A DNA stretch of 27,761 bases from a virus, in IMG/VR virus record IMGVR_UViG_3300042294_000282, positions 1-27,761 of that record; one strand, given 5' to 3'. The notes beneath the pieces were generated by a model. That model did not search any database and was not told the origin of the DNA. It worked only from the letters and a program-made list of their open reading frames with translations. Below, in pieces: positions 1 to 27,761 of the stretch. The translations under genes were made by a program, and so were the position numbers. Within the stretch, counting starts at the first letter, position 1, and each line of letters opens with the position of its first letter.

Positions 1-224
1 ACAACTCCTTCTTTTTTCATTATGATTGAGTACACATCCCCAGCCATCTCGCAGCCGAAGCATCTGAACCCACCATTGTCTATGTTTAAACGCGCTGACT
101 TAACTCTATCACCATGGAAGGCGCAACGCACGGTAATCCACCCATGTCGGACAGGTATTTCAAACCCATAATGTTCTAATACAGTAACAATGTCGTGCTT
201 TTTATCAGAGTTTTGCAAGGGCAT
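1..224 (-). CDS. DnaG-type primase, N-terminal CHC2 zinc finger (partial)
   Basis: This gene is cut by the window edge: 74 codons read from the ATG at 224 down to base 1. The visible part is the zinc-binding domain of a bacterial or phage DNA primase, which recognises the template before RNA primer synthesis. Zinc ligands are C34, H37, C55 and C58 in a C-x2-H-x17-C-x2-C arrangement, followed by a GDVYSII-like stretch typical of CHC2 domains. The catalytic TOPRIM part would lie beyond the window. The start overlaps the end of the upstream nuclease gene by 20 bases, as in a coupled replication operon. One GTTTAAAC octamer lies in the gene and encodes Arg-Leu-Asn. The domain assignment is firm. 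Whether the full protein is a primase or a primase-helicase cannot be seen here. Confidence 0.85.
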   Translation of the reverse strand, partial: MPLQNSDKKHDIVTVLEHYGFEIPVRHGWITVRCAFHGDRVKSARLNIDNGGFRCFGCEMAGDVYSIIMKKEGV

Positions 225-564
225 CACTCAACTTTTGAACGACATAAGCATCACCAATACCCTTGTTGGCAGCCTTAATTATTACCAATGGGGTTGGTGC
301 TAATGCTTGTTTCTTGGCTATCCGATAGTTCTCGGCTTCTATGTAGGCTTCCCTTAGCCACCCACTCAGGTCAATGCGACCATCCCTTCTAGGTGCTTTG
401 GCTTCTATTACATAGAAATCATTTGCCGTAGGTAAGAACACATCACCTATGTCGTTCCTTCCGGCGCGGGGTAAACGCTGTGCGTTTAAACCCTGAGTCA
501 TCAGCCAGTCAGCAAGTTCAATCTCAAAGGCTGCACCTCTACGCTTGTTCGCTTGGTTGTTCAT
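205..564 (-). CDS. PD-(D/E)XK nuclease, Holliday-junction-resolvase-like
   Basis: This 119-residue protein looks like a small PD-(D/E)XK endonuclease of the archaeal-Hjc/phage resolvase type. It has an N-terminal RRGAAFEIELADWL helix with the usual early Glu, then DIGDVF giving the metal-binding Asp, then VIEAK giving the E-x-K catalytic pair. The likely role is resolving branched DNA during phage replication or recombination. A longer frame opens at 630, but I chose the ATG at 564 because a GAAAGG ribosome site sits about 9 bases upstream and the extra residues look unrelated. It overlaps the glycosyltransferase gene upstream by 26 bases and the primase gene downstream by 20. The nuclease fold is well supported; the exact substrate is inferred. 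Confidence 0.75.
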   Translation of the reverse strand: MNNQANKRRGAAFEIELADWLMTQGLNAQRLPRAGRNDIGDVFLPTANDFYVIEAKAPRRDGRIDLSGWLREAYIEAENYRIAKKQALAPTPLVIIKAANKGIGDAYVVQKLSDALAKL

Positions 565-1285
565 TGGCTTTTGCCTTTCTCGCTTCGGCTTCGTAAACAG
601 AACCCCAATACAATTTGTAATAATTCTCATCCAAAGAAAAACGCTTCATGTGTTTAACGCGAGCGCCAGTATGGGTATGAACAGGAACCCCTGCCTTCTT
701 TAAGTATCTAAAGAAAACAATGTCCTCACTTACAAACTGATTGTTTAAACCTTCCTTTTCTGCAAACAAAGAATAATCAGGGCAGACTTCTCTTAACCTT
801 GGAACCACGCTCTTATGCATAAGGGTAAGTCCTAAGCCAGCGCAATCCACCTTAATCACTTCGTTCTCAGGTAGTGGATGTATGTATTGAATTGTAAATT
901 CTTGTCCACTTTCATTAAAGATACATGGCATAGGTTGCATCAATGCTTGTTCGTTTTCTTTAGAAATAAAATAAACACCAGTAACTACTGGGCGCACTAA
1001 CTTATCTGCTGTGTCCCATAGTTTCTTTAATACTTCTTGATTAAGAACAATGTCTGAGTCAACCCATAGCAACCAATCAGTCTTTACTTGGTCAGCCCAT
1101 AGGTCAAATAAGTTTTGTCTTTGCCTGCCAATCTGATTACCTTGCACACGGATAGCATTATGTACTTGTATGTGCTTAGGGTCTTGACCCATGATAGTTG
1201 TATAGACAAGTCCTTCGGTAAACTTACCGTCAGTCATACCATTGTCGCACCAACCGAGAGATAAAGTTTCATTTTTACTGTGCAT
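539..1285 (-). CDS. GT-A-type glycosyltransferase (family 2-like)
   Basis: This is a predicted soluble sugar transferase of 248 residues. The core has the nucleotide-sugar and metal-binding DxD motif as VDSDIV (D76, D78), followed by an acceptor-side region with DCAGLGLTLMHKS and a C-terminal His-containing segment HTGARVKH near residues 205-212. The N-terminal SLGWCDNGMTDG stretch resembles phage-encoded members I have seen. An AAAGGAAAAAG ribosome site fits the ATG at 1285. It overlaps the preceding gene by 11 bases. Its place between replication genes is odd for a sugar enzyme. It may modify phage DNA bases, virion proteins or host surface glycans. No base-hydroxylating partner enzyme is visible in this window. 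Confidence 0.8.
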   Translation of the reverse strand: MHSKNETLSLGWCDNGMTDGKFTEGLVYTTIMGQDPKHIQVHNAIRVQGNQIGRQRQNLFDLWADQVKTDWLLWVDSDIVLNQEVLKKLWDTADKLVRPVVTGVYFISKENEQALMQPMPCIFNESGQEFTIQYIHPLPENEVIKVDCAGLGLTLMHKSVVPRLREVCPDYSLFAEKEGLNNQFVSEDIVFFRYLKKAGVPVHTHTGARVKHMKRFSLDENYYKLYWGSVYEAEARKAKANEQPSEQA

Positions 1286-1706
1286 CTTTTTCCTTTATTC
1301 CAATAATGACTTCATCAAAGTCATACATTTCGGATTTAATTTTCATGTCGTCTAGTATGGTCATTGCATTTTCTGCCATGGCTTTCCAAATACCCGACAT
1401 AGTATGTAAGCCAACGGCTATCTCCATCTTGCAATCGTCAGGATGTTCCTCAACAACCGCATCTCTTAGGTGTGTTGCTAGTTGGTCAACATAATCTGCA
1501 TACTGAACAGACTCAAACCAAATCTTTTGTGGGTCATAAATTCTGCGGGTTGCATCATCTAAGTTCTCCGCAATCATTGGTAGTTGTTGAGAAATCTTGG
1601 CACGCATTTCATCTGAGATAGGTGCGCTATCAATCATTTGCTTTAACAGTTCTTGTGAAACTTTTATTTTAGGTGCAAACTTGTCGTTTAAACTATCATC
1701 ACTCAT
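1275..1706 (-). CDS. Hypothetical protein in replication operon
   Basis: This is a 143-residue acidic, mostly helical protein with no family I recognise. It has no signal peptide, membrane segment or cysteine motif. Charged helices dominate, with the central PQKIWFESVQYADYVDQL being the most aromatic part. The ATG at 1706 overlaps the TGA of the ATPase gene by four bases (ATGA), so translation is probably coupled to it. It sits between the RecA/DnaB-type ATPase and the glycosyltransferase, which suggests a replication accessory role, but nothing in the sequence proves this. A GTTTAAAC octamer at codons 5-7 encodes Ser-Leu-Asn just after the start. Confidence 0.7.
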   Translation of the reverse strand: MSDDSLNDKFAPKIKVSQELLKQMIDSAPISDEMRAKISQQLPMIAENLDDATRRIYDPQKIWFESVQYADYVDQLATHLRDAVVEEHPDDCKMEIAVGLHTMSGIWKAMAENAMTILDDMKIKSEMYDFDEVIIGIKEKDAQ

Positions 1707-2512
1707 AATAGTTGTGGTTGTCCCATCTGTACTTGGTGTTGTGATAAGTCAGCAATTTGCATGCTGGCAGGGTCGTAGGACAACCAAATAGGTGTTCCAC
1801 CAGTAGCATCAGCAGGACCATAACGGTTCTTAACAGCACATACACCCATTACACCTTGTTGGCTTTGTACTGTAAGTATTAAACTTGGGGTCTGAGCGAC
1901 CTTGCCATGTAGTGCGTGTCTAGGTGGACAAGGATTACCTTGCACACCTTCGCTAGTGTGGTGGCATACAACAACAGCAGCGCCTGTTTCACGCGCCCAC
2001 CATTTAAGTTCACGCATCAAAGAACGCAAACCGCCCCACTCGTCTTGACCTTCAAGCGTTACATCAACGGCGTTATCAAGCACGATTAAACGAACATCAT
2101 CACCAAGTCTTTCACGGGCAGCAAGAACTGAGTCCTCAATGTCTTTAAGACTTGGTGCGCTATCAAACTCCCACATCACATGGTCAGCAGGTTTTAACAT
2201 CTGTGCTGCCCAATCCCTATCATGTTCCATCAATGGTTCAACTTCACCTTGTGGTTTACCCGTAAGCATTGCAAGCATACGAAGGGACATTGTGTGTGAG
2301 TGCGTGTCCGCCGAGATGTAAAGGGTAGGCACTTGTGCTTGCACGGCTAAAGATAAAGCCAATGTGCTTTTACCCGCCCCCGGCGGACCCGCAATCATTG
2401 ATACTTCGCCGTGTCTAAACATTATTTGTTGGGCTGCTAAAGACTGCCAAACTGTGGGGATGGTTGCCCCACCTTGTGAAGCAGTCTTTATGGCACGGCT
2501 AAGTAATCTCAT
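1703..2512 (-). CDS. RecA/DnaB-superfamily ATPase, probable replicative helicase core
   Basis: This 269-residue P-loop ATPase belongs to the RecA/DnaB/RadA group. Walker A is GPPGAGKST at residues 42-50, Walker B is LIVLDN at 142-147, and a sensor-like VVCHHTSEG with a His pair at 184-185 follows. A C-terminal part with KNRYGP resembles the arginine-finger or DNA-loop region of DnaB-like enzymes. It lacks the DnaB N-terminal domain, so it is a core-only version like RepA-type or phage DnaB-like helicases. A primase zinc finger four genes downstream supports a replisome role. A recombination ATPase is the main alternative. It starts two bases after the stop of the zinc-finger gene, and its own stop overlaps the next ATG. 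Confidence 0.82.
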   Translation of the reverse strand: MRLLSRAIKTASQGGATIPTVWQSLAAQQIMFRHGEVSMIAGPPGAGKSTLALSLAVQAQVPTLYISADTHSHTMSLRMLAMLTGKPQGEVEPLMEHDRDWAAQMLKPADHVMWEFDSAPSLKDIEDSVLAARERLGDDVRLIVLDNAVDVTLEGQDEWGGLRSLMRELKWWARETGAAVVVCHHTSEGVQGNPCPPRHALHGKVAQTPSLILTVQSQQGVMGVCAVKNRYGPADATGGTPIWLSYDPASMQIADLSQHQVQMGQPQLL

Positions 2513-2514
2513 TG

Positions 2515-2961
2515 TTACGCAGCGACCTTCTTATTGCATGCACTTTCGCGGGCGTTAGGGCATGCATAGAACGCCTTGTATGGTTTACCAGCCTTGCTGA
2601 TACCTGCTGCTACAAATCGCATAGGCAATCCGTGGTCGCAAACAGGTGAACCTGCTGGGGCTGGTGCTTGTGCTGCTGCACCTTGTGTGCCAGCGCCCCA
2701 TTGATTTCCAATAGGTTGTGCTGGTGTAACTGGAACTGGATTTAGTCCAGCATTTTGTAGGGTCTGAATTGCTTGGGCAGCAGGATTGCTACTCAACTTA
2801 TGCAGTTCCTCAACTGTTTCCTCTAGTTGTAAAATGCGTTGCATACGCACTTCCAATCCGTCAAGGATTGTGTCTAACTGTTGCTCATCCCATGCTCTGA
2901 GATTGAGTAGTGAACCTTTTGGTGTCTTTAAGTTCACTTGGTATGGTGCTTCATTACTCAT
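2515..2961 (-). CDS. Protein with C-terminal zinc-finger-like motif
   Basis: This protein is about 148 residues long. It has a helical, coiled-coil-like segment (about 28-60), a Pro/Ala/Gly-rich linker, and a C-terminal cysteine cluster: CDHGLPMRF, then YKAFYACPN and a final Cys before KK. The order Cys, His, Cys, Cys around an aromatic FYACP resembles small GRF or topoisomerase-type zinc ribbons that grip single-stranded DNA. This is a similarity of pattern, not a proven match. A GTG at 2964 or the ATG at 2961 could start it; a GGAG ribosome site fits either. It overlaps the Cas4-like gene upstream and is followed two bases later by the ATPase. A single-strand binding or loading factor is plausible. 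Confidence 0.68.
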   Translation of the reverse strand: MSNEAPYQVNLKTPKGSLLNLRAWDEQQLDTILDGLEVRMQRILQLEETVEELHKLSSNPAAQAIQTLQNAGLNPVPVTPAQPIGNQWGAGTQGAAAQAPAPAGSPVCDHGLPMRFVAAGISKAGKPYKAFYACPNARESACNKKVAA

Positions 2962-3799
2962 CACTTGCTTCTCCTTCTGTTATTTCGGGGTATTTGTGTG
3001 AGTCCTTACCGTTTACGACATAGCATGCAGCGTTTACGCCACATGTCCCGCACATAAATCCGGGTGCTGGGATGTAGATGTCGTTCATTACCGCCTTCTC
3101 AAAGTTTTTAACCCATGAGCCTAGGCGTGCTTCTGTGAAATTATCTAGGTTTACCGTGTCCGTCAGTTCACCTGTGCGGGACATCCAGTAAGCACCACCA
3201 ACAGGGCGAACACCAAATGTTTTCTCTACCATGATTGCGTAGATACCCATTTGAGTTTTGCTTGCTGGCTCTCTGCTTCCTGTCTTGATGTCCACAACAA
3301 TTAGTTCCCCGTTGGGAGTAACAAACAAGCGGTCAAGAACTGCCTTTACTGGCACTCCATTAACATCTTGGTTCATCTCAACTTCAATGGCAGGGCGACC
3401 ATCAGGTAGTTTAAACAGTTGGTAGCCTGAGTCATTGCGGAACTGTACCCAGCGGTCAACCATTTTAGGTCCTTCGGTTAACCACCAAGTTGCATCCTCA
3501 CCATTTGGATACGCCTTGCTAGAGCGACCACCAGCACGGAACTCCATGCCGTTGTTGCTTCTATCATAGTTGCGTTTCCATGCTTCGTTAAAAGCAACGG
3601 TAGGGTCAAAGTTCTCTGTGCCTGTAACATCATAAACTTCTGTTGCTTCATGCACAGACGAACCACCTACTAACCAGTAGGATGGGTTCTCAGGAACTTT
3701 TTGTATTCGGGATAGATAGAATTGCCACCCACAGTTTAGCCAAGTTGAAATACCACTATGGCTAACATAGGATTTACCCGTCTTAATTTCAAGGGTCAA
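2954..3799 (-). CDS. Cas4/RecB-type nuclease with likely 4Fe-4S cluster
   Basis: This 281-residue PD-(D/E)XK exonuclease is of the Cas4/AddB-like type, as found in phage recombination or replication modules. Visible motifs are GSSVHEAT (H50), Asp156 in VLDRLF, D170-I-K172 as the catalytic D-x-K, and Q183-x3-Y187. Cys23 near the N-terminus plus C250-x2-C253-x5-C259 at the C-terminus give the four cysteines that hold an iron-sulfur cluster in Cas4 and AddB. No cas1, cas2 or CRISPR array is present, so a role in processing phage DNA ends is more likely than spacer capture. The start codon is TTG at 3799, with AGAAAGGA six to seven bases upstream. It is the first gene of the leftward operon. Confidence 0.85.
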   Translation of the reverse strand: MTLEIKTGKSYVSHSGISTWLNCGWQFYLSRIQKVPENPSYWLVGGSSVHEATEVYDVTGTENFDPTVAFNEAWKRNYDRSNNGMEFRAGGRSSKAYPNGEDATWWLTEGPKMVDRWVQFRNDSGYQLFKLPDGRPAIEVEMNQDVNGVPVKAVLDRLFVTPNGELIVVDIKTGSREPASKTQMGIYAIMVEKTFGVRPVGGAYWMSRTGELTDTVNLDNFTEARLGSWVKNFEKAVMNDIYIPAPGFMCGTCGVNAACYVVNGKDSHKYPEITEGEASDE

Positions 3800-3942
3800 T
3801 TATCCAGTCCTTTCTATGTGTAGTTGATTTCCCCGCTAGGATACATGTGCAATCTCTCCCCTATTCGGCGACACGCCGTGTCGTTTCAAGCAAAATTACA
3901 CAAATGTAATTAGACTGCTGTTCGTGCAGCGTAAGGATAAGT
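3800..3942. promoter_or_regulatory. Divergent control region with two inverted repeats
   Basis: This 143-bp gap lies between the leftward replication operon and the rightward zinc-ribbon genes, so both promoters should be here. It holds CGACAC-gcc-GTGTCG at 3869-3883 and AATTACA-caaa-TGTAATT at 3894-3911. The second overlaps a -10-like TGTAAT readable on both strands, which would suit an operator. No convincing paired -35/-10 set could be chosen. Ribosome sites for the flanking genes lie at 3806-3814 (minus) and 3933-3937 (plus). Confidence 0.5.
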
Positions 3943-4176
3943 GTGCCTGAGCCAACGCCAGTTGGCGAGTGGAAGCCTGACTATGGCAAATCCTTCGGCG
4001 ACTTGCGTGGCGAGCCAAGCCATAGTTGTATTTGTGGTTGTGAAGTTTTAAATGTTAAATGTATTTTTTTTGATTACGACATAGCAGTATGGTTTACTGA
4101 TGCTGAGTGTGCAAATTGTGGCACAAAATTAACAGCACCTACCCCAGCAGATAGGCAGCCAAATGGCGATTTATGA
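3943..4176 (+). CDS. Small cysteine-rich zinc-ribbon-like protein
   Basis: This 77-residue protein is one of only two genes on the plus strand. It has CICGC (C29, C31, C33), C40 and C56-x2-C59, which is a likely metal-binding ribbon. A mixed hydrophobic core lies between the cysteine groups. The start is GTG at 3943, with AAGGA five bases upstream. Its last 14 bases overlap the start of the FmdB-like gene, so the two form an operon. I do not recognise the family. A small nucleic-acid-binding or regulatory protein is a reasonable guess from the motif, with no direct evidence. Confidence 0.65.
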   Translation: MPEPTPVGEWKPDYGKSFGDLRGEPSHSCICGCEVLNVKCIFFDYDIAVWFTDAECANCGTKLTAPTPADRQPNGDL

Positions 4177-4342
4177 ATTTAAATGTGAACAATGTGGCAT
4201 CCAGTATGAAACAGAATTTTCTATACACAATGAAATCAGCGCACCTAACTGTTGCGGGCAGCAGATGAGTAGGGTATGGTCTGTCCCGTCAGTTAAGTTT
4301 AACGCTAGCGGTTTTTACTCAACTGATAATCGGACAAGTTAA
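4163..4342 (+). CDS. FmdB-like zinc-ribbon protein
   Basis: This 59-residue protein opens with MAIYEFKCEQCG, the standard start of FmdB-family regulatory zinc ribbons, and ends with the family's GFYSTDNR signature. The first knuckle is C8-x2-C11. The second is compressed to C30-C31 (NCCG) where typical members have C-x2-C; I believe some phage versions share this form. FmdB proteins are thought to act as small regulators, but their function is poorly known. It overlaps the upstream gene by 14 bases. A bidirectional terminator follows its TAA. The gene is short and easy to miss, but the family match is clear by eye. Confidence 0.85.
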   Translation: MAIYEFKCEQCGIQYETEFSIHNEISAPNCCGQQMSRVWSVPSVKFNASGFYSTDNRTS

Positions 4343-4352
4343 TAAAATAAAA

Positions 4353-4409
4353 AAAGCCCCGCAATCACCGCGTACATAGGGGAAGTGTACGAAGTGAAAG
4401 CGGGGCTTT
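4353..4409. terminator. Bidirectional terminator between convergent operons
   Basis: AAAGCCCCGC at 4353-4362 pairs with GCGGGGCTTT at 4400-4409. A second hairpin sits inside the loop: CGTACA at 4371-4376 pairs with TGTACG at 4386-4391. A-rich and T-rich flanks make it usable on both strands. It lies exactly where the plus-strand pair (ending 4342) meets the minus-strand lysis block (ending 4430). Confidence 0.88.
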
Positions 4410-4429
4410 CTTATGTTTAAACTATTAAA

Positions 4430-4618
4430 TTATTCAGAGCCTCTGCCGTAGGCTGAGTCTGATGCATCAAGTGCTTTAAGCAATGGACCTGCTACACCTG
4501 TTAGTGCTGCAAGAGCCAAAGTCTTTGGATTAGTTTCACCTGCGAGATACAGGGCGATTACAGCAGCAACCGCTGCACGCGCATAACTGCCTAGTATTGC
4601 TACTAACTTTTGGTTCAT
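4430..4618 (-). CDS. Small membrane protein, holin candidate
   Basis: This 62-residue protein has one clear hydrophobic stretch at about residues 14-26 and a second, weaker one at about 33-48. The short charged N-terminus and polar tail resemble small phage holins. It follows the endolysin gene and in fact begins 83 bases inside it, in another frame. An AAGGTGG ribosome site six bases before the ATG at 4618 supports independent translation. It would form the pore or trigger that releases the endolysin, but the 88-residue membrane protein nearby is an equal candidate for that role. Confidence 0.65.
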   Translation of the reverse strand: MNQKLVAILGSYARAAVAAVIALYLAGETNPKTLALAALTGVAGPLLKALDASDSAYGRGSE

Positions 4619-5078
4619 TTGTTACCACCTTCTTTTGGGGAACAACCGCAATGGTTGCCCTTATTTGGTTTACTAACTTAGGTGCTGCCATCCATGGGAA
4701 CCATGGGCGGACATCATCACCGCATCCATCATTGATGGAAATGTGCAAGTGTTTCGTGTGTGGATTTGAGCCTGTGTACTTGCGGTCACCTAACTTGGCT
4801 TTTTCTTTAGACCAAATCTTTTTGTTAAAGATTAGGTATTTCACACGACTGTCTGTTTTTAGTTTCTGAAAAATCTCTGCACAATCAATCCCATTATCAG
4901 GGTCATGTGTTAAGTCAACAGCGTAGCCAGTATTGTGGTCGCTAGTTGGGCTTTGCTTTATGTGAGCAGCGGATGGAAGTAGTCCATCAGATAACTTCTT
5001 ACGCTTTGGTTTAACAGCAGTTGCTTGGCGTAATACAGCAAGCGCTGCTGGTGTTGGTTTCTTTGCTATTTTACTCAC
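4536..5078 (-). CDS. Endolysin, M15-type peptidoglycan peptidase
   Basis: This 180-residue zinc peptidase resembles D-Ala-D-Ala or L-Ala-D-Glu carboxypeptidases of peptidase family M15, which cut cell-wall cross-bridges or stem peptides. The zinc site is visible as S46-x-H48-x2-G51-x-A53-x-D55 and H110-x-H112. The last 60 or so residues may help wall binding, but the final Cys-rich tail (CACSGCCC) is read from DNA that also encodes the start of the holin candidate and may be a by-product of that overlap. The start is GTG at 5078, with GAGGA six bases upstream, overlapping the previous TGA. No signal peptide is seen, so a holin is expected. Confidence 0.88.
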   Translation of the reverse strand: MSKIAKKPTPAALAVLRQATAVKPKRKKLSDGLLPSAAHIKQSPTSDHNTGYAVDLTHDPDNGIDCAEIFQKLKTDSRVKYLIFNKKIWSKEKAKLGDRKYTGSNPHTKHLHISINDGCGDDVRPWFPWMAAPKLVNQIRATIAVVPQKKVVTNEPKVSSNTRQLCACSGCCCNRPVSRR

Positions 5079-5341
5079 TTAGTTTCCTCATCTTTTTTTC
5101 TTGATTTTAAACCATTGGCACTAACAATTCCTGCCAATGTGCCTGTTAAAAATACACACAATGTACTAACTAAATCAATAAATGCAGCATCATTAGGTGC
5201 TTGCTTCATAGGCTGAGTAACAAACACAAGCGCATAAAGTAAAGAAAATACAGAGCCAGCAAATACAATGGCTAAAATAATTCCAATACTTACTATGAGT
5301 CTTGCGTGTAGTTCCTCAGGGGTTAGTCGCGGTTTCGCCAT
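5075..5341 (-). CDS. Two-helix membrane protein, holin candidate
   Basis: This 88-residue protein has two strong transmembrane helices at about 15-40 and 55-77, a short polar N-terminus and a Lys/Glu-rich C-terminal tail (KSRKKDEETK). This is the shape of many class II holins. Its stop overlaps the endolysin's GTG start, so the two are translationally coupled. Its start lies 26 bases inside the lipoprotein gene. I place it as holin or antiholin, with the 62-residue gene as the competing assignment. Confidence 0.72.
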   Translation of the reverse strand: MAKPRLTPEELHARLIVSIGIILAIVFAGSVFSLLYALVFVTQPMKQAPNDAAFIDLVSTLCVFLTGTLAGIVSANGLKSRKKDEETK

Positions 5342-5519
5342 CTGTAAATACCTCAGGGGGTAGTAGGTCTTTAGTACATGTTCCAGTTACTTCACATTGC
5401 GGGGGATTGCACTCAGGCTTTTTCCAATTTTCAAACTCTTGGCACGGGTATCTTACTGTGCCATCATAAGCACAACTACTGAGAGTTATTGCGGTTAACA
5501 AGCAAAGAATAAATTTCAT
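5316..5519 (-). CDS. Small lipoprotein in lysis block
   Basis: This protein is 67 residues from the ATG at 5519; a TTG directly before it at 5522 would add one residue. It starts with a signal peptide, MKFILCLLTAITLSSC, with a lipobox (Leu-Ser-Ser-Cys) that predicts cleavage and lipid attachment at Cys16. The mature part is short and rich in Pro and Cys (five cysteines besides the lipidated one), with CNPPQC and CEVTGTC. Similar small lipoproteins occur in marine phages as I recall them. In a diderm host it could be an outer spanin partner; in a monoderm host it would be a surface lipoprotein. It overlaps both neighbours, by 44 and 26 bases. Confidence 0.72.
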   Translation of the reverse strand: MKFILCLLTAITLSSCAYDGTVRYPCQEFENWKKPECNPPQCEVTGTCTKDLLPPEVFTDGETATNP

Positions 5520-5682
5520 CAACCCGTCTTTCTACCCTGTTTAAACGGTCAGCCACACTACTGCCCCCATTTGGTTTAAGTTCGCTTAGATAATGTTTGA
5601 CCAAAAATCTAATAGCAGCGGTAAAACCAACTAGAAGGGTCATTATGGATACGGCTAGTGCAGCCCAGTTTGCAGGAGTCAT
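5476..5682 (-). CDS. Membrane-anchored coiled-coil protein
   Basis: This 68-residue protein has one transmembrane helix (about residues 7-28) followed by KHYLSELKPNGGSS and a short amphipathic coil with RLNRVERRVDEIYSLL. The LKPNGGSS plus coil arrangement is one I associate with small membrane proteins of actinobacterial phages, near the lysis genes. The function is unknown. An inner spanin or holin accessory is possible next to the lipoprotein gene. AAGGAAT lies eight bases before the ATG at 5682. One GTTTAAAC octamer at 5539 encodes Arg-Leu-Asn in the coil. Confidence 0.72.
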   Translation of the reverse strand: MTPANWAALAVSIMTLLVGFTAAIRFLVKHYLSELKPNGGSSVADRLNRVERRVDEIYSLLVNRNNSQ

Positions 5683-5694
5683 TTGTTCTATTCC

Positions 5695-7671
5695 TTATAC
5701 GACAGTTCTCGCAACGACTTGGACAATACCGCCAAAGCCTGAGAAGTTACGGTTGGGTGGAGTTGAGCGAATAAAAGTTATCTGCTCTATCACCGCTTCA
5801 ATAGGCTCTCCGCCTGCGGTGAAATCTTGAATAACAACGGTTTCGCCTACGCCTTCAACCGCTTCTAACGCACTTAATCTTTGTCTTGCATAACCTTCGT
5901 AACCCAATAGGTTACCAAGTTTATCGGTTTCTCTATCAAAACAGAATAAAGGAATTTGAATAACGCGAGCGCGGGTAGGAGTAGGAAGCGCTTTAGCAGA
6001 ATAACCATAAATAACAGCGCCAGTAGTGGCATCAGAAGTGTTGCGGTAAAGGGTGAAACGGAAGGAAGCATCTGTTGAAACTTCCGGAAATACAACCGCA
6101 AGGTCATAGTCGTATTGTTCGGTTGCACCTTCTGCAACAGTAGTAAGCGTATCAAAAGAAGTTTCTTTAACTCTTGCAATTTCAATGTTTCCTTTTAATT
6201 CATCAGGTGTACGCAAACGAAGTCGCTTCCACGCTTTATTTTCTAAAGTATCAAAACGGATTAGTCCAGTAGTAAATGAACCTGACTCAACAAGGTCGGT
6301 AGCATGTTCAACCCAAAGACCTGAGCCTTCAACGGTAAATGCTTTGCGACCATTATCAAAAGTTGCAACAGAGTGTATGTCCCCAGTAACGCTAGTTGCA
6401 ACTAAGTCTGTTGCATAGGCATAGCCATTATTAGCCAATGGCGCACCAAGATTGATGCGGATTAAACCTGATTGACCACCAATGCCTGCGTTTACGCCAC
6501 ACCAAATAAATGAATTGCGAGCAGTAAATCCATAAATACCACCGCTTGCTTCAAATACAAGTGGACCATAAGTAACATTGCCATCACTATCAACAACAGC
6601 AACACGCACACCACGGCTAGTTCCAAGCATTAAATAAGAACCAAGGTAGCCATACATCTGTTCTAACTGTTCACTCTTTGGCAAAAGAATTACACGAACC
6701 ATTGTGGATAAAGCACCTGTATTATCTACGGTAATCTTAAATGCAGAACCTTCATCACCTGAGTATCCGCCAACATAAATAGCGTTAGACGACTCAGTTA
6801 CAGCAGTAAAAGTAAAACCGGAAGGTAGTGTTGTTGAACCATTGATAGCGGTTAAAGTGCTAAAGTTAATTGATGAGCCAGTATTTTTAGCAATAGAGTA
6901 AGCCTGAGTTCCGCCGTTAACATCAGAATAGGCAATAATAAAACGACTCTTAACATAGTTAATTGCAACCTTGCCAGTAGCAGCGTTAGTTGAATTGATA
7001 GCATAATCTTGATGTAGCGCTGGGCTAGTATCATCAAATGAATAACGGAAAACTTTAGTTGGTGTAACAACCATAAGGTCATTACCACCCATACATGCAG
7101 CCAAAATGATTTCAGTAATTGCAGTATTGTTTGCAATAGTAGTTTCACTACCAGTTGTAGAAATCCTTAGAATACGAACAGTATCTGATGCTGACTGGTT
7201 AACTTGGATAAGAAAGTCTGCACCGTTAATAGTTGTAGAAAAAACAAATGACTTAGCAGTTGTTGCTTCTTGAAGTGTAGTTTTCTTTAGAAGTTTAATT
7301 TCTCCAGTATTCCAAGGGTCAATACCCTCACCAGTCTTGTAACGAAACTTAGTTTGGTCAGGGTCGCCTTCAAGTGGTTCCTGATAGTTAATTCCTTGAC
7401 CTAGATGCAAGGATGACTGTGACCTAATCCAGTAACCTGAACCAGCAAGTGACTGCTCACCGGGGTCACGCTCTTGGTCAACGCGTTGAGTACGAAACTC
7501 TGCGGTCTGTCGGCGGTAAGGTGTAGCATCCGTTACGCCAAGGATAAAAGGCAAGCCTGCAATAGCCACATCAAAAGCATTACCAGTAATCTCATAGTAT
7601 TGAGATACGGAACCCGATAAGTCAATCTGCGGGCGTTCGGTAATGTGGGGCGCACGGCTAGTTATTGCCAT
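5695..7671 (-). CDS. Large beta-rich tail protein, nozzle or minor tail candidate
   Basis: This 658-residue protein consists mostly of short beta strands and turns, with repeated Gly- and Ser/Thr-rich blades through residues 130-480 that look like a beta-propeller. It lies between the fibre/adhesin genes and the lysis block. In short-tailed phages that position often holds the tail nozzle (tail tubular protein B-like) or a minor tail protein, and the size fits. No enzymatic motif is visible. The N-terminus (SRAPHITERPQID) has no signal. An AAGGAAG ribosome site lies seven bases before the ATG at 7671. The upstream gene ends with its own terminator, so this gene may have a separate promoter in the 69-base gap. 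Structural class is likely; the exact role is inferred. Confidence 0.65.
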   Translation of the reverse strand: MAITSRAPHITERPQIDLSGSVSQYYEITGNAFDVAIAGLPFILGVTDATPYRRQTAEFRTQRVDQERDPGEQSLAGSGYWIRSQSSLHLGQGINYQEPLEGDPDQTKFRYKTGEGIDPWNTGEIKLLKKTTLQEATTAKSFVFSTTINGADFLIQVNQSASDTVRILRISTTGSETTIANNTAITEIILAACMGGNDLMVVTPTKVFRYSFDDTSPALHQDYAINSTNAATGKVAINYVKSRFIIAYSDVNGGTQAYSIAKNTGSSINFSTLTAINGSTTLPSGFTFTAVTESSNAIYVGGYSGDEGSAFKITVDNTGALSTMVRVILLPKSEQLEQMYGYLGSYLMLGTSRGVRVAVVDSDGNVTYGPLVFEASGGIYGFTARNSFIWCGVNAGIGGQSGLIRINLGAPLANNGYAYATDLVATSVTGDIHSVATFDNGRKAFTVEGSGLWVEHATDLVESGSFTTGLIRFDTLENKAWKRLRLRTPDELKGNIEIARVKETSFDTLTTVAEGATEQYDYDLAVVFPEVSTDASFRFTLYRNTSDATTGAVIYGYSAKALPTPTRARVIQIPLFCFDRETDKLGNLLGYEGYARQRLSALEAVEGVGETVVIQDFTAGGEPIEAVIEQITFIRSTPPNRNFSGFGGIVQVVARTVV

Positions 7672-7698
7672 TTAAACACTTCCTTTACTGGGTTCGCC

Positions 7699-7731
7699 AA
7701 AAAATAAATGAGCAGTTTAAACACATGCTCA
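7699..7731 (-). terminator. Intrinsic terminator with GTTTAAAC in the loop
   Basis: Read on the minus strand, TGAGCA and TGCTCA form a six-base stem (7709-7714 with 7726-7731) followed by a T-rich tail (7699-7708). The 11-base loop contains the octamer GTTTAAAC at 7715-7722. It lies just after the stop of the 124-residue gene and before the 658-residue gene. Confidence 0.65.
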
Positions 7732-7740
7732 GGTGTTTTG

Positions 7741-8115
7741 TTAAACAGAAGGTAGTTCTATTTTAATCCACTCTTTGTTTATTTCAGACCATTGCCATAC
7801 ATAACCTTCACCATTATTGGGTTTAACAACTGGCGCTTCCCATTTGTAAGTTGTGTAATTTAATTTCCAAGATGGGTATGGTTGTGGTGCAATAAATACA
7901 TCAAAGTCTTGGTCGTATTTGTATCCAATTCCTGCGTAATTTGCACGGATGTTTCCATTGTATGAAGTTTGTTTCCAAATTCCACCAAGTAGTGATTGGC
8001 AAAAAGCAATGCCTTTAGCCTCTGACTCAACTCCATTTTCTAATAACTCGCTATTGTTTACAACAATAACTTGTGTAACTATGTTATTTTCATCTAGTTG
8101 TGCAAAATGTGCCAT
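7741..8115 (-). CDS. Conserved fibre-associated protein
   Basis: This 124-residue protein begins MAHFAQLDENNIVTQVIVV, a start I recall from many small proteins encoded beside tail fibres in aquatic phages. The middle is rich in Tyr, Trp and Asn (SYNGNIRANYAGIGY), and the end has a tryptophan-rich YVWQWSEINKEW. Possible roles are fibre assembly helper or fibre tip subunit; the sequence alone does not decide. A strong AAGGAGAT ribosome site lies upstream of the ATG at 8115. It directly follows the glycine-rich adhesin and is followed by a terminator, so it closes this transcription unit. Confidence 0.75.
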   Translation of the reverse strand: MAHFAQLDENNIVTQVIVVNNSELLENGVESEAKGIAFCQSLLGGIWKQTSYNGNIRANYAGIGYKYDQDFDVFIAPQPYPSWKLNYTTYKWEAPVVKPNNGEGYVWQWSEINKEWIKIELPSV

Positions 8116-8124
8116 GTTATCTCC

Positions 8125-9801
8125 TTAGAAAGTAATTGAGCCTGTGCCAGTAAAGCGATAGTAATTAAACCCGCCTGAACTGGATGTTGTTGGAGAACCA
8201 GTTGTTGCTGTGGCTGCTGTTGCAGATTTAATAATACAAATTCCGCTTCCACCTTGTCCGCCGGGACCGTCACCGTGCGCACCGGAACCACCGCCACCGC
8301 CAGTATTTGCACCACCAGCACCGCCGGGTACGGATGCGCTACCGTTACCACCACCACTTCCCGGAGTTGCACCTGTGTTAATAGATGAACCACCACCAGC
8401 ACCGCCTGAGTTAGCAGAAGCACCACCACCGCCACCACCTAGACCACCAGCACCGCCGGGGTTACCACTAGTATAAGCGCTACCGCCACCGCCACCTGCC
8501 CAGTACCAGTTATTGCCATCAAAGTTTATCTGTATGCCATTTCCACCAGCACCGCCTGAACTGGTATTAGAACTGGGCGTTGTTCCATTTTGATTTGAAC
8601 CAGCACCGCCACCGCCCGGATAGTTATTACCAGTACCGCCACCATCACCACCTTTAAATCCAGCATAAACATTTCCAGTTATTCCCGAAGGGAAAGTAGG
8701 TGCAGTTCCAGTTTTTCCGGTCGTACCGCCGGTATTAGCATTATCAGATGCACCACCACCACCATTTGCCCCAGCAGGTGTATTGGTAATTTGAGTACTG
8801 GTTGAATTTCTAGAAATACCAGAACCACCACCAGTACAAGTTATACCTTGAAATACTGTTGATACACCCTGTGTTCCGGGTGCGCCTGCATCAATTCCTG
8901 TTGTACCGCCACCACCAATAGTTATTGTATGAGCAGTACCACCCGCAACATTAAATGAATTTGTTTTCATTACTGCGCCACCGCCACCGCCACCTGCTAG
9001 AACCCAAGCACCCGGTCCACCACCGCCAACTAAAAAGGCTTCTATTGAAACAAAAGTAGGTACTGTTATTGAATTTGTAGCAGTAGATGGTGCAGAAGTT
9101 CCATTAGCGTTAGTTGCCGTAACCTTAAATGTGTATGAATTTCCTGAAGTCAAAGCAGTAGCCCCAGTAAAAACATAGGAAGTAGAACTTGTTGTTGCAG
9201 CAGTTCTTGATGTTTGAGCAGTTGTTCCATTTAAGTAAGGAGTAATAGTAATAGCAGTAAGATTTTTACCGCCATTGTTTCCATTTGTCCAAGTTACTGT
9301 TACATCAGTAGATGTGCTAGATGTAGTAGCAGTTCCAATAGTTCTTACTTCGGGTAGAGTTGTTGGAGTTATTGCTGCTTGATTTGGAGTGTTAACAGTA
9401 GTTCCAAAGTTATTCTGACCATTACCATAAACTTCATAAGAAGTTCCGGGGGTTAAACCAGTAATTGTTACCGTTGTGCCTGAACTATTTGCAGCACCAC
9501 CGCCTGAAACAGTAAAAGCATTGTATTGAGATGGTGTTCCACCACCGCTACCTGCTTGAAAAACTACTGCAAGTTTTCCAGCAGTAGATGTGTAAGCATC
9601 ACCAGTAGATGCATCTGTTACAGAAATAATCTGTGGAGTAGATGGTGGTGCAGATACTGCAACCCAAACAGTTCCATTCCAAATTTCAAGAATTTCTAGT
9701 TGCCCATTGTAATAGGTATCACCAATTACTGGGTTAGTTGGTCTAGCAGCAGTATTACCTGATGGTATGCCAAGTTTAGAGGGGTATTGTTGGAAGGTCA
9801 T
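8125..9801 (-). CDS. Fn3 and polyglycine-rich adhesin (receptor-binding candidate)
   Basis: This 558-residue protein has three parts. An N-terminal attachment module (1-55) contains IGDTYYNGQ and IWNGTVWV, common at fibre joints. Two fibronectin-III-like beta domains follow (about 56-150 and 152-247), with GLTPGTSYEVY-type signatures. The rest (about 258-535) is a long glycine-rich region with many runs of four to six glycines, spaced by Ser, Asn, Thr and Ala. Such regions in phage adhesins can fold as packed polyglycine-II helices whose loops bind receptors. This is the best host-recognition candidate in the window. The gene overlaps the end of the 104-residue gene upstream by one base. Confidence 0.82.
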   Translation of the reverse strand: MTFQQYPSKLGIPSGNTAARPTNPVIGDTYYNGQLEILEIWNGTVWVAVSAPPSTPQIISVTDASTGDAYTSTAGKLAVVFQAGSGGGTPSQYNAFTVSGGGAANSSGTTVTITGLTPGTSYEVYGNGQNNFGTTVNTPNQAAITPTTLPEVRTIGTATTSSTSTDVTVTWTNGNNGGKNLTAITITPYLNGTTAQTSRTAATTSSTSYVFTGATALTSGNSYTFKVTATNANGTSAPSTATNSITVPTFVSIEAFLVGGGGPGAWVLAGGGGGGAVMKTNSFNVAGGTAHTITIGGGGTTGIDAGAPGTQGVSTVFQGITCTGGGSGISRNSTSTQITNTPAGANGGGGASDNANTGGTTGKTGTAPTFPSGITGNVYAGFKGGDGGGTGNNYPGGGGAGSNQNGTTPSSNTSSGGAGGNGIQINFDGNNWYWAGGGGGSAYTSGNPGGAGGLGGGGGGASANSGGAGGGSSINTGATPGSGGGNGSASVPGGAGGANTGGGGGSGAHGDGPGGQGGSGICIIKSATAATATTGSPTTSSSGGFNYYRFTGTGSITF

Positions 9802-10115
9802 TAGTTAATCTCCACTCCGCTAATGTGAATTGTTACAGCAGAAGTTGAAGCAAAACCAGTAATGGTCTTTGCTGGGTTGTTAGCAGGGATAACTTGTTTA
9901 AGGTCAAACCCAATTAAAGTGTTAGCAGCGATTGAAACCGCTGGAACAATTACCACACCATCAATAGCAACAGTTGCAGTTGATGCGCTTGTAGCAGCAT
10001 TAGCCAACACAATGTTGGTAACGATTGCTAGCGTAGATGTGTTTGGTGCTGTGTAGAGAGTTGTACTTGAAGTGGCTGCTGCCGTTCTAGCAAGTACTTT
10101 AGTTGTTGTAGCCAT
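9801..10115 (-). CDS. Small beta-sandwich-like structural protein
   Basis: This 104-residue protein is rich in Ala, Thr, Ser and Val, with alternating hydrophobic residues that predict a single beta-sandwich. It has no charged catalytic residues, signal or membrane segment. Similar small proteins sit between fibre genes in phages and may decorate the fibre or the tail. It lies 15 bases after the tail-fibre gene and overlaps the adhesin start by one base, so it is almost surely co-expressed with them. Confidence 0.7.
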   Translation of the reverse strand: MATTTKVLARTAAATSSTTLYTAPNTSTLAIVTNIVLANAATSASTATVAIDGVVIVPAVSIAANTLIGFDLKQVIPANNPAKTITGFASTSAVTIHISGVEIN

Positions 10116-10130
10116 TAGTTACTACCTTCC

Positions 10131-11945
10131 TTAGTACGCACCCATGATGCCCATGAGTGTATTGTCTATTTCTTTTGAGTTTGCATCTAGTGATGCGTAT
10201 GTTGCTGATACTAACTTTGTAAAACCTTCAAGGGTTGTAATGGTAGTACCTGATGCAATAAGCGTGCTACCAAGAGTAGGTGCTGAGTAAGCGCTGGCTG
10301 AGTTAATAGCAACCCATGCAGAGCCTGACCATACCGACATAATTCCAGTAGATGAGTTGAAATAAAGCGCACCAGTAATAAGTGCATCACCATCATTATC
10401 TAATGTAGGCGCTGAACCCTTAGCACCAAGATAACGGTCATCAAAGTTATCATAAGTTGTTGCAGCACTTGATGCTGATGTAGCAGCAGCGCTTGCGCTA
10501 TTTGCAGCACTTGTTGCACTTGTTGCTGCGCTGGTTGCAGAAGTAGCAGCAGCCTGAGCATGATACTTTGCTGAGTATTCGCCACCTGCTACTGGACCGC
10601 TAGTTAATGTAGCCCAATCATTTGCAAGAACTGCGCTAGCAGAAGCACTATTAGCAGAGTTAGCAGAAGCGGTTGCAGATGAAGCAGAACTTGTTGCACT
10701 TGTCGCAGCAGCAGTTGCACTTGATGCAGCAGCCGTTGCTGAGTTAGCAGCACTTGTAGCACTTGTGGCTGCTGCGGTTGCGCTGTTTGAAGCAGATGTA
10801 GCGCTAGTTACGGCAGCACTTGCGGAGTCAGAAGCACTTGATGCGCTAGTAGCAGCAGCACTTGCTGAGTTAGAAGCGCTTGTTGCAGATGTTGCAGCAG
10901 CGCTAGCAGAGTTTGCTGCGCTTGTAGCACTTGTTGCAGCAGCAGTAGCGCTAGCAGCAGCGGAAGTTGTGCTTCCAAAAACATCATCAATGTAAGCCTT
11001 AGTTGTTGCATCTGTTGATGCCGTAGGAGTTCCAAGACCAGTAATTTTGTTTGAACCCATAGCAATAGCACCAGTCATAGTGCCACCACTTAGGGATAGT
11101 TTGGCTGCTAGAGCATTGGTCATTGTTGTTGCATAGTTAGGGTCATCACCCAAAGCAGCAGCAAGTTCATTAAGAGTATCTAGCGTTCCCGGTGCTGAGT
11201 CAACAAGGTTGGCAACTTGTGTATCTACATAAGCCTTAGTTGCAGCATCTGAGTTAGCAGATGGTGTTGCAAGTCCAGTTACTTTAAATCCACCAGCAGC
11301 AAGGTCAGTTCCAAGAGTTCCTGATGCAATGGTAGATGATGTAACGGTTCCTGATGTAAAAGTAGTGCTACGGATAGTAGATGAAGTAATAGTTGCTGAT
11401 GTAATTGTAGCGCTTGTAATAGTACCGCTAGAGAAAGTACCGCCAGTAAATGTTGCAGCGCTAGAAGTTACAGTTCCTGAAAGAGTTTTATTGCTAAGGG
11501 TTTGAGCCTTTGCAGTACCGACTACTGAACCATCACCTGAACCAAGACCGTGAACATGTGTTTCAATGTTAGTCATAATGGCTGAGTCAGCATCATAACC
11601 ACGGGCAGCAATGTGAGTCTGTAATTCACGGAAGTCACGGGCAGATACAGCATGGCGAACTGTTGCACCAGCAGAGTGTGCTACTGCCTGAGTGCTATCT
11701 TGACCACGGGTAACAGTAAGAGTTGTACCAGTACCAGCGGTAACTGTGATTACTTCCTCTTTGTTTGTATCGGGATTAACAAGAAGGGTATAAGGGAAAG
11801 AAGCAGCAAATCCGCTAGTAGAAGCGACAACAAATGAAGTGTAACTATCGCCCTGTGAAGCCGAAGGGATAGCAGCACTAAGCGTTGTTTCTACCGCTGT
11901 TGCTGAATAGTACCGTTTTGGTGAGCCTGCATCTCCTGCTGCCAT
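10131..11945 (-). CDS. Tail fibre protein with Ala/Ser/Thr repeats
   Basis: This is a 604-residue fibre. Residues 20-110 form a small beta module ending in VTRGQDSTQAVAHSAGA and SARDFRELQTH, a typical fibre attachment end. Residues 150-212 repeat TITSAT-like pentads, suggesting a beta-helix. Two copies of a KVTGLATP...DAATKAYVD motif follow at about 220-241 and 300-321. A long Ala/Ser/Thr stretch (326-438, again 465-497) with heptad-like spacing probably makes a helical coiled shaft. Residues 505-550 hold a common phage cap motif (NDGDALITGALYFN, WSGSAWV). It binds the tail and displays the distal tip. The gene is followed by the small beta protein and the adhesin. Confidence 0.85.
   Translation of the reverse strand: MAAGDAGSPKRYYSATAVETTLSAAIPSASQGDSYTSFVVASTSGFAASFPYTLLVNPDTNKEEVITVTAGTGTTLTVTRGQDSTQAVAHSAGATVRHAVSARDFRELQTHIAARGYDADSAIMTNIETHVHGLGSGDGSVVGTAKAQTLSNKTLSGTVTSSAATFTGGTFSSGTITSATITSATITSSTIRSTTFTSGTVTSSTIASGTLGTDLAAGGFKVTGLATPSANSDAATKAYVDTQVANLVDSAPGTLDTLNELAAALGDDPNYATTMTNALAAKLSLSGGTMTGAIAMGSNKITGLGTPTASTDATTKAYIDDVFGSTTSAAASATAAATSATSAANSASAAATSATSASNSASAAATSASSASDSASAAVTSATSASNSATAAATSATSAANSATAAASSATAAATSATSSASSATASANSANSASASAVLANDWATLTSGPVAGGEYSAKYHAQAAATSATSAATSATSAANSASAAATSASSAATTYDNFDDRYLGAKGSAPTLDNDGDALITGALYFNSSTGIMSVWSGSAWVAINSASAYSAPTLGSTLIASGTTITTLEGFTKLVSATYASLDANSKEIDNTLMGIMGAY
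10632..10970 (-). repeat. Degenerate tandem repeat encoding Ala/Ser/Thr heptads
   Basis: Inside the fibre gene, DNA units of about 42 bases (14 residues, of the kind SATSASNSASAAAT) repeat with variation. A shorter block recurs at about 10455-10553. Repeats of this kind can change copy number by recombination and so change fibre length. Confidence 0.75.
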
Positions 11946-11953
11946 TTATTTAC

Positions 11954-12859
11954 CTACCTCTGATAGTGACTGCGGACTGGGAATTGTCTGCGTTGATTTT
12001 CTGCACACTCGTTTAAACGCTGTTGGTAGATACCAAACAAGAAGCGTGATGCAGTTTCGCCTGAACGAGCAGTTTGTTGTGAGTCAAGCAAGTCTGCTGC
12101 TGCGTGTTGCGGACCAAGGCGAGAAGGGTCTAAGAACGAAATCATCCTAAAGGCTGCGCCATAAATGATTACATCCTCAGCGTATGACGGCAAACCAGTA
12201 ACTGTAACAAAGTCATCTGCTGCTGCCGACAATAGTGTTGGGCGCTTTGAATAAACAACATTGACTTTGCGCCCCGGAACAATAGGAGAGTAAACGCTAA
12301 TACTCTTTCCTAGGTTACCGCCTGTGCCAAATGTTGTTGGGTTAGCCAATCGGTCTAGTTGCCATGCACGAACTGGAAGCCACTCGTTGCTTGGACCTAT
12401 GACTGAGTGAGTAAGGTTTAAAATGTTTTCTGCTTCATCAGGTAAATCATAAGTTGTCTTAGCAGCAACAAAACTAAACTCTGTTTGACCTACGCCAAAG
12501 ATGGCTGGGTAAACAGCATTGATAGTATCGTTGATGGCACGCTTAATTTCATTGCGTGGGAACAATGGTGAAACAGTTACTCTATCGTTAGCAGCATGAG
12601 TAGCAGCGGTAGTACCGCGTTGTCCACGACCCCAAGGGGCTAGTGTTAATGTGCTTGATGCTGGGTTAACGGTGTTTACATACATCATTTCGTCACCTAC
12701 TTGTATGTAACCACGACCAATTACTGATGTATCAAACACAGTAATAGAAGTTGTAGATGTGGTTGCGCTGGTTGTTAGCCATGTGCTGGCTTCGGAGTTA
12801 ACCGTGTAGCCATGCAGTAGCGTATCAACACGCTCAGTTAATTGGTCAAATGTACTCAT
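11954..12859 (-). CDS. Tail adaptor/tubular-A-like protein candidate
   Basis: This 301-residue protein has an N-terminal helix, then a small beta module (about 25-105) with GYIQVGDEMMYV and WGRGQRGTTAATHAANDRV, then a mixed body with a helical C-terminus. In short-tailed phages a protein of this size between capsid and fibre genes is often the adaptor that joins portal and tail. The module resembles the one in the fibre (residues 30-95), so it may be a docking unit. It overlaps the upstream 88-residue gene by four bases. No enzyme motif is visible. One GTTTAAAC octamer encodes Arg-Leu-Asn near the C-terminus. Confidence 0.6.
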   Translation of the reverse strand: MSTFDQLTERVDTLLHGYTVNSEASTWLTTSATTSTTSITVFDTSVIGRGYIQVGDEMMYVNTVNPASSTLTLAPWGRGQRGTTAATHAANDRVTVSPLFPRNEIKRAINDTINAVYPAIFGVGQTEFSFVAAKTTYDLPDEAENILNLTHSVIGPSNEWLPVRAWQLDRLANPTTFGTGGNLGKSISVYSPIVPGRKVNVVYSKRPTLLSAAADDFVTVTGLPSYAEDVIIYGAAFRMISFLDPSRLGPQHAAADLLDSQQTARSGETASRFLFGIYQQRLNECAENQRRQFPVRSHYQR

Positions 12860-13122
12860 AGGTCAATAGCCCTCAATGCTTCTACGGCAGACTTTCCAGT
12901 TGTACTAGCAAGTTCATTACAAATTGCGTTTAAACCTTTGTAGTCATTAGGTTGTCGGGATGTACTAGCCTTGTAATTAAGAGCAGCAATAAGACCTAAG
13001 CCTGTTGTTCCTGCATAGGCATTGGCAGCACCTTGTGGTGCTTTGTAAGATGCCACGCTAGTAATACCTGCAAGGCGATTAAGTTCACCTGTTAATGTGC
13101 TTCCTGCTGTTCCTAGTGCCAT
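12856..13122 (-). CDS. Conserved small hypothetical protein
   Basis: This 88-residue, Ala/Gly/Leu-rich helical protein has no recognised domain. It contains the segment KGLNAICNELASTTGKSAVEAL. Its start overlaps the stop of the basic 52-residue gene as TAATG, and it overlaps the adaptor candidate by four bases. The position suggests a minor virion or connector protein. One GTTTAAAC octamer encodes Gly-Leu-Asn. Confidence 0.65.
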   Translation of the reverse strand: MALGTAGSTLTGELNRLAGITSVASYKAPQGAANAYAGTTGLGLIAALNYKASTSRQPNDYKGLNAICNELASTTGKSAVEALRAIDL

Positions 13123-13280
13123 TACTTAGCCTTTCTTTTTGCTGCTGCGTTATCTACTAAGTTTGGATAAGGGCGACCAGCCTTCTTAGCCATAGCCTTA
13201 GCCTTGGCTTTTTGTGCTGGTGTTAAAGGTGTAGATTTTTTATTAGGGTTCTTTGTATCCCAAAATGCTTTCTTTTTCAC
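13122..13280 (-). CDS. Small Lys/Ala-rich basic protein
   Basis: This gene encodes 52 residues, of which 14 are Lys and 2 are Arg. It reads VKKKAFWDTKNPNKKSTPL and then an Ala/Lys helix with KAKAKAMAKKAGRPYPN. Two GTG codons (13283 and 13280) could start it; I prefer 13280 because AAGGTG lies five bases upstream. It overlaps the previous stop and couples through TAATG to the next gene. The composition fits a nucleic-acid-binding or packaged protein. No family is recognised. Confidence 0.7.
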   Translation of the reverse strand: MKKKAFWDTKNPNKKSTPLTPAQKAKAKAMAKKAGRPYPNLVDNAAAKRKAK

Positions 13281-13558
13281 CACTTCACCTTGTCTGCCCA
13301 GTATGCTGCGGACATTTTGCCTTTGGCAATGTTCTTAGCATGACGAGCCTTGAAGGATGCTTGGCGTGCAGTTGGTTGTCTATCACCAGTCACGCCTTGC
13401 TGTCCGAAACGAATTGTCTTTACTTGTGAGCCATCTTTAGCCACAACAACATGCGACTTAGTAGGATGACTTGGAGTGCGCTTGGGTTTGTTAAAGCCTG
13501 ATACGCCTGCTCTTGCTAATCTAGGGTCGCGTTTGCTTTTGTTTTCCATACTCTCCAT
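13277..13558 (-). CDS. Conserved basic phage protein of unknown function
   Basis: This protein has 93 residues from the ATG at 13558; an in-frame ATG at 13549 gives 90 and is equally possible. The order RDPRLARAGVSGFNKPKRTP, KSHVVVAKDG, IRFGQQG and a C-terminal FKARHAKNIAKGKMSAAYWA resembles a small protein I recall as widely conserved in aquatic phages, always with this closing segment. The function is not known to me. The charge is strongly positive. It shares 38 bases with the end of the 49-residue gene upstream, and a GTG-started gene begins at its stop. Confidence 0.78.
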   Translation of the reverse strand: MESMENKSKRDPRLARAGVSGFNKPKRTPSHPTKSHVVVAKDGSQVKTIRFGQQGVTGDRQPTARQASFKARHAKNIAKGKMSAAYWADKVKW

Positions 13559-13670
13559 ACTTTCCTAAGACAGATTTAATCCTGCCGTCTTTCCTAAGTA
13601 TTACTACCATCCCATCTTTAATTTGAGTTTTATTAAATTTGTGATGGTTCTTGCGCTTGCCTGACGACAT
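13521..13670 (-). CDS. Small basic protein, overlapped at its 3' end
   Basis: This gene encodes 49 residues with a basic N-terminus (SSGKRKNHHKFNKTQ) and a short strand-rich core, GMVVILRKDGRIKSVLG. The ATG at 13670 overlaps the TAA of the preceding gene as TAATG. The last 38 bases double as the start of the 93-residue gene in another frame. No family is recognised. The coupling and the similar charge of its neighbours support it as a real gene. Confidence 0.62.
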   Translation of the reverse strand: MSSGKRKNHHKFNKTQIKDGMVVILRKDGRIKSVLGKYGEYGKQKQTRP

Positions 13671-13903
13671 TATCTTGGCTTTAGCATGCCCGGCTTTGGC
13701 TTTGACTTACCTGTTTTAACCATGTCTTTAACATAATTAGGGTTACCTGCGCCACCAATTTTTGATTTTGGTTTTGCTGCTGCTGACTTGTTCATCTTAG
13801 TCATGCTTGCAGATGGCTTAGCAGGCATTGCTGTTTTCTTTGCTGCTGGCTTAGATGTTGCTGTGCCAGTAATTTTTACTTTCTTTTGTCCGTACATTGG
13901 CAT
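13670..13903 (-). CDS. Lys/Pro/Ala-rich basic protein
   Basis: This 77-residue, low-complexity, strongly basic protein has stretches such as KPAAKKTAMPAKPSASMTK and KSKPKPGMLKPR. It is probably disordered and looks like a histone-tail-like nucleic acid binder, but no fold can be assigned. It starts four bases after the stop of the DUF6496-like gene and joins the next gene as TAATG. It is one of six consecutive tiny genes. Confidence 0.7.
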   Translation of the reverse strand: MPMYGQKKVKITGTATSKPAAKKTAMPAKPSASMTKMNKSAAAKPKSKIGGAGNPNYVKDMVKTGKSKPKPGMLKPR

Positions 13904-13906
13904 TAG

Positions 13907-14074
13907 TTATTTCCCCTTTTTTTTAGATTTACCCGCTACCGATAAAGCAATAGCAACGGCTTGTTTACGATTTTTTACAACTGCTGCTTTCTTAGGACCT
14001 TTTGGGTCTTTTCCACTATGTAGGGTTCCGCGTTTAAACTCACCCATTACCTTTTGAACTTTGTTCTTAGGCAT
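13907..14074 (-). CDS. DUF6496-like small basic protein
   Basis: This 55-residue protein reads KVMGEFKRGTLHSGK, then VKNRKQAVAIALSVAGKSKKK. This order (EFK-GTL-HSGK and K-RKQA-AIALS-AGK) matches the small DUF6496-type proteins as I remember them, common in phages and bacteria and of unknown function. The ATG at 14074 overlaps the preceding TAA. The gene contains one GTTTAAAC octamer encoding Phe-Lys, and an A-rich run near its 3' end. Confidence 0.8.
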   Translation of the reverse strand: MPKNKVQKVMGEFKRGTLHSGKDPKGPKKAAVVKNRKQAVAIALSVAGKSKKKGK

Positions 14075-14226
14075 TAGTCATCCTCAATTTCGGTATCGTT
14101 CTTGTGATACATACCGGGTTGAACTGTGACTTTCTTTAAACTTGCCTCTGTTGGCTTGCTGCTTACTTCCCTACCGCCTACGCCGTAAGGGTTAACAGAG
14201 CCGTAGCATCCGCACTCAGCACACAT
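14074..14226 (-). CDS. Small cysteine-containing hypothetical protein
   Basis: This 50-residue protein opens with MCAECGCYG, a C-x2-C-x-C cluster that could bind a metal, followed by NPYGVGGREV and a polar acidic end. It is the only non-basic member of the row of small genes. Its stop overlaps the next ATG by one base, and its start lies immediately after the HslV-like gene. No known family is recognised. Confidence 0.65.
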   Translation of the reverse strand: MCAECGCYGSVNPYGVGGREVSSKPTEASLKKVTVQPGMYHKNDTEIEDD

Positions 14227-14790
14227 TTACTTACTCCTTTGGGTAATTACTTTTACATCTCCGCCAACACTTATGTTGTAATCAGCGGAAATCTTGATTG
14301 CTCTACGAGCCACAGCCTCAACGCTCTTAATAGAGTTCTTGCTCATGCCTGCTGCTGCGAGCGCACCAAGGGCTAAATCGCCACCGCTGCCTACCGCATA
14401 CAAACCACGGTCATCTCTTGACCATAAGTAATCTTGGTCAACTTCATAGATAACACCGTTTAAACAGATAAGTGCATCAAATCCGGCATCTTTATCTTTG
14501 GCTGTATCAGGGTTATACCCATGCTCAACCATTACTTCCCGTAGGGAAGGCAGAACTTTTGTCTGCATAAATACATCTGTTGCTATTGTCTTAATAACTT
14601 TAGGTGGGTTCCAAAGGTATGTTGCTATGTTGCCAGCAATGGCATCACCTGAAAAACCAAATACATAGTCACCTTTTTTAGTAACTTTATCCACACCTTT
14701 TGCATAGTATGGTTTGTCGTCATAGGTAGTCATGGAGTCTGCTGCGACTAACGCCCAGCCTTTTCCCTGAATACCTACAATGGCAGTCAT
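14227..14790 (-). CDS. HslV/proteasome-beta-like Ntn hydrolase
   Basis: This 187-residue protease resembles HslV and 20S beta subunits along its whole length. After Met removal, Thr2 becomes the N-terminal nucleophile (TAIVGI). Asp18 fits the conserved D17, and Lys35 in DKV aligns with K33 after a one-residue insertion. YVFGFSGD matches the GFAGG strand, and LYAVGSGGDLALGAL matches the GSGG oxyanion/Ser129 region. No HslU-like ATPase is seen. AAGGGG lies five bases before the ATG at 14790. It sits two small genes after the major capsid protein, so a role in procapsid maturation or scaffold removal is attractive but inferred. Host-protein degradation is the main alternative. Confidence 0.87.
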   Translation of the reverse strand: MTAIVGIQGKGWALVAADSMTTYDDKPYYAKGVDKVTKKGDYVFGFSGDAIAGNIATYLWNPPKVIKTIATDVFMQTKVLPSLREVMVEHGYNPDTAKDKDAGFDALICLNGVIYEVDQDYLWSRDDRGLYAVGSGGDLALGALAAAGMSKNSIKSVEAVARRAIKISADYNISVGGDVKVITQRSK

Positions 14791-14792
14791 TG

Positions 14793-15065
14793 TTACCCCT
14801 TAAAAGTTCCCGTATTTGCATCAAAGGCTTTACCAGCCTTGTCTGATTTTTCAACAGCATCTTTAATCTTTGCCATTGAAGTTCCAGCAGGTTGAATACC
14901 TTGCGCTCTTGCAGCAGCATAGGCATTAAGTTCAGCGTTCCATTTCTTTTCGGTCATACCCTTAGCACTATTAGCATCACCTGTGCTGAACTCTAAGTTA
15001 GATGCTTTTAGACACTCGCCCCAGTTTTCGTGGTCCTGTGTTGGGCAACCAGTTCTACATGCCAT
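14793..15065 (-). CDS. Conserved small protein downstream of capsid gene
   Basis: This 90-residue protein opens with MACRTGCPTQDHENWGECLK, whose three cysteines may bind metal or form a cluster. A helical middle with KKWNAELNAYAAARAQGI follows. I recall similar proteins beside capsid genes in other phages, but no function. It begins two bases after the stop of the 85-residue gene. The octamer GTTTAAAC lies immediately before its ATG and also supplies that previous stop. Confidence 0.72.
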   Translation of the reverse strand: MACRTGCPTQDHENWGECLKASNLEFSTGDANSAKGMTEKKWNAELNAYAAARAQGIQPAGTSMAKIKDAVEKSDKAGKAFDANTGTFKG

Positions 15066-15067
15066 GT

Positions 15068-15325
15068 TTAAACCGTTGTTATGTAATCTCCATAGCCTGC
15101 TGCTATGAGTAGTGTTCTTGTTTGGTCATCAATGTCGTACACATGTCCACCTAAATAAACTTCGTCTGCTTCTAGGGTTTGAGTTTGGCTTGGATAACGG
15201 TATGATGAATACACCCCGTTTACCCGTAGAACACTAATACCACGGTGGATACCCATACGCTCAAATAGCGTGTGACCGCCAGCAGGGGTTTCCTTGACGG
15301 TGGGTGGTGTGAATTGGTATGCCAT
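15068..15325 (-). CDS. Small structural protein, head completion candidate
   Basis: This 85-residue protein is mostly beta, with SVLRVNGVYSSYRYPS and EVYLGGHVYDIDDQTRTLLIAAGYGDYI. It follows the major capsid gene after a hairpin, with a strong AAGGAG ribosome site before its ATG at 15325. Such placement suits a head-completion or head-tail joining protein, but no family match is claimed. Its stop codon TAA is formed by GTTTAAAC at 15066-15073. Confidence 0.68.
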   Translation of the reverse strand: MAYQFTPPTVKETPAGGHTLFERMGIHRGISVLRVNGVYSSYRYPSQTQTLEADEVYLGGHVYDIDDQTRTLLIAAGYGDYITTV

Positions 15326-15344
15326 AACTCTCCTTAGTGTAACA

Positions 15345-15374
15345 GGGTAGCGGGCGTTTAAACACCCGCCACCC
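15345..15374 (-). other. Eleven-base-pair hairpin with GTTTAAAC loop
   Basis: On the minus strand GGGTGGCGGGT pairs with GCCCGCTACCC (11 pairs, two of them G-U), and the loop is exactly GTTTAAAC. It lies between the major capsid gene stop at 15393 and the next gene. No T-rich tail follows, so it may slow transcription or protect the capsid mRNA end rather than terminate. A smaller ACTAAT/ATTAGT stem spans the capsid stop codon. Confidence 0.7.
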
Positions 15375-15392
15375 CGGTACTAATCTCCGAAA

Positions 15393-16538
15393 TTAGTCAG
15401 AGATGCTAGATGAAGTTTCAATGCGGAACAACGCATCCTCACGGTAGCGGGCGAAACCAAGTACGCCGTACCAACCGATTGGGCGGAAACGCATCAACTT
15501 ATCAGTAACAGGTCCGATAACTACGCCCGGTTCCTGTGCAACTGCTTCTGCCAAAGCCTGCTTTCCAGCAAGGATTGTGCGGAATACATTTGTCTTAGGT
15601 GTGATGGTTACAGTTGCACCTGATGTAACAGCAGCAGTAGTTGCTACTGAAAGGGTGATAACTGCGCCATTGATTGCTGAAACAAGTGTGCTTGCGCCAG
15701 TTGTTGCAGAAATTGCAAGACCATCACCGACATCAATACCTGATGTTGATGCAACAGTAATTGTTGTTGCACCTGATGCAGATGTTGCTGTGGTTGTAGT
15801 TGTGAAGGTTGACTGATTAGCACCTTCTGCCTTTTCGTACATGCGTGGTGTTTCTACAAAGAAAGCACCTTCGTATGTTCCGATTGTTCCAGCCCATAGG
15901 TTACCCTGTGCAGAGTCTGTCTGAGCGTGGATGTCGCGCCATCCGACTGAGCCTGTTTCAGCACGAAGGTCGTGTGAAACCTCAGGGTGAATACCGCACC
16001 AGTACAAAGAACCTTGGCGTGGAACAGCCTTGTTGGCACGCAACTTGGCTACTGCACGGCGGATTTTTGCTGATGTTAGTACATCTGCGGATGAAACGGT
16101 TGCTGTTGAAGTTACAGAGCCACCGTAAAGAACATTTGTTCCTTGGCGTAGGCTTTCCATTGCAATCTTATCAAGTGAGTCAGCCATGTTGTAGGCAATA
16201 ATGTCTGCAACTGCTGGGTCCACATCTGATAGAGAGAATAGTTGTAACTTACGAGTTACAAGTGATGCATTACCGTATTCTGCAAGTGTTACAGAAGTGG
16301 TAGATACATCAGATAGTGCTACTGCATCAGGGTCTGTTGCCTCTGAAAGTGCAGAAGTTGCGGCAGCCAAATCGTTGTAAAGTGAGAATACAACGCTTGA
16401 CCCCGGCATTGCTTGCTGTGCTGGGCGCTTGTCTGCAACGCTACGAACTAGCGGTTGCGAACGGAGAGCGAACTCAACATAGCGGTCATACGCAGTTTTC
16501 ACCAAACCCGCAAGGGCTGATGTATTTGTGTCTGCCAT
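15393..16538 (-). CDS. Major capsid protein, N4-gp56 family
   Basis: This 381-residue capsid protein is of the N4-gp56 family (HK97 fold). Visible signs are the N-terminal helix with TAYDRYVEFALRSQPLVRSVADKRPA, the AEYGNASLVTRKLQL strand, the long helix with DIIAYNMADSLDKIAMESLRQG, and IHPEVSHDLRAE, with GWYGVLGFARYREDALFRIET at the end. A Thr/Ser/Ala-rich beta module is inserted at about 245-315, absent from the minimal family and likely exposed on the capsid surface. AAGGAGT precedes the ATG at 16538. It follows the candidate scaffold gene and is followed by hairpins, as expected for a highly expressed gene. Confidence 0.88.
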   Translation of the reverse strand: MADTNTSALAGLVKTAYDRYVEFALRSQPLVRSVADKRPAQQAMPGSSVVFSLYNDLAAATSALSEATDPDAVALSDVSTTSVTLAEYGNASLVTRKLQLFSLSDVDPAVADIIAYNMADSLDKIAMESLRQGTNVLYGGSVTSTATVSSADVLTSAKIRRAVAKLRANKAVPRQGSLYWCGIHPEVSHDLRAETGSVGWRDIHAQTDSAQGNLWAGTIGTYEGAFFVETPRMYEKAEGANQSTFTTTTTATSASGATTITVASTSGIDVGDGLAISATTGASTLVSAINGAVITLSVATTAAVTSGATVTITPKTNVFRTILAGKQALAEAVAQEPGVVIGPVTDKLMRFRPIGWYGVLGFARYREDALFRIETSSSISD

Positions 16539-16566
16539 GAGTCATACTCCTTAGATTGGTAGTTGG

Positions 16567-17031
16567 TTAATTTAATCCAAGGATGCGGTTTAATTCATCT
16601 GCGTTACCTGCTGCAAGGATTTTAGCCATAGCATCTGAGTCAACTTCGGGAACTTGCCCTGTTGAAACCACTTGGTTAATTCTTGCATTTGCGGAAACAT
16701 CAACTGAATTATTTGAAGCCTGCTCTGAATTAGCATTTGAGTTAACACCAAAGACATCACCGTATTCACTAAGCCAGCCATTGATTGCATCCTCAGATGT
16801 ATCAATGTCTTGCGGTATGAAAGCAGCAATCTTTGGGTTAATACCCTTGGCTTGCAACACATCCTTTACAGTACGCTGGCGGGTCTGCGATTGCAGTCCT
16901 TTCAACTCCTGTTCCAGTTCTTTAGCACGCTTTTCTAGTGTGCGGTTTACTTTACGGAGTTGCTTAACTACATCTGTGCCTTCGTCACCGAAGTCATCAA
17001 ACTCGTCATCATACTCGTTATTTTGGCTCAT
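16567..17031 (-). CDS. Capsid scaffold protein candidate
   Basis: This protein has 154 residues from the ATG at 17031. A longer frame to 17091 exists, but AAGGGAG lies seven bases before 17031 and fits it better. It has an acidic N-terminus (EYDDEFDDFGDEG), a coiled coil at about 20-50 (VNRTLEKRAKELEQELKGL), then a helical domain and an acidic, Asn/Ser-rich tail. Directly upstream of the capsid gene, this shape and charge match phage scaffolding proteins. The capsid gene follows after 28 bases. Confidence 0.75.
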   Translation of the reverse strand: MSQNNEYDDEFDDFGDEGTDVVKQLRKVNRTLEKRAKELEQELKGLQSQTRQRTVKDVLQAKGINPKIAAFIPQDIDTSEDAINGWLSEYGDVFGVNSNANSEQASNNSVDVSANARINQVVSTGQVPEVDSDAMAKILAAGNADELNRILGLN

Positions 17032-17156
17032 TAGCCATCTCCCTTTTCTCGTTGTTGTATTCGCAATCCACAACTTTATGTAGGGGAACATAAGTTGGCT
17101 ATTGCTACCAGACTTCTTACACTTATCCGGGCTGGTCGGTCAGATAAGGAACCTAA
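17032..17156 (-). promoter_or_regulatory. Gap before scaffold gene with two inverted repeats
   Basis: AACTTTATGT/ACATAAGTT at 17072-17096 form a stem with one bulge. CTTATC/GATAAG at 17122-17148 form a second stem with a 15-base loop. The gap separates the ejection-protein genes from the scaffold/capsid genes and probably holds a promoter for the latter. I could not pick a clear -35/-10 pair. Confidence 0.45.
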
Positions 17157-18662
17157 TTATTGGTTAGTCGTACTGCGTAGTGAATAAGCACCTACGCCTG
17201 ACTGACCACCAAAGCGGAACATTGCTTCACGCTCTGCTCTGCGCTTTGACTTTAACAACTTCTCTTGTTCGCCACCAACAACGGCTTGTACTGCCTCTAG
17301 TTCGTTGTAGGTTTCGCCTTCAAGTTTAGATAGTTGTGATTGAGTATCAGCAAGTATTCTTGCCTTACCAAATTCTTGTTTCAATGTGGCTACATCTGTT
17401 GTACCAGTAGCACCAATCAATGCTTCTGCTTCCCTAGCACGGTTAGCAGCATCTGCGCCTAGTGTAAATCTAGCACTAGCAGCAGCAGCACCAATTTCAG
17501 CAGAACGAACCTGCTTCTTAATAACATCCATTGCTTTCAATGGGTTAAGAAGGTATCCGATAGCATCTGCTTCTGTTACATACATTTCACCAAGAGCCTT
17601 CATAACATCTGCCTGAGATGATACGCGGTCTTTAGCAAGTGATACGCGTTCCTCAAACTCACGGGCGCTAACTTCGTTAGAGATGTAAGTTCCAAGGTCA
17701 CCACGGTCACCATAAATCTTTTCATCAAGACCATAAGCACGAAGGGTCTGAGAATAACCACGCTCTAAGTCAATGTATTCACCTTCGGTAATAGCACGGT
17801 TCTTATCGCTAAGAGCCTTCATACCCGGAAAGCGTGCCTCATAAGATTTAGTCTTACGAATTTCAAGTTTAATTTGTGCAGCAGTCTTATCCTCTAAAAT
17901 CATTTTATTGACTTCATCAGCCAATTCGCTAAGACCAGCACCTGAAAGAATAGATACAAATTCCTCTAAGGCTGTGCGTTGTTTATCACGCTTATCCTCT
18001 GCACGCATTTCAGCAACAGCAGCAGCATCAGCACCATCATCCCCGCCTTCATCATCAGGAATAAAGGCAACAAATTCCTCGTATGTTCCACCTTTACCGT
18101 TGGAGAAAACATTAAAAAGATTTGTTCCGCCACTAATTTTTACTGATTTAGTTGAGATGAATTTACCAGCAAAATCGCCACCAGTAGCACCATCATCATC
18201 AGTACCATCATCATCAGTACCGTCATCAATCTTTTTACCGTCACCAAGTTTTTTCTTAGCATCATCTGCTTTTTTCTTGGCATCAGCAATTTTCTTTTTG
18301 GCAGCATCTGACTTAGCCTTAGCAATAGCAATTTTTTCATCTGCTAACTTTTTAGATGCTGCTGCTTTATCAAGTTCAGCCTGAATTTTAGGGTCAATAG
18401 GAGAATACTTTGAAGGACCAGTAAACTCTACCGTTGCACCTGCACCCTTAGTTCCTGTTGTACCAGTAGTTTTAGTAGGAGTCTTAGTAGGAGTCTTAGT
18501 AGGAGTAGGAGTGGTCCTAGAAGGTGGCGTAAAAGTTGGCTTTGGCGTAGTAGTTGGCTTTGGGGCAGTTGCTTGTGCGCGTGCTTGGTCAGCGGTCTTA
18601 GCAACAACAGGTGTTGGCTTAGTTCCCGGCTTTGGTGAAGGAGTTGGTTTAGGGGCAGCCAT
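17157..18662 (-). CDS. Internal virion (ejection) protein candidate, low-complexity N-terminus
   Basis: In this 501-residue protein, residues 1-75 are Pro/Thr/Lys-rich with TPTK repeats and probably disordered. Residues 92-145 form an Ala/Lys coiled coil. Residues 146-158 are Asp-rich (DDGTDDDGTDDDG). A helical part runs to the end, with KAMDVIKKQVRSAEIGAAAAS and a final RFGGQSGVGAYSLR. It starts two bases after the 498-residue gene, which has a similar design. Placement between a giant internal protein and the scaffold suggests it is packed inside the capsid and ejected with DNA, as in T7 or N4. This is inferred from architecture and order, not from a family match. Confidence 0.6.
   Translation of the reverse strand: MAAPKPTPSPKPGTKPTPVVAKTADQARAQATAPKPTTTPKPTFTPPSRTTPTPTKTPTKTPTKTTGTTGTKGAGATVEFTGPSKYSPIDPKIQAELDKAAASKKLADEKIAIAKAKSDAAKKKIADAKKKADDAKKKLGDGKKIDDGTDDDGTDDDGATGGDFAGKFISTKSVKISGGTNLFNVFSNGKGGTYEEFVAFIPDDEGGDDGADAAAVAEMRAEDKRDKQRTALEEFVSILSGAGLSELADEVNKMILEDKTAAQIKLEIRKTKSYEARFPGMKALSDKNRAITEGEYIDLERGYSQTLRAYGLDEKIYGDRGDLGTYISNEVSAREFEERVSLAKDRVSSQADVMKALGEMYVTEADAIGYLLNPLKAMDVIKKQVRSAEIGAAAASARFTLGADAANRAREAEALIGATGTTDVATLKQEFGKARILADTQSQLSKLEGETYNELEAVQAVVGGEQEKLLKSKRRAEREAMFRFGGQSGVGAYSLRSTTNQ
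18189..18218 (-). repeat. 15-base tandem repeat encoding Asp-Asp-Gly-Thr-Asp
   Basis: ACCATCATCATCAGT occurs twice in tandem (18189-18203 and 18204-18218), and a partial third copy follows. It encodes the Asp-rich stretch of the 501-residue protein and may bind divalent metal ions. Confidence 0.75.
18472..18507 (-). repeat. 12-base tandem repeat encoding Thr-Pro-Thr-Lys
   Basis: TTAGTAGGAGTC is present three times in a row (the last copy ends in A). It codes for TPTK units of the disordered N-terminus of the 501-residue protein. Copy number could vary between relatives. Confidence 0.75.
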
Positions 18663-18664
18663 GA

Positions 18665-20161
18665 TTAACCTACAATTCCGAAGTCACGAAGCAGGCTTAG
18701 TGCCTGATTGGTGTAAGTTTCTTTAGCGTTCTTTGTGTATTGCCATAATGGGTCGTTCTTAATAGATTTAGTAAACTCAGCAAATGTTGACTTTGATGGT
18801 TTACCATCTACACCAGTTTTAGTTGCATACTTCATAAGGTCGTTCCATTTAATAGACGACTCATCCATTTCAAGCAACGAAGCCATTTGAGTACGATAGT
18901 TACGAGTCATGTCGTAAAGAGTTCTGCCTTGGTTTAAACCTTCGGCAAATGGTGAGTAAAGGTCAGCAGATTGTCGCTTCATTTCCTCATACCAAAATGA
19001 CTCATCACGACCATCCATTGTGTCTAACAATGACTGGTTAATTGACTTCTTGTATGTATCATCAAGGTCAATTCCATACTTCCAAGCAGTATCTGTAATA
19101 CGGCGAACTGAACTACCAATACTTCCACCACCTGAAAAGATAATGTCTGACTTAGTAGCCAAGTAGTTATCTAACTGAGCATCAGTCCAATCGTTCTTAA
19201 CGGTTTCTAAAATGATACCGTTTACACGCTTGTTGTATTCCTCAGGAGTCATCATCTTGCCAGTAGTTGGGTCAATTTGGTTTAAACGAATACCCAAGGC
19301 TTCAAGGCGTTGACGGACTGCATCTGTTTTATTGTTTATCTTTTGTCCAAAAGTAGCAGCATTGCGTGGGTCATTGGACTCTAAGAAAAAGTTACGGAAA
19401 GTTGGATACTCTGTTTGCCACCAAGTTGTGCCTTTAAGTGACTCCATGAAAGTTGCTTCATCCCAATTTTGCTTCTTAGCAGTATCAAGAAGTTTCTCAA
19501 TTTGGTCACGCATCTTGGCATCATCAAGTGTCTTGAAAGTCTGTCGCATGTATGAAACCCATACAGTCTTATCAATAACAACTTTATCTTTAGCACCTGT
19601 ACCAGTTCCTGTACCGCCAGTAGAACCACCTGTTGCACCGCCAGTAGCACCGCCAGTAGCACCTGCGCCACGACCAGCACCTTGTGATGCTGAGCCTTTG
19701 GCTGTGTATGGCTCAGGGTCAATAGCATTTGGAATACCATCTCCATCAGCATCCTCTGTATAGCCACCGCCACCTTGCGATTGTCCACCGACACCAGCAG
19801 CAGTAGTACCGCCTAGTGCTTTAATCTTGGCATCAATGTCTTTAATTTTTTGGTCAGTAGGTTTAGCACCTAAAGTAATAGCCTTATCGCGCTCGCCTTG
19901 CAAGCGAATAATCTCAGCATCATTTTTCTTTTTCTGAGCGCTTTTAACCTCTACATTTGCTTTAGCATTTGCCTCATCAAATTGTTTTTTAATGTTTTGA
20001 TAAGCGGTTTTAGCCTTTGTATAAGCAGCAGATGGATACTTAGCCCTATTTAAAGCCTGTTCAGCCTGATAAAGAGCAACACCAAGTTGGTATAATTGTT
20101 CTCTAGGGGTTAAAGGTACTTCCCCTCTACCGCCACCGCGTGGGCTTGCTGGACCTGCCAT
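18665..20161 (-). CDS. Internal virion (ejection) protein candidate with Ca-binding-like loop
   Basis: In this 498-residue protein, residues 20-115 look like a coiled coil. A calcium-loop motif D137-x-D139-G-D141-G-I-P-N-x-x-D148 follows, resembling thrombospondin type 3 repeats. A Gly/Ala/Thr-rich linker made of GGAT-like tandem units (about 160-188) comes next, then a helical domain with GTTWWQTEYPTFRNFF and a C-terminus ending LSLLRDFGIVG. The start at 20161 overlaps the previous stop as TAATG. The closing domain looks like those of internal virion proteins in podovirus-like genomes as I recall them. No lytic enzyme motif is visible. Confidence 0.6.
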   Translation of the reverse strand: MAGPASPRGGGRGEVPLTPREQLYQLGVALYQAEQALNRAKYPSAAYTKAKTAYQNIKKQFDEANAKANVEVKSAQKKKNDAEIIRLQGERDKAITLGAKPTDQKIKDIDAKIKALGGTTAAGVGGQSQGGGGYTEDADGDGIPNAIDPEPYTAKGSASQGAGRGAGATGGATGGATGGSTGGTGTGTGAKDKVVIDKTVWVSYMRQTFKTLDDAKMRDQIEKLLDTAKKQNWDEATFMESLKGTTWWQTEYPTFRNFFLESNDPRNAATFGQKINNKTDAVRQRLEALGIRLNQIDPTTGKMMTPEEYNKRVNGIILETVKNDWTDAQLDNYLATKSDIIFSGGGSIGSSVRRITDTAWKYGIDLDDTYKKSINQSLLDTMDGRDESFWYEEMKRQSADLYSPFAEGLNQGRTLYDMTRNYRTQMASLLEMDESSIKWNDLMKYATKTGVDGKPSKSTFAEFTKSIKNDPLWQYTKNAKETYTNQALSLLRDFGIVG

Positions 20162-20793
20162 TATGCCTTCACCTCACGCATCTCTCCTGCTAATTCGTTA
20201 TAGATAGCATCTAAGTATTTGTTTTCTTGGCGAGAGTCATACTCATCAGTTGACTTAATAAAATCAACAACAGCCTGTTGGCGACCAGCAGCACCAGTTG
20301 ACCCTGATTGGGTCATAGCCTTTTGGAAAGCCTTTTCGTATTCTCCACCAGTAGCATCACGACCAAGTAATGATTGGTATGTGCTTTGAACTAAAGCCTT
20401 TGCATCCTGAGATGTGTAAGAAACACCGCTTCCAACACCTTGCTTGGCATCCATTGCAAGTAACTCATCAGGTGTGAACTTGCCACCCTGTTGGTAATAC
20501 TGAATAGACTTGCGACCATAAGCAACCCACTCATCAATACCAGTAACAACATTGACCTTTTTGCCAAGGGCGTTAAATTTATTTACCCAGTTTTGGCGTT
20601 CGGTTTCAGACATAGAAAACCATCTTTTGGTCCACTCGTCTAAACCAACAGTCTTATCTTTACCGTCTGCACCTTTACCTTGATAGACACCACCTGATGC
20701 TAAGGCTTGGTTGAAAATGTCCATAGAACTGGTTGAACCAGTCTTGTTGGATGCAGTAGTTTCTACTGCTTTCTTATCTTTTTCATCTGCCAT
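20161..20793 (-). CDS. Hypothetical virion-associated protein
   Basis: This 210-residue protein has a polar N-terminus with MDIFNQALASGGVYQG, a tryptophan-rich EWTKRWFSMSETERQNWV segment, and a C-terminal helical unit (131-190) with TYQSLLGRDATGGEYEKAF, which recalls the LLGR-type repeats of DUF4214-like proteins. That resemblance is weak. It sits between the giant protein and the 498-residue gene with no gap, so it likely belongs to the same internal protein complex. Confidence 0.62.
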   Translation of the reverse strand: MADEKDKKAVETTASNKTGSTSSMDIFNQALASGGVYQGKGADGKDKTVGLDEWTKRWFSMSETERQNWVNKFNALGKKVNVVTGIDEWVAYGRKSIQYYQQGGKFTPDELLAMDAKQGVGSGVSYTSQDAKALVQSTYQSLLGRDATGGEYEKAFQKAMTQSGSTGAAGRQQAVVDFIKSTDEYDSRQENKYLDAIYNELAGEMREVKA

Positions 20794-23700
20794 TTAAATC
20801 ACCACCGGGTCGTTTGGAAAGTATCGGTTATAGAAATCACTAAACTCAGGTGACTCAGCACCAAGTTGGGTAACAAACTTATCCCAAAGTTCTGCTAAAT
20901 CATCATTAGTATTTGCATCTAATGAGCGTGAACCGCCCATTTGGTCGCGCTGTAACAATGCTTGACCAATCTTTTTACGAGCATCTAAATACAAAGCAAC
21001 AGCCTTTACAACTGGTCGGTCACCATTTTGGGTCATCCATGCTTTGTTTTGAAGCGCTTGTTCAAGAACATCAGCACGCTTCATGTACTTGCCACGGTCA
21101 GGCGACATGTACGCTGCATACCAGTCAGGGTTGTTTTGCCCCATGTAATCAAGCCATTGGCGCTTAGCATTATTGTACTGCTCTAGCAATGGGTCACGAT
21201 TACTACCGATACCGTTCTGAATTTTGAAGGCATCAATAACATCTTGTATTTTGCGATACTCAGTCCAGCCACGCTTTAGGTTAGCATCTCTAATAAGTTC
21301 TGCTGGGTTACGGTTCTGACGGTAGGTGTTAGCCGAACCGGGGTATGAACCTGTGCGGTATTGCCATTGGTAAGCAGCCTGTGAGAAGTCATACTGACCA
21401 TCAAAGTCATTAGCAAGCCATCCCATAAGTTCAGGCTCACCCTTTGCTTCTGCTGTTGCCATTAGACCGCTGAATTTACGAAGGTTACGAACGGTATCTA
21501 GGTTGGCTTCAAGTCCACCGGGGTTCTTAGAAAGAGATACTGTGGCTTCAAAGAAGTCAGGATACATCTCAAAGAACTTAGCCTCTGCTTCGCCGGGTTC
21601 TGTGTATTGATTTTGGAACTGGCGGAAAGTCTGTTGGTAGAAATCTACATCAGGTGAAATAGCAAATGGTGCAGAGATGGCAGACAAAGAACGAAGCATG
21701 TAGAACTTGTTTACCTTGCTGGTAACTTCCTCTACTGTTGGTGGTTCTTGTCGCTTACCTGTGTTGTAGTTGTATGTTTCATAACGCAACATTTGATTAA
21801 AGGTACGAACATACATCTCATCTTTAGACCATAAGGTTTTAAGACGGCGTACTGTGCTAGGTAAGAAAATGTCGCTTGCGTTAGTAGGCATACCTGCTGG
21901 GAATAGCGGTTTAAACGCTTCCTCAAATTCAGGGCGTTGGCGCAAGATTAAATAAGTTGGGAATACTGCGTAAGGACCAAAGCCCGGATTTCCTGCTTGA
22001 CCTTGTGTAATAACATCAAGGCTTGATAGAGGAATACGAACTTGTTTAAACGCGTTCTCAGCAACTTCTTGCCACTCACCCGGCAATGCTTTGATAAAAG
22101 CATCAGGAACTTGAACTACAAGATTAGCCATGCCATCTCCGCTAAGTTGTTTAGCATCAGTAACACGGTTACCTTCTTGGTCAACCACTAATTGTCCATT
22201 AACAATTTGGGCAATAGTTCTAGCAGCGGTAGTTACAACTTGTGGGTTTTCGGCAACAATGCCACCCCAACGCATAAGAGTATTCTCATAGGCTGCATAG
22301 AACGGGAATAACAAGCGCATTACTTGGCTTGATGATGCACCAGTTCTACGAACGATTGTAAACAAAGTGCGCTCTACTTCACGGCGGGCTTCCTCACGGG
22401 CAGCACGCTCAGCACGGCGAATTTCATCACCTGTAAGTTTGTCTGTTCCTCTAGCCTGTGCAATCCCATCAATGTTCTTTTTAACATTTTCTTGATAAAC
22501 AACATTTACCAATGGGTGACGAGCAAAAGTATCCTCAGGAAGTGAACCCAAGAAACGCATTACACGGCGGTTAATCAAGTCAACCACACGCTCTTGGTCA
22601 CGGTATTCCTTACTTGTAGTTACAAGCAAACCGTTAATCTCAGGTAAGTTCTCAGGTTGTGCGCCAAAACGGTTAAGTAAAAAGACTTCTACATCTCCAC
22701 CAGTTAATGGCTTGCCATCCTCTTTAGCAGCACTAAGCATAAGCGCTGTATCCTCATCAGGGATGTAAGTCTTAACTGCATTACGAGTATCACTAATTCT
22801 TGTTAGTAGATAGTCGTTTAGTTCACCACGCTTTAGTTCGCCAAATCCAAGACCTTTGCCCGGAACTGTGTAAGTGTTATTTGCCCACTTACGACCTTCA
22901 AGGCTTCTAGTCATCCAACCTAAAATTTCATCATTGCTGTCGCCATCAAGAACACGGCGCACTACTGGGTCCATAGCACCCGTTTCAGGGTCGCGGAAGT
23001 GTAGGTTTAATACACCAGCCCATGCTTCAAAGTATCGTGGGTCGCCCGGTTTAACTGGTCGCATTGACCTAGAACCCGGACCTGCAAGGAACGCCATTTG
23101 CTGGCTTCCAATGATGCTACCCCAAGTTTGTTCAGATGATGTACGAGCAAGCATCCATGATGCGTTCTCAAATACTTCATCAACTTCGTAAGAGTGTCCA
23201 CCTGCTTCGTGAGTAAATGTTCCATAGCCAACTTTTGATTTAACAGACATTTGTTCTGCTTGACCAATACGAGCGTTTAAACGACCCATAAGGTCATCAA
23301 GTTGAGCATTTACTTCTGCGTATGAACGACCAATGTTTGCAGCAGCATCCTCTACGCCATTGTTAATCATGGCAAGCAGGCTCTCATCATCATAGTAAGG
23401 AGAAACTGCTGGGCGAGTACGGCGTGACTTTTCTTTACGGCGTAACATTGTGCGAGCAAGACGGCGTTCTTTAGTATCTTGTAATGGTTGGGCAATGTCT
23501 AATGCAGCATCTGCTTCTGCTTGTGCTGCTTCAATTTGAGCGCGAGTTAACTTAGTAACTTCACGACCACGACCTGCTTCACCAACTGCCTCAGGTAGAA
23601 TAATGTGTGAAACTCCACCTGCACGGCGGTCATCTCCTACAACTGCACGACCAAAATTGTTTTCACGAAGGTATTTGTATAAAGGTGAGTTTTGGTCTTG

Positions 23701-26700
23701 CCAACCCTTACTCTTTACCCAAGCACGCCAAACCTTTACATCTCCACCAAATACTTCTTTACGAACATCCAATGGGATGTCTGACCATTTAGTGAGATAA
23801 AGTGCTTCGCCATAAGCACGAACAGGAACTACGCTTCCACCATCACGGCGAACACGGAATACTGCACGCTCTAATTCTTTAGGATTAAGGTTGCGTATTC
23901 TATCCTCATCAACCTTAACAAAACCTTTACTTGTGCCTTTACGAAGTTCAACAATGTTTCCAGCACGGGATGCGCCAATCATGTCTGACTTCATACGCGC
24001 TGCTGCTGTAATTAACTTTTCAGGGTATGGCTTACGAACAGGGCGTGGGTCATAACCCCACTCAAACCAAGAGTTACCATCAGTAAAAATGTCGCCTGCA
24101 CGGACTTTCATTTCGTCAATGCGAAAAGCCTCATCACCAAAACGACCCTTACCATGAAGGTCAGCGTATTCACGAAGTGGTGTTACCCAGTCACCAACAT
24201 TGATGCCAGCGGGTGCATCCTTTGGTACTGCACGATAAATCGTAATTGTACGATTTGGATTACCCTTAAAATCTTGAATAAGTGCTGCAACCTTTTTATC
24301 AAGGTTACGCCAATCAGGACCACCAACACCGTAAATACGAACAGCATCAGGAGAATAAACATCCTCAGGGTAAATCCGAGCCATGTTATCTAGTGATGCA
24401 CCAAATTCGCGGTCAGGTGCTGTGTGTGCGCCACGGTATCCAGCGGTAAATGTTGACTGCGGATGGCGCTGTGGACCTTTACGAGTTACAACTCTTAGTG
24501 GAACTGGGCGACCAGTTTCTGAGATGTAGCGTTCTAGCCCAAAAGTAAATTCTTGTGATGCATAACGGTCAGCAATTCCTGCTGATGGTGTAGCAGATAA
24601 CGGTCTTGTTGGGTCAAAAGCAAACTCATCTGCTGCTGAACCATGATACAAAGTAACTGCTTCTGCTTCTGCCAAGGCTGAACGAAGTCTTGTAAGTTCT
24701 TTAGGTAGCACAATCGCTGCTGCTTCCTCAACACCAACTAGATTGCCTTTAGCCTTTTCAGCAGCAATGTAATTAGCAATTAGGCGCTCGCCACCACGCT
24801 CAATGTCTGCCATGCGTGTACGGATTTCTCCTGCAAGACCCTTACGAGAAAGGTCAAGACCACGAAGCATGTCTTGAAGTTTTGCAACTTCATTACGCAA
24901 AACATTGATGTCGTCTTTACGACCTGCTAAAACTTCAACATTATCAATAAGGCGAGTAAATCCTGCCTTACGATTGTTTAAAAATCTCTTTACAGCCTCA
25001 GGTCCACCAACCGCAGCAGCGGATGGTAGAGCAAAAGCCTTAGCCATCATAGATAGTTGTGCTTCTGTAAGGTTACGAACTGTATAACCTAAGCGCATAA
25101 GAACAGATGTCTTGAAAATGTCGTTAACATTATCAAGGGTGTTCATAAACTTTTGTCCACGAACGGCAATTTCCGTTGGGTCAATACCTGAAAGGATGCT
25201 TGGTAGCACTCTTTCGTATGAGTCAATACCGTTCTTTAGTCGGCGTAAGTCCATTGCAATAACAATGTTTGCAGACTCACGCTCTAACTGTGGAAACTTA
25301 GCAATTACTGGACCGTTCTCTGTAAAGATAGACAAGAAGCCACGGTCTTTGTGTTCTTTTAATGTCTTAGCACGGCGGTAATCAAAAATTGCATAAAGTT
25401 TTTCAATCTGCTGTTGGCTCATGTTTGGGGCAATAATTCCCAAAGCATCTTTTTCTGCCAACTTAATAATGTTTAAACGCTCACCTTCGGTGGCTGCTGC
25501 AAGATACTGGTCAGCATAAACGCCAGCCTTAGTTGCAAATGTTCCACCTGATAGTTCAACGGCTTCACGCAAAAATGCGTTCATCTCCACATAGGAGTCA
25601 GCATCATTGACTTGGAATACACCGCTTGGGCGAAACTTAGTAAAAAATTCTGATTTGCCCTTCATGTAATTAACAACCATAACGGCTGGATGAAGGCTTG
25701 TCTTTTGTATCATTGTAATTTCAGGGTCAGCAAAAGTCTTTGCTAACTTCTCTGCTTGCTTTCTTGCATAACCTGAAAGTGGTCCACGGGCAAAAGTTCC
25801 ACCACGGAACTCATTACCACCAGTAGAAACTTTTTCTAGTGCAATACGGAAACGGTCATCCTCTTTAACAAGAGTATCTAAATAAGTTCCAACTGCACGG
25901 TTGTATTCAGGGTTAACAATTAAATCACCATCAAGTTGTCCGTTTAGTGCTTCACGATAAGGCTTTGGGACATCTGTTAGATTATCAAGAACAAGTGCTG
26001 CTTCATCATCAACCTTTGCGATTGATGCCATTGCTTGCTTGTCTAATCCCATTACTGCACGGAAGGTATCAACAACTTCTTGGTCAGTAGTTGCACGACC
26101 AAATAAATAAGCCATAGCGTCAGGATGTGTAACACGCTTTTTAGACCAGTATCCATACTGACCTTTAGCATCAGTTTGTGCAAGGAACTTAATGTCCTCA
26201 ACTGCACGACCTTCGCCTTGAAGCGCACGACCTAATAGGTCATCCATGCCTTCTTTAGTCATTGCAAAATTACCAAAAACTTTACGAGTTAAAGAACCCG
26301 GAAGTGCTGCAACACCTGTTCTGCCTGCACCTTCTAGTGCGGTTACCATTGGCGCACGGGCTGCAATAGTTAAACCTTTACCTGCAAACCCAGCAAAGAA
26401 CAATGGGTCAATAGTCATAGATGAAGTAAAGTCAACAGAACCGCTAGCAAACTTACCAATGAACTGGTCGTTAAATGCTGCTTCTCTGTCCTCAGGATTA
26501 AATAAATCAAATCCTGCTGCTAAAAATTTTAAATTACGGTCAGTAAAATCATGGAACCAACCTGAGTTTTCTGCTGCGTTCTTGCCCTGACCAAACAAAG
26601 ATAGGGCAACTTGACCCATAGAAATTTCATCTTTGTTTTCGGCTACGCGCTGTTGGTATTGTTCGTATGTTTCACCGGGATTTTTGTATCGGTTATACAT

Positions 26701-26970
26701 AAAAGGAAGTTCAAGTCCTTTTTGTACAACTGCTTCACGGGCTTGACCACCTAATTCATAAGATGCTTCGCCAAGCGCAAAGAGTCCCTTAACTGCACCA
26801 CGAACTGGCGTAGTTCCGACTTTAACAACACCTTTGGCAACATTAACGGCATCTACATACCATGGGTCATCATTTGACCCTGATGTAGCAATGTCGTGAA
26901 CTAAGCCCGGTATGCCTGTAAAATTAACAACGCCTTTGGCAATGTCGCCAATACGGTTATACCAAGCCAT
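20794..26970 (-). CDS. Giant polyvalent internal protein with ADP-ribosyltransferase-like segments
   Basis: This 2058-residue protein fills a fifth of the window. Two stretches look like ADP-ribosyltransferase folds. One is at about 773-880 (YHGSA, then ATPSAGIADRYAS). The other is at about 905-975 (TIYRAVP, GDWVTPLREYADLHG, KVRAGDIFTDGNSWFEWGYD), with R913 and E970 as likely NAD-site residues; it matches the ART domain of phage polyvalent proteins. A later part (FTIVRRTGASSSQVMRLLFP) and the helical C-terminus resemble large polyvalent protein-associated regions. Residues 1-200 include hydrophobic segments. Such proteins are packed in the capsid, enter the cell with DNA and modify host targets. 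It starts as TAATG with the upstream gene. Confidence 0.8.
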   Translation of the reverse strand: MAWYNRIGDIAKGVVNFTGIPGLVHDIATSGSNDDPWYVDAVNVAKGVVKVGTTPVRGAVKGLFALGEASYELGGQAREAVVQKGLELPFMYNRYKNPGETYEQYQQRVAENKDEISMGQVALSLFGQGKNAAENSGWFHDFTDRNLKFLAAGFDLFNPEDREAAFNDQFIGKFASGSVDFTSSMTIDPLFFAGFAGKGLTIAARAPMVTALEGAGRTGVAALPGSLTRKVFGNFAMTKEGMDDLLGRALQGEGRAVEDIKFLAQTDAKGQYGYWSKKRVTHPDAMAYLFGRATTDQEVVDTFRAVMGLDKQAMASIAKVDDEAALVLDNLTDVPKPYREALNGQLDGDLIVNPEYNRAVGTYLDTLVKEDDRFRIALEKVSTGGNEFRGGTFARGPLSGYARKQAEKLAKTFADPEITMIQKTSLHPAVMVVNYMKGKSEFFTKFRPSGVFQVNDADSYVEMNAFLREAVELSGGTFATKAGVYADQYLAAATEGERLNIIKLAEKDALGIIAPNMSQQQIEKLYAIFDYRRAKTLKEHKDRGFLSIFTENGPVIAKFPQLERESANIVIAMDLRRLKNGIDSYERVLPSILSGIDPTEIAVRGQKFMNTLDNVNDIFKTSVLMRLGYTVRNLTEAQLSMMAKAFALPSAAAVGGPEAVKRFLNNRKAGFTRLIDNVEVLAGRKDDINVLRNEVAKLQDMLRGLDLSRKGLAGEIRTRMADIERGGERLIANYIAAEKAKGNLVGVEEAAAIVLPKELTRLRSALAEAEAVTLYHGSAADEFAFDPTRPLSATPSAGIADRYASQEFTFGLERYISETGRPVPLRVVTRKGPQRHPQSTFTAGYRGAHTAPDREFGASLDNMARIYPEDVYSPDAVRIYGVGGPDWRNLDKKVAALIQDFKGNPNRTITIYRAVPKDAPAGINVGDWVTPLREYADLHGKGRFGDEAFRIDEMKVRAGDIFTDGNSWFEWGYDPRPVRKPYPEKLITAAARMKSDMIGASRAGNIVELRKGTSKGFVKVDEDRIRNLNPKELERAVFRVRRDGGSVVPVRAYGEALYLTKWSDIPLDVRKEVFGGDVKVWRAWVKSKGWQDQNSPLYKYLRENNFGRAVVGDDRRAGGVSHIILPEAVGEAGRGREVTKLTRAQIEAAQAEADAALDIAQPLQDTKERRLARTMLRRKEKSRRTRPAVSPYYDDESLLAMINNGVEDAAANIGRSYAEVNAQLDDLMGRLNARIGQAEQMSVKSKVGYGTFTHEAGGHSYEVDEVFENASWMLARTSSEQTWGSIIGSQQMAFLAGPGSRSMRPVKPGDPRYFEAWAGVLNLHFRDPETGAMDPVVRRVLDGDSNDEILGWMTRSLEGRKWANNTYTVPGKGLGFGELKRGELNDYLLTRISDTRNAVKTYIPDEDTALMLSAAKEDGKPLTGGDVEVFLLNRFGAQPENLPEINGLLVTTSKEYRDQERVVDLINRRVMRFLGSLPEDTFARHPLVNVVYQENVKKNIDGIAQARGTDKLTGDEIRRAERAAREEARREVERTLFTIVRRTGASSSQVMRLLFPFYAAYENTLMRWGGIVAENPQVVTTAARTIAQIVNGQLVVDQEGNRVTDAKQLSGDGMANLVVQVPDAFIKALPGEWQEVAENAFKQVRIPLSSLDVITQGQAGNPGFGPYAVFPTYLILRQRPEFEEAFKPLFPAGMPTNASDIFLPSTVRRLKTLWSKDEMYVRTFNQMLRYETYNYNTGKRQEPPTVEEVTSKVNKFYMLRSLSAISAPFAISPDVDFYQQTFRQFQNQYTEPGEAEAKFFEMYPDFFEATVSLSKNPGGLEANLDTVRNLRKFSGLMATAEAKGEPELMGWLANDFDGQYDFSQAAYQWQYRTGSYPGSANTYRQNRNPAELIRDANLKRGWTEYRKIQDVIDAFKIQNGIGSNRDPLLEQYNNAKRQWLDYMGQNNPDWYAAYMSPDRGKYMKRADVLEQALQNKAWMTQNGDRPVVKAVALYLDARKKIGQALLQRDQMGGSRSLDANTNDDLAELWDKFVTQLGAESPEFSDFYNRYFPNDPVVI

Positions 26971-27443
26971 TAAACTTGACTCCGTAAATAGCGATAGAAG
27001 TTACGCATAGCGTTTGATGCGTTTGGTGACTCAGCAATGCGTGCATAGACTGGCAACACAGCCATAAGTCTTGCAACATCCTCAGAGTTCTGAGCAGCAA
27101 TCATTGCTGGGGAAGTTAATACTTCCGGACCTGCACCAGCACCTGATGGGATACCAGTAGTAACTGGTTCCTCAGGGTATTGAGTTGGTTGGTCTAAAGG
27201 TGTAACTGGTTTAGCATAACCTGCTAAGGCAGAACCTTGATTTAATGGTAAAGATGCAGGGGCGGACTGTCCATTACTCATGGGTGCTTGGGTTTGAAGT
27301 TCATAGAAATCTTGTCCCTCACCATAAGCCATGCCTGCTGCGTATCGCGCAGGTTGTCCATCCGTTCTTTGAGAGAGCGCACCGGGTCCTGAAACTGGTG
27401 CAGGGTTGGTCGGTTTCCTGTATCCACCGCGCTGGTCTGCCAT
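26970..27443 (-). CDS. Pro/Gly/Ala-rich hypothetical protein
   Basis: This 157-residue protein is low in complexity and rich in Pro, Gly, Gln and Ala for the first 110 residues, then ends in an amphipathic helical part with RLMAVLPVYARIAESPN and AMRNFYRYLRSQ. It may be a linker or packaging partner for the giant protein that follows. AGCAGGAT lies five bases before the ATG at 27443. Its stop overlaps the next start. No family is recognised. Confidence 0.65.
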   Translation of the reverse strand: MADQRGGYRKPTNPAPVSGPGALSQRTDGQPARYAAGMAYGEGQDFYELQTQAPMSNGQSAPASLPLNQGSALAGYAKPVTPLDQPTQYPEEPVTTGIPSGAGAGPEVLTSPAMIAAQNSEDVARLMAVLPVYARIAESPNASNAMRNFYRYLRSQV

Positions 27444-27500
27444 TTTATCCTGCTTTCATTTCGCTTTAAGAGCGTATCTAAAGTGCATCTTTTAAATTTA

Positions 27501-27529
27501 TGAGTAGTTTTTTTTAAACAGCGTACTCA
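27501..27529 (-). other. Intergenic inverted repeat with degenerate octamer
   Basis: TGAGTA (27501-27506) and TACTCA (27524-27529) flank a 17-base loop containing GTTTTTTTTAAAC, a stretched form of the GTTTAAAC octamer. The layout matches the TGAGCA/TGCTCA terminator at 7709-7731. It sits in the 105-base gap between the 53-residue and 157-residue genes; apart from this repeat I see no promoter I can support there. Confidence 0.5.
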
Positions 27530-27548
27530 GGCTGCATCAATGAAGTTC

Positions 27549-27710
27549 TTACTTGTTCTTGGAACCGCGGGTTCCCTTTGGTTGCTTGCTAAGAAAAACC
27601 ATACCGCCTTTAGGATTGCCCTTTTTTGGAGTGCCATCTACGCGTGGCTTTTGTACATTAGCCTTACCTGCTGAACCTTGGTTCGCTGGCTTCTTGCTGT
27701 ATCCCTTCAT
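27549..27710 (-). CDS. Small Lys/Gly-rich basic protein
   Basis: This 53-residue protein has about 13 Lys and no acidic stretch: MKGYSKKPANQGSAGK, then KPRVDGTPKKGNPKGGMVF and a basic end. A strong AAAGGGGGTG ribosome site lies upstream of the ATG at 27710. It resembles the basic proteins of the 13.1-14.1 kb row in composition, though not in sequence as far as I can tell. A nucleic-acid-binding or virion-packed role is inferred. Confidence 0.68.
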   Translation of the reverse strand: MKGYSKKPANQGSAGKANVQKPRVDGTPKKGNPKGGMVFLSKQPKGTRGSKNK

Positions 27711-27723
27711 TTATTCACCCCCT

Positions 27724-27761
27724 TTACGCTGGTACTCGCCGAATTAGGCTAGCCTGTAAAT
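27724..27761 (-). CDS. Possible end of an upstream gene (partial)
   Basis: One frame is open from the window edge (first full codon at 27759) to a TAA at 27724-27726 and would end LQASLIRRVPA. The stop sits just before the ribosome site of the next gene, as expected in this tightly packed genome. It is only 11 codons, so its identity cannot be judged; the portal or another head gene would be expected here. Confidence 0.3.
   Translation of the reverse strand, partial: LQASLIRRVPA

Follow-up and report, generated by a model that had tools for sequence, protein, structure and literature searches.

A proteasome-like threonine hydrolase gene in an exchangeable slot of the capsid operon in a group of probably actinobacterial phages

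The viral DNA analysed here (the window; 27,761 nucleotides, IMG/VR virus record IMGVR_UViG_3300042294_000282) carries, behind its major capsid gene, a gene for a predicted N-terminal threonine hydrolase of the proteasome-like superfamily. We consider it rather probable that the protein is a threonine peptidase resembling HslV and the Betaproteobacteria proteasome homologue (BPH), which would be produced late in infection as an exchangeable accessory and act inside the cell without an unfoldase, and which does not mature the capsid. Proteasome homologues of phages are already known (PMC8665760). What is new is the recurrent location in the capsid operon of a large, probably actinobacterial phage group (561 related environmental stretches among the matches listed), the exchange of this one gene and the existence of natural knockouts. 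Since the location recurs and the one-gene knockouts occur on near-identical backgrounds, the function of the protease is directly testable. The case also cautions against assuming that a protease encoded beside a capsid gene must be a prohead enzyme.

The open reading frame reported by a previous sequence-only reading of the window is intact and lies on the minus strand (Table 1); the plus strand across the same interval contains many stops and is non-coding. The protein matches the Pfam family Proteasome (PF00227; E 1.2e-5, 25.4 bits against a cut-off of 22.4) and, among the PHROGs profiles, PHROG_1040, annotated as 'peptidase HslV family' (E 1.1e-24). A PDB search with a profile of the protease family retrieved BPH (7.4e-15) and HslV (from 8.5e-14). 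The structure prediction of the monomer, which the sequence-only reading had proposed as a check, reached a pLDDT of 89.4 and a pTM of 0.87, and the predicted fold is that of a proteasome beta-subunit: 1112 PDB structures match the model at E<=0.001, with BPH and HslV in the lead. The top match is BPH 5ovs (TM 0.76), followed by HslV and proteasome subunits. In nearly all relatives, the start codon is preceded by three or fewer in-frame codons, and the protease therefore lacks a propeptide. Judged by its nearest match in sequence and in predicted fold, and by the missing propeptide, the protein is a homologue of the BPH/group I type.

Table 1. Features of the window around the protease gene and codons of the putative catalytic residues (aa, amino acids)
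Feature	Position	Strand	Evidence and remarks
SU10-type adaptor	11954..12859	-	PF24175 E 1.2e-9; synteny; downstream end of the conserved block
55-aa Lys-rich gene (KVQKVMGEFKRGTL)	13907..14074	-	Relatives kept in many genomes without protease
50-aa Cys-motif gene (MCAECGCYGSVNPYG)	14074..14226	-	Start abuts protease stop
Predicted proteasome-like (PHROG_1040 / group I, nearest BPH) N-terminal threonine hydrolase, 187 aa	14227..14790	-	ORF, Pfam, PHROGs, PDB profile, predicted fold
GSGG motif, residues 134-137	14380..14391	-	No variation at G134 and G136; S135 and G137 almost invariant in A3
Lys35, corresponding to Lys33 (one residue inserted)	14686..14688	-	Invariant in alignments A1 and A3
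Asp18, Asp17 equivalent	14737..14739	-	Invariant in alignments A1 and A3
Thr codon 2, putative catalytic Thr1, which removal of the initiator Met would expose	14785..14787	-	Thr in 155/155 relatives, directly after the start codon
90-aa gene (PHROG_10483)	14793..15065	-	Ends 2 nt before the protease gene; occurs with and without protease
85-aa gene (PHROG_8987)	15068..15325	-	Occurs with and without protease
Major capsid protein, N4-gp56 family	15393..16538	-	TIGR04387 106.9 bits (cut-off 60); phrog_1357 E 1.8e-80
Scaffold-like protein (DUF4355 / Gp46-like)	16567..17091	-	PF14265 E 5e-5, just below cut-off; weak head-scaffold PHROG matches

In the numbering used here, the initiator Met is residue 1. 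The Thr1/Asp17/Lys33 set that characterizes the proteasome-like superfamily is present in alignments A1 and A3, and Gly48 is the equivalent of Gly47. Only M1, T2, I4, D18, K35, P63, G134 and G136 are invariant in an alignment of 23 protease sequences. When the 155 relatives are read at fixed positions, residue 18 is Asp in 150 and Glu in five, and Lys35 is found in 154, being invariant once the sequences are aligned. The processed-Thr start, the Asp17 and Lys33 equivalents and the GSGG motif, which had been recognized in the window protein, are thus all kept and near-invariant among its relatives. In the closest clade, dN/dS amounts to 0.098 for the protease and 0.134 for the capsid protein, and the mean identity over 30 diverged loci selected by the capsid is 75.6% and 70.2%, respectively; at the codon level, the gene is under purifying selection. 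The pattern of catalytic residues combined with a dN/dS of 0.098 cannot plausibly be due to chance and implies that the protein is an active N-terminal threonine hydrolase; the earlier expectation that the protein should be active is supported as a prediction from conservation.

The best solved match by profile and by fold, BPH (5ovs, 5ovt, 5ovu), forms a propeptide-free double ring, for which an AAA+ partner is not known (PMC5777263). The phage protein shares the missing propeptide; it differs from BPH in being phage-borne and only about 22% identical, and its ring and activity are predictions. With HslV, it has the fold, the Thr1/Asp17/Lys33 residues and the GSG motif in common. The initial designation as HslV/proteasome-like therefore stands as far as a proteasome-fold threonine hydrolase is meant (PF00227, PHROG_1040, fold), but orthology to HslV was rejected, with scores of 23.8 bits for TIGR03692 (cut-off 157.75) and 24.4 bits for NF003964 (cut-off 137) and with HslU missing. 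Indeed, the lack of HslU noticed in the window extends to all 24 near-complete relatives searched with TIGR00390 (15 with and nine without the protease; controls 14/14), and an HslU of the host is possible. Proteasome homologues termed PPH, AAH and CPH have been described in tailed phages, likewise devoid of AAA+ partners, by Fuchs et al. 2021, who reported no informative genomic context and found no actinobacteria-specific phage with AAH (PMC8665760). As a member of PHROG_1040, the protease falls into the neighbourhood of their group I and is placed at group level, above PPH, AAH and CPH; in contrast to these, it occupies a fixed slot near the capsid gene, from which it is cleanly exchanged.

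All genes of the window with family matches lie on the minus strand. In the order of transcription, a giant 2058-aa protein is followed by proteins of 210, 498 and 501 aa, the scaffold, the N4-gp56 capsid protein, the 85-aa and 90-aa proteins and the protease, and then by the 50-aa Cys-motif gene, the 55-aa Lys-rich gene, genes of 77, 93 and 88 aa, the SU10-type adaptor, tail-fibre-like genes and, finally, exonuclease, DnaB-like, glycosyltransferase and resolvase-like genes. Both the N4-gp56 assignment of the capsid protein, whose score clearly exceeds the family cut-off, and the two small genes between capsid gene and protease agree with the sequence-only reading. In G029, a relative of 40.8 kb that encodes capsid and protease proteins identical to the window's, genes for a terminase, a portal protein, primase-like and sigma-70-like proteins and WhiB are present in addition; WhiB points to a probably actinobacterial host.

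Several other genes of this neighbourhood deserve mention. The giant open reading frame (20794-26970, minus strand) belongs to PHROG_10618, and its residues 838-978 match a ParB C-terminal PHROG; its relatives form two identity classes (about 50-60% and 32-35%), each including genomes with and without the protease. The 93-aa protein (13277-13558, minus strand) is the most conserved of the block, with a mean identity of 89% where the capsid has 70%, and weakly resembles a PHROG of minor head / DNA pilot proteins. The family 2 glycosyltransferase (539-1285, minus strand; PHROG_34859) has homologues in 24/24 near-complete genomes compared.

In all 80 loci selected by the protease, the order capsid, 85-aa, 90-aa, protease, 93-aa, 88-aa and adaptor gene is found wherever these genes are covered and detected. 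As a sample drawn with the protease as query is biased, the capsid protein was taken as independent bait. The contigs that extend 1.5 kb or more beyond the capsid gene number 71; of these, 43 carry the protease, located 584-784 nt behind the capsid gene, and 28 have the slot without it. The synteny with N4-gp56 capsid genes, which had been suggested as worth checking, is thus genuine and conserved in the protease's own clade. In contigs without protease, the slot is occupied by an unrelated gene of about 83 aa, the product of which is basic at its N-terminus and acidic at its C-terminus; the Cys-motif and Lys-rich genes known from the protease loci usually come next, and relatives of the Cys-motif gene are kept in many genomes in which the protease is swapped out. 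The 82/83-aa gene is present in 0/102 loci with and in 28/31 loci without the protease, and the three loci with neither gene include a spurious capsid match (L011), which was removed from the capsid tree. Whole-record searches detected the protease nowhere in nine genomes of 36-40 kb and in three shorter ones of 32-35 kb, and the 83-aa gene in none of ten protease-carrying records. All nine of the 36-40 kb genomes lacking the protease contain the 83-aa gene, a count that is partly due to selection because seven of them were found by the 83-aa query; the two found by the capsid (G018 and G021) carry it as well. Since the records are metagenomic, linear and without a completeness estimate, the absence of the protease rests on several 36-40 kb records and not on closed genomes.

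In a capsid tree of 84 sequences, the presence of the protease changes six times by parsimony, and at least four changes are forced by starred branches. The exchange is best seen in a pair of contigs with capsid proteins of 97.4% identity, of which L117 carries the protease and L124 the 83-aa gene: the DNA on either side, 2381 and 862 nt long, is 90% identical between them, and the difference is confined to positions 11724-12314 of L117 and 11758-12089 of L124, a clean one-gene swap. The same pattern is found for L107 and L126. Alleles of the protease are exchanged as well, as L118 and L107 have capsids of 93% but proteases of only 54% identity (best tblastn segments in these identity comparisons). 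When the gene content of 15 genomes with and nine without the protease was compared using automatic ORF sets, capsid, portal, terminase, adaptor and scaffold were common to both groups, the last-named genes each going undetected in one genome at most. No gene for a partner or substrate emerged, as only the protease and the 83-aa gene segregate fully; weaker associations with the protease occur, for instance in 9/15 versus 0/9 genomes. A PADLOC search gave no matches. By these genome comparisons, the gene is an accessory one, residing in the capsid operon at a site where one gene is replaced by another.

Outside its own clade, the protease is found at various positions. In four contigs (L313, L319, L320 and L323), the portal gene is followed by the homologue at a distance of about 15 nt. 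In ct2KA10, the homologue precedes the giant protein near the start of the head module, some 9 kb upstream of the capsid gene, and in L316 it has exonuclease, WhiB-like and DnaB-like genes beside it. In large phages, the neighbours are WhiB (DSL-LC01), thymidylate synthase and ribonucleotide reductase (RNR; AAS21), ThyX and MazG (Pumpernickel) or endolysin and RNR (R16F). Positions of this kind are more readily reconciled with a role in the infected cell than with one in assembly. The relatives also differ in length, with 71 of the 155 having 229-259 aa and 27 having 203-213 aa. Lys-rich C-terminal extensions are present in those longer relatives that were read, and the window protein and other relatives of 186-192 aa have no such tail. 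In L094, which does not encode the protease, a nearly identical tail sequence of 51 aa stands as a separate open reading frame, and the long tail therefore looks like a fused neighbour gene.

The position of the gene had led to the suggestion of an unusual capsid-maturation or scaffold-clearing protease, which would act within the prohead by cleaving the capsid protein or degrading the scaffold. The constant place two genes after the capsid gene in the 80 protease-selected loci and, in other lineages, the location immediately following the portal gene speak for it, as does the absence of prohead proteases of the S78, ClpP and S49 types, which holds not only in the window, as noted before, but in all 24 near-complete relatives; in the search for S77 prohead proteases, the controls were silent. 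S78, ClpP-like and S49 prohead proteases are likewise encoded near the capsid gene, but their fold is unrelated and, unlike them, the gene described here is dispensable for the same capsid. Relatives with a 97%-identical capsid and 90%-identical flanking DNA carry the unrelated 83-aa gene instead, and the nine near-complete genomes without the protease are also free of S78, ClpP-type and S49 enzymes as substitutes. No difference in an N-terminal propeptide of the capsid protein was seen between phages with and without the protease, as the N-termini read alike, and for mature coliphage N4, the published description of this family's capsid protein begins at residue 1 and includes an N-terminal arm spanning residues 1-46 (PMC11768535). 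Furthermore, related capsids occur in 29 cultured Streptomyces phage records, and no protease homologue of these phages was found among the 22 records matched at E<=1 (tblastn). Among them, phages of the Beephvirinae (Manuel and others) encode a capsid of the same family, about 55% identical over 78% of the query, and resemble the window in the order of their head genes. Owing to the swap, the gene content, the capsid N-termini and the cultured relatives, a required capsid or scaffold protease is unlikely on this indirect, comparative evidence, and the enzyme appears to be an exchangeable extra. Maturation was thus rejected as the main reading, and we regard it as improbable; a head-related role of some kind is possible in view of the linkage to head genes and the portal-adjacent position.

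Other roles have been considered. The protease and the 83-aa protein could be alternative answers to one task, the phage bringing either its own protease or a small adaptor or inhibitor that acts either on a protease of the host or on the target shared with the phage protease. The strict one-for-one exchange, the exclusivity across the whole of the records searched and the clean gene boundary of the swap speak for such alternatives, but recombination at conserved flanks can lead to slot exchange without a shared function, and the 83-aa protein could not be assigned convincingly to any family and has a helical model of low confidence only (pLDDT 73, pTM 0.47). It is conceivable that the 83-aa gene replaces the protease functionally, yet we think the idea of alternatives unlikely. 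A more specific version, in which a single problem of late infection has two swappable solutions, a proteasome-like protease or a helical, acidic-ended protein of about 83 aa that redirects or blocks a host protease, is speculative and has a low probability. The late-gene position and the Lys-rich extensions of the longer relatives would fit a protease that is packaged with the DNA, perhaps via these tails, and ejected into the host; as the tail is missing in the window protein and in other relatives of its size, there is little to recommend a virion-borne enzyme here. Finally, connectase, a ligase among the proteasome-like proteins (PMC8665760), shows that a non-degradative N-terminal-nucleophile enzyme, either a ligase or a specific processing amidase, is conceivable for this fold. 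With BPH and HslV as nearest matches in sequence and fold, such an activity is doubtful.

Most likely, the BPH/HslV-like peptidase serves the turnover of a host protein or an unassembled phage protein in the infected cell rather than maturing the capsid. It would probably be made late, together with the late genes, because its gene follows at 2 nt the 85/90-aa pair that trails the capsid gene. A methionine aminopeptidase of the host may remove the initiator Met and thereby expose Thr1, which would be activated by Asp17 and Lys33. The subunits are expected to assemble into a self-compartmentalising ring, which small or unfolded proteins could enter with no need for a dedicated AAA+ unfoldase.

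Further observations concern the hosts and gene repertoire of these phages. WhiB or WhiB-like genes, which point to actinobacterial hosts, are found in genomes with and without the protease (L162:4225-4614, minus strand; L316:3430-3693; L082:12715-12954), and WhiB lies next to the protease homologue in DSL-LC01. A search of genome contigs with a smaller alignment yielded one phage-like contig (L238), which is filed under a gammaproteobacterial MAG and encodes a protease homologue of 32% identity (6380-7009); it also contains a WhiB-like open reading frame (7657-8085) and phage-type genes, which suggests an actinophage contig that was binned wrongly. In G029, a class II glutamine amidotransferase (PF13522; L162:6749-7549, minus strand) is encoded about 600 nt from an Amidoligase_2 protein (PF12224; L162:8164-8919, minus strand), and open reading frames similar to this pair are also present in G018, which is devoid of the protease. 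It is conceivable that the two enzymes form a peptide-tagging or cell-wall-modification pair.
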